Source of the DNA: an uncultured Gammaproteobacteria bacterium
GTDB lineage: Bacteria > Pseudomonadota > Gammaproteobacteria > JAADHQ01
Direction of reading: 5' to 3'
Assembly (NCBI GenBank): GCA_947258655.1
Contig: CAMYJD010000005.1
Coordinates: 62,001-126,000, forward strand
DNA length: 64,000 bases
This document shows, in pieces, positions 1 through 64,000 of the stretch (position 1 is its first letter; every line of letters starts with the position of its first letter). Position numbers and translations under genes: made by a program. The notes under the pieces were generated by a model that saw nothing but the letters and a program-made list of their open reading frames with translations, ran no database searches and had not been told where the DNA came from.

Positions 1-350
1 AGGTTAGATACTCCCGCTTATAAAAAACATGAGCGCCCATACAAATGACTGATTGGCGTAGTTAATATTTACCCTCTAATAGGCATCTGTACTATAACTG
101 CTTGATGCTGATCAAGTCTCCAATTTCGTTATCTTGCATATATTTGCATACAAAAGACCACGGACATTAACCTGGGGAAAATCCCGAAATGCAACATTCG
201 CTGCTAATGGCTCTGCACGTCTCGTCCTTCCGTGTAACATCGGCAATGTTGTTGTGCGCTCACTCCGGCGCCACCCATGAATAAAATTGCAATGAATGCT
301 ACGCGCGGGCATTATAAATGAAACATCATTTCGGATTCACAGGAGTTAGT
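1..350. other. gene-free left edge
   Basis: No convincing gene is visible here. One open frame on the minus strand (112-312) has no recognisable domain and a composition rich in Arg and Thr typical of a chance frame. The stretch is AT-rich in its first 110 bases and must contain the promoter of the MscS gene that follows, but I cannot point to a clear -35/-10 pair. Confidence 0.5.
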
Positions 351-1169
351 ATGGAAAATATTGATATCAGCAATATCATCGATACCTATGTCCTTCCCTG
401 GGGTATCAATACCGCACTGGCCATTACGATAATCTTTATCGGTTTGTTCGTCGTCAAACTAATTACCAGGCTTGTCACAAGGCTGCTGAACAAAACCGAT
501 ATGGATGCCATCCTGGTCAATTTTATCACTTCGATCCTGCGTACACTTTTGCTGCTGTTTGTCGTTATTGCGGCGATGGACCAGCTTGGCGTCAACACGA
601 CTTCACTGGTGGCCTTGATTGGTGCCGCGGGTCTCGCCATTGGCCTGGCCTTGCAGGGGTCCTTACAGAATTTTGCCTCGGGCGTCATGCTGATCATATT
701 CAGGCCTTTCGATGCCGGCGACTTTATCGAGGCGGCAGAAATATCGGGCGTGGTTGAAAGGATCAGCATCTTCAGTACCACACTCAGAACCGGGGACAAT
801 CGCGAAGTCATCGTTCCGAACGGCTCGATTTACAGTGGCGTGATCACGAATTATTCGGCGCGCGAGACCCGTCGTATTGATATGGTGATCGGTATCGGTT
901 ATGAAAGCGATATCAGGCTAGCACGCGATACCCTGCGTTCAATCATCGATGCCGATGAACGCATCCTCGATGATCCGGAAACATTGATTGCCGTTTCCGA
1001 ATTGGCCGACAACAGTGTAAATTTCGTCGTCAGACCATGGGTCAAGGCATCTGACTACTGGCCCGTAAAGTTCGATCTGAACGAAAATATCAAGCTCGCA
1101 TTTGATGACAAAGGCATTTCCATCCCGTATCCACAGATGGAAATTCATGTACAAAAATTGGCCTCGTAG
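351..1169 (+). CDS. MscS-family mechanosensitive ion channel
   Basis: Small-conductance mechanosensitive channel of the inner membrane, which releases solutes on hypo-osmotic shock. At 272 aa it has the minimal E. coli MscS size. The N-terminal half has three hydrophobic segments. The pore helix is seen as the Gly/Ala-rich stretch GAAGLAIGLALQGSLQNFAS, followed by the beta domain (RPFDAGDFIE, VPNGSIYSGVITNYS). I chose the start at 351 because AGGAG lies at 341-345 with ideal spacing. An in-frame ATG at 318 would add 11 residues without a ribosome site. It stands alone, with about 160 bp to the next gene. Confidence 0.9.
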   Translation: MENIDISNIIDTYVLPWGINTALAITIIFIGLFVVKLITRLVTRLLNKTDMDAILVNFITSILRTLLLLFVVIAAMDQLGVNTTSLVALIGAAGLAIGLALQGSLQNFASGVMLIIFRPFDAGDFIEAAEISGVVERISIFSTTLRTGDNREVIVPNGSIYSGVITNYSARETRRIDMVIGIGYESDIRLARDTLRSIIDADERILDDPETLIAVSELADNSVNFVVRPWVKASDYWPVKFDLNENIKLAFDDKGISIPYPQMEIHVQKLAS

Positions 1170-1330
1170 GCACTGCGGCAACTGGTCTGCCCTGTTGCCA
1201 TCAAGTCTTGCCAACCACCTGAAATATCAGGAAATAGCGTATTACATCAGGACAGATAAAATGTTAGACTGCATATATTATTTCAGAATAAAGGTCCGGA
1301 ATATTCCGGCATTTCAGGTAATCAATCCAT

Positions 1331-2629
1331 ATGATGAAAATTCTTCTATGCCTGGCACTCGTCTTCGTTTCCGGCAATATTTCCGCAAAAACGTTCAAAA
1401 GTGAACTTAATATTAGTATTGATCTGGATAATGACTGGCTTGCACTGGGCAAGCAGCAGGTCAACAAAAAAAACAAACAGGCCAGCCTTGATGCATTGAA
1501 AAAAATCAATGTCAGCGATAAAAAGGCCAACGCTATCATTGGCCGTATCAACACTGCCAATGTCGAATACATATTCGACAGGAAAGGTGCAGATGCCGAG
1601 TTCAATAACAATATCAGCCTACAACGTGGCGCAGGCACTACTGCACGCACATCGGAACAGGCCGAGGCTTCGTGCAAGACCCTGCAACCGGAACTGCAGA
1701 AATTATATAAAGAAAAGATCAGCATTACCCAATGCGGCATAATCACTATCGACGGTTACTCCTTCATGTCGTATGAATACAAGGATGCCATCCCCGGTGT
1801 CACGACGATCCAGCACGAGTTTCAGATCACGCCTAACCTGACATTTATCACAATTGGCGGCAGCAAGCAGGATGCAGTGACACGCATACGTGATACGCAG
1901 AAGAAAATAGCCCGCGCTATTATCAAATACATCAAATCATCACCGGACTTTTTCAAGGTTTCCGACAAAGTCGCCAAGGCAATAGAGCAGGAAAAGTATG
2001 ACACGGCCTTTAAGCAGCTAAAAATACTGGTCAAGGCAGGCGATCCGGAAGGCCTGTTTCATATGGCTGTATATTACGAGCATGGCAAGATTGTAAAGGA
2101 AGACCAGAAAAAGGCCTTTAAGCTATACAACCAGGCTGCCAGCCTGGGACACAGACATGCCATTACCAAGCTGGGCGAGTACTATATAAAAGGCATTGCG
2201 ACCAAAAAAGACCCGCAAATGGCAGCAAGGATGTTCTTCCAGGCCGGCATGATGGGCGACCCGGTTGCACAGAATTCTTTTGCAACCATGCTCTTCAATG
2301 GCGAAGGCGTGGAGAAAAAAGAACCGGAAAAAGCCCTGCAATGGTTCGCGGAAGCTGCCAAACAAGGTTATCCGCCCGCTGCGCAAAATCTGATAAAGAT
2401 TTACGAAGCGGAAATAAAAAACAAAAACACCAAGGCCAATCATCCACTGGCCCTGATTTACCTGCAAGGCGCGGGCGTCAAACAGGACACTGACAAGGCA
2501 TTGAAGCTACTGGAAAAGGCGGCCTTTGATGGTGTCGAGGAATCACGTCGGGCACTGTATGAAATATACTCGAAGGGGCTATTCGGCGTAGCTAAAAATG
2601 AAGAAAAGGCCAACGCCTGGAAGCAATAA
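1331..2629 (+). CDS. Sel1-repeat (SLR/TPR-like) secreted protein
   Basis: A 432-aa protein with a signal peptide (about 20 residues, ending near GNISA). An N-terminal region of roughly 200 residues is not recognised. The C-terminal half consists of Sel1-like repeats, seen as recurring A-x2-G-x2-A and YY-x-G-x-G patterns (for example YNQAASLGHRHAITKLGEYY, LFNGEGVEKKEPEKALQWF). Such repeats are alpha-helical scaffolds for protein contacts, so a periplasmic adaptor role is inferred. The end overlaps or directly abuts hemH, which suggests co-transcription. Its function is unknown. Confidence 0.75.
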   Translation: MMKILLCLALVFVSGNISAKTFKSELNISIDLDNDWLALGKQQVNKKNKQASLDALKKINVSDKKANAIIGRINTANVEYIFDRKGADAEFNNNISLQRGAGTTARTSEQAEASCKTLQPELQKLYKEKISITQCGIITIDGYSFMSYEYKDAIPGVTTIQHEFQITPNLTFITIGGSKQDAVTRIRDTQKKIARAIIKYIKSSPDFFKVSDKVAKAIEQEKYDTAFKQLKILVKAGDPEGLFHMAVYYEHGKIVKEDQKKAFKLYNQAASLGHRHAITKLGEYYIKGIATKKDPQMAARMFFQAGMMGDPVAQNSFATMLFNGEGVEKKEPEKALQWFAEAAKQGYPPAAQNLIKIYEAEIKNKNTKANHPLALIYLQGAGVKQDTDKALKLLEKAAFDGVEESRRALYEIYSKGLFGVAKNEEKANAWKQ

Positions 2630-2636
2630 GCTAAAT

Positions 2637-3626
2637 ATGACTGCAGCAAGGCCCAACAACCGCCGCACAGGGGTACTGGTAAGCAATCTCGGTACGCCTG
2701 ATGCACCTACACCGGCCGCATTACGTAGATACCTGGCCGAGTTTTTATCGGATACACGCGTTATTGAAAAACCGCGCTGGCTGTGGAAAATCATCCTGTA
2801 CGGCATTATATTGAATATTCGACCGCGCCGGGCTGCAAAGGCATACCAATCGGTATGGACCGAAAACGGCTCGCCATTGATGCATCATTCCACACAACAG
2901 GCCAACGCCTTGCAACAGGCACTGAACGATAATGATAGTGATATCATCGTTAAACTGGCCATGCGCTATGGTAATCCCTCCATTGCACAGGGGCTGCAGG
3001 AACTGATGGCGGAAGGTGTCGGGCGTATTCTGGTATTGCCACTATACCCGCAATATTCAGCAACCACGACGGCATCAACCTACGATGCTGTATTCAATAC
3101 CGTCAAAAACACCCGAAATGTTCCCGAGATTTACCTGCTCGGCGACTACCATCAGCATGAACAATATATTAATGCCCTTGCTAACAGTATCCGTGAGCAA
3201 TGGGACAGGCATGGACAGTCCGAGAAATTGATGATGTCATTCCATGGACTGCCAAAAAGCTATGTCACAGCAGGCGATCCATACCAGTGCCAATGTCAAC
3301 AAACTGCCGAGCTGCTGGCGCATAAACTGCAACTGGCAGACAATCAATGGCGCTGTACGTTCCAGTCCCGCTTCGGTGTCGAGGAATGGCTGCAGCCATA
3401 TACCGACAAGACACTTGAGGCCTGGGCAAAATCAGGCATCAAAAGCGTGGATGTTGTTTGCCCTGGCTTCTCGGCCGATTGTCTGGAAACAGTTGAAGAA
3501 ATCGGCGTCGAGAATCGTGACCTGTTCATCGGAGCCGGCGGGGAAAGTTTCAATTATATCCCCTGCCTGAATGAGCGCGCCGATCATATCGATTTACTTG
3601 CCCAGATTATCAAATCTGCCCTATAA
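2637..3626 (+). CDS. hemH: ferrochelatase
   Basis: Inserts ferrous iron into protoporphyrin IX, the last step of protoheme synthesis. Family signatures are the N-terminal VSNLGTPDAPT, the catalytic-histidine motif SFHGLPKSY (His near residue 203) and the C-terminal CPGFSADCLETVEEIG containing the catalytic Glu. From the ATG at 2637 it is 329 aa, close to the family norm. An in-frame ATG at 2598 inside the preceding gene would add 13 residues (KKRPTPGSNKLN) that look non-native. Ribosome sites are weak at both, so the start is not settled. Aerobic hemF of the same pathway lies 53 kb away in the window. Confidence 0.93.
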   Translation: MTAARPNNRRTGVLVSNLGTPDAPTPAALRRYLAEFLSDTRVIEKPRWLWKIILYGIILNIRPRRAAKAYQSVWTENGSPLMHHSTQQANALQQALNDNDSDIIVKLAMRYGNPSIAQGLQELMAEGVGRILVLPLYPQYSATTTASTYDAVFNTVKNTRNVPEIYLLGDYHQHEQYINALANSIREQWDRHGQSEKLMMSFHGLPKSYVTAGDPYQCQCQQTAELLAHKLQLADNQWRCTFQSRFGVEEWLQPYTDKTLEAWAKSGIKSVDVVCPGFSADCLETVEEIGVENRDLFIGAGGESFNYIPCLNERADHIDLLAQIIKSAL

Positions 3627-3645
3627 ACTGCAGGTGAGTGAAATA

Positions 3646-4092
3646 CTATTTTTCAAAAGACTGCGGATAAGGGTTTTCGCTATTGAACATGACTCGGATA
3701 AAACCGTGTGCGGTTGCGTTGTGACAGCTGTTACAACTCTCGATTAGTTTGTTATAGGCCTTCCATTGCGCAGCCGAGTCGCCGTGCTTGACCTGCTTTT
3801 CCAGGTGTTCGAATTCAGGCACCAACATGTCTTCTATCAGCTTCCCTATCGCATAGGACTTGTACTGCCCGAACTCCTCCAGCTCCTCGATCATCTCTTC
3901 GAGCTCATGCACATAAAAACCCGTCAATCTTGCGTTATCCGCCTTTAAGGCCAGGCCTGTCTTATGCACGAAGTACTGCAACTTGCTCATTTTTTCCACC
4001 AGGCCTGCTTCACCGCTCGCATATGACCAAGTGGACAGCAGCGGCAGTAAGATTGCTATGAACAGGGTCGTTGCTGTTTTGCAATAAGACAT
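3646..4092 (-). CDS. c'-like monoheme cytochrome (periplasmic)
   Basis: A 148-aa exported protein: a signal peptide of about 25 residues (ending WSYA), a mostly helical acidic middle (ELEEMIEELEEFGQ) and a single C-terminal heme site CNSCH at residues 120-124. Placing CxxCH near the C-terminus of a four-helix protein is the hallmark of class II (c'-type) cytochromes. The proximal ligand would be the motif His. The substrate or partner is unknown. AAGGAAAT precedes the ATG. It lies 20 bp downstream of gltD on the same strand and converges with hemH, with only 19 bp between. Confidence 0.8.
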   Translation of the reverse strand: MSYCKTATTLFIAILLPLLSTWSYASGEAGLVEKMSKLQYFVHKTGLALKADNARLTGFYVHELEEMIEELEEFGQYKSYAIGKLIEDMLVPEFEHLEKQVKHGDSAAQWKAYNKLIESCNSCHNATAHGFIRVMFNSENPYPQSFEK

Positions 4093-4112
4093 ATATTAAT
4101 TTCCTTATCTGT

Positions 4113-5579
4113 TTATGGTAATACTGACTCGCCCATCAAATAGGCATCGATCTCTCTGGCAGCTTCACGTCCTTCATTTATACCCCAGACGACGAGTGAC
4201 TGGCCACGGCGGCAGTCACCTGCTGCATATACGCCTTCTATGCTGGTTGCATAGCGCCCATATTCTGCACTGTAGTTTGAACGCCGATCGTATTCGATCC
4301 CCAGGGCATCACTGATGTAGTGCTCGGGCCCAACAAAGCCCATCGCCAGTAATATCAGATCGGCCTGCCACTGCTTCTCGGAACCAACGATCTCTTCCAT
4401 TTTCCACTGATCGGTTTCCTCATCACGTACCCAGTTTACATCGACAGTGGTCACGGACTTGACGTTGCCATGCTCGTCTCCCTGAAAACCCTTGCTCAGA
4501 ATGCAATAAGTACGTGGATCTTCACCCTGTCGCGCTGCTGCTTCTTCATGGCCGTAATCAACACGGAAGATATGAGGCCATGCCGGCCACGGATTTTCAT
4601 CTGCTCGTCCCTCCGGCGGTCGCGGCATCAATTCGAAATTGACAACAGACTTGCAACCGTGCCGCAACGCCGTGCCGATACAATCCGTACCGGTATCGCC
4701 ACCACCGATGACAACCACGTGCTTGTCCCTGGCACTGATGTAGTTACCATCCTGCAAGTCTGAATCGAGCAGACTGCGTGTATTTGCGGTCAGGTATTCC
4801 ATCGCAAAATGTACGCCGCCAAGGTCACGGCCATCAACCTGCAAGTCCCGCGGCGTTGTCGCACCGGTCGCCAGTAGCAAGGCATCATATTTCTTCAATA
4901 ATTGCTCAACCTCGACATCCTTGCCGACATCGGCATTGGTAATAAACTCTATGCCTTCATCGCGCATCAACTGTATACGACGATCAATAACTCCTTTATC
5001 GAGCTTCATGTTCGGGATTCCGTACATCAGCAGACCGCCAACCCTGTCGGCGCGTTCATAAACGCTAACCGTATGACCGGCCTTACTCAATTGTGATGCT
5101 GCAGCCAGCCCGGCCGGGCCCGAGCCGACGATGGCAACCTTTTTACCTGTCTTTGACTCTGGCGAATGTACGTCAACCCAACCTTCATCGAAGGCCCGAT
5201 CTATAATCGCACACTCGATATTCTTTATCGTAACTGCCGGCTCGATAATACCCAACACACAGGAGCCTTCACAGGGAGCAGGGCAGACTCGCCCGGTAAA
5301 CTCGGGGAAATTATTGGTTTTATGCAGTCGATCTACTGCATCCTTCCAGCGACCTTGATAGACCAGGTCATTCCATTCCGGAATCAGGTTATCTACCGGA
5401 CAACCAGTTGCTGACTGGCAAAAAGGAACACCACAATCCATACAGCGTGCGCCCTGTGTTTGCAGGTGCATATCATCGTGGTGTGTATAAATTTCACCGT
5501 AATCCGATAGTCGCTCGTTTACATCGCGATAGGGTTCGGTCTTGCGTTCAAACTCTTTAAATCCTGTTGGCTTACCCAT
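4113..5579 (-). CDS. gltD: glutamate synthase, small (beta) subunit
   Basis: Supplies electrons from NADPH to the GltB subunit for making glutamate from glutamine and 2-oxoglutarate. The 488-aa chain has the N-terminal Fe-S cysteine clusters ([33 protein letters not shown]), an FAD Rossmann motif [15 protein letters not shown] near residue 150 and an NADPH motif [12 protein letters not shown] near residue 290. The C-terminal FAD segment is [20 protein letters not shown]. It lies 73 bp downstream of gltB, so the pair forms an operon in the order gltB-gltD. Confidence 0.97.
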
Positions 5580-5652
5580 GCTTTATCTTCTTTATCTGTA
5601 TATCTTGATGTACTTGCGGTCTATCCCGGCAGCGGGCCAGCAAGCCGTTGTC

Positions 5653-8600
5653 TCATGCCGCCGCGGCCTTCTTCTTTTGCTCTTCCAGCACCCGCTTGTA
5701 ATCAGTAGGCATGACCTTTACGAATTGACTCAGGGTACCGTCCCAGTCCTCCAGCAGGCGCTGTGCGATTTCGGAACCGGTATACTGTTGATGCCTTTCG
5801 ATCAGATCTCTGAGCTCTGCAATATCTTCCTTATCTGTCACCGTCTCGAGCTCGACCATACCTGGATTACAGCGTGTGGCCAGGTCGCCCTTATGATCCC
5901 ATACATAGGCTATACCGCCGCTCATGCCGGCGGCAAAATTACGCCCGGTAGCACCAAGGATGACCGCACGGCCTCCTGTCATATACTCGCAACCGTGATC
6001 ACCAATACCCTCGACGACAGCAGTCGCGCCACTGTTACGCACACAGAAGCGCTCGGCTGCCATGCCGCGGATAAACACTTCGCCACTGGTCGCGCCATAC
6101 AAACAGACATTACCGACGATAATATTTTCCTCGGCAACAAAAGTGCTGTTCCTGGGCGGATAGACGATAACGCGTCCGCCACTCAGACCTTTACCGACAT
6201 AGTCATTGGCATCACCCTCCACTTCAAGGGTAACGCCCTTGGCCAGGAAGGCACCCAGAGACTGGCCTGCACTACCGTTAAGTTTTGCATGGACCGTGTT
6301 ATCAGGTAACAGTTTTTCTCCGTGGTGTTTGGCAATTTCATGTGACAACATTGTGCCGACTACACGATTAATATTAATAATCGGCAACTCAATTGTGACC
6401 TTTTGACCATCCTGAATAGCAGGTTGCGCCAGTTCGATCAATTGATTATCCAGCGCCTGTTCCAGCCCATGATCCTGCTTGATGGTCTGATGGACCTGGA
6501 CATTGGCGTGCGGTTTTTCGGCCGGCGTCAGGATAGCCTGTAAATCGATACCATCCTTCTTCCAGTGGTCGATGGCCTTGTCCATCTCCAGGCAATCGAC
6601 ACGGCCGATCATTTCATTGACAGTACGGAAACCCATTTCGGCCATGATCTGGCGCAGTTCTTCGGCAACCATAAACAGGTAATTTACCACGTACTCCGGT
6701 TTACCACTGAATTTTTTGCGTAGCTCACTGTCCTGTGTGGCAATCCCGACCGGGCAGGTATTCAGGTGGCATTTGCGCATCATGATACAACCGAGGGTAA
6801 TCAGAGGCGCGGTGGAGAAGCCGAACTCTTCGGCACCCAGCATGGCCGCGATCGCAACATCGCGCCCGGTTTTCATCTGCCCGTCTGTCTGGATTACGAC
6901 GCGCGAACGCAAATCGTTCATGACCAGGGTTTGATGAGTCTCGGCCACGCCGAGTTCCCATGGTAGGCCAGCGTGCTTGATCGATGTAATCGGCGACGCA
7001 CCGGTGCCGCCATCATGGCCGGCAATCACGATGTGATCGGCGTGTGCCTTGGTCACGCCTGATGCAATCGTGCCGACACCCGCTTCGGACACCAGCTTGA
7101 CACTGATCCGCGCCTCGGGATTGGCATTTTTCAGGTCATGGATCAGCTGCGCCAGATCCTCAATAGAATAGATATCATGATGTGGCGGTGGGCTAATCAG
7201 ACCAACACCCGGGGTCGAATGACGGATACGGGCGATGTTCTCGTCGACCTTGGTACCCGGTAACTCACCGCCCTCACCGGGCTTGGCACCCTGGGATACC
7301 TTGATCTGGATTTCATCGGCATTGGTCAAATACCAGATTGTGACACCGAAACGGCCTGATGCGACTTGCTTGATCGCCGAACGTCTGCTATCTCCGTTTT
7401 CATCTGGTGTATAGCGGGCGGCATCCTCGCCTCCTTCACCGGTGTTGGACTTGCCGCCCATGCGGTTCATTGCAATTGCCAGGGTTTCATGACTTTCCTG
7501 TGAGATCGAGCCAAAACTCATCGCACCCGTCGCAAAGCGTTTGACGATATCCTTTAGCGGTTCGACTTCGCTGATGTCAATGGCGGCACCATTGGCGCCC
7601 TGTTTGAATTGCATCAAGCCGCGCAAGGTACAGTTACGAGTATCTTCCTCATTGGCCATTCTAGCAAAACGCCAGTAGGCATTCTTGTCACCGCTTCTTG
7701 CAGCCAGTTGCAGATTGGCGATACTTTGCGGATTCCACATATGGCGGTCGCCATTGGCACGCCAGTGCATGTCGCCCTGATTGGGCAATGTCGGCTCACG
7801 CACGACCTCGCGCGCAGGATAACCAAGTTCGTGGCGGCGAAGCGCTTCGGTGGCGAGCACGTCAAAACCAACCCCCTTTATGCGGCTCGGTGTATTATGG
7901 AAACAACGCTCGATGACGCCATCTGCCAGGCCAACGGCCTCGAATATCTGCGCACCCTTGTAGGATTGCAAGGTCGATATACCCATTTTCGCCATGACCT
8001 TGAGCATGCCTTTGGCAACCCCCTTTCTGTAGGCGGCCACAATCTTGTCATCGGAATCAAACCTCTCACCCGCCAGCATGCCATCGCGTTGCGCCTGCCA
8101 CAAAGCTTCAAATGCCAGGTACGGATTAATTGCATCAATACCGAAACCGGTCAACAGACAGTGATGGTGCACTTCACGCGCCTCACCGGTTTCCAGCACC
8201 AGACCGATACGGGTTCGGTCATGATTACGCACGAGGTGGTGATGCACGGCCCCACTCGCGAGCAAGGCGCTGACCGGCACACGTTCAGCACTGATATTAC
8301 GGTCTGACAGTACCAGCAGGCTATAACCTTCAGAGATAGCCTGTGACGCCTCGGTACAGATGCGATCGAGCGCAGCAGTCAGGCCAGGGCCATCTTCGGA
8401 TTTATCATAGGTGATATCGATGGTCTGCGTCTTCCAGCCACGGTAATCCATGTGTTTGATCGCGGTCAATTCTTCATTGGTCAGAATCGGGTGTAACAGG
8501 CGTAGCCGGCGTGCATGTTGTTCGGTCGAGTCGAGCAGGTTGGCCTCCGGACCGATATAACACTCCAGTGACATAACCACTTCTTCACGGATCGAATCGA

Positions 8601-10227
8601 TCGCAGGGTTGGTGACCTGGGCAAACAGTTGCTTGAAATAGTCATAGATCATGCGTGACTTGTCAGACAGGCATGCCAAGGTCGCATCATTACCCATCGA
8701 CCCGACCGGGTCACGGAGTTCACGCACGAGCGGCAATAACATGAATTGCATCGTCTCGGTCGTATAGCCAAACGCCTGCATGCGTGGCAACAGGTTGTCA
8801 GGTTCGAAGCCATGCGGCTCATGCTCCGGTTCGATTTGCGACAACAGAATACGCTGGTTGGCAAGCCACTCATGGTATGGCTCACGGGTTGCAAATTCAT
8901 GCTTCAATTCTTCATCCGGTATCATACGTCCCTGTTCAAAATCAATCAGGAACATCTTGCCGGGTTGCAGGCGGCCTTTCAGTTTGACGTTATCAGGTTC
9001 GACAGGAAGGACCCCGACCTCTGAAGCCATGATAACCCTGTCATCATGGGTCAGGTAATAGCGGCTAGGACGCAGGCCATTGCGGTCCAGTGTGGCACCG
9101 ATATATTTACCATCACTGAAAACGATCGACGCCGGCCCGTCCCAGGGTTCCATTAGTGATGACTGGAATTCATAGAAGGCGCGTTTTTCTTCCGACATTG
9201 ACTGGTCGTTTTGCCAGGCTTCGGGGACCATCATCATGACGGCCTCCTGCAGACTACGTCCTCCCATCAGCAGGAATTCCAGCACATTATCAAAACTGCC
9301 TGAATCCGATACAGAGGGCTCGATGACCGGCACAATATTCTTGATGTCGTCACCGAATAAGTCACTCTGCGCAACACCTTCACGTGCACGCATCCAGTTT
9401 GCATTGCCCAAACGCGTATTGATCTCACCGTTATGACTCATGAAGCGCTTCGGTTGCGCACGGTCCCAGGATGGGAAGGTATTGGTGGCAAAGCGTGAAT
9501 GCACCATCGCCATGTGGGCGGTAAAATCCTCGTCTGCCAGATCGGGGTAAAACGGAATCATCTGATCGGGATTGAGCATACCTTTATATATAATGACTTT
9601 TGATGACAGCGAACAATAGTAGAACAGATTGCGCTGACTGATGCCTTCATTTGCACGAATGGAATGCGTGCTGTGTTTGCGCAGGACATATAACTTGCGT
9701 TCAAATTCATCACCCTGCAGTCCATCGGCAGCGGCAATAATGAGTTGTTCCATATGTGGCATTGACTCGCGTGCCGTCGGGCCGATATCGGCCTTGATCG
9801 GGTCTACCGGCAACGGGCGCCAACCGATCAACTGCTGTCCCGAGGCGGTAACCGCATCATTGACGCGCTGCTTGCATTCCTGGCGGTCAGCATCATTAAC
9901 AGGCAGAAAAACGATGCCGGCGGCATATCGCCCCTGCTCCGGCAAATCTACGCCAAGATCTGCACGCACTACCTTACGCAGGAAGGTATCGGGTATGCTG
10001 GTCATGATACCGGCACCATCACCGGTATTGGTTTCACAGCCGCAGGCGCCGCGGTGAACCATACGGCGCAGGATATGATCGGCATCCAGCACAATCTGGT
10101 GACTGGCCTCGCCCTTGATGTGGGCGACAAAACCGACACCGCAATTTTCTGTTTCATTCGCAGGATCGTACAGACCATGCTTGCGTGGTAAACCGTACTG
10201 GCTCAAGACCTTGTTATTTTCACTCAT
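5653..10227 (-). CDS. gltB: glutamate synthase, large (alpha) subunit
   Basis: Large NADPH-GOGAT subunit, 1524 aa from the chosen start. It begins with a 28-residue propeptide followed by the class II glutaminase nucleophile in NCGVGFVAH (Cys29, exposed after processing). It continues through the central and FMN-binding synthase domains (GASPITSIKHAGLPWE) and the 3Fe-4S ligands CIMMRKCHLNTCPVGIATQ. The C-terminal GXGXG helix domain is present (GLSGGRVIVYPP, GEVFIRGMAAERFCVRNSG). The start at 10227 has AGAGG six bases upstream. An upstream in-frame ATG at 10269 would add 14 residues. It is the first gene of gltBD and a main ammonia-assimilation enzyme. Confidence 0.97.
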   Translation of the reverse strand: MSENNKVLSQYGLPRKHGLYDPANETENCGVGFVAHIKGEASHQIVLDADHILRRMVHRGACGCETNTGDGAGIMTSIPDTFLRKVVRADLGVDLPEQGRYAAGIVFLPVNDADRQECKQRVNDAVTASGQQLIGWRPLPVDPIKADIGPTARESMPHMEQLIIAAADGLQGDEFERKLYVLRKHSTHSIRANEGISQRNLFYYCSLSSKVIIYKGMLNPDQMIPFYPDLADEDFTAHMAMVHSRFATNTFPSWDRAQPKRFMSHNGEINTRLGNANWMRAREGVAQSDLFGDDIKNIVPVIEPSVSDSGSFDNVLEFLLMGGRSLQEAVMMMVPEAWQNDQSMSEEKRAFYEFQSSLMEPWDGPASIVFSDGKYIGATLDRNGLRPSRYYLTHDDRVIMASEVGVLPVEPDNVKLKGRLQPGKMFLIDFEQGRMIPDEELKHEFATREPYHEWLANQRILLSQIEPEHEPHGFEPDNLLPRMQAFGYTTETMQFMLLPLVRELRDPVGSMGNDATLACLSDKSRMIYDYFKQLFAQVTNPAIDSIREEVVMSLECYIGPEANLLDSTEQHARRLRLLHPILTNEELTAIKHMDYRGWKTQTIDITYDKSEDGPGLTAALDRICTEASQAISEGYSLLVLSDRNISAERVPVSALLASGAVHHHLVRNHDRTRIGLVLETGEAREVHHHCLLTGFGIDAINPYLAFEALWQAQRDGMLAGERFDSDDKIVAAYRKGVAKGMLKVMAKMGISTLQSYKGAQIFEAVGLADGVIERCFHNTPSRIKGVGFDVLATEALRRHELGYPAREVVREPTLPNQGDMHWRANGDRHMWNPQSIANLQLAARSGDKNAYWRFARMANEEDTRNCTLRGLMQFKQGANGAAIDISEVEPLKDIVKRFATGAMSFGSISQESHETLAIAMNRMGGKSNTGEGGEDAARYTPDENGDSRRSAIKQVASGRFGVTIWYLTNADEIQIKVSQGAKPGEGGELPGTKVDENIARIRHSTPGVGLISPPPHHDIYSIEDLAQLIHDLKNANPEARISVKLVSEAGVGTIASGVTKAHADHIVIAGHDGGTGASPITSIKHAGLPWELGVAETHQTLVMNDLRSRVVIQTDGQMKTGRDVAIAAMLGAEEFGFSTAPLITLGCIMMRKCHLNTCPVGIATQDSELRKKFSGKPEYVVNYLFMVAEELRQIMAEMGFRTVNEMIGRVDCLEMDKAIDHWKKDGIDLQAILTPAEKPHANVQVHQTIKQDHGLEQALDNQLIELAQPAIQDGQKVTIELPIININRVVGTMLSHEIAKHHGEKLLPDNTVHAKLNGSAGQSLGAFLAKGVTLEVEGDANDYVGKGLSGGRVIVYPPRNSTFVAEENIIVGNVCLYGATSGEVFIRGMAAERFCVRNSGATAVVEGIGDHGCEYMTGGRAVILGATGRNFAAGMSGGIAYVWDHKGDLATRCNPGMVELETVTDKEDIAELRDLIERHQQYTGSEIAQRLLEDWDGTLSQFVKVMPTDYKRVLEEQKKKAAAA

Positions 10228-10575
10228 GCTTGCCTCTGGAGATCCGGGAGCACCCCGGAACAATGTCACTTTTTAAACAGGCCGACACAATCCGTTTGCA
10301 TACAGCGGCCGAACATTTTAGCGGAAGCCGAGACTAAAAAAAAGATTGCCCGTTTATTAAAGTTTTCAGAAAGTTAGCATGAATACTAGCCCTGCTCCGA
10401 CACGCCAATTCATATAAAATATATTATAATCAATATGTTGCTATTATCTTTCCGAAGACGTATCTACAGGAGGCACCCGCGGCCTATCGATAACAGGGTC
10501 ATCGCCGAAGGTCTGATAATATATTAACTACTTGTTTTATATAGTTTTTTATGCGGCCTTGGCATGCGATCTACG
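10228..10575. other. intergenic region upstream of gltB
   Basis: 348 bp with no gene. It holds the gltB promoter on the minus strand and the end of the fructosamine-kinase transcript. The central part (10410-10435 and 10515-10555) is very AT-rich. I see no clear terminator, no TGGC-N-TTGC (-24/-12) sigma-54 element and no credible small reading frame. A perfect AGGAGG-like stretch at 10470-10475 is not followed by a start codon. Confidence 0.5.
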
Positions 10576-11457
10576 CTAGCGGCAAGTAGACAACAACTGT
10601 TCGGCCATATGCACGGCCTGACTGCCATACCCGCCCCCGAACAGATTATAATGATTCAAAATATGATATTGATTATAAAGTAATTTTCTTGTCTTATAGC
10701 CCGCATCCAGGGGCCAGGCCTCGTTATAAGCGGCATAAAAACCACTATTAAAACCCGAGAATAATTCGGTCATGGCCAGATCGGCCTCACGATCGCCATA
10801 ATAACAGGCCGGATCAAATATAACCGGTTCCCCTTTGGCATCATAGGACGCATTACCACCCCATAAGTCACCATGTAGCAGAGAGGGCTGTGGTGAGTAA
10901 TCACTGAAAAAATCATCCACGTGCGCCGCCAGTTGTTCAAACACATGCACGGCCTTGCGGCCAATGCCTTTGGCGGCGGCCAATTTCGTCTGCTGGCCGA
11001 TGCGCTGCTGGCGCCAGAATTCCACCCAGCTGGCCGACCAGTCATTAACTTGTGGTGTAGCACCAATGGTATTGTCTCGATGCCAGCCAAACTGTTCTGC
11101 AAGTGTGCCATGCATCTGCGCCAATAGTGTGCCCATGGCGCGGGCGTCACCACTACCCTGCAACGGGATATATTCCATGACCACAAAGGCACTGGAACCG
11201 ATGGTACCCGTTAACAGCGGCCTGGGCACACGGATACTGTGACTCTGATACATCGCATCGAGCCCCTCATACTCGGCCTCGAACATGTCGATCATCGACG
11301 CCTGATTGATCTTGACAAAATACTCCTGTCCGCTGCCGGTAAGATGATAGGCCTGATTGATGCAACCGCCACCGAGTGCTCGCCTGTCATCGACAACAAA
11401 TTTGTCGCCGACTTGTGCACTGATCATCGTCTCCAGTTCAGTCCAGTCCATGTTCAT
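10576..11457 (-). CDS. fructosamine kinase family protein
   Basis: A 293-aa protein with the aminoglycoside-phosphotransferase-like kinase fold. It has the Lys-containing N-lobe strand EYFVKINQAS, the catalytic loop LLHGDLWGGNAS and the metal-binding VIFDPACYYGDREADLAM. The family (FN3K, E. coli YniA) phosphorylates sugar amines on glycated proteins or small amines. The exact substrate cannot be read from sequence. The start overlaps the upstream exonuclease gene by 20 bp, so the two are probably translated from one mRNA. Confidence 0.9.
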   Translation of the reverse strand: MNMDWTELETMISAQVGDKFVVDDRRALGGGCINQAYHLTGSGQEYFVKINQASMIDMFEAEYEGLDAMYQSHSIRVPRPLLTGTIGSSAFVVMEYIPLQGSGDARAMGTLLAQMHGTLAEQFGWHRDNTIGATPQVNDWSASWVEFWRQQRIGQQTKLAAAKGIGRKAVHVFEQLAAHVDDFFSDYSPQPSLLHGDLWGGNASYDAKGEPVIFDPACYYGDREADLAMTELFSGFNSGFYAAYNEAWPLDAGYKTRKLLYNQYHILNHYNLFGGGYGSQAVHMAEQLLSTCR

Positions 11458-12340
11458 ATTCCTCGATCAAACGAGCAAAGCGGCTCGTCAGCCCTTTGCC
11501 GACACCCAGCGATTTGAAAAAGCCATGGGTCTTGTTGCGGTCCGGCAGCCATTGTAAATCGGACAAGTCCACTCGTAATTTGACATCACACCTGATTTCG
11601 CTGAGCTGCCTGGAAAGGTAGGCCATGTCACGATGCTGTTCAAGCAGACCCTGAATACGCGTCGCACCTCTGATATCCAGATCACCAACCTGTTCCAGGC
11701 CCTGGTACAAATGATCCAGGTCGCGATAATGATTTAACAGGCGTTGCGCCGTTTTTTTACCGACACCGGGAACACCAGGAATATTATCCACACTGTCGCC
11801 CGCCAACGCCAGGAAATCCGCCATTTGCTCCGGGCGCACACCAAAGTGGCCTGCAGCTCCTGCATGATCGAGCTTGCGGCCTTCGGCAAAATCCCAGAAC
11901 AGGTCCTTTTGACCCAACAACTGCACCAGGTCCTTGTCACGCGAAACTATAACCACCTGCTTGTTATTGGCACGAAAACGTTGGGCAAGACTGCCGATCA
12001 AATCATCCGCTTCATACTGGGCACTGGCCATGTCCTTGATACCAACGGCACGGCATAGCTTGCGACAAAGCTGGAACTGCTGCTTCAATTCCTCTGGCGC
12101 CGGCTCGCGGTTGGCCTTGTAGAGTGGGTATATTTTATTGCGAAATGATGAAGCCAGGCTCTCGTCAAACAGTGCGGCAATATGTGTTGGCCTGGTCTGC
12201 TCGAGTAACTGTGCAAGAAAGTGGGCAAATCCATAAACGGCATTGACTGGATTACCCTGCGCATCGGTAATACTGTCGTCCATCGAGAACCATGCACGAA
12301 AAACATAGATACTGGCATCAATCAGATACAATCTGCTCAT
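11438..12340 (-). CDS. 5'-3' exonuclease / flap endonuclease (PolA N-domain or Xni type)
   Basis: A 300-aa stand-alone nuclease of the family that forms the N-terminal domain of DNA polymerase I. The active-site acid pattern is visible: LIDASIYVFRAW at the N-terminus, YEADDLIGSLA, VIVSRDKDLVQLL and the H3TH region LAGDSVDNIPGVPGVGKKTA. I placed the start at 12340 because family members begin just before this first motif. An in-frame ATG at 12370 would add ten unlikely residues. The role is processing of RNA or flap ends in replication and repair. It overlaps the kinase gene downstream. Confidence 0.88.
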   Translation of the reverse strand: MSRLYLIDASIYVFRAWFSMDDSITDAQGNPVNAVYGFAHFLAQLLEQTRPTHIAALFDESLASSFRNKIYPLYKANREPAPEELKQQFQLCRKLCRAVGIKDMASAQYEADDLIGSLAQRFRANNKQVVIVSRDKDLVQLLGQKDLFWDFAEGRKLDHAGAAGHFGVRPEQMADFLALAGDSVDNIPGVPGVGKKTAQRLLNHYRDLDHLYQGLEQVGDLDIRGATRIQGLLEQHRDMAYLSRQLSEIRCDVKLRVDLSDLQWLPDRNKTHGFFKSLGVGKGLTSRFARLIEEYEHGLD

Positions 12341-12405
12341 CGGTGCCCACCAGGATACATAAATTGGCAATCATCTGTTGATCGCGCCACCGACATACTC
12401 AGCTA

Positions 12406-12978
12406 TTAACGTGCACGAATCAATATGGCGTTGATATCATTACTACGCAAGCGGTTACGGGTACTGTTAATTTCCCTGATCGAAACGAATGGCCCTATCC
12501 TGATGCGATGCCAGGTATCGCCATGCACCTGCACCCTGTCCACCGACGACTCGATACCTATCAATGCCAGTCTTGCCTTCAGCGTTTCAGCTTCCTGTTT
12601 CTTGCGGAATGAGCCTGCCTGCAGGATATAGGCATGTTTCTTTTGCTGCGCCCCCGGCCTGCTTTTTTCTCTTTGCACCATCTCCTGTTCGGGGATAACG
12701 ATCTCAGACTCGGGTAATACCGTATAGAATTCATAGCGCAGGGCGCCATCATCAACGGCCTTTGTGCCGCTTTTCGGCTTTGTTTTTTTGGCCGCGGTTT
12801 TTACCGGCTTCGCTTTTTCAGCAACCTTGCTGAAGCTATCTGACATACCGGGTTGCTGACTCAGGTAAACCAGAAAGGCAATCAACAGGCCAATCATCAG
12901 CCCCGATAACATCCATACCCATCCCGGCACCGGCTTTTTGGCCGGTTTCCTGCGCGCATGTTTATAATCGCGCGCCAT
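12406..12978 (-). CDS. SPOR-domain inner-membrane protein (FtsN-like)
   Basis: A 190-aa bitopic protein: a short basic cytoplasmic tail (HARRKPAKKPVPG), one transmembrane helix (about residues 20-41), a Lys-rich linker and a C-terminal SPOR domain (about 112-190; YILQAGSFRKKQEAE, WHRIRIGPF). SPOR domains bind denuded septal peptidoglycan, and FtsN-like proteins of this layout take part in cell division. It lies 4 bp after argS, a common place for this gene in gammaproteobacteria. Confidence 0.85.
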   Translation of the reverse strand: MARDYKHARRKPAKKPVPGWVWMLSGLMIGLLIAFLVYLSQQPGMSDSFSKVAEKAKPVKTAAKKTKPKSGTKAVDDGALRYEFYTVLPESEIVIPEQEMVQREKSRPGAQQKKHAYILQAGSFRKKQEAETLKARLALIGIESSVDRVQVHGDTWHRIRIGPFVSIREINSTRNRLRSNDINAILIRAR

Positions 12979-12982
12979 CGGT

Positions 12983-14743
12983 TTACATCGACTCCGGCGC
13001 AGATACGCCTAGCAGACGCAGGCCATTGGCGAGTACCTGGCGCGCGGCCTCGATCAGGTTCATGCGCGCATCGCGCAGGTTTTCTTCATCAACCAGAAAT
13101 GTATGGGCGTTATAATAGGTATGGACGAAATTGGCGAGTTCGCGCAGATAATGAGCAAGCTGATGCGGTTCGTGGATAATGGCTGCCTTTTCGACGATTT
13201 CAGGAAATTTAGTCATAGCCGTCAGCAGATCCTGCTCATGTGTCTCGGTCAACAGCGACAGGTTCGCCTGCCCCCTGCCGATATCACGCGGCAGGTTTTT
13301 CTCTTCTAGCTGACGTTGCACACTGCACACGCGCGCATGCGCATACTGGATATAATAAACGGGATTATCACTGGATTGCGACTTGGCCAGATCCAGATCA
13401 AAATCCATGTGTTGTTCGCACTTGCGCATAACATAAAAAAAGCGTGCAGCATCATTACCGACTTCATGGCGCAACTCGCGCAGGGTTACGAATTCGCCCG
13501 AACGTGTCGACATTTGCGCCTTTTCACCGCCGCGATAGAGGATCGCAAACTGCACCAGTAGAACATCCAGCTTTTTATCGTCATCACCGAGCGCCTGTAA
13601 TGCAGCCCTTACGCGTGGCACATAGCCATGGTGATCTGCGCCCCAGACATCAATGACGCGATCGAAACCACGTTCGAGTTTTTCCGCATGATAGGCGATA
13701 TCCGAGGCGAAATAGGTCGTCTGGCCATTGTCACGTACAATCACGCGATCCTTTTCATCGCCGAAATCGGTGGATTTGAACCACAGCGCACCGTTTTCCT
13801 CATATACATGGCCGGACATCTTCAGGCGTTCGATAGCATTGTCCACTGCACCGGAATGCATCAGCGAATGCTCCGAATACCAGTCCTGGTAGACAATACC
13901 GAACTCCTCGAGGTCACGTCTGATATCCTCCCGAATCGTGTTCAATCCGAGCTCGAATACCTGCCGATACTGCTTGTCGCCTAATAAAGCACGCGCGCGA
14001 TCGATTACCGCGTCAATGTGGATTTCCTTGTCACCACCTTCAGGCTCATCGACAGGGATACCGAAAAAAACACTTTCACGTGAATGGCGCAATTCGTCTG
14101 CATTTTCGCGATGTAGCGTCGCGGCTATGTCCCAGACATAATCACCCTTATAGGCATTGACCGGAAAACTGATTTCCTCACCACACAGTTCCAGATAACG
14201 CAGCCACACACTGGTAGCAAGAATATCCATCTGCCTCCCGGCATCATTAACATAGTATTCGCGGTGCACGTCGAAGCCGACTGCCTCGAGCAGGTCGGCA
14301 ACACTGGCGCCATAGGCTGCCCCGCGCCCATGCCCGACATGCAACGGGCCGGTCGGATTAGCCGAAACAAACTCCACCTGCACCGACTTGCCCTTGCCAA
14401 TATCGCTACGACCATAGGCCTCGCCAGCGGCGAGTATTTGCTCGATGACCCGTTGGCTCGTATCCGCAGCCAGAAAGAAGTTGATGAAACCGGGGCCGGC
14501 GATTTCCGCCTTGACCAGATCGGCCGACTGCGGCAGATGCTGGAGTATCTTTTGCGCCAGTTCACGCGGATTGCAGCCGGCCTTCTTCGCCAGCATCATC
14601 GCCACATTCGATGCGAAGTCGCCGTGTTGCTTGTCTCGTGTCCTTTCAATCTTGATAGTCGGCACGATGTCAGCATCAAGGGTGCCATCCTGCTTCAACG
14701 CATCAAGCGCCTGCTGAACCAATTGTGCTATTGCGTTTTTCAT
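12983..14743 (-). CDS. argS: arginyl-tRNA synthetase
   Basis: Class I aminoacyl-tRNA synthetase charging tRNA-Arg. The 586-aa chain has the N-terminal Add1 domain, the HIGH-type motif [15 protein letters not shown] near residue 130, a relaxed KMSKS-like loop ([12 protein letters not shown]) and a C-terminal DALR anticodon-binding domain ending in [13 protein letters not shown]. The length and end match the family closely. It is probably the first gene of an argS-SPOR pair, 4 bp apart. Confidence 0.97.
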
Positions 14744-14863
14744 AGAATCAGGAAAGCGATACCGGTTTCAAATTGCGCACATCATAACAGGGAAGCCACA
14801 CGGGTAAAAGAAGCATATCATCAATCTACTTTTATCTTTCTCCTTGTATCTTTCCCCTGCCAT

Positions 14864-17089
14864 TCAAAACATATCCTGCGGATCGATATCCAGCGACCAG
14901 CGTACCTGCCTTGACGACTTCAGTTGCTCGATACGCGGCAACCAGCCCGATAACAGCTTGTGCAGATCGGCACGCTCAGGCGCCTGCAACAGCAACTGCG
15001 CCCGATAGCGTCCACCACGTTTCTCCATCGGCGCAAGCACCGGACCCAACAACATCACCTTGCCTGCCTCATGGTTATCGCTAACGCAGTCTGCCGCTTG
15101 TTGCAGAAACTGCATGGGCCGATCCTTTTGTGTCGCCTCGGCACGCAGCAGGGCCAAATAGGAGTAAGGTGGCCACTGCGCCGTTTTCCTTTCCTGTAGT
15201 AGAAAACGGGACAAGGCATGATAATCCTGGCGCAGCGCATACTGCAGCAGCTCATGTTCGGGATGGTGTGTCTGTATCAAAACCTCGCCAGGGCGGTCCG
15301 CACGTCCGGCGCGCCCTGAAACCTGCATGATCAACTGCGCCATCCGCTCGGCACTGCGAAAATCGGCACTGAAAAGCCCCTGATCGCTATCCAGTACGGC
15401 GACCAGGCTCAGATTCGGAAAATGATGGCCCTTGGCCAGCAACTGCGTACCCAATAATATCTGATCACGACCCGACTCGGCATCCCTGAGTTTTTGCTCC
15501 ATCGAGCCCTTGCGCCGCGTACTGTCCCTGTCTATGCGTGTGATCCGCCTGTGCGGAAAATGCCGCCGCAACGCCTCTTCGGTGCGCTCGGTGCCCTGTC
15601 CGATCGGACGCAGGTCGGCACTGCCACAATCCGGGCAAAAGCTGTCCGGTACACGTTCACTGCCACAATGGTGACAGCGTAGACGTCCACTGGCCTGATG
15701 CAGCGTCATATGCGCATCGCAGCGCCGGCATTCACTGATCCAGCCGCAATCATGACACAACAATGTTGGCGCATAACCGCGACGATTAAGAAACAGCAGG
15801 ACCTGCCCACCCTGATCGACGTGTTCATTGATCTTTTGCAATAATATATCGGACAATCCCTCATCCAGACGCTGATGGCGCAGATCGACAAGATGCATGG
15901 CCGGATGTGAGGCCTCGGCAGCACGCTCGGGCAGCTCCAGTAACCGGTAGCGCTGTTGCTCGGCGTTCATGATACTTTCCAGGGACGGAGTTGCGGAGCC
16001 AAGGATGACCGGTATATCGTTGTGCCGCGCACGCACGACAGCCAGATCACGCGCCGAGTATCGCAAGCCATCCTGCTGCTTGAATGACAGGTCATGCTCT
16101 TCATCGACAATAATCAACCCCGGCGCTGCCATCGGTGCGAACACCGCCGAACGTGTGCCTATAATGATCCGTGCCTGACCGGTTTGTGCCTGTAGCCAGT
16201 TCTGCGCACGCTCGGTGTCATTGAGGCCGGAGTGAAAGACGGCCATCGGTACATCAAAACGCCTGCGGAAGCGCTGCATAAGCTGGGGCGTCAATCCGAT
16301 CTCGGGCACCAGGACCAATGCCTGCCGCCCTTGCTCCAGGACCGTAGCGATGCTGTGCAGGTATACCTCGGTCTTGCCGCTGCCAGTGACGCCGTGCAGC
16401 AGGTATACGGCGAAACGACCCAATCCGGCGTGGATGGCACTGACCGCCTGTTGCTGAGCATCATTGAGATCATGGGCCTGCTCACGTAAACAGGCACCAA
16501 CAGGGGCGACAGGTTCAGCATCGCGCTGCTCAACCCAACCCCTGGCCTCGAGACTACGCATCGTCACCTTCCAGTTATCGCTGAAATCATCCAGTTGTGC
16601 CGCGGACAGGCCATTTTCGGCCTCGCGCAGGCCTTGCATCAATCCCGCCTGGCGAAATGCACGTGCCGGTAACGGTTCTGATAAGCGCCCGGCCTCGGTC
16701 AGACGCCAGATGGAGGATCGGGTTGCCACAACGGGCTTGCCCTGCCTGAGCCTGGCAGGCAATGCAGATGCATAGACCTCACCCAGCGGGTAATGATAGT
16801 ACTGGCTTGCCCAGCGACATAGCCAGATTAATTCATTGCCAAGCAAGGGCTTCTGATCCAGAAAAGACAGTGCCCGTTTGAGCCTCGCAGGCTCGATACC
16901 GGCTTCTCCAGTGACCTGGTCGACCACAGCGATGAGCTTATTACGCCCGAACGGCACCAGCACACGCATCCCCGGCCTGACCATATCAGGCAGCGTGTCA
17001 TCGGGCAGAAGATAATCAAAGCATTGTCTTAACGGCGCCGGGACCGCGACGCGAATAATGGTTTGCTGGGGGTTATTATGCATATCCAT
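14864..17089 (-). CDS. priA: primosomal protein N' (replication restart helicase)
   Basis: A 3'-5' DNA helicase that reloads the replisome at stalled forks. The 741 aa show the N-terminal 3'-OH binding domain (VRPGMRVLVPFGRNK), Walker A GVTGSGKTEVY near residue 235, and a DEEH box in VDEEHDLSFKQQDGLRY. The paired zinc sites follow (CHDCGWISECRRC, CHHCGSERVPDSFCPDCGS), then the motif V/VI region VSGRAGRADRPGEV. Two start codons six bases apart (17089 and 17083) are equally possible. The gap to argS is 120 bp. Confidence 0.97.
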   Translation of the reverse strand: MDMHNNPQQTIIRVAVPAPLRQCFDYLLPDDTLPDMVRPGMRVLVPFGRNKLIAVVDQVTGEAGIEPARLKRALSFLDQKPLLGNELIWLCRWASQYYHYPLGEVYASALPARLRQGKPVVATRSSIWRLTEAGRLSEPLPARAFRQAGLMQGLREAENGLSAAQLDDFSDNWKVTMRSLEARGWVEQRDAEPVAPVGACLREQAHDLNDAQQQAVSAIHAGLGRFAVYLLHGVTGSGKTEVYLHSIATVLEQGRQALVLVPEIGLTPQLMQRFRRRFDVPMAVFHSGLNDTERAQNWLQAQTGQARIIIGTRSAVFAPMAAPGLIIVDEEHDLSFKQQDGLRYSARDLAVVRARHNDIPVILGSATPSLESIMNAEQQRYRLLELPERAAEASHPAMHLVDLRHQRLDEGLSDILLQKINEHVDQGGQVLLFLNRRGYAPTLLCHDCGWISECRRCDAHMTLHQASGRLRCHHCGSERVPDSFCPDCGSADLRPIGQGTERTEEALRRHFPHRRITRIDRDSTRRKGSMEQKLRDAESGRDQILLGTQLLAKGHHFPNLSLVAVLDSDQGLFSADFRSAERMAQLIMQVSGRAGRADRPGEVLIQTHHPEHELLQYALRQDYHALSRFLLQERKTAQWPPYSYLALLRAEATQKDRPMQFLQQAADCVSDNHEAGKVMLLGPVLAPMEKRGGRYRAQLLLQAPERADLHKLLSGWLPRIEQLKSSRQVRWSLDIDPQDMF

Positions 17090-17287
17090 ACTGTAACATT
17101 GTCGACGGCATACGACGCCGTTTTATACAACCAGCATGCTGTTTCGCAATGGCGTATTATGTGCTATACCTATTAAAAAGTGTCAGGTTTTACCATCATG
17201 TTGCCGTCGATACGGGACAAAATATCAATAATTATAATAATGCTTTTTTGCGGGATTCACATATTTAAAAAAAATTGCCGAATACGG

Positions 17288-17313
17288 TAAAGTTTTCCCA
17301 AACCTGCCGCAAG
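17288..17313 (+). promoter_or_regulatory. sigma-28 (FliA)-like promoter candidate
   Basis: TAAAGTTT at 17288-17295 is followed after 10 bp by GCCGCAAG at 17306-17313. The enterobacterial FliA consensus is TAAAGTTT-N11-GCCGATAA, so the -35 matches fully, the -10 matches five of eight, and the spacer is one base short. It lies 54 bp upstream of the HD-GYP regulator, which would fit a motility or c-di-GMP regulon. No flagellar genes are in the window. Confidence 0.35.
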
Positions 17314-17366
17314 TATTAATGAAGACCCTAATACAAATTTAATAATGATAGTAACAGAAGGGATTT

Positions 17367-18467
17367 ATGATAATCGACACCTCCAACGCCAATATCCTGA
17401 TCATTGACGATCAGGAAATAAACGTCAGACTGCTGGAAAGAATCCTGGCGCAGGCAGGATACAGCAACTTGACTGGCATAACTGATCCACGTGAAGTGGA
17501 AGCGCTGTGCGCGAAGCAACAATTTGACCTGATTCTGCTTGATATTCGCATGCCCCATATGGATGGTTTCGATGTACTGGAACAGCTCAAGAACATACCC
17601 ACTGAGTCATATGTCCCGGTACTGATACTGACAGCGCAGAATGACCAGGACACCAAACTACGCGCACTCCAATTGGGCGCCAAGGATTTCTTGACCAAGC
17701 CATTCGATCAGACCGAGGTATTATTACGCATCAATAACCTGCTTGAAGTCCGCCTGATGCACGAGCAACAACGCAATATCAACAAGGTCCTCGATGACCG
17801 CGTGCGTGAACGAACGCAGGAGTTGCACGATACACGTCTCGAAGTTATCCGTCGCCTGGGACGCGCCGCTGAATTCCGTGACAACGAAACCGGCTATCAT
17901 ATTATTCGCATGAGCAAGTATTCACAGATCATTGCCAGCACCTTTGGACTTGGCGACGAGGAGGCCGACCTGATCCTGAATGCCAGCCCGATGCATGATA
18001 TTGGCAAGATCGGAATCCCTGACCAGATCCTGCTAAAACCCGGTAAGCTGGACAAGCAGGAATGGGAAATCATGAAAACCCATGCCGCTATCGGCGCCGA
18101 AATCCTGTCCGGTCATGACTCGGAACTGATGCTGATGGCGAGCGAGATTGCGCTGAACCATCATGAGAAGTTTGATGGCTCGGGTTATCCTAACGGCCTG
18201 GGAGGCACTGATATCCCTGTCTCGGCCAGAATTGTTGCGCTCAGTGATGTGTTTGATGCGTTGACCTCGGAGCGTCCCTATAAGAAAGCCTGGCCGGTCG
18301 AGGAAGCCGTCGCCGAGATCCGCAAATGCTCTGGACAGCATTTCGATCCGCAACTGGTCGAAGCCTTTGAACAAAGCTTGCCTGCGATCCTCGATGTGCG
18401 TAGCCGCTACCAGGAGAGCGCACAGGATTTCGATAAAAACACGTTCAAGGATTTCCTTCAGGGCTAA
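17367..18467 (+). CDS. response regulator with HD-GYP output (probable c-di-GMP phosphodiesterase)
   Basis: A 366-aa two-domain protein. The receiver domain (about 8-125) has the phospho-acceptor in [13 protein letters not shown]. After a helical linker (about 130-160) comes an HD-GYP domain with the catalytic HD in [11 protein letters not shown] and the signature [14 protein letters not shown], so metal ligands look intact. The family hydrolyses cyclic di-GMP. Phosphorylation of the receiver would control that activity. No partner kinase is adjacent. The start has AGAAGG about six bases upstream. A palindrome sits 43 bp downstream. Confidence 0.93.
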
Positions 18468-18509
18468 GCTGTTTCTCACTTCCCCCGCCCCGGCGTTGCT
18501 GCTCAGACA

Positions 18510-18535
18510 TATATGCCCTCCATGGAGGGCATATA
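18510..18535. terminator. 26-bp perfect palindrome (terminator or operator)
   Basis: Positions 18510-18535 read the same on both strands, centred on CATG with a GC-rich core CCCTCC/GGAGGG. It lies 43 bp after the HD-GYP stop codon. There is no T-run immediately after it on either strand, so a binding site for a dimeric regulator of the following repeat-protein gene is as likely as a terminator. Confidence 0.45.
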
Positions 18536-18602
18536 ATATTCTCATTTAAATCATATAGATATACCCGCCCTCTGGATCCGCTGAAAAAAATCATCTAGCA
18601 CC

Positions 18603-18630
18603 TGTCAACCGATTCCGTGTACATGCGTTC
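18603..18630 (+). promoter_or_regulatory. possible ECF-type promoter
   Basis: TGTCAACC at 18603-18610 is followed 15 bp later by CGTTC at 18626-18630, about 40 bp before the repeat-protein start codon. The spacing and the AAC/CGT-like elements resemble promoters read by ECF sigma factors. Since an ECF sigma gene lies downstream in the same run, self-activation is a reasonable guess. No consensus for this sigma subgroup is known to me. Confidence 0.3.
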
Positions 18631-18670
18631 TAAGGGGGGAGAGCACATTACAGACAATAGGAGATACTAT

Positions 18671-19084
18671 ATGAAACACAAGATTCTGAGCCTATTCGGT
18701 ATTTGCGCATTATCTGCGTCCAGCGTCGTATTCGCGAGCACAGACGACCGCGGGCAAGTCTTCGAGGAGCGCATGGACCAGCGCGGTGACCGTATTGAAG
18801 AACGTATGGATTTACGTGGTAACCACATCGACGATCGTCTCGACGCACGCGGCGACAGGATAGAAAATCATTTCGACGCGCGTGCAGACATGGCCAGTGA
18901 ACATGGCAAGGACGGCCTCGCAACACGCTTGCAGAAACGCGGCGACATGATCAATACCCGTCTGGATAGAAAAGGTGATCGTATCAATTTGCGCCTGGAC
19001 CATAAAGGTGCACGCATCAATGACCGCCTGAGCCGCCGTGGTGAGATCGGTCATCGTCGCTTTGACCGCCGCACAGGCCAGTAG
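18671..19084 (+). CDS. exported 11-residue-repeat protein (hypothetical)
   Basis: A 137-aa protein with a signal peptide (cleavage after VVFA, residue about 23), followed almost wholly by an 11-residue repeat of the form R-[LM]-D-x-[RK]-G-[DN]-R-I-x-x. Three copies come before a 19-residue interruption (DMASEHGKDGLAT region) and about four after it. An 11-residue period fits a continuous amphipathic helix or right-handed coiled coil. The mature protein is highly charged. AGGAG at 18659-18663 fixes the start at 18671. It lies 23 bp upstream of the ECF sigma gene, so probably in the same operon. Function unknown. Confidence 0.75.
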   Translation: MKHKILSLFGICALSASSVVFASTDDRGQVFEERMDQRGDRIEERMDLRGNHIDDRLDARGDRIENHFDARADMASEHGKDGLATRLQKRGDMINTRLDRKGDRINLRLDHKGARINDRLSRRGEIGHRRFDRRTGQ

Positions 19085-19107
19085 GGATACTGGTAAAGTG
19101 CCATATA

Positions 19108-19704
19108 ATGCAGCATGATTATATTGTTGGTGAAACAGGCATTAAGGAAAGTACTCTGGACAAGACACGGGCACTCGACCAGTTTCTGGCCGGCGTTGAA
19201 CGCAAGGCCTTCAGGATTGCTGAAATCGCCATCGGTAATCGTGAGGAGGCACTGGATATCGTCCAGGACAGTATGCTCGGTCTGGTCCAGAAGTACGCCG
19301 ACAGACCGAGTGAGGAATGGACGCCCCTGTTTTACCGGATATTGCAAAGCCGTATTCGCGACTGGTATCGAAAGAACAAGGTACGCTCGAGATGGATGGG
19401 TTGGCTGGGCTTTCGCAAACAGGGCGAAGACCAGGATCTGGAAGATCCTGTCGAGCAATTTGCCGACCCGGTGAGCAGGGAACCGATGCAGACACTTGCC
19501 AACGAGAACTCTATCAGGACACTTGAGGGTGCCATACAACAACTTCCCATACGCCAGCAACAGGCCTTCATGTTGCGTGCATGGGAAGGGCTGAGTGTAG
19601 CAGACACGGCCATTGCCATGAGCTGCTCTCAGGGTAGTGTAAAAACACATTATTCCCGGGCCTTGAACACATTACGAACAGAACTGGAGGATCACTGGCC
19701 ATGA
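19108..19704 (+). CDS. ECF-type RNA polymerase sigma factor
   Basis: A 198-aa sigma-70 family protein with region 2 (about 15-85; RKAFRIAEIAIGNREEALDI, DSMLGLVQKYAD) and region 4 with its helix-turn-helix (about 140-190; LPIRQQQAFMLRAWEGLSVA, CSQGSVKTHYSRAL). Region 3 is absent, as in ECF sigmas. Its stop overlaps the next start (ATGA), so the likely anti-sigma is translationally coupled. The gene order sigma / small membrane protein / small exported protein / DUF3106 recurs in gammaproteobacteria as far as I know. The inducing signal is unknown. Confidence 0.9.
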   Translation: MQHDYIVGETGIKESTLDKTRALDQFLAGVERKAFRIAEIAIGNREEALDIVQDSMLGLVQKYADRPSEEWTPLFYRILQSRIRDWYRKNKVRSRWMGWLGFRKQGEDQDLEDPVEQFADPVSREPMQTLANENSIRTLEGAIQQLPIRQQQAFMLRAWEGLSVADTAIAMSCSQGSVKTHYSRALNTLRTELEDHWP

Positions 19705-20048
19705 ACGAGAATGACTTTCTCGACCAGGTAAAAAAGACCCTGGACCGACAGGCCGAGACACTCGATGGCGAAACCCTGTCACGTCTTAATCAGGCACGAC
19801 AATCGGCACTGCAACAGACTGCCCGCAACAGCGGTCATAGTCTGACACGTACGTGGATACCCATGGGAGGTGTCGCTGCAGCCATCCTGCTGAGCAGTAT
19901 CTTTTTGTTCAGGGCGGAGGAAATGGCCGTTGTCTCCGACAGCACTGTGGATGAGATTGACATCATCGCATCATCAGACAGCCTCGATTTGTATGAACAG
20001 CTGGATTTTTACATGTGGCTGCTTGAGGAGGACACGGATGCGGTCTAG
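19701..20048 (+). CDS. DUF3619-like single-pass membrane protein, probable anti-sigma factor
   Basis: A 115-aa protein: a cytoplasmic helical N-terminus (DDFLDQVKKTLDRQAETLD-like), one transmembrane helix (about residues 52-69; PMGGVAAAILLSSIFLF) and a short acidic periplasmic tail (DFYMWLLEEDTDA). This size and layout directly after an ECF sigma gene, with a 4-bp overlap, argue for an anti-sigma factor. The assignment rests on context and on resemblance to DUF3619 proteins, not on a known zinc motif, which is absent. Confidence 0.7.
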   Translation: MNENDFLDQVKKTLDRQAETLDGETLSRLNQARQSALQQTARNSGHSLTRTWIPMGGVAAAILLSSIFLFRAEEMAVVSDSTVDEIDIIASSDSLDLYEQLDFYMWLLEEDTDAV

Positions 20049-20253
20049 TACATCACTGCTAGCGCTTTGCCTGCTGGCAACCACACTTCCTGCACAGGCA
20101 GAGCCACAGGCAAGCGATTTACCCAGTGATGAATTACTGGACTTTCTCGGCCAATGGGAGCAGGTGGATGGTGAATGGATCGATCCGACGCAACTACAGG
20201 AAATCAGCATGCTGGAAAAAGACAGTTTTAAAGGTGAATCCAATGAAGACTAG
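20038..20253 (+). CDS. small exported protein of the ECF operon (hypothetical)
   Basis: A 71-aa protein with a clear signal peptide (about 21 residues, ending PAQA) and an acidic mature part with the segment LLDFLGQWEQVDGEWIDP. It overlaps the gene before it by 11 bp and the gene after it by 11 bp. GAGGAG lies just upstream of the start. Similar short proteins accompany ECF sigma/DUF3106 operons in related bacteria, as far as I recall. No function is known. Confidence 0.7.
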   Translation: MRSSTSLLALCLLATTLPAQAEPQASDLPSDELLDFLGQWEQVDGEWIDPTQLQEISMLEKDSFKGESNED

Positions 20254-20800
20254 CTTCATCAAATCAATACTGTGCATTTGCCTGCTTCTGCTACCGTTAT
20301 GGAGCCAGGCACAGAGCGGAGTAGCATGGGAAACGCTGGGTGACAAACAACAAAAAATACTCAAGCGCTTTGAAAATACATGGCAGGATATGGATCCGGA
20401 GCGCCAGTCTCGACTCGAACGTGGCGCGCAACGCTGGCTGGAAATGACGCCTGAACAACGCCAGCGCGCCAAGCAGCGCCTGCAACGCTGGCGCAGCCTC
20501 AGTGACGAACAGCGCCAATGGATACGCGAGCGTTTCCAGCGCTTCCGCAATCTCCCCGCCGATGAACGTGAACAGCTGCGTACAATGTACAAACGCTTCG
20601 CGCAACTACCGCAGGAAAAACGCGAGCAGATTTTTGAACGCTGGAAAAACATGTCGCCGGAAGAACGTAACGCCGTTCGCAACAAACTCAGTCGCATGAC
20701 GCCGCAACAACGGCGCCAGTTTCGCGATCGCTGGAAGAAACTGTCACCTGCCGAGCGCAGGGCGATGCGCGAGCGTTTTATGCGCAGACACGCCAAATAA
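20243..20800 (+). CDS. DUF3106 repeat protein, exported
   Basis: A 185-aa protein with a signal peptide (ends WSQAQ) and eight tandem units of about 18, later 15, residues. Each has the form W/R-x-x-[ML]-[STP]-P/D-E-[EQ]-R-x3-R-x4-R (for example EMTPEQRQRAKQRLQRWRSL, NMSPEERNAVRNKLS). The mature chain is very basic and must be helical. The repeated LTPEQ-like turn recalls periplasmic stress proteins of the CpxP/ZraP type, but that is only a resemblance. The start at 20243 is set by AAGGTG upstream and by the signal peptide. Confidence 0.8.
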   Translation: MKTSFIKSILCICLLLLPLWSQAQSGVAWETLGDKQQKILKRFENTWQDMDPERQSRLERGAQRWLEMTPEQRQRAKQRLQRWRSLSDEQRQWIRERFQRFRNLPADEREQLRTMYKRFAQLPQEKREQIFERWKNMSPEERNAVRNKLSRMTPQQRRQFRDRWKKLSPAERRAMRERFMRRHAK

Positions 20801-20833
20801 TATCAGTTTACTCAATACCTACGGGAACGGGCG

Positions 20834-21703
20834 ATGCCTTTACAATTTTCAAATTCCGACGTTTATCCATATTCACTTCTAAGACTGGCCATAATCACAC
20901 TGCTCACGCTGGGTATACTTATTGCGACACCGAGTGCCCGCAGCAGCGGATCAGTTCAGGTGCAGTACCTGCAAGATTCAAGTGATACCGAAGACATTTT
21001 TATCGATATAAACACTGATCTATCAGAAAAGGCGACACTGTTTACGGGCGTGGGCAAAACGCGCTCCCCGGCCAGTGCCGCTGACCTCGATCTGGATTAC
21101 TGGAACTTCGGCTTTGGCCTGCAACTCGGCAAGGCGTTCGACATCGAACTGGAGATCGGTAATTTTGGCCAGGACCGGGACATCAACACAGATACTATCG
21201 ACGTACGCTTACGCTGGTCCTTGGACGACTGGGCTTTCAGTATAAAACCGCAATATGACGAAATCGATGTGTTGTTGACCGGATTGAACAGAATCAGGGA
21301 ATTTGACAGCACCGGTATCGGTGTTACGCTCGCTTACTACGGTATAAAAAACTGGGAATACAGTCTTTCCTATGATACCTATGATTATTCACTGGATTTG
21401 CGAAGACTGCCTGTCATTGCCCGTATCGTGGATATATCAGCCAAGGCACTGACCATTGCGTCCGGACTGAAAGACAATGTCGCTTCAGCCGATATCACCT
21501 ATCTGGCAGCGAACACCGACATCACCCTTGCATATGCCAGAAGCAAATCAGCCATTGACCAGACATCATCGAATGTCGTTTCGCTGGCTTTCGATTTCTA
21601 CCATTTTATGCCCTACAGGCTTGGCCTTGAAATGGGAAGTGTTGGCTCGGATATTGACACCGCCAACCACTATGCCGGCATCAGCGCGGGCTATAGCTGG
21701 TAA
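20834..21703 (+). CDS. putative outer-membrane beta-barrel protein (hypothetical)
   Basis: A 289-aa protein with a rather long N-terminal signal region (a hydrophobic stretch at about 16-32, then SARSSGS). The mature part alternates polar and hydrophobic residues in many short strands (FGFGLQLGKAFDIELEIG, WEYSLSYDTYDYSL) and ends in aromatic YAGISAGYSW, the usual terminal signal of outer-membrane barrels. No family is recognised. It lies 33 bp after the DUF3106 gene, so it may be the last member of the ECF operon. It converges with the redoxin gene with no gap. Confidence 0.65.
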   Translation: MPLQFSNSDVYPYSLLRLAIITLLTLGILIATPSARSSGSVQVQYLQDSSDTEDIFIDINTDLSEKATLFTGVGKTRSPASAADLDLDYWNFGFGLQLGKAFDIELEIGNFGQDRDINTDTIDVRLRWSLDDWAFSIKPQYDEIDVLLTGLNRIREFDSTGIGVTLAYYGIKNWEYSLSYDTYDYSLDLRRLPVIARIVDISAKALTIASGLKDNVASADITYLAANTDITLAYARSKSAIDQTSSNVVSLAFDFYHFMPYRLGLEMGSVGSDIDTANHYAGISAGYSW

Positions 21704-22249
21704 TCATTCCTGTAGCAGCTTACGGATCATAGCTTCGGTTGCGTCATAGCGCCCTTCACCAAAATGATAATAGCGAATCATACCTTGCTTATCGACCAGG
21801 TACATGGCTGGCCAGTATCGGTTTGAATAACGGTTCCAGATGGCGAAATCATTATCGATCGCTACTGGATAGGCAATAGCGTTACGCTGCAGGTAAGCAC
21901 TGACCTTGTCGATATCAGCCTCATGGGCAAACTCGGGGCTATGTACCGCGATCACCTCGAAGCCTTGCTGCCGATATCTGGCATGCCACTTCTTGACATA
22001 GGGCTCGACGTTGCGACAGTTATAACAGCCATAGGTCCAGAACTCGACCACATACACCTTGCCCAGCATTGCCTGGTTGTCGAGGGGTGCGGAATTAAGC
22101 CAGCGGGCGGCTTTAATCGAAGGCGCCTTAACATTGATCATGCGCTCGGCTGCATGGGTATTGATGCTGACCTGGTTTAAAACTGCCAGGGCCGTCATCA
22201 ACAACAGCAATAGATAAATAAGCCCGCGCGCTATTTTTGTTTTCATCAA
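21704..22249 (-). CDS. membrane-anchored redoxin with CYNC active site (DipZ-like thioredoxin domain)
   Basis: A 181-aa protein with one N-terminal hydrophobic segment (about 8-24) and a thioredoxin fold. The active site is VVEFWTYGCYNCRN, the W-T-Y-x-C-x-N-C type seen in DipZ C-terminal domains rather than the WCPPC of TlpA. The fold continues with VIAVHSPEFAHEAD and the cis-Pro strand YWPAMYLVDKQGMIRYYHFG. A periplasmic thiol-disulfide role is likely, with an unknown partner. A strong hairpin separates it from the spondin gene upstream. Confidence 0.85.
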   Translation of the reverse strand: MMKTKIARGLIYLLLLLMTALAVLNQVSINTHAAERMINVKAPSIKAARWLNSAPLDNQAMLGKVYVVEFWTYGCYNCRNVEPYVKKWHARYRQQGFEVIAVHSPEFAHEADIDKVSAYLQRNAIAYPVAIDNDFAIWNRYSNRYWPAMYLVDKQGMIRYYHFGEGRYDATEAMIRKLLQE

Positions 22250-22269
22250 TGCCCACTACCCTATAGTGA

Positions 22270-22299
22270 ATGGCCCTGCAGAAGAATCTGCAGGGCCAT
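22270..22299 (-). terminator. hairpin after the spondin-domain gene
   Basis: A perfect 13-bp stem (22270-22282 with 22287-22299) closes a four-base loop AGAA, 17 bp downstream of the spondin gene stop. The flank is not a clean T-run, but the stem is strong and well placed for a terminator on the minus strand. Confidence 0.7.
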
Positions 22300-22316
22300 C
22301 AGGGCACAGGTACGGT

Positions 22317-22994
22317 TTAATTGACAAGGGTAATAACCACCTTGGCGACCGGATTGCGCCAGTCACGTTCGGCCGCATTCAGCTCGTTTGGCTCAACACC
22401 GTGACCATGAATACCGGCGTGAATATGCACAAAATCCTCGCCACCCACTCCCGGTGAACCGCCTGCGCCACCACATACCGGACCCGGTATATTGGCACAG
22501 AGCTCGTCATTCGGCTCGCTGCCGGCATCATAAGCCTTGGCATGAAGCACCAACGGGGCCTTATTACGCGGCAGGCGTATGCTGTTCACTGAAACAAAGG
22601 CATCATTGGTTGGGATCAGCATCGCCGCCATACTCATAAAACGGTTTCGCTTATTGGCCTTGAGCATGATGACGCGGGTATGACCGGGTTCAAGCAGACC
22701 GCCTTCAGTCTGGACCACCAATGTCTTGTTGGTCGCTTCAAGCTCAGCAGTCAGTTCGCCTGTACTACCACCCTCGGCCAGGGCCGCCAGTCCATCACTG
22801 GCAGGGCTACCCAGTTCAAACAACTTTAGATTACGCCTGTGCGAGGCCGTCAGTATCGGTGTAAACGTCTGCCCGCGCGTCAGATTGGTTACCTCGACTT
22901 TATAGGCGAACGATTCTGCCTGGACCTGGACTGAAGCTGTGCATACAGCTGCAAGCAGCAGGCCCTTCAGTAGTTTTGCAAATTTTATCTCCAT
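22317..22994 (-). CDS. spondin-domain-containing exported protein
   Basis: A 225-aa protein with a signal peptide (ends VQVQA, about residue 26) and a spondin-N-like domain. Recognisable parts are KVEVTNLTRGQTFTPILTAS, the LFELGSPASDGLAALAEGG segment, and a late Asp/Glu/Cys-rich part (SEPNDELCANIPGPVCGG) with His residues (FVHIHAGIHGHG). Bacterial members are secreted. Their role is poorly known, and a calcium- or surface-binding role is only inferred. AGGAG precedes the ATG. It lies 91 bp after the sensor kinase gene on the same strand. Confidence 0.8.
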   Translation of the reverse strand: MEIKFAKLLKGLLLAAVCTASVQVQAESFAYKVEVTNLTRGQTFTPILTASHRRNLKLFELGSPASDGLAALAEGGSTGELTAELEATNKTLVVQTEGGLLEPGHTRVIMLKANKRNRFMSMAAMLIPTNDAFVSVNSIRLPRNKAPLVLHAKAYDAGSEPNDELCANIPGPVCGGAGGSPGVGGEDFVHIHAGIHGHGVEPNELNAAERDWRNPVAKVVITLVN

Positions 22995-23006
22995 CGTGAT
23001 CTCCTG

Positions 23007-23039
23007 TGATTATGCTTACGTGTTCTGAGTGCATAATCA
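23007..23039. promoter_or_regulatory. 9-bp inverted repeat in front of the spondin gene
   Basis: TGATTATGC (23007-23015) and GCATAATCA (23031-23039) form perfect arms 15 bp apart, ending just upstream of the spondin ribosome site. It could be the operator of the neighbouring response regulator or a leader hairpin. Confidence 0.45.
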
Positions 23040-23085
23040 TGAACGACACTGCTCCCGTGTCAGTCACGATTTATTAACAAAACTA

Positions 23086-24561
23086 TCACGCCTGATGAAT
23101 CGGCAGATTAAAACGAAACTCCGTACCCTGATTAATTCTGCTGAATGCCTGGATAGTACTGCCATGCAATTCCAGGATGCGTTTAGTGATGGCCAGGCCC
23201 AGGCCAGCGCCGCCACTGCTCTGCTGACGACTTTTTTCCGGGCGGTAAAAGCGCTCGAATATCAACGGCAATTCCTTCTCGGCGATACCGCAGCCGTTGT
23301 CCCTGACCTGCACCGTCACCGCACCATCCGTGCGTGTCAGAATAATATCGATGCGGCCATCGTCGGGGGTATAACGGATGGCATTTTCGAGCAGGTTCTG
23401 GATAACGCGCTCGATTAAACCGAGATCGGCATGCACAAATGGCAGCGATTCATCGAACCTGGTCGCGACACTGATATTCCTTTTACTGGTCATGAGCCAG
23501 TACTTGTGGATTACATCGTGCACCAGTTCCGGCAAGGAAAAGGCCTCGCACTTCGGTCGGGTTTCATTGGCATCAAGGCGCGCGAGTTCGAACAGTTCCG
23601 ACACCAGGTTTGCGAGGCGCTGACTGTGCTGTAATGCGGTCTTTATATAGCGCTTCTTATCCGTCTCGTTTAATTCATCACTCTTGCGTAAAATAGTTTC
23701 CAGATAACCCTGCAAGGTCGTTAACGGAGTACGCAAATCATGCGATACATTGGCAATCAGCTCGCGTCTTTGTACATCTGATTGTTTCAGTTTATTTAAT
23801 TGCCTGACTATGGTATTTGCCATTTCATAAAACGAATAGGTCAGATCATCTATTTCGTCCGACGACCTGTCATGACGGATTTGTGAATCTGAAATCTTAC
23901 TGAAACCGGATTGCTTGAACTGTTCAATCTTTTCAGACAGCGTACTCAGCCTTCTGGTCATATACCTGAATACCATCAGCGCCAGCAATAGCGACATAGC
24001 CAGCACAATGATTATTACCCATGTGCTGGTGTTAATTATATAGCTGTTCATCAGGTGCGAAACCACACTGCTGAATCTTTCTCCTGCAAGAATAATATAC
24101 AGATATCCCCGAGTCTTACCACTCTGAATCAACGGGACGACAGAGAAAATCTTGTTATTATTGATATCACGCGGGTCTGAGCCCTCTATCGGAAATCCAC
24201 GTTGTCCCTGGATAAAATCCTTGACTGGCTGCAGATCAATATGAGTGCGCACAATACTTTCATCGGGCGCATTGTAACCAATGATCTTGCCCTCGCCATC
24301 GATTGAATACAGCTCTATCGCCGGATTAATCTGCATGAAGGCATGAAACAGATCCTGCAACCTGTCTTCATAGACCATACCGTTTTCGAAGATCTTGTAT
24401 TCCCGGGCAATATGCGCGGCCAGGTCCTTGTTCAGTTTCTGTTGCGTCTCCAGCTGGTACAGATGATTACTGTACAGATGCAGGAACAACAACAAGGCCG
24501 CCAATAGCGAGAACAGCGCAAACAGCGTTAGCGCCAGTTTTGAGTACAGGCTTTTAAACAT
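23086..24561 (-). CDS. two-component sensor histidine kinase
   Basis: A 491-aa membrane kinase: TM1 at about 9-29, a periplasmic sensor of about 147 residues, TM2 at about 177-199, HAMP (200-260), HisKA with phospho-His274 in NVSHDLRTPL and HATPase_c (LLENAIRYTPDDGRI, DNGCGIAEKELP, GGAGLGLAITKRI). All ATP-binding boxes are intact. The periplasmic part has a YSIDGEGKIIGY strand typical of PAS/Cache-like sensors. The ligand is unknown. It lies 15 bp after its response regulator gene, so the two form an operon. The spondin gene follows. Confidence 0.93.
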   Translation of the reverse strand: MFKSLYSKLALTLFALFSLLAALLLFLHLYSNHLYQLETQQKLNKDLAAHIAREYKIFENGMVYEDRLQDLFHAFMQINPAIELYSIDGEGKIIGYNAPDESIVRTHIDLQPVKDFIQGQRGFPIEGSDPRDINNNKIFSVVPLIQSGKTRGYLYIILAGERFSSVVSHLMNSYIINTSTWVIIIVLAMSLLLALMVFRYMTRRLSTLSEKIEQFKQSGFSKISDSQIRHDRSSDEIDDLTYSFYEMANTIVRQLNKLKQSDVQRRELIANVSHDLRTPLTTLQGYLETILRKSDELNETDKKRYIKTALQHSQRLANLVSELFELARLDANETRPKCEAFSLPELVHDVIHKYWLMTSKRNISVATRFDESLPFVHADLGLIERVIQNLLENAIRYTPDDGRIDIILTRTDGAVTVQVRDNGCGIAEKELPLIFERFYRPEKSRQQSSGGAGLGLAITKRILELHGSTIQAFSRINQGTEFRFNLPIHQA

Positions 24562-24576
24562 GCTCGGCTATGACAC

Positions 24577-25290
24577 TCATGAAGGATGTTCGTGAAATTT
24601 ATAACCAACACCCCACACGGTCAAAACATATTCGGGATTGGCCGGATCGGTTTCGATTTTTGCGCGCAGGCGGTTAATATGTGAGTTAACGGTATGTTCA
24701 TAGCCGTCGTGACCATAGCCCCAAATCTGATCGAGTAATTGCGGGCGGCTGTACACGCGCCCTGGATTGCGGGCAAAGTGAACCAGTAAATCAAATTCCC
24801 TCGCGGTCAGATCGACGACCTCACCTTTGATCGCTACCTTGCGTTTTTCTATATCTATATCCATCAGACCCATACTGATCCTGTGCCCGTCGTCATCATC
24901 CCTGGACGAAACCGGAGCCACCAGATCGAGACGCCTGAATATAGCCTTCACTCGCGCCAGCAGTTCACGGATGCTGAAGGGCTTGGTAATATAATCATCG
25001 GCACCGATCTCAAGCCCCAGCACCCGGTCAAGTTCGGATGTCCTGGCCGTCAACATCAGAATAGGTATGAAGCCGTCCTGCTGCCTGATTTTGCGACATA
25101 CCTCGATGCCATCGAGCTGTGGCAACATCAAATCCAGAATGATCAGGTCGAATTCCTGCTCCAGCGCCAGACTCAAGCCCTGGCGACCGTCACTGGCCAC
25201 CTGTACATCACAGGCAATATCTCCCAGGTTCACCTCCAACAGGTGAGCTATATCAGCATTATCTTCTATAACGAGTACTTTCCGCCCCAT
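24577..25290 (-). CDS. OmpR-family response regulator
   Basis: A DNA-binding partner of the adjacent kinase: a receiver domain (LVIEDNADIAHLL, phospho-Asp in LIILDLMLPQLDG, KPFSIREL) and a C-terminal winged helix (VVDLTAREFDLLVHFARNPG, YEHTVNSHINRLRAKIE). From 25290 it is 237 aa, the family norm. An in-frame ATG at 25323 would add 11 residues, and neither has a strong ribosome site. First gene of the regulator-kinase pair. Confidence 0.93.
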   Translation of the reverse strand: MGRKVLVIEDNADIAHLLEVNLGDIACDVQVASDGRQGLSLALEQEFDLIILDLMLPQLDGIEVCRKIRQQDGFIPILMLTARTSELDRVLGLEIGADDYITKPFSIRELLARVKAIFRRLDLVAPVSSRDDDDGHRISMGLMDIDIEKRKVAIKGEVVDLTAREFDLLVHFARNPGRVYSRPQLLDQIWGYGHDGYEHTVNSHINRLRAKIETDPANPEYVLTVWGVGYKFHEHPS

Positions 25291-25428
25291 CGCAATAACA
25301 CCGTCCGCTAATAAATCATTCATGTCACGATGGTAACGCCGAAACCATCACGAAATCATCACAAATATTAGAAGAGACTATCCCCTGAAAGTTCCATTTT
25401 GACAGACAATCGGTCGTGCTGTGGGAAT

Positions 25429-25466
25429 CACAAGCAACAGCGGCAGGACGCCGACTGCTGCTTGTG
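25429..25466 (-). terminator. hairpin after pntB
   Basis: An imperfect stem of about 15 bp: CACAAGCA (25429-25436) with TGCTTGTG (25459-25466), continued by CAG/CTG and CGGC/GCCG around the loop AGGAC. It starts six bases beyond the pntB stop on the minus strand, so it most likely ends the pnt transcript. Confidence 0.55.
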
Positions 25467-25471
25467 GTCAA

Positions 25472-26851
25472 TCAGAGCTCCTTTGTACCCTGGATGAGCT
25501 GGCTGGCCATTTCCTGGCCGTCACCGTAGAGCATGCGGGTATTATCGGCATAAAACAGCGCGTTTTCGACGCCGGAGAAGCCTGCACCCTTACCACGTTT
25601 GATCACGATCACGTTCTTGGCATAATCGGCATTCAGGATTGGCATGCCATAAATCGGGCTGTCGGGATTGCTACGTGCAACCGGATTGACGACATCATTC
25701 GCGCCGATGACCAGGGCCACATCTGCGGTATCGAATTCCTCGTTGATTTCATCGAGATCAAAAATACGGTCATAGGGTACGCCGGCCTCGGCCAACAGCA
25801 CATTCATATGCCCCGGCATGCGTCCCGCAACCGGGTGGATCGCAAACTTTACGTCAACGCCGTTATCGATCAGTTGCTTGGACAATTCCCAGATCTTGTG
25901 TTGCGCCTGCGCGACGGCCATGCCGTATCCAGGGATAATGATGACCTTTTCTGCGAACGCCATCATTACTGCGGCATCACTGGCCTCGATCGGTTTCAGG
26001 CTGCCCTCGACAGCGGCTTCCTCGGCACCCGTTGTGGCCCCGAATGAACCGAACAGGACATTCGACAGCGGCCGGTTCATGGCCTTGGCCATCAACTGGG
26101 TCAGCAGCGTACCCGCCGCACCGACCACGGTACCGGCAATAATCATTGCGGCGTTATTCAATACAAAGCCTTCAAAGGCAACCGCCAATCCCGTCAGTGC
26201 ATTATACAACGAGATCAGCACCGGCATATCGGCGCCACCTATCGGCACGGTCATCAATACGCCAAACAATAAAGCGAGGAAGAAAAACAGAATGATCATA
26301 GGGACGTCAGCACCGACAAAAGCCAGGTAGATTCCAGAACCGATGGTGCCGGCAAACACGAGCAGATTAAAGGCCTGCTGGTAAGGGAAGCGCACTGCTG
26401 TGCGCAACCAGCCCTGCAACTTCGCAAATGCAATCAGACTGCCGCTGAACGACACGGTACCGATCAACGCACCCAGTACGGCCAGATTTATGGCCACCTG
26501 GCCATGCATGGCCGTTTCGTGAGCCGACAGCTTGATCAGCTCGACAGCGGCAATCGCGGCGGCCGCACCACCGCCCATACCGTTGTAGAGCGCAATCATT
26601 TGTGGCATGTCGGTCATCGCAACACGTTTGCCGGACACAAACGCAATACCGGAACCGATGATAATCGCCGCAATCATCAGGCCAAAATTATTCAGATCCT
26701 GCACGAAGAAGGTAACGATCGTAGCCGCAATCATACCGATACCAGCCCAGATGATGCCATCGCGTGCGGTTCGCGGTGAACTCATGCGCTTGAGCCCTAG
26801 GATAAACAGGGCAACGGCGACGAAGTAGACGACTTCGATCAGATTAGCCAT
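25472..26851 (-). CDS. pntB: NAD(P) transhydrogenase, beta subunit
   Basis: Proton-driven hydride transfer from NADH to NADP+ at the inner membrane. The 459 aa comprise about eight or nine transmembrane helices followed by the NADP(H)-binding domain III. That domain is seen in IIPGYGMAVAQAQHKIWELS, HPVAGRMPGHMNVLLAEA, VALVIGANDVVNPVAR and VIKRGKGAGFSGVENALFY. The start overlaps the end of the preceding small subunit by 8 bp. Last gene of a three-gene pnt operon. It supplies NADPH, which would also feed gltBD and glutathione reductase. Confidence 0.96.
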   Translation of the reverse strand: MANLIEVVYFVAVALFILGLKRMSSPRTARDGIIWAGIGMIAATIVTFFVQDLNNFGLMIAAIIIGSGIAFVSGKRVAMTDMPQMIALYNGMGGGAAAAIAAVELIKLSAHETAMHGQVAINLAVLGALIGTVSFSGSLIAFAKLQGWLRTAVRFPYQQAFNLLVFAGTIGSGIYLAFVGADVPMIILFFFLALLFGVLMTVPIGGADMPVLISLYNALTGLAVAFEGFVLNNAAMIIAGTVVGAAGTLLTQLMAKAMNRPLSNVLFGSFGATTGAEEAAVEGSLKPIEASDAAVMMAFAEKVIIIPGYGMAVAQAQHKIWELSKQLIDNGVDVKFAIHPVAGRMPGHMNVLLAEAGVPYDRIFDLDEINEEFDTADVALVIGANDVVNPVARSNPDSPIYGMPILNADYAKNVIVIKRGKGAGFSGVENALFYADNTRMLYGDGQEMASQLIQGTKEL

Positions 26852-27149
26852 GCTTTTTCTCCTTACTGCTCTTGAACATCTCGAGCATGCGCTCGGTCAC
26901 GACATAACCACCGACGGCATTCATCGCGGCCAGCAACACAGCAAAGAAACCGACTACCTGCTCGCTCGTGGTCTCGGCATGTCCCAAGGCGATCATTGCG
27001 CCAACCAGCACGATACCGTGGACAAAATTGGACCCCGACATCAATGGCGTATGCAGGATGACCGGCACCTTGGCAATGACTTCGTAACCGGCAAATGCGG
27101 CCAGCAAGAAAATATACAGGGCGCTGATACCTGATATAGTTTCAACCAT
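26844..27149 (-). CDS. pntAB: NAD(P) transhydrogenase, alpha subunit part 2 (membrane part)
   Basis: A 101-aa membrane protein of three or four helices (LYIFLLAAFAGYEVI, PLMSGSNFVHGIVLVGAMIA, VGFFAVLLAAMNAVGGYVV) ending in a charged tail. This is the separate C-terminal part of PntA, as in Rhodospirillum-type split enzymes; in E. coli it is fused to the NAD-binding part. It has 2 bp to pntAA and overlaps pntB. Confidence 0.94.
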   Translation of the reverse strand: MVETISGISALYIFLLAAFAGYEVIAKVPVILHTPLMSGSNFVHGIVLVGAMIALGHAETTSEQVVGFFAVLLAAMNAVGGYVVTERMLEMFKSSKEKKHG

Positions 27150-27151
27150 TA

Positions 27152-28279
27152 TTAATCTCCTTCAACCAGGTTTCGGGTTGGCTCGTGCAGAATCCGACCG
27201 TCGCGCGTCAGTGATGCCCCGGCGAGGATTTCATCCTCCCAATCGGGCTTCAGTTCACCATCGACTATCATTAACTCAAGCAGATTCTGTAAATTTTTCG
27301 CATACATCTCACTTGCATGGACGGACAACATACTGGGTACATTTTCCGGGCCATGCACCAGTACGCCCTGATGCTCGACTGTCTTGCCGGCCTCGGTCAG
27401 CTCGCAGTTTCCGCCGCTCTCGGCCGCCAGATCGACGATGACCGAACCGGGCTTCATACGCTCAACCATATCACTGTCAATCAGGCGTGGCGCCGTGCGT
27501 CCCGGGATCGAGGCCGTTGTAATCACCACATTGGATTTGGCGATATGATCGGCCAGCATGTTACGTTCCTTGTGTTTTTCAGCCTCGGTCAGTTCGCGTG
27601 CATAGCCACCTTCAGCCTCGGCATCGACCTCGAGCTGGAGGAATTTTGCCCCCAGTGACTCGACCTGTTCCTTCGTCACTGCACGCACATCATAGGCCTC
27701 GACCACGGCACCCAGGCGGCGTGCCGTCGCAATTGCCTGCAGGCCGGACACACCAGCACCAATCACCAGCACCTTGGCCGGTCTGATCGTACCGGCGGCC
27801 GTGGTCAGCATCGGGAAGAACTGACTGGACAGATCCGCCGCCATCAGGACTGCCTTGTAACCGGCCACAGCGGCCTGTGACGACAACACATCCATGGATT
27901 GCGCGCGTGAAATACGCGGCACCAGCTCCATCGCAATACTGGTAATATTGTTATCACGCATTTTTTTGACGCGTTCTGCATAGCGATGCGGTTGCATCAT
28001 CGCGATGACAATTTGCCCGGCAGACATCATGTCAATCTCTTCCTCTGATGGAGGCTGGACCTTGAGGATGAGATCGGCATGCTCGTATACCTGTTGGGCG
28101 TTTTCGACACAACTGATGTCATCGAATTCGCTATCGGGCAGATAACTGGCATCACCGGCGCCGCCCTGGATCACAACCTTGAATCCCTTTTTGCAGTATT
28201 TTTCCGCGACCGCCGGCACTATCGCGACACGTCGCTCGCCGTCTGTAATCTCTGTGGGTATGCCTATCGTTACCGGCAT
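27152..28279 (-). CDS. pntAA: NAD(P) transhydrogenase, alpha subunit part 1 (NAD-binding)
   Basis: A 375-aa soluble domain I that binds NAD(H). The N-terminal half is like alanine dehydrogenase (IPTEITDGERRVAIVP, VIQGGAGDASYLPDSEF). The Rossmann motif is VLVIGAGVSGLQAIATARRLG, and the mobile loop with IPGRTAPRLIDSDMV follows. First gene of pntAA-pntAB-pntB. The upstream 180 bp must hold the promoter, but no clear elements stand out. Confidence 0.95.
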   Translation of the reverse strand: MPVTIGIPTEITDGERRVAIVPAVAEKYCKKGFKVVIQGGAGDASYLPDSEFDDISCVENAQQVYEHADLILKVQPPSEEEIDMMSAGQIVIAMMQPHRYAERVKKMRDNNITSIAMELVPRISRAQSMDVLSSQAAVAGYKAVLMAADLSSQFFPMLTTAAGTIRPAKVLVIGAGVSGLQAIATARRLGAVVEAYDVRAVTKEQVESLGAKFLQLEVDAEAEGGYARELTEAEKHKERNMLADHIAKSNVVITTASIPGRTAPRLIDSDMVERMKPGSVIVDLAAESGGNCELTEAGKTVEHQGVLVHGPENVPSMLSVHASEMYAKNLQNLLELMIVDGELKPDWEDEILAGASLTRDGRILHEPTRNLVEGD

Positions 28280-28542
28280 GTTGGTTCTCCAAAAAAGTTG
28301 TATTTCGTAACCATCTGTTTTATTTACATAAAAAAGGCACGTGCCGGGATATCCGGAGTGCCAGACGGGCCCTAACGATTATCGCTAAGTGTATGCCCTG
28401 ACATGCAGCCATTTCAAAGTGGGCCAATGTTAGCGGATTTTTACACTGACGGGTAGATCAAGTGCACAGATTTGGCCCAAACAACGGTGGTTTCACAGGT
28501 TTTGCCATGTTAATCTCGCCATACAGCACCAGGAGGTGTCCA

Positions 28543-29151
28543 TTGGCGGAATTTAAACACCAGATACTACGCACCGAAGCTTCGGGCATGCCACTGGAGT
28601 GGATCAGCTACCAGGATGCGGCCCGTCTGTATTATCTCGGCCATGTCGCCTACAGTTGCGGCAGCAAACTCTATACCCTGCATGGCGGCATTAATGCTGC
28701 CAGCGGACGCACCAGCACACTTGAAATCAACTCCATTATTGCCACACATGGCAACAGTAAAGCCATACACAAGGCGCGGCTTTTTTATCATACACCGCTA
28801 AATAACCCGGCCCTGTTCAAACGTGATGCCTACCTGTGTATGTACTGTGGCGGTCATTTTGCGCACAGACATCTTTCCCGTGACCATGTTACGCCGCTTA
28901 GCCAGGGTGGTCAGAATGACTGGAACAACGTCGTGACTGCCTGTATACGCTGCAATAACCACAAGGCCGGCATGACCCCCGAACAGGCGGATATGCAATT
29001 GCTGGCAATACCGTTCACACCAACCTATGCCGAGTACATCTACCTGCAAGGTCGTTCAGTACTGGCCGACCAGATGGAGTTCCTGCGCGCGCATTTTCCG
29101 CGTAACAGCCCGTTCTGCAGCTATCAAATTTTGCTGCTTAATATACTTTAG
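28543..29151 (+). CDS. HNH endonuclease family protein
   Basis: A 202-aa protein whose C-terminal half is an HNH nuclease: CMYCGGHFAHRHLSRDHVTP, SQGGQNDWNNVVTACIRCNN, HKAG. The two CxxC pairs bind zinc and the His-Asn-His set is complete. A textbook AGGAGG at 28531-28536 lies six bases before a TTG codon at 28543, so I take this as the start. An upstream in-frame GTG (28462) would add 27 residues. The N-terminal half (WISYQDAARLYYLGHVAYSCG) is unassigned. It has no partner gene, so housekeeping DNA repair or a lone nuclease are both possible. Confidence 0.87.
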   Translation: MAEFKHQILRTEASGMPLEWISYQDAARLYYLGHVAYSCGSKLYTLHGGINAASGRTSTLEINSIIATHGNSKAIHKARLFYHTPLNNPALFKRDAYLCMYCGGHFAHRHLSRDHVTPLSQGGQNDWNNVVTACIRCNNHKAGMTPEQADMQLLAIPFTPTYAEYIYLQGRSVLADQMEFLRAHFPRNSPFCSYQILLLNIL

Positions 29152-29227
29152 CAGAGGTATATCTCGGATCTATCGACTATATTCAATAGTATGAACCTTA
29201 ACTGATAAGCATAATAATACTAAGGAC

Positions 29228-31264
29228 ATGTCTACGATGCCTTATAAATTTCAAACACCTGTTACGCTACTACTGATTCCAGTCCTGAATTTCATACCTG
29301 TCTCCGAGGCCCGCGAGCAGCAGAATATAGGGCAACTGCTGCAGTTATCGATCGAGGATTTAATCAATCTACCCATTACATCGACCAGTTATTTTAATGA
29401 AGACAGCATCAGCGTCGGTTCTACAGTCAGCATCATTTCTACACAGGACTGGCAACAGCGCGGCGCCCGACGCACGCATGATGCATTGCTGGTGCAGCCC
29501 TCTGTAGCAATTTTCCCCAGTTTTCTTGGTCAATATTCCGTACGTATTCGTGGCTTTGCCCAGCCGGATGCCAGAGGTGTCGAAACCTTATGGGATGGTG
29601 TGCCACTGTCTTCATTCAATCTAGGCACGGCTGATATCAACCGTCCCAATATCCACCTCAACACGTTGAACAATATTGAAGTAACACGCAGCCCTGGTTC
29701 AGCATTTTACGGTACCGGTGCATTCCATGGCGTTGTTGCATTGAACGCTTTCGAGTCTGATTACGATACCACCCATGCAACGATCGGAGCGGCCACAAAC
29801 GGTTACTATAGCAGTGCTGTACAGGTAAGCCGCGCCATCGGCAAACACCATCGCTTAAACTTTGCCCTCGGTGGTAATGGCCAGAACGACCAGGATATGC
29901 GCTACATTTACACCGATCCCGGCAGTGGCCTGACTGCCAGCTCCGAGCGCAGATATCAATACGATACACAAACAGCTGTATTGAAATTCAACTCCGACCC
30001 AAAACAGGATCTGTCATATAAACTGGGCCTGTATTATGACAATAACGATCAGGATGGCTTTCATGGCCAAGGGCTTGAAACAGTGGCCACCGACGAGTCT
30101 GAAGTCGATAGTGACATCGGCATTGCCAAATTCAGCATCAAACAAAAGCTTGATGCCGACAGTTCTATCGAAGCGGTAACCTACCACTGGCAACAAAGAC
30201 ATAACTTTGCCTTCCCGCTCGCCAATGGCAATAACATCAGCATTGCATCTAAAGAGAAGCGCACCGGCGCTGACCTGATATTTCGCAAACAGAACCTCTT
30301 TAACAACACCCAGCTAAGTATGGCACTGGGCTATCGACGTGAAAAGATACCCGATTCACAACGCACGGTCAGGAATCCGTCAGGCGCAGTACTGGTGAAT
30401 GCAGACCAACCGTTTAAAGGTGGCAACAGAACCATCCACAGCTTCCTGTTTGATAACAATACGAATTTAATGAATGACAAGCTGATCCTACGCTATGGCC
30501 TGCGCTATGACGACTATAGTGATGTTGGCAGCCAGACCACACCCCGCCTGGGCATCATCTATGCATTGGATAACAATCATGCGGTCAAGCTACTTTATGG
30601 TAATGCATTCCGTGCACCGACTGTTGTCGAGAAAACTGGCAATCCGAGAATAAACAGTGATCCGAATATCCAACCCGAGACCATTGATACCTATGAACTT
30701 GTGTATTTACAGCAGGCGCGCAATAGCATGACCGAAGTAGTATTCTTCACATCGAAATGGAAGGATTCGATCATTGCAGCCGACACCGATAATGATACCG
30801 TGGCAGATCTGTTTACCAATAGTGGGGACAATCATTCCAGGGGTATAGAAATATCGCATCAAGCTGATATCAACAATTGGCAACTGAGACTGAGTGGCTC
30901 ATATGTCAGGAGCAAGAACAAAAGCACTAACGAAGAGTACGCTACATTCCCGCAATATATTTTCAATATTGGTACAGGCTACCGCTTCGATGACAGCCTA
31001 TCCATGTATGTCAATAACCGCATTCATCTACAGGCCGACAACAGACCTGCAGAAGGAACATTGACCGCCAACGAACTTCGCGATTATTGGCGCACCGACC
31101 TGAATGTATCAAAAGCATTCAATAGAAATCTGACGCTGTATGCCAACATACGCAATCTGTTTGACCGTGAAAATTTCCTACCCAGCATGGAGGATATGGA
31201 GTATGGTATACAGGATGAAGAAATCAGCTTCGAGCTGGGTCTGAGATACAGGTTTGACAATTGA
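29228..31264 (+). CDS. TonB-dependent outer-membrane receptor
   Basis: A 678-aa receptor: a signal peptide (ends VSEA), a short LLQLSIEDLINLPITSTS segment, a plug domain (about 60-175; VRIRGFAQPDARGVETLWDG, NNIEVTRSPGSAFYGTGAF) and a 22-strand barrel. It ends in FELGLRYRFDN with the expected terminal aromatic motif. The transported ligand is not evident; no siderophore or vitamin genes are nearby. AAGGAC precedes the start. It lies 52 bp upstream of yfiR-like and kinase genes on the same strand, an arrangement that suggests signalling linked to the receptor or the outer membrane. Confidence 0.92.
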   Translation: MSTMPYKFQTPVTLLLIPVLNFIPVSEAREQQNIGQLLQLSIEDLINLPITSTSYFNEDSISVGSTVSIISTQDWQQRGARRTHDALLVQPSVAIFPSFLGQYSVRIRGFAQPDARGVETLWDGVPLSSFNLGTADINRPNIHLNTLNNIEVTRSPGSAFYGTGAFHGVVALNAFESDYDTTHATIGAATNGYYSSAVQVSRAIGKHHRLNFALGGNGQNDQDMRYIYTDPGSGLTASSERRYQYDTQTAVLKFNSDPKQDLSYKLGLYYDNNDQDGFHGQGLETVATDESEVDSDIGIAKFSIKQKLDADSSIEAVTYHWQQRHNFAFPLANGNNISIASKEKRTGADLIFRKQNLFNNTQLSMALGYRREKIPDSQRTVRNPSGAVLVNADQPFKGGNRTIHSFLFDNNTNLMNDKLILRYGLRYDDYSDVGSQTTPRLGIIYALDNNHAVKLLYGNAFRAPTVVEKTGNPRINSDPNIQPETIDTYELVYLQQARNSMTEVVFFTSKWKDSIIAADTDNDTVADLFTNSGDNHSRGIEISHQADINNWQLRLSGSYVRSKNKSTNEEYATFPQYIFNIGTGYRFDDSLSMYVNNRIHLQADNRPAEGTLTANELRDYWRTDLNVSKAFNRNLTLYANIRNLFDRENFLPSMEDMEYGIQDEEISFELGLRYRFDN

Positions 31265-31316
31265 ATCAAGACGGCCGAATATCATCAGATACAAATTACC
31301 TGATTGACGTCAGTTT

Positions 31317-31886
31317 ATGAAGCATTTCCGCCATAGCTATCTTACCTGGCTAATATTCGCCTGGGTTACGATTTTACACTGTCCGTCATCGCTGGCTGCC
31401 TCCAATGACCAGGAATACTCGATCAAAGCCGCCTTTATTGAAAAATTCACTCACTTTATTACCTGGCCACAGGATAAACACAGTACTGACAGCAGCAATA
31501 CATTTAATATCTGCGTACTGGGCAACAATCCCTTTGGTGACAAACTGGATACCCTCGCCAGATTAACAAAAATAAAAAAACTACCAGTAAAGATTTACTA
31601 CCTTAACCACGATGACGATATCTCATATTGCGACATAGCCTTCATTACCAGGCTGCCTGCAAACCAAATTAACGCCATCACTCACAAGGCCAGGGATTCT
31701 TCAGTTCTAACTATTGCAGATACACCCGGCTATGGCGAACAAGGTGTAATTATCAATTTTTATTCAAAAGAACAATTTCTCGGCTTTGAAATCAACAGGA
31801 TTGAATCTGACCTTGCGCGCTTCAGAATATCCAGCAGACTCCTGAAACTTGCAAATATAATCGAAACACATGGAGGCACTCCATGA
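31317..31886 (+). CDS. YfiR-family (DUF4154) periplasmic protein
   Basis: A 189-aa exported protein: a signal peptide (ends SSLAA), then the YfiR core EYSIKAAFIEKFTHFITWPQ, FNICVLGNNPFGDKLDTLA, FITRLPANQINA, SVLTIADTPGYGEQGVIINF and FEINRIESDLARFRISSRLL. In Pseudomonas, YfiR represses the diguanylate cyclase YfiN in the periplasm. Here the next gene (overlap 4 bp) encodes a histidine kinase, so YfiR would control kinase activity instead (inference). No GGDEF gene or YfiB-like lipoprotein gene is adjacent. Confidence 0.9.
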   Translation: MKHFRHSYLTWLIFAWVTILHCPSSLAASNDQEYSIKAAFIEKFTHFITWPQDKHSTDSSNTFNICVLGNNPFGDKLDTLARLTKIKKLPVKIYYLNHDDDISYCDIAFITRLPANQINAITHKARDSSVLTIADTPGYGEQGVIINFYSKEQFLGFEINRIESDLARFRISSRLLKLANIIETHGGTP

Positions 31887-33370
31887 TATCGCCGACAAAT
31901 TTATCTATAAAGACCAAGCTGATCCTGATTATCACAAGTGTGTCGCTGGTTACATTATCCCTGGTACTTATACTTTATGCCTACGGAGAAACGCGTCACC
32001 TCATAAAATCACTCGAGGAAGAGATCGCCCATATTGCACGAATAACGGGCGATTACGCCACCACTGACCTGACCTTCAAGGATAAACAGGCAGCCACAAA
32101 GACATTACAATTACTACAATCTACGCCGAATATTATCCAGGCCGCTCTATATGATGCAGACAATACATTGTTTGCATCCTATGGCAAGGGTAGTCCTTAT
32201 CAATTAATCAACAAGGGTCATCAGGTCGAAGTGATCAAGCGCACTGAATCAACCCTGATTGTTCACAAAAAAATCCACCATCAGAATGAATTCATTGGTT
32301 CGATCCTTATTGAAGTCTCCACCCGCGAACTGCAGGGTGAGATTTTTGACTTTATCCTACTTACATTCCTTATCCTGACAGTCATGACCATTTTCTCCGC
32401 GATCCTGGCCCATTACTCCCAGCGTATTATCTCAAAACCGATTCTCGATCTATCAGAAAAAATCAAACAGGTAAAGGAAAGCGGTGATTACTCTATTACG
32501 GCAAAAAAACACAGCGAAGATGAAATAGGCAAATTATCGGAGAATATAAATTTACTATTGGCCAGTCTGGAGATAAGAAAGAAACAACGTGACCGCGCCG
32601 AGCACGAGCTACAGCAGGCAAAGAACATACTGGAAAGAAGCGTCTATGAGCGCACAAAGGAACTTGAAGTCGCCAACAGTGAACTGCAGACATTCAGTTA
32701 TACAGTCTCCCACGACCTGCGTGCGCCCTTGCGCAGCATAGACGGATTCAGCAAAATGCTGTTGGACGAGTACGATGACAGACTTGATGCTGCAGGTCGC
32801 GACTACCTTAAACGTGTGCGCAATGCCACCGTACGAATGGGCGACCTCATTGACGACCTATTATTGCTGGCACGAATTTCTCAGAGTGAATTAAGGCATG
32901 AAGATTTTGATGTAACCCAGACATGTCACACTATCGTCAATCGCCTGCGCGCATTGGAAAATGAACAGCGCAACATCGAAGTCAGCATAGAAGACAACAT
33001 GCATGTCTGTGCTGACAAGAAAATGATGACGATTGCCCTCGAGAATCTTATCTCCAATGCCTTGAAATATACACGCCGGGAAAAACATGCTGTCATCACC
33101 ATTAGCTCGGAATTACATAAGGGTGCGCGCAGCATTTGCATTAAAGACAACGGCGCCGGTTTCGACATGGTCAGTGCCGACAAGCTGTTTACACCATTAC
33201 AACGCCTGCACTCTCCCAGCGAGTTCGAGGGTACGGGTATTGGACTGGCTACCGTATACAGGATTGTCCGTAAACACGATGCATCAATAAAGGGGGAAGG
33301 TGCACCAAACGAGGGAGCATGTTTCTGCATGACATTCCGCGACAAACCTTACGATTATGAATCGAAATAA
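31883..33370 (+). CDS. CHASE8-like/HAMP sensor histidine kinase, YfiR partner
   Basis: A 495-aa kinase: TM1 at 11-33, and a periplasmic region of about 120 residues resembling CHASE8 of YfiN (ARITGDYATTDLTFKD, TPNIIQAALYDADNTLFASY). TM2 is at 155-178 and HAMP at 179-231, followed by a coiled coil (232-268). HisKA has phospho-His277 in YTVSHDLRAPLRS, and HATPase_c has LISNALKYTRREK, DNGAGFDM and GTGIGLATVYRIV. There is no receiver and no GGDEF. The start overlaps yfiR by 4 bp. No response regulator gene is adjacent, so the target is elsewhere in the genome. A terminator-like hairpin lies 127 bp downstream. Confidence 0.88.
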   Translation: MISPTNLSIKTKLILIITSVSLVTLSLVLILYAYGETRHLIKSLEEEIAHIARITGDYATTDLTFKDKQAATKTLQLLQSTPNIIQAALYDADNTLFASYGKGSPYQLINKGHQVEVIKRTESTLIVHKKIHHQNEFIGSILIEVSTRELQGEIFDFILLTFLILTVMTIFSAILAHYSQRIISKPILDLSEKIKQVKESGDYSITAKKHSEDEIGKLSENINLLLASLEIRKKQRDRAEHELQQAKNILERSVYERTKELEVANSELQTFSYTVSHDLRAPLRSIDGFSKMLLDEYDDRLDAAGRDYLKRVRNATVRMGDLIDDLLLLARISQSELRHEDFDVTQTCHTIVNRLRALENEQRNIEVSIEDNMHVCADKKMMTIALENLISNALKYTRREKHAVITISSELHKGARSICIKDNGAGFDMVSADKLFTPLQRLHSPSEFEGTGIGLATVYRIVRKHDASIKGEGAPNEGACFCMTFRDKPYDYESK

Positions 33371-33496
33371 CATCCAATGTCTACTGCGCTAGCATCCGTA
33401 CGATAGTTGCTTCTATCTTGAATTCATATAGCAACATGGTACTGTCAACACTACATTGATATGCTGAAACACCACAAAAGGTGAAGAGATTGGTTG

Positions 33497-33530
33497 CGGG
33501 AATATACTCATTACCGCGTGAGTAATCCCG
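33497..33530 (+). terminator. hairpin with T-rich tail after the YfiR/kinase operon
   Basis: CGGGA (33497-33501) pairs with TCCCG (33526-33530), and TACTCA (33505-33510) with TGAGTA (33519-33524). The T-rich TTCAATTATTTTGTT follows directly, as expected of an intrinsic terminator on the plus strand. Confidence 0.6.
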
Positions 33531-33632
33531 TTCAATTATTTTGTTCCGCTGCTGACTTCAGCGCCATTATTTAGAAATCATTGCGGCTAGAACAACACAT
33601 CATATACTTCGTGCCTTTTTTAGCAAAAACGA

Positions 33633-34188
33633 TCATATCTCTTTCATACCGACGTACATGACCTCATCGCGAAATCCTTTATCGATATCACCGATACGAC
33701 CCTCTTCCCGGTATACCAGTAACTTCAAACCGGGCAGTTGCTGCAACAGCCTCACTAGCCGGGCCACGATCCGAAACGCGCTCACGAATGAATGTCTGAT
33801 AATACAACAATCCGCCGGGTCTCAATGTTTCAATCAATGCGGGAAACAATGGACGATAGAGAAAATAACTGACTACGACCGCATCATACTGCGCGTGCTC
33901 GGGCGGGTTATTTTCAACGTCACGGACCTGCACATGAATATTGAGATCTCGCTCTGCAGCCAGTCCAGCCAATGCATCGATAGCAATATTGGAGATATCC
34001 CAGGCATCGACCTGTAGACCTAGATTTGCCAGCAATATGGCATTACCACCGCGGCCACAGGCCAGGTCAAGCGCCCGCCCCTCGTGTGCTAACAGGTGCA
34101 GGTTTTCCTCGAGCACCCGTGCTGGCTTCGGTTCATCAGTCACTTGCGCGTAGCGCGTGTTCCATTTATCGCGAATATTCATGGGCAA
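33633..34188 (-). pseudogene. SAM-dependent methyltransferase, frameshifted near the 3' end
   Basis: Class I methyltransferase of the small TehB-like group (ALDLACGRGGNAILLANLG is the SAM motif, LRPGGLLYYQTFIRERVS the later strand). The uninterrupted frame runs to 33688 (166 aa) and ends in an unrelated tail after SDRGP. The expected family ending lies in another frame: LLQQLPGLKLLVYREEGRIG followed by a tail ending VGMKEI, stopping at 33633. About ten residues plus a frame change are missing around 33745-33765. Either a decaying gene or a sequence error. It lies 6 bp after trkH. Confidence 0.75.
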
Positions 34189-34194
34189 TAAACA

Positions 34195-35649
34195 TCAACG
34201 ACGCCAGAAATCCGGCGTCAACAGCACCAGTAATGTAAAGATCTCCAGCCTGCCCAGCAACATCGCGAATACCAGCACCCATTTTGCTGTATCACTGATA
34301 CTGGCATAATGCTCCCCGACATCGCCGAGCCCCGGGCCGAGGTTATTCATGCAGGCGGCAACAGCCGAAAACGCCGTCACCTGGTCAAGACCGGTCATCA
34401 TCAATATCAACAGGATAATACTGAATGCAGCAACATAGGCGGCAAAAAAGCCCCAAACCGACTCAATCACCCGTGGTGACATACTTTTTCCGCCGACCTT
34501 GATCGAGATCTGTGCATTTGGATGAATCAATCTCTGTATTTCGCGTTTACTCTGTCGTAACAGCAGCATGAAACGTATGACCTTCATACCACCTCCGGTC
34601 GAACCCGCACAGGCGCCGATGAAGCTGATGAAAATCAACATAACCGGCAGGAATGTCGGCCAGTCAAAATAGGCCGTTGTGGTAAAGCCGGTCGTCGTAC
34701 CTATCGAGATCGTCTGAAACACACCATGATGCAATGCGCCCCAAAAGTCGTCTCCCATGGTGCCGCTGTAATACAGATAGCCAGTCGTAATAATAGAGAC
34801 CAGTATCAATATCGTTGCATAGGCCCTGACTTCGGGATCATGCAGATAATGCGTGGCATTGGCATTGCGCCAGGAAACGAAATGCAGTGCAAAGTTAATT
34901 CCCGCAATAAACATAAAGATAACGGCGACAACTTCAATCATCGGGTTTTCAAAATAGCCGATACTGGCATCATGGGTGGAAAAACCACCGATCGCAATCG
35001 TGGAAAATGCATGGCCGACGGCATCGAATGCATTCATGCCGGCAAGCCAGTAGGCCAGGCTACAGGCGACCGTCAGGCTCAAATAAATATACCAGAGCGC
35101 CTTGGCGGTTTCGGTGATGCGCGGGGTCAGCTTGGTATCTTTCATTGGCCCGGGTGTTTCAGCACGATACAGCTGCATGCCACCGACTCCGAGCATGGGC
35201 AACACGGCCACGGCCAGTACGATAATGCCCATTCCACCCAGCCATTGCAGTTGCTGACGATAGAAGAGTATGGCGTGCGGTAAATCATCGATACCGACAA
35301 GAATGGTTGCGCCCGTCGTGGTCAATCCCGATAACGACTCAAAAACAGCATCGGTAAACGAAATAAAGGGCCGATCGGAAAGATACAAAGGCAGCGCCCC
35401 TGATAGGCCCAGCACCAGCCAGAACAGGACAACGACCAAGAAACCATCGCGTAACCTGAGCTCCTTCCTGATCGAATTGACTGGCAACCAGATGATAAAA
35501 CCGGTCGCCAACGTACACGCCATCGAAATCAGGAAAGGCATCAGTTCACCATCCCCATACAATAAGGCAATAGCCGCAGGCGGCAGCATCGTGACACTTG
35601 ACAGCATCAACAACAGTCCGAAAATTCTTTGTATGGCTGTGAATTGCAT
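34195..35649 (-). CDS. trkH: Trk potassium uptake membrane subunit
   Basis: K+ channel-like subunit of the Trk system at the inner membrane. The 484 aa have four M1-P-M2 units, with filter-like loops SLSGLTTTGATIL, AFSTIAIGGFSTHDAS, ISIGTTTGFTTTA and CMNNLGPGLGDVG. It works with the NAD-binding regulator TrkA, encoded just upstream. I place the start at 35649 (MQFTAIQRIFG). The longer frame to 35712 only translates a run of 7-bp repeats (SLLATSYSS-like) and should be ignored. Confidence 0.94.
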   Translation of the reverse strand: MQFTAIQRIFGLLLMLSSVTMLPPAAIALLYGDGELMPFLISMACTLATGFIIWLPVNSIRKELRLRDGFLVVVLFWLVLGLSGALPLYLSDRPFISFTDAVFESLSGLTTTGATILVGIDDLPHAILFYRQQLQWLGGMGIIVLAVAVLPMLGVGGMQLYRAETPGPMKDTKLTPRITETAKALWYIYLSLTVACSLAYWLAGMNAFDAVGHAFSTIAIGGFSTHDASIGYFENPMIEVVAVIFMFIAGINFALHFVSWRNANATHYLHDPEVRAYATILILVSIITTGYLYYSGTMGDDFWGALHHGVFQTISIGTTTGFTTTAYFDWPTFLPVMLIFISFIGACAGSTGGGMKVIRFMLLLRQSKREIQRLIHPNAQISIKVGGKSMSPRVIESVWGFFAAYVAAFSIILLILMMTGLDQVTAFSAVAACMNNLGPGLGDVGEHYASISDTAKWVLVFAMLLGRLEIFTLLVLLTPDFWRR

Positions 35650-35656
35650 TGGTGAA

Positions 35657-35820
35657 GAGTAGCTAGTAGCGAGTAGCGAGTAGCGAGTTAAAACCTGAGA
35701 AACAGCGCACATTCTTAAACCTCTGTTCGTGTTGGCTCATATGAATCCTCTATTATGAATACCGTGTAGCCAGACAAAACTAAATCATCCTCGCTACCAG
35801 CCACTAGCCACTCGCTACTA
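35657..35820. repeat. inverted pair of 7-bp-period arrays between trkA and trkH
   Basis: Positions 35657-35688 hold 4.6 copies of GAGTAGC (one copy TAGTAGC). Positions 35790-35820 hold about 4.4 copies of the reverse-complement unit, CTCGCTA, with two variant copies (CCAGCCA, CTAGCCA). The arrays face each other across a core of about 100 bp, and the right one runs into the trkA stop codon. The core can encode a 25-residue peptide on the minus strand with an AGAGG site, ending within the left array. It looks like a small dispersed repeat element, not a gene. Confidence 0.7.
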
Positions 35821-37191
35821 TATAAAAGTAACCGCCACCTGAAACAAGCGTTCCACTTCACCGATTCGCTTTTTGTCCATTAGAAACAGAATCACATGGT
35901 CCTCAGCCTCGATGACGGTATCGTGGTGCGCAATGATGACATCATCGCCGCGCACAATGGCATCGATCGTCGTGCCCTTTGGCAATTTGATATCCTCTAT
36001 CGCTCGCCCGACAACTTTTGACGTGCGTTGATCCCCATGTGCCACGGCCTCTATAGCCTCCGCCGCACCGCGCCGCAACGAATGCACTACCACCACATCA
36101 CCCCTGCGGATGCGTGTCAGCAGGGTGCCGATAGTGGCCAGTTGCGGGGAGATGGCAATATCGATGATTCCGCTCTCGACCAGGTCAACATAGGATGCAC
36201 GATTGATCAATGACATGACCTTGCGCGCTCCGAGGCGCTTGGCGAGCATGGCAGACAGTATATTGGCCTCTTCATCATTGGTTAATGAACAGAAGACATC
36301 CGTGTTTTCAATATTCTCATTAAGCAGTAGTTCTTCATCTGCTGCATCACCATGCAATACAATACTTTTGTCCAACTCTTCCGAGAGTTGTTGTGCACGT
36401 TCGATATTGCGTTCGATTATCTTGACCTGATAATGATTTTCCAGCACGCTGGCAAGTTGTTTGCCGATATTGCCACCGCCTGCCAGGATGACTTTTTTCA
36501 CAGGTTTATCGAGTTTGCGCAGTTCGCTCATGACCTTGCGAATATGCTTTTGCGCAGCGATAAAAAAGACTTCGTCATCTGCCTCTATGACCGTATGTCC
36601 ATCAGGCTCAATCGCTCGACCACGCCGGAAGATTGCAGCAATACGCGCCTCCGCATTGGGCATGTGTTCGCGCAATGTGCGCAGTTCATGCCCTACCAGC
36701 GGACCACCATAGTAGGCCGAGACAGCAACCAGCTGCGCACGCCCGCCGGCAAAATCGAGTACCTGCAATGCCCCGGGATTGGCGATCAAGCGATGAATGT
36801 AATCGGTAACCAGTTGCTCGGGGCTGATAGTGACATCGATTGGCAACGCATCCGGATCGAAAATTTTTTCATGATCAAGATACTCCTGTGCGCGCACCCT
36901 TGCGATTCTTGTCGGCGTATGAAATAGGGTATGCGCCATCTGACAGGCCACCATATTGGTTTCATCACTATTGGTGACGGCGATGACCATGTCCGCATCT
37001 TCTGCACCGGCGCGCTGCAATACTTCCGGGTATGATGCCCGTCCGACTACGGTGCGAATATCCAGGCGATCCTGTAAATCACGAAGCAGTAGCTCATTGG
37101 TATCGACCAGGGTTATGTCATTGGCCTCACTGGACAAGTTGTATGCCACTGAGGAACCGACTTGGCCTGCGCCCAGGATTATAATTTTCAT
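35818..37191 (-). CDS. trkA: Trk potassium uptake regulator
   Basis: A 457-aa cytoplasmic protein with two RCK halves: NAD-binding motifs [17 protein letters not shown] at the N-terminus and [18 protein letters not shown] near residue 233. Each is followed by a TrkA-C domain ([38 protein letters not shown]). It gates TrkH according to nucleotides. It sits between ntrX (29 bp upstream) and trkH on the same strand, the usual order in this group. Confidence 0.96.
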
Positions 37192-37220
37192 TTCTCTAGC
37201 AATCAGTCCTTATAGATGTT

Positions 37221-38588
37221 TCATGCCTGCTTGACGTCAATACCGAGAGCACGCAATTTCCTGTACAGGTTGGTTCGTTCCATGCCAACCAGTTTGGCCA
37301 GCTTACCGACACTACCGCCGCAAACCTGTAATTGATGAGTCAGGTATTCGCGCTCAAACTGCTCCCTGGCCTCGCGTAGCGGCAGGTCGATCGCACCACT
37401 CGGGATACCAGCGACACCCGCCTTGCTTTCTGTATGCGTGGACAGGCTGTTCTCGACTTCATCCAATCCGACATCTTCACCATTACCGAGTATCAGCAAG
37501 CGCTGAACAAGATTCTTCAGTTCCCTGATATTACCGGGCCATGTGTAATTTCTTAAACGGTTCTGGGCAGCCACAGAAAATCGACGATAGGGAAGATTTT
37601 CCTGGCTGACAAAGTGATCAACGTAAAAGGCCAGCAATTCCGGAATATCCTCAAGATGCTCACGCAACGGCGGAATGCGTAAAGGCACAACGTTCAGGTG
37701 ATAATATAAATCCTCACGAAAATTCCCCGTTTTGACTTCAATCTCCAGATCCTTGTGCGTAGAGGCATAAATACAGACATCAACCTTGACCGGATCGACA
37801 CCACCGACACGCATAAAACTTTGACCTTCAATGGCACTGTGCAGACGTGACTGTGTATCCATATCCATATCCGCAACCCCCTGTAAAAACAGGATACCGC
37901 CATTAGCCTGTTCGAGCCTGCCGTAATGCGTACTTTCACCTTCCTCGCTGCCGAACAATTCGACTTCGGAATTTTCCCTGGCGATACTGCCAACAGGCAT
38001 GGCCACGAATGGCCCTTCACTGCGGTTGCTGTTGCGATGCATATAACGCGCGAATAATTCCTTGCCACTGCCGGATTCACCTGTCAGTAACACCCATGTA
38101 TCATGCAATGCAATACGTTTGGCCTGTTCGCGCAACTGGCGCATTAATGCACTTTTCCCCATTGGCTCCAGCAAGGGCTGAATATGTTCGCGCAAGCCGA
38201 TGTTTTCCCTGCGCAGCTTGTCTGCCTCCAGCGCACGTTCAACAGTCAATAACAGCTTTGCCAGAGACAGCGGTTTTTCCAGGAAATCATAGGCACCGAG
38301 ACGGGTGGCCTCGACCGCGGTCTCGACCGTACCATGACCTGACATGACGATGACCGGAAAAGGCAATTCACCATTTTCCTTCCACTCCTTTAATAACGTA
38401 ATACCATCCACGTCCGGCATCCAGATGTCTAACAACACCAGATCCGGGCGACGGTTTCGGCATTCCCGTCTGGCGGCCTCTCCGCCATCTGCGATATCCA
38501 CCTGAAAACCTTCATCTTCGAGGATTTCCTGAACCAGGTTACGAATATCAGGTTCATCGTCGACAACCAATATATAGGGAGCGGTCAT
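37221..38588 (-). CDS. ntrX: NtrX-like response regulator, AAA+ domain degenerate
   Basis: A 455-aa regulator: a receiver with phospho-Asp54 (LVLLDIWMPDVDG), an AAA+ domain (about 140-360) and a Fis-type helix-turn-helix (GSVGKLAKLVGMERTNLYRK). Walker A GESGSGKE (170-177) is intact. The sigma-54 loop GAFTGA is missing: ELFGSEEGESTHYGRLEQAN replaces it. The Walker B acids are replaced (LFLQGVADM for the usual LFLDE), and the second Arg finger is His297 (DLYYHLNV). It therefore probably does not open sigma-54 promoters. Start at 38588 (AGGA upstream), overlapping ntrY by 4 bp. Confidence 0.9.
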   Translation of the reverse strand: MTAPYILVVDDEPDIRNLVQEILEDEGFQVDIADGGEAARRECRNRRPDLVLLDIWMPDVDGITLLKEWKENGELPFPVIVMSGHGTVETAVEATRLGAYDFLEKPLSLAKLLLTVERALEADKLRRENIGLREHIQPLLEPMGKSALMRQLREQAKRIALHDTWVLLTGESGSGKELFARYMHRNSNRSEGPFVAMPVGSIARENSEVELFGSEEGESTHYGRLEQANGGILFLQGVADMDMDTQSRLHSAIEGQSFMRVGGVDPVKVDVCIYASTHKDLEIEVKTGNFREDLYYHLNVVPLRIPPLREHLEDIPELLAFYVDHFVSQENLPYRRFSVAAQNRLRNYTWPGNIRELKNLVQRLLILGNGEDVGLDEVENSLSTHTESKAGVAGIPSGAIDLPLREAREQFEREYLTHQLQVCGGSVGKLAKLVGMERTNLYRKLRALGIDVKQA

Positions 38589-40807
38589 GTATTTTTCCTG
38601 GAGCTGGCCAGCATCTGCCCACGCCCCTCGCTTGCGTTCATTGTTGTAATAACAGGTAATCGAATAGTAATAACTGCACCCAGATCTGGCAAGTTCTCTG
38701 CGGTTACCATGCCGCCATGCTCCTCGACTATTTTCTTCACAATTGCCAGCCCCAGACCGGTACCCTTGCTCTTGGTCGTGATATAGGGTTCGAAATAATG
38801 CCCCATCGCCTGTTCCGGAAATCCGTGCCCGTAGTCGCGGACACCCAGTTCGACAAAACGACATCCCGCTTCATCCATACAACGCGTCGCAATATCGATT
38901 CTCTTTGACTGACTTCCTTCCATGGCCTCGAGTGCATTCTTGATCAGGTTATGCAATAACTGGCGCAAACGTGCGCCATCGGCCTCTATCAGCGGGCTGC
39001 GTTCATCGAGTTGGCGCTTCAGTTTCAGTTCTGGCATCTTGTACATTTCGGTGACTTCATAGACCAGATTGTTCAGGTCAATGCGCTGCAGGTCCATGGC
39101 CGGGGCACGCGCATATTCGGTAAATGCATTGACCATTTCCTTCATTGCCTCTACCTGCTGGACGATTGTTTCGGTTGAACGGGTCAACATACTTGCATCT
39201 TCTGCATTCATTTTATTCTGAAACTTGAACTGCAAGCGCTCGGCCGATAGCTGGATAGGTGTCAGTGGGTTCTTTATTTCATGCGCGAGGCGACGTGCCA
39301 CCTCGCCCCAGGCAGCATCCCGTTGTGCCTGCACCAGCGCGGTAATATCATCAAAGACAATAACATGGTCACCACTCTGGTCTTGCTCATCGACCAGTGT
39401 CGTTCCCCTGCACATCAGCACCTTCCTGCCCGCCTGCGAAAACAGCACAATTTCCTCTTGCCAGTGCTCCTGACGAATCGATAGCGGCTTCAGGATCGTT
39501 ACAAAACGTTGCAATGGCTCATGCGCCAACGCAATCGCATCAATCGGTTGATCGATATAGGTTTGCAGATCCAGGCCGAGTATCTTGCTGGCCACCGGAT
39601 TGACCGTGCGTATATTCAATTCGTGGTCCAGTGTCATGACGCCGGAAGACAGATTACCGAGGATCGCTTGCAGATAGGCACGCTGTGACTCGACCTGCTG
39701 CTGGCTATCCTGGGCCTGCATACGCGCCTGCGCGATCCGACGCGTCATATCATTGAATGACTGCACCAGAAACCCCAGTTCATTATTACCGACGACGGGC
39801 AATTGCTTGTCATAATCACCTTCGGCCACAGCCTGGGTGCCTTCGGCCAGGTCCCTGACCGGAGCCATCAGTCGTTGCGCCGAGAAAAAGGCCACCCACA
39901 CTGCCGAGAACAAGCTTAGCAACAACACCATCGACAGTGTCAGCAGAAAGCTTTTTTTCAATTGTCCGCGCAAATAATTAAGCTTTTTATAAACGGTAAA
40001 GTAGTTTTGCACGCTGCCGGCCAGTGTATTCAGGCGCTGATCGATTGGAAACAATGCCTGTAAGATACGTAATTCTGTAGCTGCCGTATTACCTGCGGGA
40101 ATCGGAAACACCAGGCGCACATGGATTCCACTGTCTTTGACCGGCTCGAGACCCACATAGTGGCTACCCTGCCTGGCCTGCATCAATACATCTTCATCAC
40201 TGCGATGCGGAACCACCTTACCGGGATCGGCACTACTGAACGCGATAATGCGGTTGTTCTTGCCGAGCAGACTCAACTCCACGGCACCGGTACGTTCGAG
40301 TAGGTCACTCAACACCAGGCCAGCATTGGAGTCGGTAACATCCAGCAGCGTGCTGGCTACCGACGGTATCTGTTTGACCAGTTCCCTCTGCCTCAGATCC
40401 AGGGAAACCTGGCTCAACTGCAATGCATCCTCGAGCGATTTCTCGATGCGCACATCGAACCAGCTGTCAACACCGCGTTGCAGGAATTGCAGTGAGAAAT
40501 AATAGACAATGGTCACCGGGATCACGGACAGGACAACAAAAACAATGACCAGGCGCACGGTCAGGCGCGATCCCGCCACACCTGCCCTGTATTGATTGAC
40601 CAGTTTGAACAGGTTCGCACCGATCATGCTCACAAGAACCAGCAGACCGGCCAGATTAACCAGTATCATCCAGCCATATTGATTACTGAAGCGGGCAGCA
40701 TTCTCGGTAGCATTGCTAAGCACATACAGGGAAACCAGCAGGATCAGCAGCAAACCGACCATCGGTACCAGCACACCTGCCCAGCTACGTCCTACTCGAT
40801 TTCCCAT
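38585..40807 (-). CDS. ntrY: NtrY-like sensor histidine kinase
   Basis: A 740-aa membrane kinase. Two or three N-terminal TM helices (GVLVPMVGLLLILLVSLYVL, GWMILVNLAGLLVLVSMIG, LVIVFVVLSVIPVTIVYYF) precede a periplasmic region and a further TM near residue 290. HAMP, PAS (about 380-480) and HisKA with ARRLAHEIKNPLTPIQLSAE follow, then HATPase_c (HNLIKNALEAM, GTGLGLAIVKKI). It pairs with NtrX by a 4-bp overlap. The NtrYX role in nitrogen or redox control is known from other proteobacteria; the signal here is unknown. Confidence 0.94.
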   Translation of the reverse strand: MGNRVGRSWAGVLVPMVGLLLILLVSLYVLSNATENAARFSNQYGWMILVNLAGLLVLVSMIGANLFKLVNQYRAGVAGSRLTVRLVIVFVVLSVIPVTIVYYFSLQFLQRGVDSWFDVRIEKSLEDALQLSQVSLDLRQRELVKQIPSVASTLLDVTDSNAGLVLSDLLERTGAVELSLLGKNNRIIAFSSADPGKVVPHRSDEDVLMQARQGSHYVGLEPVKDSGIHVRLVFPIPAGNTAATELRILQALFPIDQRLNTLAGSVQNYFTVYKKLNYLRGQLKKSFLLTLSMVLLLSLFSAVWVAFFSAQRLMAPVRDLAEGTQAVAEGDYDKQLPVVGNNELGFLVQSFNDMTRRIAQARMQAQDSQQQVESQRAYLQAILGNLSSGVMTLDHELNIRTVNPVASKILGLDLQTYIDQPIDAIALAHEPLQRFVTILKPLSIRQEHWQEEIVLFSQAGRKVLMCRGTTLVDEQDQSGDHVIVFDDITALVQAQRDAAWGEVARRLAHEIKNPLTPIQLSAERLQFKFQNKMNAEDASMLTRSTETIVQQVEAMKEMVNAFTEYARAPAMDLQRIDLNNLVYEVTEMYKMPELKLKRQLDERSPLIEADGARLRQLLHNLIKNALEAMEGSQSKRIDIATRCMDEAGCRFVELGVRDYGHGFPEQAMGHYFEPYITTKSKGTGLGLAIVKKIVEEHGGMVTAENLPDLGAVITIRLPVITTMNASEGRGQMLASSRKNT

Positions 40808-41379
40808 TCAAACCACTCACTAGCCAAAAGCCATTCAGAGTTGATATATGCCCAGGGACGCATCAGCGCCGGCAATGCATTGATAACCAGCGAGAAACGC
40901 AATCTGGCCCGGTGATTCCCGTTAGCCGGCAACAGCTTTTTTTCCACCAGTGGCAGATCAATAACCCTGCCCATCGTCAGCAAGGCTGTATTGCGCCGGC
41001 TATAACTGTTCTGGATACCACTATTTATATTGGTGACGATATATTGCTGCGTCAGCGCATGGTAGGCTACACGGTAGCGCTGCGTAAGACTGGCCAGTGA
41101 TTTGTCCCACAGCCATTTCCGCGGCTCGTAGATATCGACTTCCAGCTCGAAAGTCAGTGGCACGCCGCTATCCAGCGCATCCATAGCCGTCTGGCTCAGG
41201 TCATAATCCAACTGCGCATCGAGGTAATATATATCATGTTGTAATTGCGTCGATGCTGAATATACACGCAGGCCCTGTGTGTCCCCGGCAAGTGGCACAC
41301 CGAGCCAACCACTGCTACATACCAGCAACAGTAATCGCGAGGCCTGCAAAACGTCGCTTTTAGACGGTATCAAGGACAT
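40792..41379 (-). CDS. DUF4390 domain protein
   Basis: A 195-aa protein with an N-terminal hydrophobic segment that may be a signal (LLLLVCSSGWLGVPLAG) and the DUF4390 core (VPLTFELEVDIYEPRKWLWD, RYRVAYHALTQQYIVTN, ARLRFSLVINALPALMRPWA). The function is unknown. Members are regularly found between rsmB and ntrY, as here: it overlaps ntrY by 16 bp and follows rsmB by 12 bp, so it probably belongs to the NtrYX signalling unit. Confidence 0.85.
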   Translation of the reverse strand: MSLIPSKSDVLQASRLLLLVCSSGWLGVPLAGDTQGLRVYSASTQLQHDIYYLDAQLDYDLSQTAMDALDSGVPLTFELEVDIYEPRKWLWDKSLASLTQRYRVAYHALTQQYIVTNINSGIQNSYSRRNTALLTMGRVIDLPLVEKKLLPANGNHRARLRFSLVINALPALMRPWAYINSEWLLASEWFEWEIE

Positions 41380-41391
41380 GGCTGTCTATCT

Positions 41392-42714
41392 TTATGTTTG
41401 CTTTTCCACACATGCATAATAAAAACCGTCCATACCCTGCGTACCTGGCAATATCTGTCTGCCGGATTCACACGGGAAGCCCCATTGCGCGTCGATGCGT
41501 CGTTCACGTGCATCACTATAACGGTTCAGAAATGTGTTGATCTGTTGTTCATTTTCCTGCCTGAATACAGAACAGGTTGAATATACAAGCATACCTCCTG
41601 GAGCGAGCAAGGGCCAGACAGCTGCAAGGATATCTGCCTGTCTGTTTTGCAGATTGTTTATATCGGCATTACTGCGTAATAGTTTGATATCGGGGTGCCT
41701 GCGTATAACACCGCTGCCCGAGCAGGGCGCATCTACCAGAATTCGTTCAAATACACGCCCATCCCACCACGATGCCGGTATGGCCGCATCCCCGACCAGC
41801 AGCTCGGCCGAGCTACCGCCACGATCAAGGTTCTGCTGAACCTGAGCCAGCCTGTCGGCATCAATATCCAGCCCCACCAGTTGCAACTGCGTACAGGCTT
41901 GCAGCATATGCAAGGTCTTGCCACCCGGCGCACAACAGGCATCCAGTACACGCATTCCGGGCTGCAATTGTAACAGGCCTGCAGCCAGTTGTGCTGCGGC
42001 GTCCTGCACGGATACCAGGCCCTCGTCAAAGCCTGGTAGCTCATACACATTCACGGCCTGCTCGAGAATCAATGCACTGTCGACAAATTCGCAAAGGCGC
42101 GCATCGATACCCTGTTCACGTAGTTGCTGGCGATAGTGCGCCGTAGTCGTCTGTTGCTGGTTTACCCGCACCACCATGGGCGGACGCTGGTTGTTGGCAT
42201 CGAGCACCTGCTGATAATGCTGTGGCCAGTCCTGCTGCAGACGCTCGATTATCCATGCCGGATGCGCATAACGCGCCTCCTCGTCCTGCTGCCATTGCGT
42301 ACGCAAGCGCTCGGCATTGCGCTGGTATTCGCGCAACAGCGCATTGACCAGACCCTTTGCCCATTGTTTGCGTAGTGCCTGCACCGCATCCACGGTTTCC
42401 TTGACGACTGCATGCGTGGGGATATGCATAAATTCCAGTTGATACAGGCCGACTAACAACAGACAGAAAATATCCTGATCACGTTGCTTTAGAGGTTTCT
42501 TCAACAGCATTGACGCGATCACATCGAGCCTGTAGTACCAGCGCAGGCTGCCGTAACACATCTCCTGCAACAATGCGCTGTCTGCAGGCCTGGCCAATTG
42601 CTGCTGAGCGCTGGCAAGGGTACGGTTCAGGGACTGGCCGCGCTCACTAACCTGCAACAGCACCTGGGCCGCAAGCGCCCGGACGGTCTGTTTCTTTTTA
42701 CCGGCAGCAGACAT
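41392..42714 (-). CDS. rsmB: 16S rRNA (cytosine-967-C5)-methyltransferase
   Basis: Methylates C967 of 16S rRNA. The 440 aa comprise an N-terminal NusB-like domain (RALAAQVLLQVSERGQSLN) and a SAM-binding domain with VLDACCAPGGKTLHML, LVGLDIDADRL and the catalytic-Cys motif VDAPCSGSGVIRRHPDIK. A second Cys lies in LVYSTCSVFRQEN. I prefer the ATG at 42714. ATGs at 42753 and 42777 are in frame, but would add residues upstream of the usual family start. It follows fmt, as is typical. Confidence 0.95.
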   Translation of the reverse strand: MSAAGKKKQTVRALAAQVLLQVSERGQSLNRTLASAQQQLARPADSALLQEMCYGSLRWYYRLDVIASMLLKKPLKQRDQDIFCLLLVGLYQLEFMHIPTHAVVKETVDAVQALRKQWAKGLVNALLREYQRNAERLRTQWQQDEEARYAHPAWIIERLQQDWPQHYQQVLDANNQRPPMVVRVNQQQTTTAHYRQQLREQGIDARLCEFVDSALILEQAVNVYELPGFDEGLVSVQDAAAQLAAGLLQLQPGMRVLDACCAPGGKTLHMLQACTQLQLVGLDIDADRLAQVQQNLDRGGSSAELLVGDAAIPASWWDGRVFERILVDAPCSGSGVIRRHPDIKLLRSNADINNLQNRQADILAAVWPLLAPGGMLVYSTCSVFRQENEQQINTFLNRYSDARERRIDAQWGFPCESGRQILPGTQGMDGFYYACVEKQT

Positions 42715-42785
42715 TAGCCCATGATCCGGTCGCTGTAAATGTGAACTTGCCATCCGCCCACACTGACAGGACTGCAAATGGATAC

Positions 42786-43712
42786 TCAGCCAAGCATGTC
42801 ACCATCTATGTCATGCGCATTAAGAAAGGCATCGACGCTCATCGGCTTACCGCCCGGCAGCTGGATTTTTTTCAGCCGCAGCAGGCCCGAAGCGGTAGCG
42901 ACATCGATGCCCTGCCTGTCTGCATGCACGACCTTGCCAGGTTGCAGCTGTGTCGCCTGCTCGACCAGTGCGCATTCCCACACCCTGAGCACCTTGTCAT
43001 GCCAGTGGGTCTGTGCAACCGGCCAGGGATTGAAGGCACGCACCTGGCGATCCAACTCGGCCGCAGTTTTATGCCAGTCCAGCTGCGCCTCTGCCTTGTC
43101 CAGCTTGGCTGCATAGCAGGCCAGTTGCTCATCCTGGGCCTGGGGTTGCAATTGCCCTGATTCGAGCTGATCAATGGCATCAATGATCGCGCGCGCCCCC
43201 AGCCCCGAGAGACGATCGTGCAGCGATCCCGCCGTATCAAGCTTGGTGATCTCGCATTCCAGCTTCAATAACATATCGCCGGTATCCAGCCCTTCATCCA
43301 TCTGCATGATCGTGATGCCGGTGTTACGGTCGCCGGCGAGGATGGCGCGCTGGATCGGAGCCGCGCCACGCCAGCGGGGTAACAATGAGGCATGGATATT
43401 GAGGCAGCCCAGGCGTGGGCTATCGAGAATCGCCGCTGGTAATATCAGGCCGTAGGCGACGACCACCATCAAATCCGCTCCCAAATCGGCGAATTCCTGC
43501 TGCGCATCGGCATCACGCAGGCTAAGTGGCTGATAAACCGGGATCTGATGTACCAGCGCGCATTCCTTGACCGGACTGGACTGGAGCTTACGCCCCCTGC
43601 CCGACGGCCGATCCGGCTGGGTATAGACAGCGATGACATCATGCGTCGATGCGACCAGTGCCTCAAGCGCCGCAACGGAAAATTCAGGCGTACCTGCAAA
43701 AACTATTTTCAC
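42786..43712 (-). CDS. fmt: methionyl-tRNA formyltransferase
   Basis: Formylates initiator Met-tRNA with 10-formyl-THF. The 308 aa show the N-terminal KIVFAGTPEFSVAALEALV, the catalytic region LNIHASLLPRWRGAAPIQRA with GITIMQMDEGLDTGDML, and a C-terminal OB-like domain (RQVRAFNPWPVAQTHWH). The gene lies between def (23 bp upstream) and rsmB. The def-fmt-rsmB order is widely conserved. Confidence 0.97.
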   Translation of the reverse strand: MKIVFAGTPEFSVAALEALVASTHDVIAVYTQPDRPSGRGRKLQSSPVKECALVHQIPVYQPLSLRDADAQQEFADLGADLMVVVAYGLILPAAILDSPRLGCLNIHASLLPRWRGAAPIQRAILAGDRNTGITIMQMDEGLDTGDMLLKLECEITKLDTAGSLHDRLSGLGARAIIDAIDQLESGQLQPQAQDEQLACYAAKLDKAEAQLDWHKTAAELDRQVRAFNPWPVAQTHWHDKVLRVWECALVEQATQLQPGKVVHADRQGIDVATASGLLRLKKIQLPGGKPMSVDAFLNAHDIDGDMLG

Positions 43713-43735
43713 TTCAAATAGACTCTTTTCGGCAC

Positions 43736-44239
43736 TTATAGCGCCATTTTAGCGTGTTTTTCCAGCTTTTTCTTGATGCGCCCCTGCTTCAGCCGGGACA
43801 GGTAATCCACAAACAACTTACCCTTCAAATGGTCCATTTCATGCTGGATACAGATCGCCAGCAAGCCGTCCGCCTGCATTTCGAAGGCAGCGCCATTACG
43901 ATCCAATGCACGCACTTCGATCTGTTCGGCCCTGCGCACCTTGTCATAGACACCCGGCACCGACAGGCAGCCCTCTTCATACTCCTCGATACCGTCGGCT
44001 TTGAGGATCATCGGATTAATCAGGCATAAAGGCTGGTTCTTTTCTTCCGATATATCTATAACAATGACTTGCTGGTGGACATTCACCTGGGTCGCAGCAA
44101 GGCCGATACCCGGGGCCGCATACATGGTTTCGAACATATCATCGACGAGGGTACGCAACTCGTCATCGACTGTTTCGACGGCTTTGGCGACAGTCCGCAG
44201 ACGCGGATCAGGGTAATGGAGAATATCCAGTTTTGCCAT
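43736..44239 (-). CDS. def: peptide deformylase
   Basis: Removes the formyl group from new proteins, undoing the work of Fmt after translation. The 167-aa enzyme has all three motifs: [18 protein letters not shown] and QHEMDHLKG, so the metal ligands (Cys and two His) and catalytic Glu are intact. First gene of def-fmt-rsmB. It is divergent from the LysM gene with a 160-bp gap that must hold both promoters. Confidence 0.97.
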
Positions 44240-44400
44240 ATGGGTTACAAAATGAAAAATATTAGTGTAAAAATGTAGATAGTTCAGCTAATCTTATGAT
44301 GATACAGGATTATAATGAGAATTCCATCCTATCAGCGATGGGGTTATTCGACTAAACTACACAAATCTGTGCTGCTTTTTGATCAGCTTAAGGGATTTTT

Positions 44401-45432
44401 ATGTATAAGAAAAAGATTCTAGGAATATTATTGTCGTTTTTAGTCATGGGCCTGGCATATGCCGACGCGGTCAAACTGAATCCCGACCACCCCGATAAAT
44501 ATGTCGTTGTCAAAGGCGATACCTTATGGGATATCAGTGGGCGCTTTCTGGAAAACCCGTGGCAATGGCCGGAAATCTGGCATGTCAATCCACAAATAGC
44601 CAACCCCCACCTTATCTACCCGGGCGATATTATTAGCCTGGTCTATGTGGACGGCAAGCCCAGACTGATGCTGGAACGTGGCGCAGGCACCTACAAGCTA
44701 ACACCCCAGGGGCGCATCATACCGCTGGACGAGGCGATACCGACAATCCCGATAGACGCGATCAAGCAGTTCCTGACCGAACCGACTATCGTCGGCAAGG
44801 ATGAACTCGACAAGGCTCCTTATATTGTTGAACACAAGGGTGAGCATATCGTATCCGCCACGGATAACAGTATCTATGTCCGCGGCATCAAGGACTACAA
44901 CATCCGTAAATACGCCGTTGTTCGTGCCGGCAACACCTATACTGACCCGATCAGCAAGGAAGTCCTGGGCTATGAAGCACGCTTTGTCGGTGATGCCAAG
45001 CTTTACCGCACTGGCGATCCATCGACACTGAAGCTGTTGCGCACCACGCGTGAGGCACTGATTGGCGATCGCCTGCTACCCAGCGGTGAAGAAACATACA
45101 ATGCCAGCTTTCTGCCACGCGCACCACAGTCTGACATAAACGGCAGGATCCTGTCGGTACTGGACGGTGTTAACCAGATCGGCAGTTACCAGGTCGTTGT
45201 TATCAACAAGGGCGCGCGTGACGGACTGGAACAGGGACATGTTATGGATATTTACCAGGCCGGCGAAACCATCCCAGACAGCGTCACCGAAAACCGCAAG
45301 GATACCGTCACGTTGCCGGACGAAAAGGCCGGCGTACTAATGGTATTCCGCACCTTCGAGAAACTGAGTTACGCCCTGGTTTTGAAGGCTAGCCGCAATA
45401 TCAATGTCTTCGATATTGTAACCAATCCCTGA
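44401..45432 (+). CDS. LysM-domain protein
   Basis: A 343-aa exported protein: a signal peptide (ends MGLAYA, about residue 21), a LysM domain at about 33-82 (YVVVKGDTLWDISGRFL, WPEIWHVNPQIANPHLIYPG) and a long C-terminal region of beta strands (VVINKGARDGLEQGHVMDIY). LysM binds peptidoglycan. The gene regularly precedes dprA opposite def-fmt. A possible role in envelope maintenance is inferred, with no enzyme domain seen. Confidence 0.9.
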   Translation: MYKKKILGILLSFLVMGLAYADAVKLNPDHPDKYVVVKGDTLWDISGRFLENPWQWPEIWHVNPQIANPHLIYPGDIISLVYVDGKPRLMLERGAGTYKLTPQGRIIPLDEAIPTIPIDAIKQFLTEPTIVGKDELDKAPYIVEHKGEHIVSATDNSIYVRGIKDYNIRKYAVVRAGNTYTDPISKEVLGYEARFVGDAKLYRTGDPSTLKLLRTTREALIGDRLLPSGEETYNASFLPRAPQSDINGRILSVLDGVNQIGSYQVVVINKGARDGLEQGHVMDIYQAGETIPDSVTENRKDTVTLPDEKAGVLMVFRTFEKLSYALVLKASRNINVFDIVTNP

Positions 45433-45445
45433 CAATCCATACTGA

Positions 45446-45475
45446 TGACGCCCGGTTGCAAGACCGGGCTGTCAT
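45446..45475 (+). terminator. hairpin after the LysM gene
   Basis: GCCCGGT (45450-45456) pairs with ACCGGGC (45463-45469) around TGCAAG, and the flanking TGAC/GTCA extends the stem with one bulge. It starts 14 bp after the stop codon. T content downstream is modest, so it may be a partial terminator before dprA. Confidence 0.55.
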
Positions 45476-45527
45476 TTGCACAAGCCAGGTCATGGAACGG
45501 CCTGATCAGCATGTAAGGAGACTACCA

Positions 45528-46646
45528 ATGCCCGCTACCCCGTCTGCAGAGCTTAAATACTGGTTGGCCTTGCTGCGCTGCCCGCGCATCGGCCCGGCCA
45601 CTTTTACAAAGCTACTGCAGGGCTTCTCGCAACTTCAACATGTATTCAGCAGCCCTGCCAGCCTGCTGCAAGAATATGGACTTGAGGCGGCCAGCATCGA
45701 TGCGATACAGCGGCCCGACTGGCGCGGTGTCGATGCCGATCTGGAATGGCTGCAGCAGCAGGATCATCATTATATAATTACGTTGCAGGATGCAGAATAT
45801 CCGCAACTGCTGCGGCAAAGCGCGGGCGCGCCACCACTGCTGTTTATACTCGGTAATCCGCATGTATTGCATGAAACCCAGATCGCCATGGTCGGAAGCC
45901 GCAATCCGACAGCCGACGGCAAGCGTACCGCACTCGAGTTCGCCCGCCATTTATCTGCCGCCGGCCTGGTCATCACCAGTGGGCTTGCGATCGGCATTGA
46001 TGGCATCTGTCACCAGGGCGCGCTCGACGCCGCTGGCGCCACCGTCGCCGTGACCGGGACCGGGCTCGACCGCATCTACCCTGCGCGTAACCGTGACCTG
46101 GCACATGCCATTATCGACGCGGGTGCGATCGTGTCGGAATTCCCGCTCGGCACACCGGCGAAGGCGGAAAACTTCCCGCGTCGCAACCGTATCATCAGTG
46201 CCCTGAGTATCGGTACGCTGGTGGTCGAGGCAGCCATTCGCAGCGGCTCGTTGATAACCGCCAGGCATGCGCTGGAACAGGGCCGCGAGGTCTTCGCGAT
46301 CCCGGGCTCGATCCATAATCCGCTTGCGCGCGGCTGCCATCATTTGATCCAGCAGGGCGCAAAACTGGTGGAGACGGCCGAGGATATCATCAGCGAACTC
46401 GGGCCATGGCAATCCGCACCCGAGGACAAGCCGCAGGTCCTTAATAATAAAGAGGAAAACGATAAATCCGATGATCCCGACTACGCCACCGTACTGGCCG
46501 AAATGGGATACGCGCCGGTCGCCGTCGATGAAATTGTGCAGCGCACCGGTTTGACGGCAGAAGAAGTTTCCTCCATGATGCTGATCCTGGAGCTACAAGG
46601 CAATGTAGCATCGAGCCCCGGAGGTTGTTATATTCGGGTCAAATAA
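45528..46646 (+). CDS. dprA: DNA processing protein DprA/Smf
   Basis: Loads RecA on incoming single-stranded DNA during transformation. The 372 aa have an N-terminal SAM-like region (LRCPRIGPATFTKLL), the Rossmann core (MVGSRNPTADGKRTALEFAR, VITSGLAIGIDGICHQGAL, YPARNRDLAHAII, PRRNRIISALS) and a C-terminal winged-helix DML1 domain (VDEIVQRTGLTAEEVSSMML). TAAGGAG at 45514-45520 sets the start at 45528. Followed by smg with an 11-bp gap. Confidence 0.95.
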   Translation: MPATPSAELKYWLALLRCPRIGPATFTKLLQGFSQLQHVFSSPASLLQEYGLEAASIDAIQRPDWRGVDADLEWLQQQDHHYIITLQDAEYPQLLRQSAGAPPLLFILGNPHVLHETQIAMVGSRNPTADGKRTALEFARHLSAAGLVITSGLAIGIDGICHQGALDAAGATVAVTGTGLDRIYPARNRDLAHAIIDAGAIVSEFPLGTPAKAENFPRRNRIISALSIGTLVVEAAIRSGSLITARHALEQGREVFAIPGSIHNPLARGCHHLIQQGAKLVETAEDIISELGPWQSAPEDKPQVLNNKEENDKSDDPDYATVLAEMGYAPVAVDEIVQRTGLTAEEVSSMMLILELQGNVASSPGGCYIRVK

Positions 46647-46657
46647 TGAGGTTTTAA

Positions 46658-47131
46658 ATGAAAGAGAACACCCTGGATGTATTACTATACCTGTTCCAGA
46701 ACTTTATGGACGGTGAGTATGAAATAGATCCTGACCGGGATTTCCTTGAGAACCAGCTGGTTGAAGCAGGCTTCCAACAGTATGAAATCGACAAGGCCTT
46801 CCTGTGGCTGGATGACCTGTCCAATCAGCAGGCCAAACTATGTGATAGCCAGCATAACGCATCGTTCAGGGTATATGCCGATGAAGAGCTCTCGAGCCTG
46901 GACCTGGAATGCCGGGACTTCCTGTTATATCTGGAGAATATGGGTGTACTGAGCACAGAAAACCGTGAACTCGTCATCGAACGAGTTATGGCGCTGGATT
47001 CATTTGATTTTGATATCGAACGCCTTAAATGGGTGGTGCTGATGGTGTTATTCAACCAGCCTGAGCAGAATAACAATTATGAATGGATTGAAAACATGGT
47101 ATTTGACAGCTCGCTGGAAAGCCTGCATTGA
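46658..47131 (+). CDS. smg: DUF494 family protein Smg
   Basis: A 157-aa acidic, helical protein of the Smg/DUF494 family (NTLDVLLYLFQNFMDGE, GFQQYEIDKAFLWLDDL, RDFLLYLENMGVLS, VLMVLFNQPEQNNNYEW). The function is not established. It is regularly encoded between dprA and topA, as here, and probably shares the dprA transcript. Confidence 0.92.
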   Translation: MKENTLDVLLYLFQNFMDGEYEIDPDRDFLENQLVEAGFQQYEIDKAFLWLDDLSNQQAKLCDSQHNASFRVYADEELSSLDLECRDFLLYLENMGVLSTENRELVIERVMALDSFDFDIERLKWVVLMVLFNQPEQNNNYEWIENMVFDSSLESLH

Positions 47132-47188
47132 CAAACTGCACCATAGTCATTCGCGAACATTTGAAACTTTACCTAGATACTACTAACG

Positions 47189-49498
47189 ATGAGTAAAAAC
47201 CTGGTCATTGTTGAATCACCGGCAAAAGCCAAAACGATCAATAAATACCTTGGCAAGGACTTCTATGTACTGGCTTCGTACGGCCATGTACGCGACCTTA
47301 TCCCGAAAGAAGGGGCAGTAGACCCCGAGCACGATTTTGCGATGAAATACCAGGTCATCGAAAAAAACCAGCGTCATGTAGATGCCATTGCCAAGGCGCT
47401 GAAAAAAGCCGACGCCCTGTATCTGGCCACTGACCCGGACCGCGAAGGTGAAGCGATCTCATGGCATCTGTATGAATTACTGAAAGAAAAAAAATTGCTT
47501 GAGGGCAAGGAAGCACATCGGGTCGTATTCCACGAAATCACCAAGCGCGCCATCAACGATGCGATGGAGCATCCGCGTGATTTGTCAATGGATATGATCA
47601 ATGCACAACAGGCGCGGCGCGCACTCGATTACCTGGTCGGCTTCAACCTGTCACCCTTATTATGGAAGAAGATACGCCGCGGTCTGTCCGCCGGGCGAGT
47701 CCAAAGTCCTGCACTGCGACTGATTGTCGAACGTGAACTGGAAATCGAAAAATTTGTCGCCAGGGAATACTGGACCGTAGAAGCGGATGTCAGCAGCAAG
47801 GGACAGAACTTTGTTGCGCGCCTGACCCATCTGAACGACAAGAAACTTACCCAGTTTGATATCAACAACAGCGAACTGGCAATGGATGCCGAACAGGCAC
47901 TGCTGAAGGCCGCGGCCGGCAAACTGGCGATTAAAAAGGTAGAGAAAAAGAAACGCAAACGCAATCCGACTGCACCGTTTATCACCTCCACGCTGCAACA
48001 GGAAGCAGCGCGTAAACTCGGTTTTACGGCACAACGCACGATGCGTACCGCGCAGCAGTTATATGAAGGTATCGATATCGGTGGCACAACCGCGGGCCTG
48101 ATCACCTATATGCGTACCGACTCGGTTAATCTCGCCCAGGAAGCTCTGGATGAGATCCGCGCCGTCATCAAGCAACGCTATGGCAGCGACAACGTCCCTG
48201 ATGAACCGCGTGTTTACAAGACCAAGTCTAAAAACGCGCAGGAGGCACATGAAGCCATTCGCCCGACCTCGGCAGAGCGCGTTCCGGAATCGATCAAGGA
48301 GCACCTCAGCAAGGATCAGTTCAAGCTCTACGACCTGATTTGGAAACGTACCGTCGCCAGCCAGATGATTCATGCCACGATCGACACCGTCGCCGCCGAC
48401 CTGACTGCTGGCGATGAAAACGTATTTCGCGCCAATGGCTCGACCATCGTCAATCCAGGCTTCATGGCGGTCTATCAGGAAAGCATGGACGACAAAAAGG
48501 ATAAGGGCGAAGATCAGCGTATGCTGCCCGAACTGCTACAGGGCGAACAGGTTGATCTGCTCAAGATCAGGCCGGAGCAGCATTTCACCGAACCGCCACC
48601 GCGCTTCACCGAAGCGAGCCTGGTCAAGGCACTGGAAGAATATGGCATTGGCCGCCCGTCGACCTATGCTTCCATTATCTCGACTTTGCAACATCGTGAA
48701 TATGTCAGGCTGGATAAAAAACGCTTTTTCCCCACCGATGTCGGTCGTGTCGTCAACAAGTTCCTGACCCAGCACTTTACCCAATATGTCGACTATGACT
48801 TCACCGCCAACCTCGAAGATGAGCTAGATGCCATCTCGCGCGGTGAAGAGGAATGGACGCCGATGATGAAAAAGTTCTGGAAACCATTCAAGAAACTGGT
48901 CGTCGAGAAGGAAAAGAGCGTCAGCCGCAAGGATGTCACCCAGGAGGCCATCGACGAGAACTGCCCTAAATGCGGCAAACAGCTGACCATCCGCCTTGGG
49001 CGTCGCGGCAGTTTCATCGGCTGCTCCGGCTTCCCGGATTGCGACTACACGCGAAATGTCGGTGATGATGCCGAGTCTGCCGAACCCGAAGTTATCGAAG
49101 GACGCAAATGCCCCGAATGCAATTCCGACCTGATCATACGCCAGGGGCGTTATGGTAAATTCATCGGTTGCAGTAGCTATCCGGACTGCAAGCATATCGA
49201 GCCACTGGAAAAACCCAAAGACACCGGCGTGCAGTGCCCGGAATGCAAGAAAGGGAATATCCTCCAACGCAAATCGCGCAACGGAAAAATATTCTACTCC
49301 TGCGAACGTTATCCAGATTGCAGTTATGCAATCTGGAACGAACCCATGGCAGAGCCCTGCCCGTTGTGCCACTGGCCAATCACGATGATCAAGACGACCA
49401 AGAAGCGTGGCACCGAGCGTGTTTGCCCGCAAAAAGACTGCAAATTTTCAGAACCCTATGAAAAGGAAGAAACTGAAGAAGCCAGTGAAAGCGATTGA
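47189..49498 (+). CDS. topA: DNA topoisomerase I
   Basis: Type IA topoisomerase that relaxes negative supercoils. The 769 aa have an N-terminal Toprim domain (LVIVESPAKAKTINKYLG, ATDPDREGEAISWHL) and the catalytic Tyr near residue 307 in GLITYMRTDSVNL. The later domain with EYGIGRPSTYASIISTL follows. Four C-terminal zinc-ribbon units come next (CPKCGKQL, CPECNSDL, CPECKKGN and CPLCHWPI at their starts). The acidic Lys/Glu tail is ordinary. It follows smg on the same strand. Confidence 0.97.
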   Translation: MSKNLVIVESPAKAKTINKYLGKDFYVLASYGHVRDLIPKEGAVDPEHDFAMKYQVIEKNQRHVDAIAKALKKADALYLATDPDREGEAISWHLYELLKEKKLLEGKEAHRVVFHEITKRAINDAMEHPRDLSMDMINAQQARRALDYLVGFNLSPLLWKKIRRGLSAGRVQSPALRLIVERELEIEKFVAREYWTVEADVSSKGQNFVARLTHLNDKKLTQFDINNSELAMDAEQALLKAAAGKLAIKKVEKKKRKRNPTAPFITSTLQQEAARKLGFTAQRTMRTAQQLYEGIDIGGTTAGLITYMRTDSVNLAQEALDEIRAVIKQRYGSDNVPDEPRVYKTKSKNAQEAHEAIRPTSAERVPESIKEHLSKDQFKLYDLIWKRTVASQMIHATIDTVAADLTAGDENVFRANGSTIVNPGFMAVYQESMDDKKDKGEDQRMLPELLQGEQVDLLKIRPEQHFTEPPPRFTEASLVKALEEYGIGRPSTYASIISTLQHREYVRLDKKRFFPTDVGRVVNKFLTQHFTQYVDYDFTANLEDELDAISRGEEEWTPMMKKFWKPFKKLVVEKEKSVSRKDVTQEAIDENCPKCGKQLTIRLGRRGSFIGCSGFPDCDYTRNVGDDAESAEPEVIEGRKCPECNSDLIIRQGRYGKFIGCSSYPDCKHIEPLEKPKDTGVQCPECKKGNILQRKSRNGKIFYSCERYPDCSYAIWNEPMAEPCPLCHWPITMIKTTKKRGTERVCPQKDCKFSEPYEKEETEEASESD

Positions 49499-49894
49499 TC
49501 CGGAAAATTCCGAACTGGCGAAAATAATGCGTATTTGCTCGAACATATGCATACACATGCGACACATTCCATAATAAAAGCTATTCACCACCAAGGCTCG
49601 GAACATGAACTTGTAGCGCTATTCAGGCATAAATCCCAAACAAAAACTGCCCGAATATTGCCTTAATCCGCTGTGAATATTAATAGTCTCAATCGATAGT
49701 TAAGGTTAATTGAGATACGATTTGCATTGACTTGCTTGTGTGACGATACATGACAGGGTTTACGAGAAAACTTCGTGTCTTCTTGCCTTCGTGGTAATAA
49801 TCCATGCACTATCAAGTCGATACTACAACAAATAACACAACGAGGTATTTAACAATGCCATTCATCGTACAGGCCAACATATGACGAGACGGTT
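49499..49894. other. gene-free region between topA and the DUF4126 gene
   Basis: 396 bp without a convincing gene. It is AT-rich around 49660-49720. At about 49766-49800 there is a stretch rich in TTCGTG / CCTTCGTGG words that resembles low-complexity repeats seen between genes in environmental bacteria. Just before the DUF4126 gene, an ATG at 49855 with a GAGG site opens a nine-codon frame ending at the ATGA overlap with another ten-codon frame. These could be leader peptides or chance. No clear terminator for topA was found. Confidence 0.4.
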
Positions 49895-50518
49895 GTGGAC
49901 ACGATTCATATAATCACTCTGGCCATGGGCGCATCCTGGGCCAGTGGTATAAACCTGTATGCAACAATTTGCATGTTGGGCTTCATGGGACTGAGCGGCA
50001 ATATTGACCTACCACCCGACCTGCAGATTCTGACTAACCCGCTGGTACTGGCCGCAGCCGGATTCATGTATGTGGTCGAATTTTTCACCGACAAGGTTCC
50101 GGGCGTGGATACACTGTGGGATACGCTGCATACCTTTATCCGCATCCCCGCCGGTGCAATGCTGGCTGCCGCCAGCGTCGGTGAACTGGGTCAAGGCGTG
50201 GAACTGGCTGCATTGCTGGTGGGAGGCGGGATTGCCGGCAGCACGCATCTGGGAAAATCCGGTTCGCGCGTATTGATCAACACCTCGCCAGAGCCGGTCA
50301 CGAACTGGACGGCATCAATAGCTGAGGACATCGCGGTAATCGGTGGACTGTGGACCGCATTGCAATACCCCTGGCTGTTCCTGGTCCTGTTTATTATTTT
50401 TACAATCCTGATGATCTGGCTGTTGCCGAAGATATGGCGTGGTATCGTTATTATATTTAGAAAAATTCGTACTCTGTTCACAGGTAGCAGCAGTGACAAC
50501 ACACCGCCACCATTATAG
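49895..50518 (+). CDS. DUF4126 membrane protein
   Basis: A 207-aa inner-membrane protein with about five helices (ASWASGINLYATICMLGFMG, VLAAAGFMYVVEFFTDKVPG, AGAMLAAASVGELGQGVELA, LFLVLFIIFTILMIWLLP). The WASGINLYATI start and the VEFFTDKVPGVDTLWD segment are typical of DUF4126. It starts with GTG. No ATG lies in frame at the right place. The function is unknown. Confidence 0.85.
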   Translation: MDTIHIITLAMGASWASGINLYATICMLGFMGLSGNIDLPPDLQILTNPLVLAAAGFMYVVEFFTDKVPGVDTLWDTLHTFIRIPAGAMLAAASVGELGQGVELAALLVGGGIAGSTHLGKSGSRVLINTSPEPVTNWTASIAEDIAVIGGLWTALQYPWLFLVLFIIFTILMIWLLPKIWRGIVIIFRKIRTLFTGSSSDNTPPPL

Positions 50519-50578
50519 CCATGCATAAATCAGATATAATGAGCGAATGAATATGCCAACACAGACCAGGACAAGTAC

Positions 50579-51133
50579 ATGACACCTTGGCAATTACGGC
50601 AAGCCGTAAAGATTGTGCGCCAGGGCGGCATCATCGCCTACCCGACCGAGGCCGTATTCGGTCTTGGCTGCGACCCGCTAGATTTCAGCGCCGTCGCAGC
50701 CATTTGTGAGCTGAAGAATCGTAGCCTGTCCAAAGGTTTGATCCTGATAGCGGCCGACATCGAACAGATAAAACCGTTTGTATCGGCGACGCGCGCGCAA
50801 CTCGACAAACTCGCGCGCAAGACAACAACACCGACGACCTGGATCATGCCGGCACACCCGCATTGTCCCGCATGGCTTAGCGGCAGCCACGATGGTATCG
50901 CCATCAGACTCATCAAGCACCCGCCGGCCCGCCGCCTGTGTGAACATCTGGGTCATCCTCTGGTTTCCACCAGTGCCAATATCAGCCATCATCCTGCCGC
51001 ACGTAAGGCGCTCGATGTACAGCGCATATTCGGTGATTCTGTCGATATGATCATACACTCAGACACCGGCGGTGGACGCACGGCCTCCGAAATCAGGGAC
51101 ATGCGCAGTAATAAAGTAGTGCGCGCTGTATAA
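50579..51133 (+). CDS. tsaC: threonylcarbamoyl-AMP synthase (Sua5/YrdC family)
   Basis: Makes threonylcarbamoyl-adenylate for the t6A37 modification of ANN-decoding tRNAs. The 184 aa are the short single-domain form: GGIIAYPTEAVFGLGCDP, ELKNRSLSKGLILIAADI, TTWIMPAHPHCPAWLSG, HDGIAIRLIKHPPARRLC and HPLVSTSANISHHPA. The substrate-binding Lys/Arg residues of the YrdC fold are present. The gene stands between unrelated genes, 60 bp after the DUF4126 gene. Confidence 0.94.
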   Translation: MTPWQLRQAVKIVRQGGIIAYPTEAVFGLGCDPLDFSAVAAICELKNRSLSKGLILIAADIEQIKPFVSATRAQLDKLARKTTTPTTWIMPAHPHCPAWLSGSHDGIAIRLIKHPPARRLCEHLGHPLVSTSANISHHPAARKALDVQRIFGDSVDMIIHSDTGGGRTASEIRDMRSNKVVRAV

Positions 51134-51280
51134 AAAAATCCGATTTTACATATACGTCCTGATCTACTGACTGTTCCGCATCCCCGTACAGCCGCCCTTT
51201 TCAGTATAAAAATATGGAATATATCTGAAAAAACGTGCTAACATTTTTAAAGGGATTAATAAAATACAATGGGGATATCG

Positions 51281-51904
51281 ATGAACAATCACACCAAACC
51301 ACTGTTACGCGCATCCAAATGGCTTGTCATTTCAACCGCACTGACCTTGTCAACACCTGCATTCAGTGAATACTATATGGCAGTCGATGCCACGTATATA
51401 GATGCCAGTACCGTGTTTGGCAATGGCACGACCGAATTCGAACTAAGCCCGGTAAGAATAAAATTCGGACATCGTTACAAAGAATTCGGTTGGGAGTTCC
51501 AGGCTCTGACACCCGCTGACGATACCGGTACATTTCCGGGCAGCGTCAATCCACACCAGTATGACCTCCTGCACGGTTTCGGCATCCAGTTAACCGTAAG
51601 CACACCAGGCAGGGGTTTCTATGGTGGCATAGGCTTCACCCAGATACGCTCGGATTATTCGGTCTTGGTGGGTGGCCAGCCGGCCGTAACTACAACCACG
51701 GACACACCATTTACAACACTCAATCTTGGCGCGCAGTATGAATTCAGCAAGAATGCACGCATCACCTTCGACTATACCTTCTATCATGGCGATATTGACT
51801 GCAACTTCTGCATATCGAATCCCAACCTTCCTGCCAATACTACAAATTCCAATCCCGACGTGCGCCTGTCTGCAGTCGCTTTGGGTCTGAGTTACTCATT
51901 CTAG
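51281..51904 (+). CDS. small outer-membrane beta-barrel protein
   Basis: A 207-aa protein with a signal peptide (ends TPAFS) and a mature part of eight or so amphipathic strands (YYMAVDATYIDAST, GWEFQALTPADDTG, GFYGGIGFTQIRSDYSV, TTLNLGAQYEFSKNARITFD), closing with LSAVALGLSYSF. That is the OmpA/OmpX-like small-barrel pattern. Start at 51281 (GGGGAT just upstream). An in-frame ATG at 51269 would add four residues. Function unknown. Confidence 0.7.
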   Translation: MNNHTKPLLRASKWLVISTALTLSTPAFSEYYMAVDATYIDASTVFGNGTTEFELSPVRIKFGHRYKEFGWEFQALTPADDTGTFPGSVNPHQYDLLHGFGIQLTVSTPGRGFYGGIGFTQIRSDYSVLVGGQPAVTTTTDTPFTTLNLGAQYEFSKNARITFDYTFYHGDIDCNFCISNPNLPANTTNSNPDVRLSAVALGLSYSF

Positions 51905-51930
51905 ATATCCGGCAGACCTCTATCGATAAT

Positions 51931-51955
51931 AATTGATGCGCCTGGCGCATCAATT
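51931..51955 (+). terminator. hairpin after the small barrel gene
   Basis: AATTGATGCG (51931-51940) and CGCATCAATT (51946-51955) form a perfect 10-bp stem around CCTGG, 27 bp after the stop codon. A T-rich stretch follows (GTAAATATTGTG). A good candidate terminator. Confidence 0.65.
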
Positions 51956-52053
51956 GTAAATATTGTGTTAAACAATGTGATATCAGTATTGGCGGCTTCT
52001 TTCAGAAAAAAAGCGGATGCTATACTTCGTCGCTGAATTTACAGGAGCACATC

Positions 52054-53070
52054 ATGAAAAATATTTTATACATGCTTGCATTAACACTGGCCTCCGTGCC
52101 TGTGCACGCAGATACCGTCACCATGAAGAACGGCGACAAATTAACAGGCACCGTCGTACGCAAAGAGGGGGACAGCCTGGTATTCAAAACAGGTTTCGCC
52201 GGCGAAATCAAATTGCAATGGACACAGATCAGCACACTCAAAACAGACAAGCCTGTTGCACTGGTACTCGATAATGACACCACCATTGAAGGCGCCAATC
52301 TTGCGCCTACCATAGCAGGCTCCGCCAGTGTCAGCACCGCGAATGTCAGTGAATCAATGAACATCGCACTGAGTTCGGTCAAATACATCAACCCTTCTAT
52401 AGAGGTCAGCGGCAAGGGGGTAAAAGTCAACGGCAGGGTCAACGCCGGCGCCAGTGTTGCCAGCGGCAATTCCGAGTCAGAGAGTTATCATCTCGATGGT
52501 GAAGTCATTATGCGGACGAAAACCAATCGCTTCACAGTTGGTGCGAATATGTACAAGGCTAGTGATGAAGTTTCCGACACCGAAGACAAGTATGCAGCGT
52601 TCCTGAAATATGACCACTTCCTGAGCGCCAAACGTTATATCTATGGCAACACCTCGTTTGCCCGTGACGAATTCAAGGACCAGAAACTTAAAAGCACGAT
52701 CGGTCTTGGTTATGGCCATCAATTCTGGGAAGCACCAAACCGCAACCTGGCCCTCGAAGCCGGCCTGACCTATGTCAATGATGACTATTTCGTGGCTGTC
52801 GACGAAAATTATCTGGCCGGTCGCTGGGCAGTTAGATTCGACCACAAATTGTATCAGGACAGAGTACAGTTCTTCCATCTGCACGAAGGCCTGCTCGATT
52901 TCAGCGACACCGAAAACCTGACTATCACGTCGCAGACCGGTTTCCGATTTCCGCTGTTCACCGGCATGAATGCAAGTATTCAGGCCAATGTGGACTGGGA
53001 CAAATCGCCACCGGCCGGGACCAAGAGCACAGACAGAAAAATATTGTTCAGTGTCGGCTATGCATGGTAG
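52054..53070 (+). CDS. DUF481 outer-membrane protein
   Basis: A 338-aa exported protein (signal peptide ends PVHA). The N-terminal part has DTVTMKNGDKLTGTVV and LKTDKPVALVLDNDTTIEG. The C-terminal DUF481 barrel holds LDGEVIMRTKTNRFTVG, FLKYDHFLSAKRYIYGNTSF and IGLGYGHQFWEAPNRNLALE, and ends in FSVGYAW. Relatives include the salt-induced YdiY of E. coli. CAGGAG lies ahead of the start. The DUF748 gene follows 32 bp later. Confidence 0.88.
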   Translation: MKNILYMLALTLASVPVHADTVTMKNGDKLTGTVVRKEGDSLVFKTGFAGEIKLQWTQISTLKTDKPVALVLDNDTTIEGANLAPTIAGSASVSTANVSESMNIALSSVKYINPSIEVSGKGVKVNGRVNAGASVASGNSESESYHLDGEVIMRTKTNRFTVGANMYKASDEVSDTEDKYAAFLKYDHFLSAKRYIYGNTSFARDEFKDQKLKSTIGLGYGHQFWEAPNRNLALEAGLTYVNDDYFVAVDENYLAGRWAVRFDHKLYQDRVQFFHLHEGLLDFSDTENLTITSQTGFRFPLFTGMNASIQANVDWDKSPPAGTKSTDRKILFSVGYAW

Positions 53071-53102
53071 CCATTCCCTGATAATTGATCAATAATGGGG
53101 GC

Positions 53103-55640
53103 ATGAGGCCCTTGTTTAAAAAAAGCTGGTTTAAAGCAGGCATAGGAATCATTATCCTGTGCCTGCTTTTTATCAGCTTTTTGCCTGTTGCGATCCGCTA
53201 CGGTATTGAGCGATGGTATCTACAACAGGACATAGACGCTATATCCATCAGGGATATTGACCTGAATTTGTTTACTGGCGAATTACACCTGAAAGAAATA
53301 ACGGCCCACAAGGACGATAATGAAGTCCTGGCATTGACAAACTCCAGTGTGGATTTTGACTGGCTACCGCTGCTTAAAAAACGTGTCTTTTTACCAAACA
53401 TAAGTATTGATGGATTAAAGGCCAGGATACAGCAACTTGAGGCCGGCGACATCCTCATTGGCGGCATCCGTTTGCCACGTGTGACAGATGAAACCGCAGG
53501 TGCGGATGAGGATGATACTACGCCCGAACCCTGGGGCTTCGGCTTGCATAACATCGGAATCAGCAATGTAGCGCTGTACCTGCAAACACCTATACAGAAA
53601 GCCGACTTCACCATTGACTCCATTCAGCTTGACAAGCTGGAAAGCTGGTCCGACACCGACACTCATGTTGATTTCAGCGGCAAGATCAACAAGGCCGTGC
53701 TCACCTCCACAGCGACATTACGTCCTTTTACCGAGCAGCCTGTCTATGAAGGCAGCATCAAACTCGAAGGACTGGACATATCCCCGCTTGCAACAAATCT
53801 GAAACAACACTTGCAAGGACTTACGGGCAAGCTCAGCCTGGACACGAATTTCAGGATAAAGCTGCACACCGACAAGGGCACAGAAATCCACAGCCAGGGG
53901 GCCCTGGGACTGCACAACCTGCTACTCAAACAGGCCGACAACAAGCTTGCATTAGACAGGCTCTACTGGCAAGGCAACACCAGCATTCAACTTCCCGCAA
54001 AACAGGGTGTAATGTCGTACCATCTGCAGGGAAAGATAGACAGTGAAAATGCTGAGTTTGGCCTGGACAAGGAATACCACTACCATCATGACAAACTGAA
54101 CTGGGAAGGCTCGATCAAATCACCTGGCAAATCCGCTTCACTCCCACAAGTCAGCGGCTCCATTCATGCCAATGGCCTCATACTGAGGCAACTTTCCAAC
54201 AATCTTGAGCTGTTTCGCAGCAGCAACATCGGCATCAACGAACTGCAAGTACTGGACAGTAACCAGATCAATACCCGGAAAATATCGTTTCAGGAGATCC
54301 GCGCACTTTACAGTCTTGCCAGCAAGGATGAAAAAAGGAATCCGGCACTGTTACAGGCAAAAGCCTTGCAGATTGAACATGCCAATTTCACAGATGGCAA
54401 TCAGCTGAAATTGGGAAGCAGCAGTCTAGAGGGCGCACTGATTTCTGTCATCAGGCAAAAGGACGGGCGTCTGCAACAGCTGGCCGCATTGCAAACCGGT
54501 TCTGCAACGGAAATCAAACCCGCAGAAAAAGATAGCGTAAAAAAGAAACCTGAACTTAATGTCATGCTCGAGGCATTCAAGGTCAGCAAGAACAGTCGAG
54601 TTAAAATCGTAGATAAATCGGTCAAACCCGCATTCAAATCTGAACTGCTGATAAAACAGGCCAGGATCAGCAATATCGATTCATCAAGGCACGACGCAGC
54701 AAGCCCGTTTACAATAAACGCCAGCCTTGATAAATACTCGTCCCTGCATTTTGATGGGGAGATATTGCCTTTCTCGGACCCACTTACGCTTAAATTCAAA
54801 GGCAAGATCGCCAATGTCAATCTTCCACCTGTTTCCAGCTATACATCCGGATTCATCGGCTACGACCTGAGGAGTGGGCAACTCAGCGCCGATCTCGATG
54901 CAAATATTGTCAAGGGCAAACTGGATATTGATAATAAAATCACATTATCCAACCTCGAGGTCAAAACAAGTGATAGCAAAAAATCTGAAAGCCTGACCAA
55001 ACAGTTGAGCATGCCATTGAACAGCGCATTATCATTATTACGGGACAAGAACAATGACATCAAATTGAGCATCCCGGTCAAAGGCGATATCAACAAACCC
55101 GACTTCGATATCAGCGATGTAATCAACAAGGCCATCGGGGTGGCAATGAAGCAGGCTTCGCTGTCCTATTTATCACATGCCCTGCAGCCTTATGGCAGCC
55201 TGATCACGCTGGCCAAGCTGGCCAAGACAGCCGCTGAATATGTCAGCCTTAACCCGATCCTGTTTAGCCCTGCATCCAGCCTGGCAGATAATACTGCCAT
55301 CGAGTACAGCACCAAGATCGCATCCCTGATGAAAGAACGTCCTGATCTCAAAATAAAACTGTGTGGTATAGCGACCGCACAGGACTCACAGGCACTGGTC
55401 CGACAAAAACAGGACAACTGGAAACAAAAGCAGCAACAGTCAACACCGGACAGCAAGGCCACACCCCCGCTATTCAGCGTTTCTGATGAAGAGTTGCTCG
55501 ATCTGGCTTTACAACGCTCGAGCACGATCAAGGATATTCTAATCAAAAATCATGGCATTAATGCATCACGCCTGTTCCAGTGCCAGCCTTCCCTGGAGCA
55601 GGACGCGGACAGCAAACCGCGGTTAGATTTACGCATTTAG
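53103..55640 (+). CDS. DUF748 (AsmA-like) envelope protein
   Basis: An 845-aa protein with one N-terminal membrane anchor (GIIILCLLFISFLPVAIRYG). A long periplasmic region follows with the AsmA-type beta repeats (ISIRDIDLNLFTGELHLKEI, FLPNISIDGLKARIQQL, ALGLHNLLLKQADNKLALDR). C-terminal parts are SVSSYTSGFIGYDLRSGQL-like and AIGVAMKQASLSYLSHALQP, the typical DUF748 segment. Relatives are thought to bridge inner and outer membranes for lipid transport (inferred). The start at 53103 (ATG) is preferred; a TTG at 53085 is in frame. It lies next to the outer-membrane DUF481 gene. Confidence 0.85.
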   Translation: MRPLFKKSWFKAGIGIIILCLLFISFLPVAIRYGIERWYLQQDIDAISIRDIDLNLFTGELHLKEITAHKDDNEVLALTNSSVDFDWLPLLKKRVFLPNISIDGLKARIQQLEAGDILIGGIRLPRVTDETAGADEDDTTPEPWGFGLHNIGISNVALYLQTPIQKADFTIDSIQLDKLESWSDTDTHVDFSGKINKAVLTSTATLRPFTEQPVYEGSIKLEGLDISPLATNLKQHLQGLTGKLSLDTNFRIKLHTDKGTEIHSQGALGLHNLLLKQADNKLALDRLYWQGNTSIQLPAKQGVMSYHLQGKIDSENAEFGLDKEYHYHHDKLNWEGSIKSPGKSASLPQVSGSIHANGLILRQLSNNLELFRSSNIGINELQVLDSNQINTRKISFQEIRALYSLASKDEKRNPALLQAKALQIEHANFTDGNQLKLGSSSLEGALISVIRQKDGRLQQLAALQTGSATEIKPAEKDSVKKKPELNVMLEAFKVSKNSRVKIVDKSVKPAFKSELLIKQARISNIDSSRHDAASPFTINASLDKYSSLHFDGEILPFSDPLTLKFKGKIANVNLPPVSSYTSGFIGYDLRSGQLSADLDANIVKGKLDIDNKITLSNLEVKTSDSKKSESLTKQLSMPLNSALSLLRDKNNDIKLSIPVKGDINKPDFDISDVINKAIGVAMKQASLSYLSHALQPYGSLITLAKLAKTAAEYVSLNPILFSPASSLADNTAIEYSTKIASLMKERPDLKIKLCGIATAQDSQALVRQKQDNWKQKQQQSTPDSKATPPLFSVSDEELLDLALQRSSTIKDILIKNHGINASRLFQCQPSLEQDADSKPRLDLRI

Positions 55641-55681
55641 ACCACCTTCATAAACAGCATTATCCTTCAATGCTGAAATAA

Positions 55682-56662
<981 letters not shown>

Positions 56663-56836
56663 ACAGCATCATAAGGTTTGCACATATCCCATCTTGGCCA
56701 CAGCCAGGATCTTATCTAATAGCCGTATAGCCCTACGTCAACAACAGCGCGGGATTAAATGATCAAATTCCACACTAACCTGCATGCTTTCCATATTACA
56801 GACTTTGTCGAAAAATTAAGCTAACCTGAGCCATAT

Positions 56837-58030
56837 ATGGATAATCTCGCCATTATCTTTCTGACCATCGGCGTTTTACTATTACTCGGTGTAGTCACGG
56901 ATTTCATCGGCCAGCGCACACGCCTGCCCAGGGTCACACTGCTGCTGGTATTCGGGATTCTAATAGGGCCATCCGGCCTGTCCCTGCTCCCCGACATAAG
57001 CAGGCAATGGTTTCCGTTTATCTCACACCTTGCCCTGGTCATGGTAGGTTTTTTGCTCGGGGAAAAACTCACCCTGAGCCGCCTGCGGGAGCATGGACAC
57101 AGTGTAATCACGATATCATTATCGGTTGTAGTGATGACGGCAGTGCTGGTCTTTTTCGGTCTGTGGCTATTGGGTTATAGCATTGAAATCGCCCTGCTAT
57201 TCGCCGCCATTGCAACGGCAACTGCCCCGGCAGCTACAGCAGACGTCGTACAGGAACTACGTGCCAAAGGCAGATTTACAGATACCTTACTGGGTATCGT
57301 CGCTATCGATGATGCATGGGGGCTAATCCTGTTCAGCCTTGTTCTCGCCGGCACGCAGATATTCCTGAGCAATAGCGCGGGTACTGATGTTTTGCTTAAT
57401 GGATTATGGGAAGTCGTCGGCGCACTGATCCTCGGCATAGTCCTGGGTGCACCAATGTCATACCTGAGCGGACGGATTCGTCCCGATGAACCGATCGCAC
57501 TGGAAGCACTCGTTGTTGTATTTATATGCGCAGGCCTGGCCCTGTGGCTGAACGTATCATATCTACTGGCTGCGATTACGATGGGCGCAGTCGTCGCAAA
57601 CCTGGCCAGGCACCACACACGCCCGTTCCATGAAATTGAAAATATAGAGCGCCCGTTTATGATCCTGTTTTTTGTCCTGGCAGGTGCATCGCTGGAAATT
57701 GCCAGCATCAACACCATCGGCTTGCTGGCCATCGCCTATATACTATTACGCATCGCCGGAAGAATTGCAGGCACCGATCTGGCATGTCGCCTGCTTCATA
57801 TCAAAAACCGCTCAGGCCGTCTTATCGGATTGGCATTGATGCCGCAGGCGGGTGTCGCCATGGGTATGGCGTTGGCAGCCAGCCACAGATTACCGCAGCT
57901 ATCGAGCACAATCCTGTCCGTCGTTGTTGCCACAACCGTTATCTTCGAACTGCTTGGCCCTATATTGACACGCTATGCACTCCTGAAGGCAGGAGAAGGT
58001 GGCGATTTGTTCACGAAAAAGAATGTCTGA
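56837..58030 (+). CDS. CPA2-type cation:proton antiporter
   Basis: A 397-aa inner-membrane transporter of the Na+/H+ or K+/H+ exchanger (CPA2/Kef) family, with about eleven helices (NLAIIFLTIGVLLLLGVVTD, ISHLALVMVGFLLGEKL, FAAIATATAPAATADVVQEL). The core includes the IVAIDDAWGLILFS segment with paired Asp residues, as expected for the ion site. No C-terminal TrkA-N/RCK domain is present, unlike KefB/C. It lies between hemF and the hydrolase fusion, with no operon partner. Confidence 0.9.
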   Translation: MDNLAIIFLTIGVLLLLGVVTDFIGQRTRLPRVTLLLVFGILIGPSGLSLLPDISRQWFPFISHLALVMVGFLLGEKLTLSRLREHGHSVITISLSVVVMTAVLVFFGLWLLGYSIEIALLFAAIATATAPAATADVVQELRAKGRFTDTLLGIVAIDDAWGLILFSLVLAGTQIFLSNSAGTDVLLNGLWEVVGALILGIVLGAPMSYLSGRIRPDEPIALEALVVVFICAGLALWLNVSYLLAAITMGAVVANLARHHTRPFHEIENIERPFMILFFVLAGASLEIASINTIGLLAIAYILLRIAGRIAGTDLACRLLHIKNRSGRLIGLALMPQAGVAMGMALAASHRLPQLSSTILSVVVATTVIFELLGPILTRYALLKAGEGGDLFTKKNV

Positions 58031-58110
58031 TATTACTTCCCGTCTTTATCAACGCATATAGATAATACTTTTCTAGCTGTTTACCGCTCCATGCACTCAT
58101 CGCTGCGCTC

Positions 58111-59391
58111 TTATTCATCTATCAACTTGCCGATTTTTTGCAAAACATCTGCCTGCATCCAGTCAATCGCACCAAACAGGGCCAGACGTATTTTACCCTG
58201 CTTGTCGATCACATAACTGGTCGGGAATGCAAACACCCTCCAGCGCTTCAACGCCTGACCATCAACATCCATCAGTATCGGGAATCGCACACTTACCTTT
58301 TCCCGCAGAAAGGCCCGCACTGTCTTTTCATTCTCGGCCATATTCACAGCCAGTATCTCGAATGGTTTGCTGGCGAAGTGATCCGCCAGTTGTTGCATCG
58401 ATGGCATTTCGTGTACGCAGGGCGGACACCAGCTGGCCCAGAAATTCACCAGCACCACCTTGCCGCTGAAATCACGCAAATCCACCTTGCCGCCATCGAA
58501 TCTATCGAGTTGCAGCTGCGGCGGCTGAGGATCACCGGCATAGGAGCGCAACAGGCGTTCTTTCTTGCCTGTCCTGACTTCGGCTTGCCCTTGCTGCGTT
58601 AGTTTAATGACCTGCCTCGGCTTGTTATTAAAACTCGCCAACAGCCCAACTGCCTGTTGTATTAATGGCGCCAGTGCCAGGGCCATGCTGTCTTCCGCTG
58701 CCGTGGCATCCGGGCGGTAATAGAAGCGATCGCGCACACCACTCAACACACGTGCATATACATCACTGCCGGCGGCTTCCAGCGCCGGCAACATCCGATC
58801 AAGTTTCCATCGCCATGGAGAATTGGCAGGCTGGATGATGAATATGGGTAGATTGGTTTGCCTGACCACCGGCATGAACTCACCTGGCAGGCCCGGCTCA
58901 GGCGTTTCGACGAACAGTTTTGGACTGATTAGTATGACACCGCCCAGGCGCGCTGTAGCGCCATAACGCTGTTGCCATGCACGCGCAACCCGCAAGCTGA
59001 GCAGGGCGCCGCGACCAGCGGCGACGAGCGTAATGCGTTTGCCGCTGAGTTTGCGTACCTTTTCCACCAGAGTTGCTAGATCTGTAGGTGGTAAGGCATC
59101 GATACTGCTTGGCAATGCCGGCAGGAACCACGCCGTCAGCACATCTGCCATCCACACCGGATAGCCGGCAGCCGCCAGCGACCGTGCAACTGCCTTCTCC
59201 TGTGGCAGCAGGCCCGATTCAGATGGCAGCCACAACAACAGCTCATCGCCACCCGCACCATATTGATACACGCCGACCTCGACCTCTGCATTGATGCTGA
59301 TATCGACATTAGTGCTGGCCTGTAATCCAGGCGTCAATACCCAGAGCAGCCACAGGTAATGAAATATAGATGCCTTACACATAAGTTTCAT
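58111..59391 (-). CDS. alpha/beta-hydrolase-like domain fused to a TlpA-type thioredoxin domain
   Basis: A 426-aa exported protein: a signal peptide (ends PGLQA, about residue 25), then an alpha/beta-hydrolase-like domain (about 35-255). The nucleophile elbow reads LVAAGRGAL (122-130), with Gly126 where the catalytic Ser should be. A TlpA/ResA-like thioredoxin domain follows (about 285-426), with active site NFWASWCPPC (Cys322, Cys325) and the cis-Pro strand FAFPTSYVIDKQGKI. The start at 59391 lies just before the signal peptide. The longer frame over oxyR is false. Divergent from oxyR across 112 bp. Confidence 0.85.
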   Translation of the reverse strand: MKLMCKASIFHYLWLLWVLTPGLQASTNVDISINAEVEVGVYQYGAGGDELLLWLPSESGLLPQEKAVARSLAAAGYPVWMADVLTAWFLPALPSSIDALPPTDLATLVEKVRKLSGKRITLVAAGRGALLSLRVARAWQQRYGATARLGGVILISPKLFVETPEPGLPGEFMPVVRQTNLPIFIIQPANSPWRWKLDRMLPALEAAGSDVYARVLSGVRDRFYYRPDATAAEDSMALALAPLIQQAVGLLASFNNKPRQVIKLTQQGQAEVRTGKKERLLRSYAGDPQPPQLQLDRFDGGKVDLRDFSGKVVLVNFWASWCPPCVHEMPSMQQLADHFASKPFEILAVNMAENEKTVRAFLREKVSVRFPILMDVDGQALKRWRVFAFPTSYVIDKQGKIRLALFGAIDWMQADVLQKIGKLIDE

Positions 59392-59481
59392 AATGAAAAC
59401 ATAATATAACCTATAAAACAATAACTTATATTTTTTCACGGATGTTATTGATAAGTAATTACATTTGTTTATACTTATATG

Positions 59482-59507
59482 ATAGATAATACCTATTAAT
59501 GATATGA
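59482..59507. promoter_or_regulatory. OxyR-like operator at the oxyR start
   Basis: ATAG (59482-59485), seven bases, CTAT (59493-59496): one full ATAG-N7-CTAT half of the OxyR consensus. The third element in register (59504-59507) matches only two of four. It overlaps the oxyR start region, so autoregulation and control of the divergent fusion gene are plausible. It shares the word ACCTATTAAT with the site upstream of the Prx-Grx gene. Confidence 0.55.
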
Positions 59508-60457
59508 ACCTGAAAGACCTCAAATACATCGTTACCGTGGCCGAAACGCGCCATTTCGGCAAGGCCGCAGCGCGCTGTTTCGTCAGCCAACCGACCCTCA
59601 GTGGGCAGATCAAAAAGCTCGAAAACGAACTCGGCGTTACATTGTTTGAGCGCACCAACCGCTCGGTCGAGGTCACTGCAATCGGCGCACAAATCATCCA
59701 GCTGGCACGCCAGGTCATGGACCAGGCCGATGCCATTGAGCAGCTCGCCCATGCCCACCAGGACCCGCTGGCCGGACCATTACGCATTGGCGCGATCCCG
59801 ACGCTGAGCCCGTATCTGATGCCATTGATCCTGATGCCATTACGCCGTCGCCACCCGCAACTGACACTGGTCCTGTCCGAGGAGATGACAGACACGCTGA
59901 TTCAGCGCCTGCATAACCATGAGATCGATGCCGCGCTGCTGGCCACACCCGTGGACGAGGACGAGTTTGAGTCCGTCGCGCTGTTCAATGAGCCCTTCTG
60001 GCTGGCGCATCCACGCAAGCACTGGTTTTATAACCGCGACAACATTACCCGGGACGATCTCGACAAGACCGAAATGCTGCTCCTGTCCGAGGGGCACTGC
60101 CTGGCCAGACAGACCCTGGATATATGCCATTTGAGTGAGCGCCAGCAACAGGGTGACATGGCCGATCTACGCGCCTCCAGTCTGGAGACACTGTTGCAAC
60201 TGGTTGGAGCCGGTTTTGGCAGCACGCTGGTGCCGGCACTGGCATTGCGAGGTTCGTGGACCACCGACAGCGGTATTATCGCCCGCAAACTCGAACTAGC
60301 AGAGGCCTATCGACAGGTGTCCATCGTATTCCGGCGCACATTTCCGCGCCAGCAGGCCCTGCAGGCCTTCGCCCAGGTCATTATTGACCACCTCCCCAAT
60401 ACCGTACAGGCAATCAAGCAGCAATCACCGCCAGGTGAAGCGCAAAAATCAATATAA
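59504..60457 (+). CDS. oxyR: hydrogen-peroxide-sensing regulator OxyR
   Basis: LysR-type activator that is oxidised by H2O2 to a disulfide form. The 317 aa have the N-terminal helix-turn-helix (LKYIVTVAETRHFGKAAARC, SQPTLSGQIKKLENELG) and a sensor domain. In the sensor, GHCLARQTLDIC gives Cys199 and Cys208, the same numbers and spacing as the redox pair of E. coli OxyR. It lies 210 bp upstream of the Prx-Grx gene, which it probably controls. An operator-like site overlaps its own start. Confidence 0.93.
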   Translation: MNLKDLKYIVTVAETRHFGKAAARCFVSQPTLSGQIKKLENELGVTLFERTNRSVEVTAIGAQIIQLARQVMDQADAIEQLAHAHQDPLAGPLRIGAIPTLSPYLMPLILMPLRRRHPQLTLVLSEEMTDTLIQRLHNHEIDAALLATPVDEDEFESVALFNEPFWLAHPRKHWFYNRDNITRDDLDKTEMLLLSEGHCLARQTLDICHLSERQQQGDMADLRASSLETLLQLVGAGFGSTLVPALALRGSWTTDSGIIARKLELAEAYRQVSIVFRRTFPRQQALQAFAQVIIDHLPNTVQAIKQQSPPGEAQKSI

Positions 60458-60545
60458 CCAATTAATTCAATGGTATATATCTACTTTATTCTGTAGTTTC
60501 TGCAATATATACATAACCCTGCTTGTCTACCTGCTTGCCAGATTA

Positions 60546-60582
60546 ATAGGCAAAACCTATTAATATAATCATAACAAACGAT
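60546..60582. promoter_or_regulatory. OxyR-like operator upstream of the Prx-Grx hybrid gene
   Basis: ATAG (60546-60549), N7, CTAT (60557-60560), N7, ATCA (60568-60571), N7, CGAT (60579-60582). The OxyR consensus is ATAG-N7-CTAT-N7-ATAG-N7-CTAT; 13 of 16 fixed bases match and all three spacers are exact. It lies 86-122 bp before the start codon, a suitable place for activation. Confidence 0.65.
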
Positions 60583-60667
60583 TTTATAAATCATTACTGA
60601 GCCCCGATAATACTTTCCGACGACAACAAAGGGCATCTGCCCCAGACCTAATTATTGGAGAACAGCA

Positions 60668-61411
60668 ATGTTAGAAAACAGAGAAGGCCAACAGATACCG
60701 CAAGTCACGTTTCGTACCCGCCGTAAGCATCAATGGGTCGATGTCAGCAGTGATGCGATTTTCAAAAACAGGACCGTGATTGTATTCGCGCTGCCGGGTG
60801 CATTCACGCCCACATGCTCATCCACGCATGTGCCGCGCTACAATCAGCTGACCCCGACATTCAAGCAACACGGCGTCGACGAGGTCGTTTGTATCTCGGT
60901 CAACGATGCGTTTGTCATGAACGAGTGGCAGCGCGAGCAACAGGCCACCAACCTCACCTTCATGCCGGACGGTAATGGCGATTTCAGTCGCGCCATGGGC
61001 ATGCTGGTGGCAAAGAGCGACCTTGGCTTCGGTGAGCGCTCATGGCGCTATTCGATGCTGGTCAGGAATGGCGTTATCGAAAAGATGTTCATCGAGGCGG
61101 ATGTGCCCGGCGATCCGTTCGAGGTTTCGGATGCCGACACGATGCTCGCCTACCTTGCACCACATGCAGCCAAACCCCTGGATGTGACCGTATTCACTCG
61201 CGAGGGCTGCGAATTCTGCGTCCGCGCCAAGGGCATGCTTACCGATGCCGACATTGACTATCAAGAACTGGTCCTGAACCGCGATTACAGTGAATCGACC
61301 ATCCGTGCAATCTCGGGCGAGGCCACGGTGCCACAGATCTTTATCAATGGCGAACGTATCGGCGGCTCAGAGGCTTTGCAGCAATACCTTGAGCAACAGC
61401 ACGCCGCATAA
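60668..61411 (+). CDS. peroxiredoxin-glutaredoxin hybrid (Prx5 type)
   Basis: Reduces hydroperoxides with glutathione through its own glutaredoxin part. The 247 aa comprise a Prx5 domain (about 1-165) with the peroxidatic Cys50 in [15 protein letters not shown] glutaredoxin domain (about 172-247) follows, with Cys181 and Cys184 in [28 protein letters not shown]. The same fusion is known in Haemophilus and Chromatium. It lies upstream of glutathione reductase, which would regenerate the GSH. ATTGGAG lies ahead of the start. Confidence 0.95.
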
Positions 61412-61433
61412 ACAAATCATTCATCTAATCCAG

Positions 61434-61453
61434 GCGCCCTGTCCGCAGGGCGC
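61434..61453 (+). terminator. hairpin between the Prx-Grx gene and gor
   Basis: GCGCCCTG (61434-61441) and CAGGGCGC (61446-61453) form a perfect 8-bp stem around TCCG, between the two genes. No T-run follows, so it may only weaken read-through or stabilise the upstream message. Confidence 0.5.
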
Positions 61454-61474
61454 TGAACTAAAGAGGACAATATT

Positions 61475-62893
61475 ATGAACAAGCAACAGTATGACCTGAT
61501 CGCGATTGGTGCTGGCAGCGGTGGCCTGGCTGTTGCCGAACAGGTTGCCGCATTGGGTAAAAGGGTCGCAATCGTCGAGTCTGGCCGGATCGGCGGCACC
61601 TGTGTCAACAACGGCTGTGTACCAAAGAAGGTTATGTGGTACGCCGCAAACCTCGCCCATGCCGTCGATGATGCCAGACACTTCGGCATTGATGCCAGGC
61701 GTGGTGCGACCGACTGGAACAAACTGGTCCAGGGACGTGAGACCTATATCCGAAATATCAACGACTACTGGGATGGCTATGTCACAGACAACGGTATCGA
61801 CCGTATCCATGGGCATGCACGGTTTGTCGACAACAGGACTATAGCAGTCAATGGCCAGCACTACAGCGCCGACCATATTGTCATTGCTACCGGCAGCCAG
61901 CCGATTATCCCTCCCGTAAACGGTGCACACCTGGGCACCACATCGGATGGCTTCTTTGAGCTGGATCACCTGCCTGAACGTGTCGCCGTCATCGGCGGTG
62001 GCTATATCGGTGTGGAGTTGAGCGGTGTATTGCAGGCATTGGGTTCGGCTGTCACGAATATTGCCCTGGAGGATCGATTGCTGGAACGTTTCGACCCAAT
62101 GATCAGTACGGTGCTGGAACAGGAAATGGATAAACAGGGCATCAATGTACGTACCAGCTTCCACGTCGATGCACTGGCGCGTTCGGCAGAAGGTATTGTC
62201 GTTCATAGCAAGGACGGCCAGGTCGAACAGGCCTTCGACGCTGTGATCTGGGCCGTCGGTCGTCGTCCGAATACCGACAGTCTCGGACTGGAAAAAGCCG
62301 GCATATCGGTATTGGGCAATGGCGTAATCCCGGTAGATGCGTATGAAAATACCAACATACCCGGCATCTATGCCATTGGCGATATCACCGGCAGGGCCGC
62401 ATTGACACCCGTCGCGATCGCCGCAGGACGTAAGCTCGCCGAGCGCCTGTTCAACAACAGCCCCGACAGCAGGGTCAACTATGATACGATCCCCAGTGTT
62501 GTATTTGCCCATCCGCCGATAGCGACAGTCGGCTTGACCGAGGCACAGGCACGTAACCAGTACGGTCACGAAGTCACTGTCTATCACAGTGAATTCACGC
62601 CGATGCGGCATGCCTTATCGACACACGGCAGCGTCACAGCAATGAAACTTGTTTGCGCAGGCAATAGCGAAAAAGTTGTAGGCATCCATATCATCGGAGA
62701 CAATGCCGATGAAATGCTGCAGGGTTTTGCCGTAGCTGTAACCATGGGTGCAACCAAGGCCGATTTCGACAATACCATGGCCATCCATCCAAGCAGCGCC
62801 GAAGAGCTGGTGACCATGCGCAGCGATGTTGCGGCAAAGGATACGGAAATCAACGATGTCGATGCCGGCAATGAATGGAAACGCTCCGCCTGA
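61475..62893 (+). CDS. gor: glutathione-disulfide reductase
   Basis: FAD enzyme that reduces GSSG with NADPH. The 472 aa have the FAD motif [20 protein letters not shown], the redox pair Cys43 and Cys48 in [19 protein letters not shown] and an NADPH Rossmann segment [20 protein letters not shown]. The C-terminal dimer region has the catalytic His ([16 protein letters not shown]). It works downstream of the Prx-Grx hybrid. AGAGG precedes the start. Confidence 0.94.
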
Positions 62894-62898
62894 CTGAT

Positions 62899-62922
62899 GT
62901 CCTCCCTGATAACGGGGAGGAC
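62899..62922 (+). terminator. hairpin after gor
   Basis: GTCCTCCC (62899-62906) pairs with GGGAGGAC (62915-62922) around an eight-base loop, starting five bases past the gor stop codon. It is followed by the GNAT gene 16 bp later. Confidence 0.6.
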
Positions 62923-62938
62923 CCAGGTAATTAACATC

Positions 62939-63424
62939 ATGATTACAACAGCGCTACATATAAGAACAGCCACTGCTGACGATCTCGATGCAATCAACGA
63001 TGTCATAAGCGCTGCACTGATGACATGGGACCTGCCCGAACGCGTCAAGCGCCTGTCACTGCCGAGTTATATCTATGACATACAGGACTTACAACACTAC
63101 CAGATTGCTGTTGCCTGCATTGACAACAGGATCATCGGTGTAATAAGCATGGACAGCCATTATAAATACGAATTTGAAAATACGCAGCATGAAGTCATGT
63201 TGATTCATGGGCTTTACATTCATCCTGCACAGCAACACATAGGTATCGGTACACGTCTGTTTCAGCATACCGAATACATTGCACAACAACAATCTACTAA
63301 AAGACTGTTGCTCCGGGCACACAAGCATGCCATCGGATTTTTTACCGCGATGGGCATGACAAAAATTCCGGTTTCTGATCACAGTCGGGATTATGAACAA
63401 CGCTACTGGAAACTGCTCAAGTAA
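62939..63424 (+). CDS. GNAT family N-acetyltransferase
   Basis: A 161-aa GCN5-type acetyltransferase: IRTATADDLDAINDVISAAL at the start, the central strands (HQIAVACIDNRIIGVISMD-like) and the acetyl-CoA loop LYIHPAQQHIGIGTRLFQHTE, with Gly residues of the Q/R-x2-G-x-G/A motif in IGIGT. The C-terminal part (LLLRAHKHAIGFFTAMGM) fits the family. The substrate is unknown. The start at 62939 is chosen by homology; an in-frame ATG at 62897 would overlap the gor terminator. Confidence 0.87.
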   Translation: MITTALHIRTATADDLDAINDVISAALMTWDLPERVKRLSLPSYIYDIQDLQHYQIAVACIDNRIIGVISMDSHYKYEFENTQHEVMLIHGLYIHPAQQHIGIGTRLFQHTEYIAQQQSTKRLLLRAHKHAIGFFTAMGMTKIPVSDHSRDYEQRYWKLLK

Positions 63425-63515
63425 GTGATTACGTCCTGTAATAATTGATAGCCTGTTTCAGAAAATGACTATCACACGAACGCGCCTATAAAAACAAACA
63501 CGCAGTGAAATCCTG

Positions 63516-64000
63516 TCAGCGGACAACAGGCAGCAACAGCATAACGAATGCACTGATTACCAGGCTGGCAATCAGGTTCATCCACAGGCCGGCACGGGCC
63601 ATCTGCGGGATCGTGACGTACCTGCTGCTGAACACGATTGCATTCGGCGGTGTCGCCACCGGCAACATGAACGCATACGACGCAGCCACCGCAGCGGGCA
63701 CCATCAGCATTAACGGCTCCACACCGACCGCCTCGGCCAGCGCACCCATGACCGGCAGAAACAAAGTCGCTGTCGCGGTATTGGATGTGACTTCGGTCAA
63801 AAAGATCACGACCAGACAGATAGCGAGCACGAGCACAAGCATGTGTAAGCCCTGCATCACTGACAATTGCATGACAATCCATTGCGTCAGGCCGCTGTCA
63901 CTGAATCCCTGCGCCAGGGCAAAGCCACCACCGAACAATATCAGGATGTCCCACGGCAACTTGACCGCGTTGTGCCAGTCGAGCAGAAATTCGCGCTTGC
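63516..64000 (-). CDS. SLC13/DASS-type anion transporter, C-terminal part
   Basis: The 3' end of a transporter whose beginning lies beyond base 64000. The visible 161 residues run from KREFLLDWHNAVKLPWDILI to the stop. They contain the DASS-family signature FLTEVTSNTATATLFLPVMG and the late segment FMLPVATPPNAIVFSSRYVT. Those loops bind Na+ and the carboxylate or sulfate substrate in relatives. The substrate (dicarboxylate, citrate or sulfate) cannot be told from this part. Confidence 0.9.
   Translation of the reverse strand, partial: KREFLLDWHNAVKLPWDILILFGGGFALAQGFSDSGLTQWIVMQLSVMQGLHMLVLVLAICLVVIFLTEVTSNTATATLFLPVMGALAEAVGVEPLMLMVPAAVAASYAFMLPVATPPNAIVFSSRYVTIPQMARAGLWMNLIASLVISAFVMLLLPVVR

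Follow-up and report, generated by a model that had tools for sequence, protein, structure and literature searches.

Within the window (i.e., the whole stretch of 64,000 nucleotides that was analysed), a TonB receptor, a YfiR protein, and a histidine kinase are encoded in a tight operon, and together constitute a real three-gene membrane-signalling cassette. On the forward strand, and as the initial annotation had described, these are the open reading frames for a TonB-dependent receptor (TBDR) of 678 residues (29228–31264), which is the proposed outer-membrane input, a YfiR/HmsC-like periplasmic protein of 189 residues (31317–31886), and a membrane sensor histidine kinase of 495 residues (31883–33370). 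At ATGA (31883–31886), the stop codon of yfiR overlaps by 4 bp with the start codon of the kinase gene. Next downstream of the kinase is a methyltransferase gene on the opposite strand. Promoter matches near the cassette did not surpass those in shuffles.

According to Pfam, the kinase comprises a transmembrane (TM) helix, a CHASE8 domain (residues 43–143), a second TM helix, and then HAMP (181–230), HisKA (268–334), and HATPase_c (379–487) domains, with neither a receiver nor a GGDEF domain found in the protein. Here, the suspected likeness of its periplasmic region to CHASE8 was borne out by a match to PF17152 (53.7 bits against a cut-off of 27, E 2.6e-14), and the cytoplasmic output is indeed of the HAMP/HisKA/HATPase type and not GGDEF. 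As in other CHASE8 sensors, the periplasmic domain thus sits between two TM helices ahead of HAMP. In the predicted structure of the sensor (pLDDT 92), a PAS-like domain lies between long membrane helices, with structural matches of the WalK/CitA/LapD type. Moreover, the H-box SHDLR (His277) and the NLISNALK, DNGAGFD, and GTGIGL motifs are all intact, which suggests a functional kinase. In its core, the protein shares 54% and 47% identity with the kinases of two other cassettes (L116 and L110, respectively), placing them in one kinase subfamily.

The alignment places Phe65 of the kinase (codon at 32075–32077) at the position of Phe70 in YfiN, a residue that is needed for YfiR binding and lies in the AAVVF motif (PMC3375315). 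The equivalent residue is a phenylalanine in all 70 of the aligned sensors that are paired with YfiR. In the raw comparison, it is conserved in 81/82 YfiR-paired and 15/31 unpaired sensors, and these figures become 89/90 and 7/23 once sensors whose own cluster contains a YfiR match are moved from the unpaired to the paired group. Direct binding of YfiR to the kinase is proposed, as is the sign of the control that it would exert.

The YfiR protein belongs securely to its family, with a PF13689 match of 126 bits against a gathering score of 24.9. Its predicted structure (pLDDT 90) has P. aeruginosa YfiR (PDB ID: 4zhu) as the top PDB match, with a TM score of 0.84 by target and an E value of 6e-9 for the fold, and structure comparison also revealed a resemblance in fold to small substrate-binding proteins. 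Cys66 and Cys105 align with the Cys71 and Cys110 of P. aeruginosa YfiR, a pair reported to form or break with redox (PMC4655355), and both are found in 47/70 YfiRs.

For the TBDR, Pfam identifies a Plug domain (55.3 bits) and a TonB_dep_Rec β-barrel (117 bits), and the protein shares 54% identity with its counterpart in cassette L116. Ahead of the plug, residues 40–52 form the lead-in LSIEDLINLPITS, which had been singled out in the initial annotation and is in fact typical of TBDRs linked to YfiR. In a held-out test, where the window TBDR scored 24.7, the lead-in was found in 49/53 YfiR-linked TBDRs against 4/49 controls, though, since these controls were mostly BtuB-like, it may mark a TBDR subfamily and not a contact with YfiR. 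A FecA-type signalling receptor was considered and rejected, as an STN signalling domain was not found by Pfam at E ≤ 1. As for the substrate, the best NCBIfam scores of the hemin, siderophore, and B12 models were all far under cut-off, and no riboswitch or known RNA that might hint at it was found in the window above the Rfam gathering scores.

To place the cassette among its relatives, 86 yfiR genes from Gammaproteobacteria were surveyed. A CHASE8 gene adjoins 57 of these (38 kinases and 17 GGDEF proteins) and a TBDR is the immediate same-strand neighbour of 49, and so the arrangement is far beyond chance. This suggests that, in a broad gammaproteobacterial sample, cassettes with a kinase outnumber those with GGDEF, with a TBDR as the usual neighbour. 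The same triple of TBDR, YfiR, and kinase recurs in relatives, which had been put forward as a check, and also occurs in Calditrichota, Zixibacteria, Bacteroidota, Verrucomicrobiota, and Campylobacterota, while single-chain YfiR–HK–REC fusions are found in three genomes. Moreover, the distances among YfiRs and among their sensors are correlated (mirror-tree rho of 0.51, reached in 0/500 permutations), though such a correlation can also come from operon co-inheritance. That the operon arrangement is incidental and the kinase is not regulated by YfiR could draw on those TBDR–yfiR pairs that occur without a CHASE8 gene, but the 4-bp overlap, the frequent CHASE8 adjacency, the three fusions, the conserved Phe65, and the correlated divergence all make this highly improbable.

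A more serious alternative concerns the receptor, which may be a transporter that is merely co-expressed with the YfiR–kinase system, or else a target of it, with YfiR itself sensing thiol redox (through Cys66 and Cys105) or a ligand. This would accord with the frequency of the cysteine pair and its redox dependence in P. aeruginosa, with the likeness of the YfiR fold to small substrate-binding proteins, and with the many yfiR genes, including many yfiR–CHASE8 pairs, that have no adjacent TBDR. However, TBDR adjacency is seen whether a cassette has a kinase, a GGDEF protein, or no output (as in the TBDR–YfiR pairs that have no CHASE8 gene), and a special periplasmic N-terminus is shared by the YfiR-linked TBDRs; we regard this alternative as rather unlikely. 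The preferred reading, drawn from gene adjacency and the lead-in, is that the TBDR would act as a sensor feeding YfiR. If the receptor is the sensor, this would represent a route from nutrient receptor to cytoplasm other than FecA/FecR-type signalling.

In Pseudomonas and its relatives, biofilm-related c-di-GMP is under the control of YfiR modules, in which YfiB is presumed to be the sensor. The window cassette resembles YfiBNR (TpbB/YfiN, YfiR, and YfiB) of P. aeruginosa in that a YfiR-fold protein is encoded with a membrane protein containing CHASE8 (a periplasmic PAS) and HAMP domains, and both the phenylalanine of the AAVVF motif and the Cys71/Cys110 pair are kept. In contrast, its output is a histidine kinase (HisKA and HATPase_c) in place of GGDEF, a TBDR gene stands where yfiB would, and its YfiR lacks counterparts of Cys145 and Cys152 and scores 32.3 bits against a cut-off of 85 with the NCBIfam YfiR equivalog (NF053586). 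Here, neither the cassette genes nor those directly beside them encode an OmpA-like lipoprotein YfiB. On these counts, the cassette lies outside YfiBNR in the strict sense. Still, it is not new in kind, since Malone et al. (2012; PMC3375315) had already described YfiN-type proteins with a kinase output, and the triple itself is covered by consecutive NCBIfam models. According to the former, distant Yfi operons are mostly without yfiB and have GGDEF swapped for GGDEF-EAL, HPT, or sensor histidine kinases, and the synteny of yfiR with a CHASE8 gene and the conserved hydrophobic YfiR-contact phenylalanine that define this wider module are both present in the window. Unlike here, the relevant section of that report names no TonB receptor or downstream regulator. 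The NCBIfam models NF053590, NF053591, and NF053592 (TOL_0244 TBDR, TOL_0243 YfiR-like protein, and YfiR-associated kinase) describe the same gene content, and each window protein matches its respective model, though under the curated cut-off in all three cases (81/645, 105/125, and 144/194 bits, respectively).

The window kinase is an orphan without an adjacent receiver gene. That no response regulator gene lies nearby, as earlier remarked, is accurate for the adjacent genes but not for the window as a whole, where three receiver proteins are encoded, namely a REC-HD-GYP protein (17367–18467), an OmpR-type regulator (24577–25323), and an NtrX-type regulator (37221–38864). As kinase partners, the OmpR-type regulator 4 kb upstream was rejected as the main idea, since its own kinase adjoins it (23086–24561), and NtrX was rejected for adjoining its own NtrY-like kinase (38585–40807).

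Among the surveyed cassettes, a receiver gene follows the kinase in 16/36 kinase cassettes against 0/16 GGDEF cassettes (p 0.0009), and the receivers so placed are often REC-GGDEF-EAL proteins. In cassette L110, the full order in cis is TBDR–YfiR–CHASE8 kinase–REC(151)–REC-GGDEF-EAL. The window genome likewise encodes such a module of single-domain (Rcp1-like) receiver and REC-GGDEF-EAL protein, but in trans and not adjoining the cassette; its receiver (146 aa, at G000:C33) is 59% identical to that of L110. No receiver adjoins the closest cassette either (genome G187), where a receiver in trans, 69% identical to the C33 one, again lies beside a REC-GGDEF-EAL protein. Among 369 genomes, and at the level of the kinase subfamily, a C33-type receiver is present in 70/75 genomes with the subfamily and 31/294 without it (p 2.6e-44). 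As a point against this pairing, the kinase subfamily outnumbers C33-type receivers by more than 2:1.

Taken together, the cis and trans data offer a concrete prediction for the partner of the orphan kinase, although the C33 receiver may not serve it, as two kinases already adjoin this receiver and a same-genus genome keeps a C33-type receiver without a YfiR cassette. YfiR might instead control the kinase with a different partner, whether the REC-HD-GYP phosphodiesterase, a second single-domain receiver of the window genome (C59), or a regulator with transcriptional output. Eleven kb from the cassette, the orphan REC-HD-GYP protein has its HDIGK and second motif intact and no adjoining kinase gene, yet it was identified beside none of the cassettes examined; the C59 receiver is 46% identical to that of L110 and is followed by REC-GGDEF-EAL, but has its own kinase. 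Some relatives (L029 and L032) do have single receivers without an adjoining GGDEF partner, though the subfamily-level association favours the C33 type, and a different partner thus seems unlikely.

With the C33 receiver as the favoured partner, we propose that periplasmic YfiR binds the CHASE8 domain around Phe65 and locks the kinase in one state, expectedly off. The occupied or energised TBDR, acting through its conserved N-terminal periplasmic lead-in and in place of YfiB, would alter the availability of YfiR, and the freed kinase would then phosphorylate a regulator encoded elsewhere, most likely the 146-residue C33 receiver. As this lies beside a REC-GGDEF-EAL protein, the signal would still end in c-di-GMP. 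The sequences establish the domains, the operon layout, the conserved YfiR-contact residue, the conservation of the cassette, and the co-occurrence of the kinase subfamily with the receiver type. The whole route from TBDR through YfiR, kinase, and trans receiver to c-di-GMP, as one envelope-signalling module, has a probability of about 0.5, with the choice of receiver and the c-di-GMP output both inferred. Of the earlier suggestion that the YfiR switch drives phosphotransfer, the kinase output coupled to CHASE8 and Phe65 stands, but replacement of c-di-GMP by the kinase is doubtful, because REC-GGDEF-EAL or receiver genes often lie downstream and a likely output in trans exists in this genome. 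More tentatively, and with a good deal of doubt, TBDRs whose periplasmic N-terminus is of the LSLEEL type could be a widespread class of outer-membrane sensors that capture or release YfiR, with exchangeable outputs (kinase, hybrid kinase, or GGDEF-EAL), and several orphan kinases of the subfamily might here converge on one c-di-GMP hub in trans. On the cassette tree, parsimony gives seven kinase/GGDEF changes, of which only two are forced by well-supported branches.

The three open reading frames lie exactly where the initial annotation had placed them, all on the forward strand: a TonB-dependent receptor (TBDR; 29228-31264) with Pfam plug and β-barrel domains, yfiR (31317-31886; PF13689, 126 bits), and a kinase (31883-33370) with CHASE8, HAMP, HisKA, and HATPase_c domains, the last two genes overlapping at ATGA. 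All motifs of a histidine kinase are intact, and the proposed CHASE8 likeness of the periplasmic region is upheld by Pfam (53.7 bits against a cut-off of 27). In its predicted structure (pLDDT 92), this sensor forms a PAS-like domain flanked by long membrane helices, with WalK-, CitA-, and LapD-type sensor domains as the nearest folds, while the P. aeruginosa YfiR structures best match the predicted window YfiR (pLDDT 90); these Foldseek and VIA-align matches are taken as evidence of fold only. In the window YfiR, equivalents of P. aeruginosa Cys71 and Cys110 are kept, whereas Cys145 and Cys152 are absent. Directly upstream, on the same strand and 76 bp before the TBDR start, is an HNH endonuclease gene (28462-29151).

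The wiring of YfiR to a kinase has precedents. Kinase outputs are mentioned for distant Yfi operons without yfiB in Malone et al. (2012; PMC3375315), and consecutive NCBIfam models (NF053590, NF053591, and NF053592) already cover the TBDR/YfiR/kinase triple, though the window proteins score below their curated cut-offs. The locus therefore belongs to a known kind, and offers a testable idea on the input and a concrete prediction for the output. We used PF13689 and NF053592 to search 369 genomes of the class, and annotated the fetched surroundings with locally built profiles. Among the 86 yfiR genes with readable neighbourhoods, a CHASE8 gene adjoins yfiR in 57 (11 plain kinases, 27 hybrid kinases, 17 GGDEF or GGDEF-EAL, and 2 undetermined) and a TBDR is the immediate same-strand neighbour (≤500 bp) in 49, counts that are approximate, the profiles being self-made and a few places missed by the ORF caller. 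The triple recurs in relatives within the class, and one scan of named genomes found it also in records of Calditrichota, Zixibacteria, Bacteroidota, Verrucomicrobiota, and Campylobacterota. In three genomes, Pfam confirmed YfiR-(coiled coil)-TM-histidine kinase-receiver fusions of 864-906 aa (surveyed loci L236:5042-7636, L237:4409-7129, and L238:179-2884); REC-GGDEF-EAL and TBDR genes follow the L238 fusion. Eight TBDR-YfiR pairs (L033, L036, L038, L231, L235, L239, L240, and L253) have no adjoining CHASE8 gene, so that their transducer, if any, lies elsewhere. At L248, L250, and L252, a histidine kinase without CHASE8 precedes yfiR, the one examined (L248) having a DAHL sensor domain.

YfiN is described as binding YfiR through an AAVVF motif centred on Phe70 (Malone et al., 2012; PMC3375315). 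Phe65 of the window kinase aligns to that position, an equivalence resting on the motif context A-A-x-x-F in an alignment made without YfiN, and is invariant in all 70 aligned YfiR-paired sensors. In a wider set, phenylalanine occurs in 81/82 paired versus 15/31 unpaired sensors, or in 89/90 versus 7/23 (p = 3.5e-13) once eight "unpaired" sensors whose cluster does contain a YfiR match are counted as paired. The divergence of YfiR and sensor is also correlated (rho 0.51; 0/500 permutations), a pattern that operon co-inheritance could also produce.

No STN domain is present in the window TBDR. A motif common to YfiR-adjacent TBDRs recurs in its LSIEDLINLPITS lead-in; this motif exceeds 10 bits in 49/53 of these versus 4/49 controls (five-fold held-out scoring), with at least two of the four control matches lying in the plug. 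The controls are mostly BtuB-like, and the motif may accordingly be a trait of a TBDR subfamily; it is absent from the two other plug-bearing receptors of the same genome. We infer that the TBDR would serve as the sensor of the cassette, beyond being a mere neighbour. Judged by titles and abstracts, none of five papers found to mention both YfiR and TonB deals with a link between YfiR and a TonB receptor.

The closest cassette (L116/L170) is from the Gammaproteobacteria MAG HyVt-414, with 54%, 41%, and 54% identity for TBDR, YfiR, and kinase core. Searches with PF13689 and NF053592 found no cassette in same-genus genomes, and its genes are among the poorest in G+C of the window (YfiR 0.419, kinase 0.453, and TBDR 0.472 versus a mean of 0.521); this composition and distribution are consistent with gain by transfer.

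A receiver is the next gene in 16/36 kinase cassettes versus 0/16 GGDEF cassettes (p = 0.0009, kinship of the genomes ignored). Since several of these receivers are REC-GGDEF-EAL proteins, kinase cassettes would often return to c-di-GMP. As first noted, no response regulator adjoins the window kinase, nor is a receiver the next gene in its closest relative. The core of the window kinase falls in a subfamily including that of L110, a cassette ordered TBDR-YfiR-CHASE8 kinase-REC(151 aa)-REC-GAF-PAS-GGDEF-EAL. The best match of the L110 REC in the window's genome is at 32369 on contig C33 (59% identity), in the order phosphonate-binding-like protein, kinase, kinase, REC, REC-GGDEF-EAL; the L116 genome holds a REC 69% identical to that of C33, likewise beside a REC-GGDEF-EAL gene. 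Across the 369 genomes, kinship ignored, this receiver type occurs in 70/75 with the kinase subfamily versus 31/294 without (p = 2.6e-44); 31/55 close receivers lie ≤500 bp from a subfamily kinase, and the kinases outnumber the receivers by more than 2:1. At positions +7, +11, and +12 from the histidine, three dimerisation-domain sites classically tied to specificity in EnvZ-type kinases, the window kinase has R, G, and F, as do both C33 kinases, L110, L116, and the further locus L029, while the two other window kinases differ; this motif is conserved across the whole subfamily and so lends slight support to a putative link between the window kinase and C33.

The window's genome has six kinases of this subfamily (L165, L196, L197, L198, and the window kinase among their loci), four without an adjoining receiver gene, and one close single-domain receiver; a many-to-one hub is possible. 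Other periplasmic-sensor transducers (kinase or GGDEF-EAL) of this genome are at L165:2175-5729, L167:5488-8816, L168:5373-8770, and L198:2258-4973, mostly with CHASE8-like sensors. The gene before them encodes a PhnD-like phosphonate-binding protein or, in L168 and likewise in the relative L129:6199-9842, a rhodanese-domain protein, as if each transducer had its own periplasmic accessory protein. Lastly, a 366-aa REC-HD-GYP protein (17367-18467, forward strand), with HDIGK and the second motif intact and no adjoining kinase gene, is probably a c-di-GMP phosphodiesterase under receiver control.
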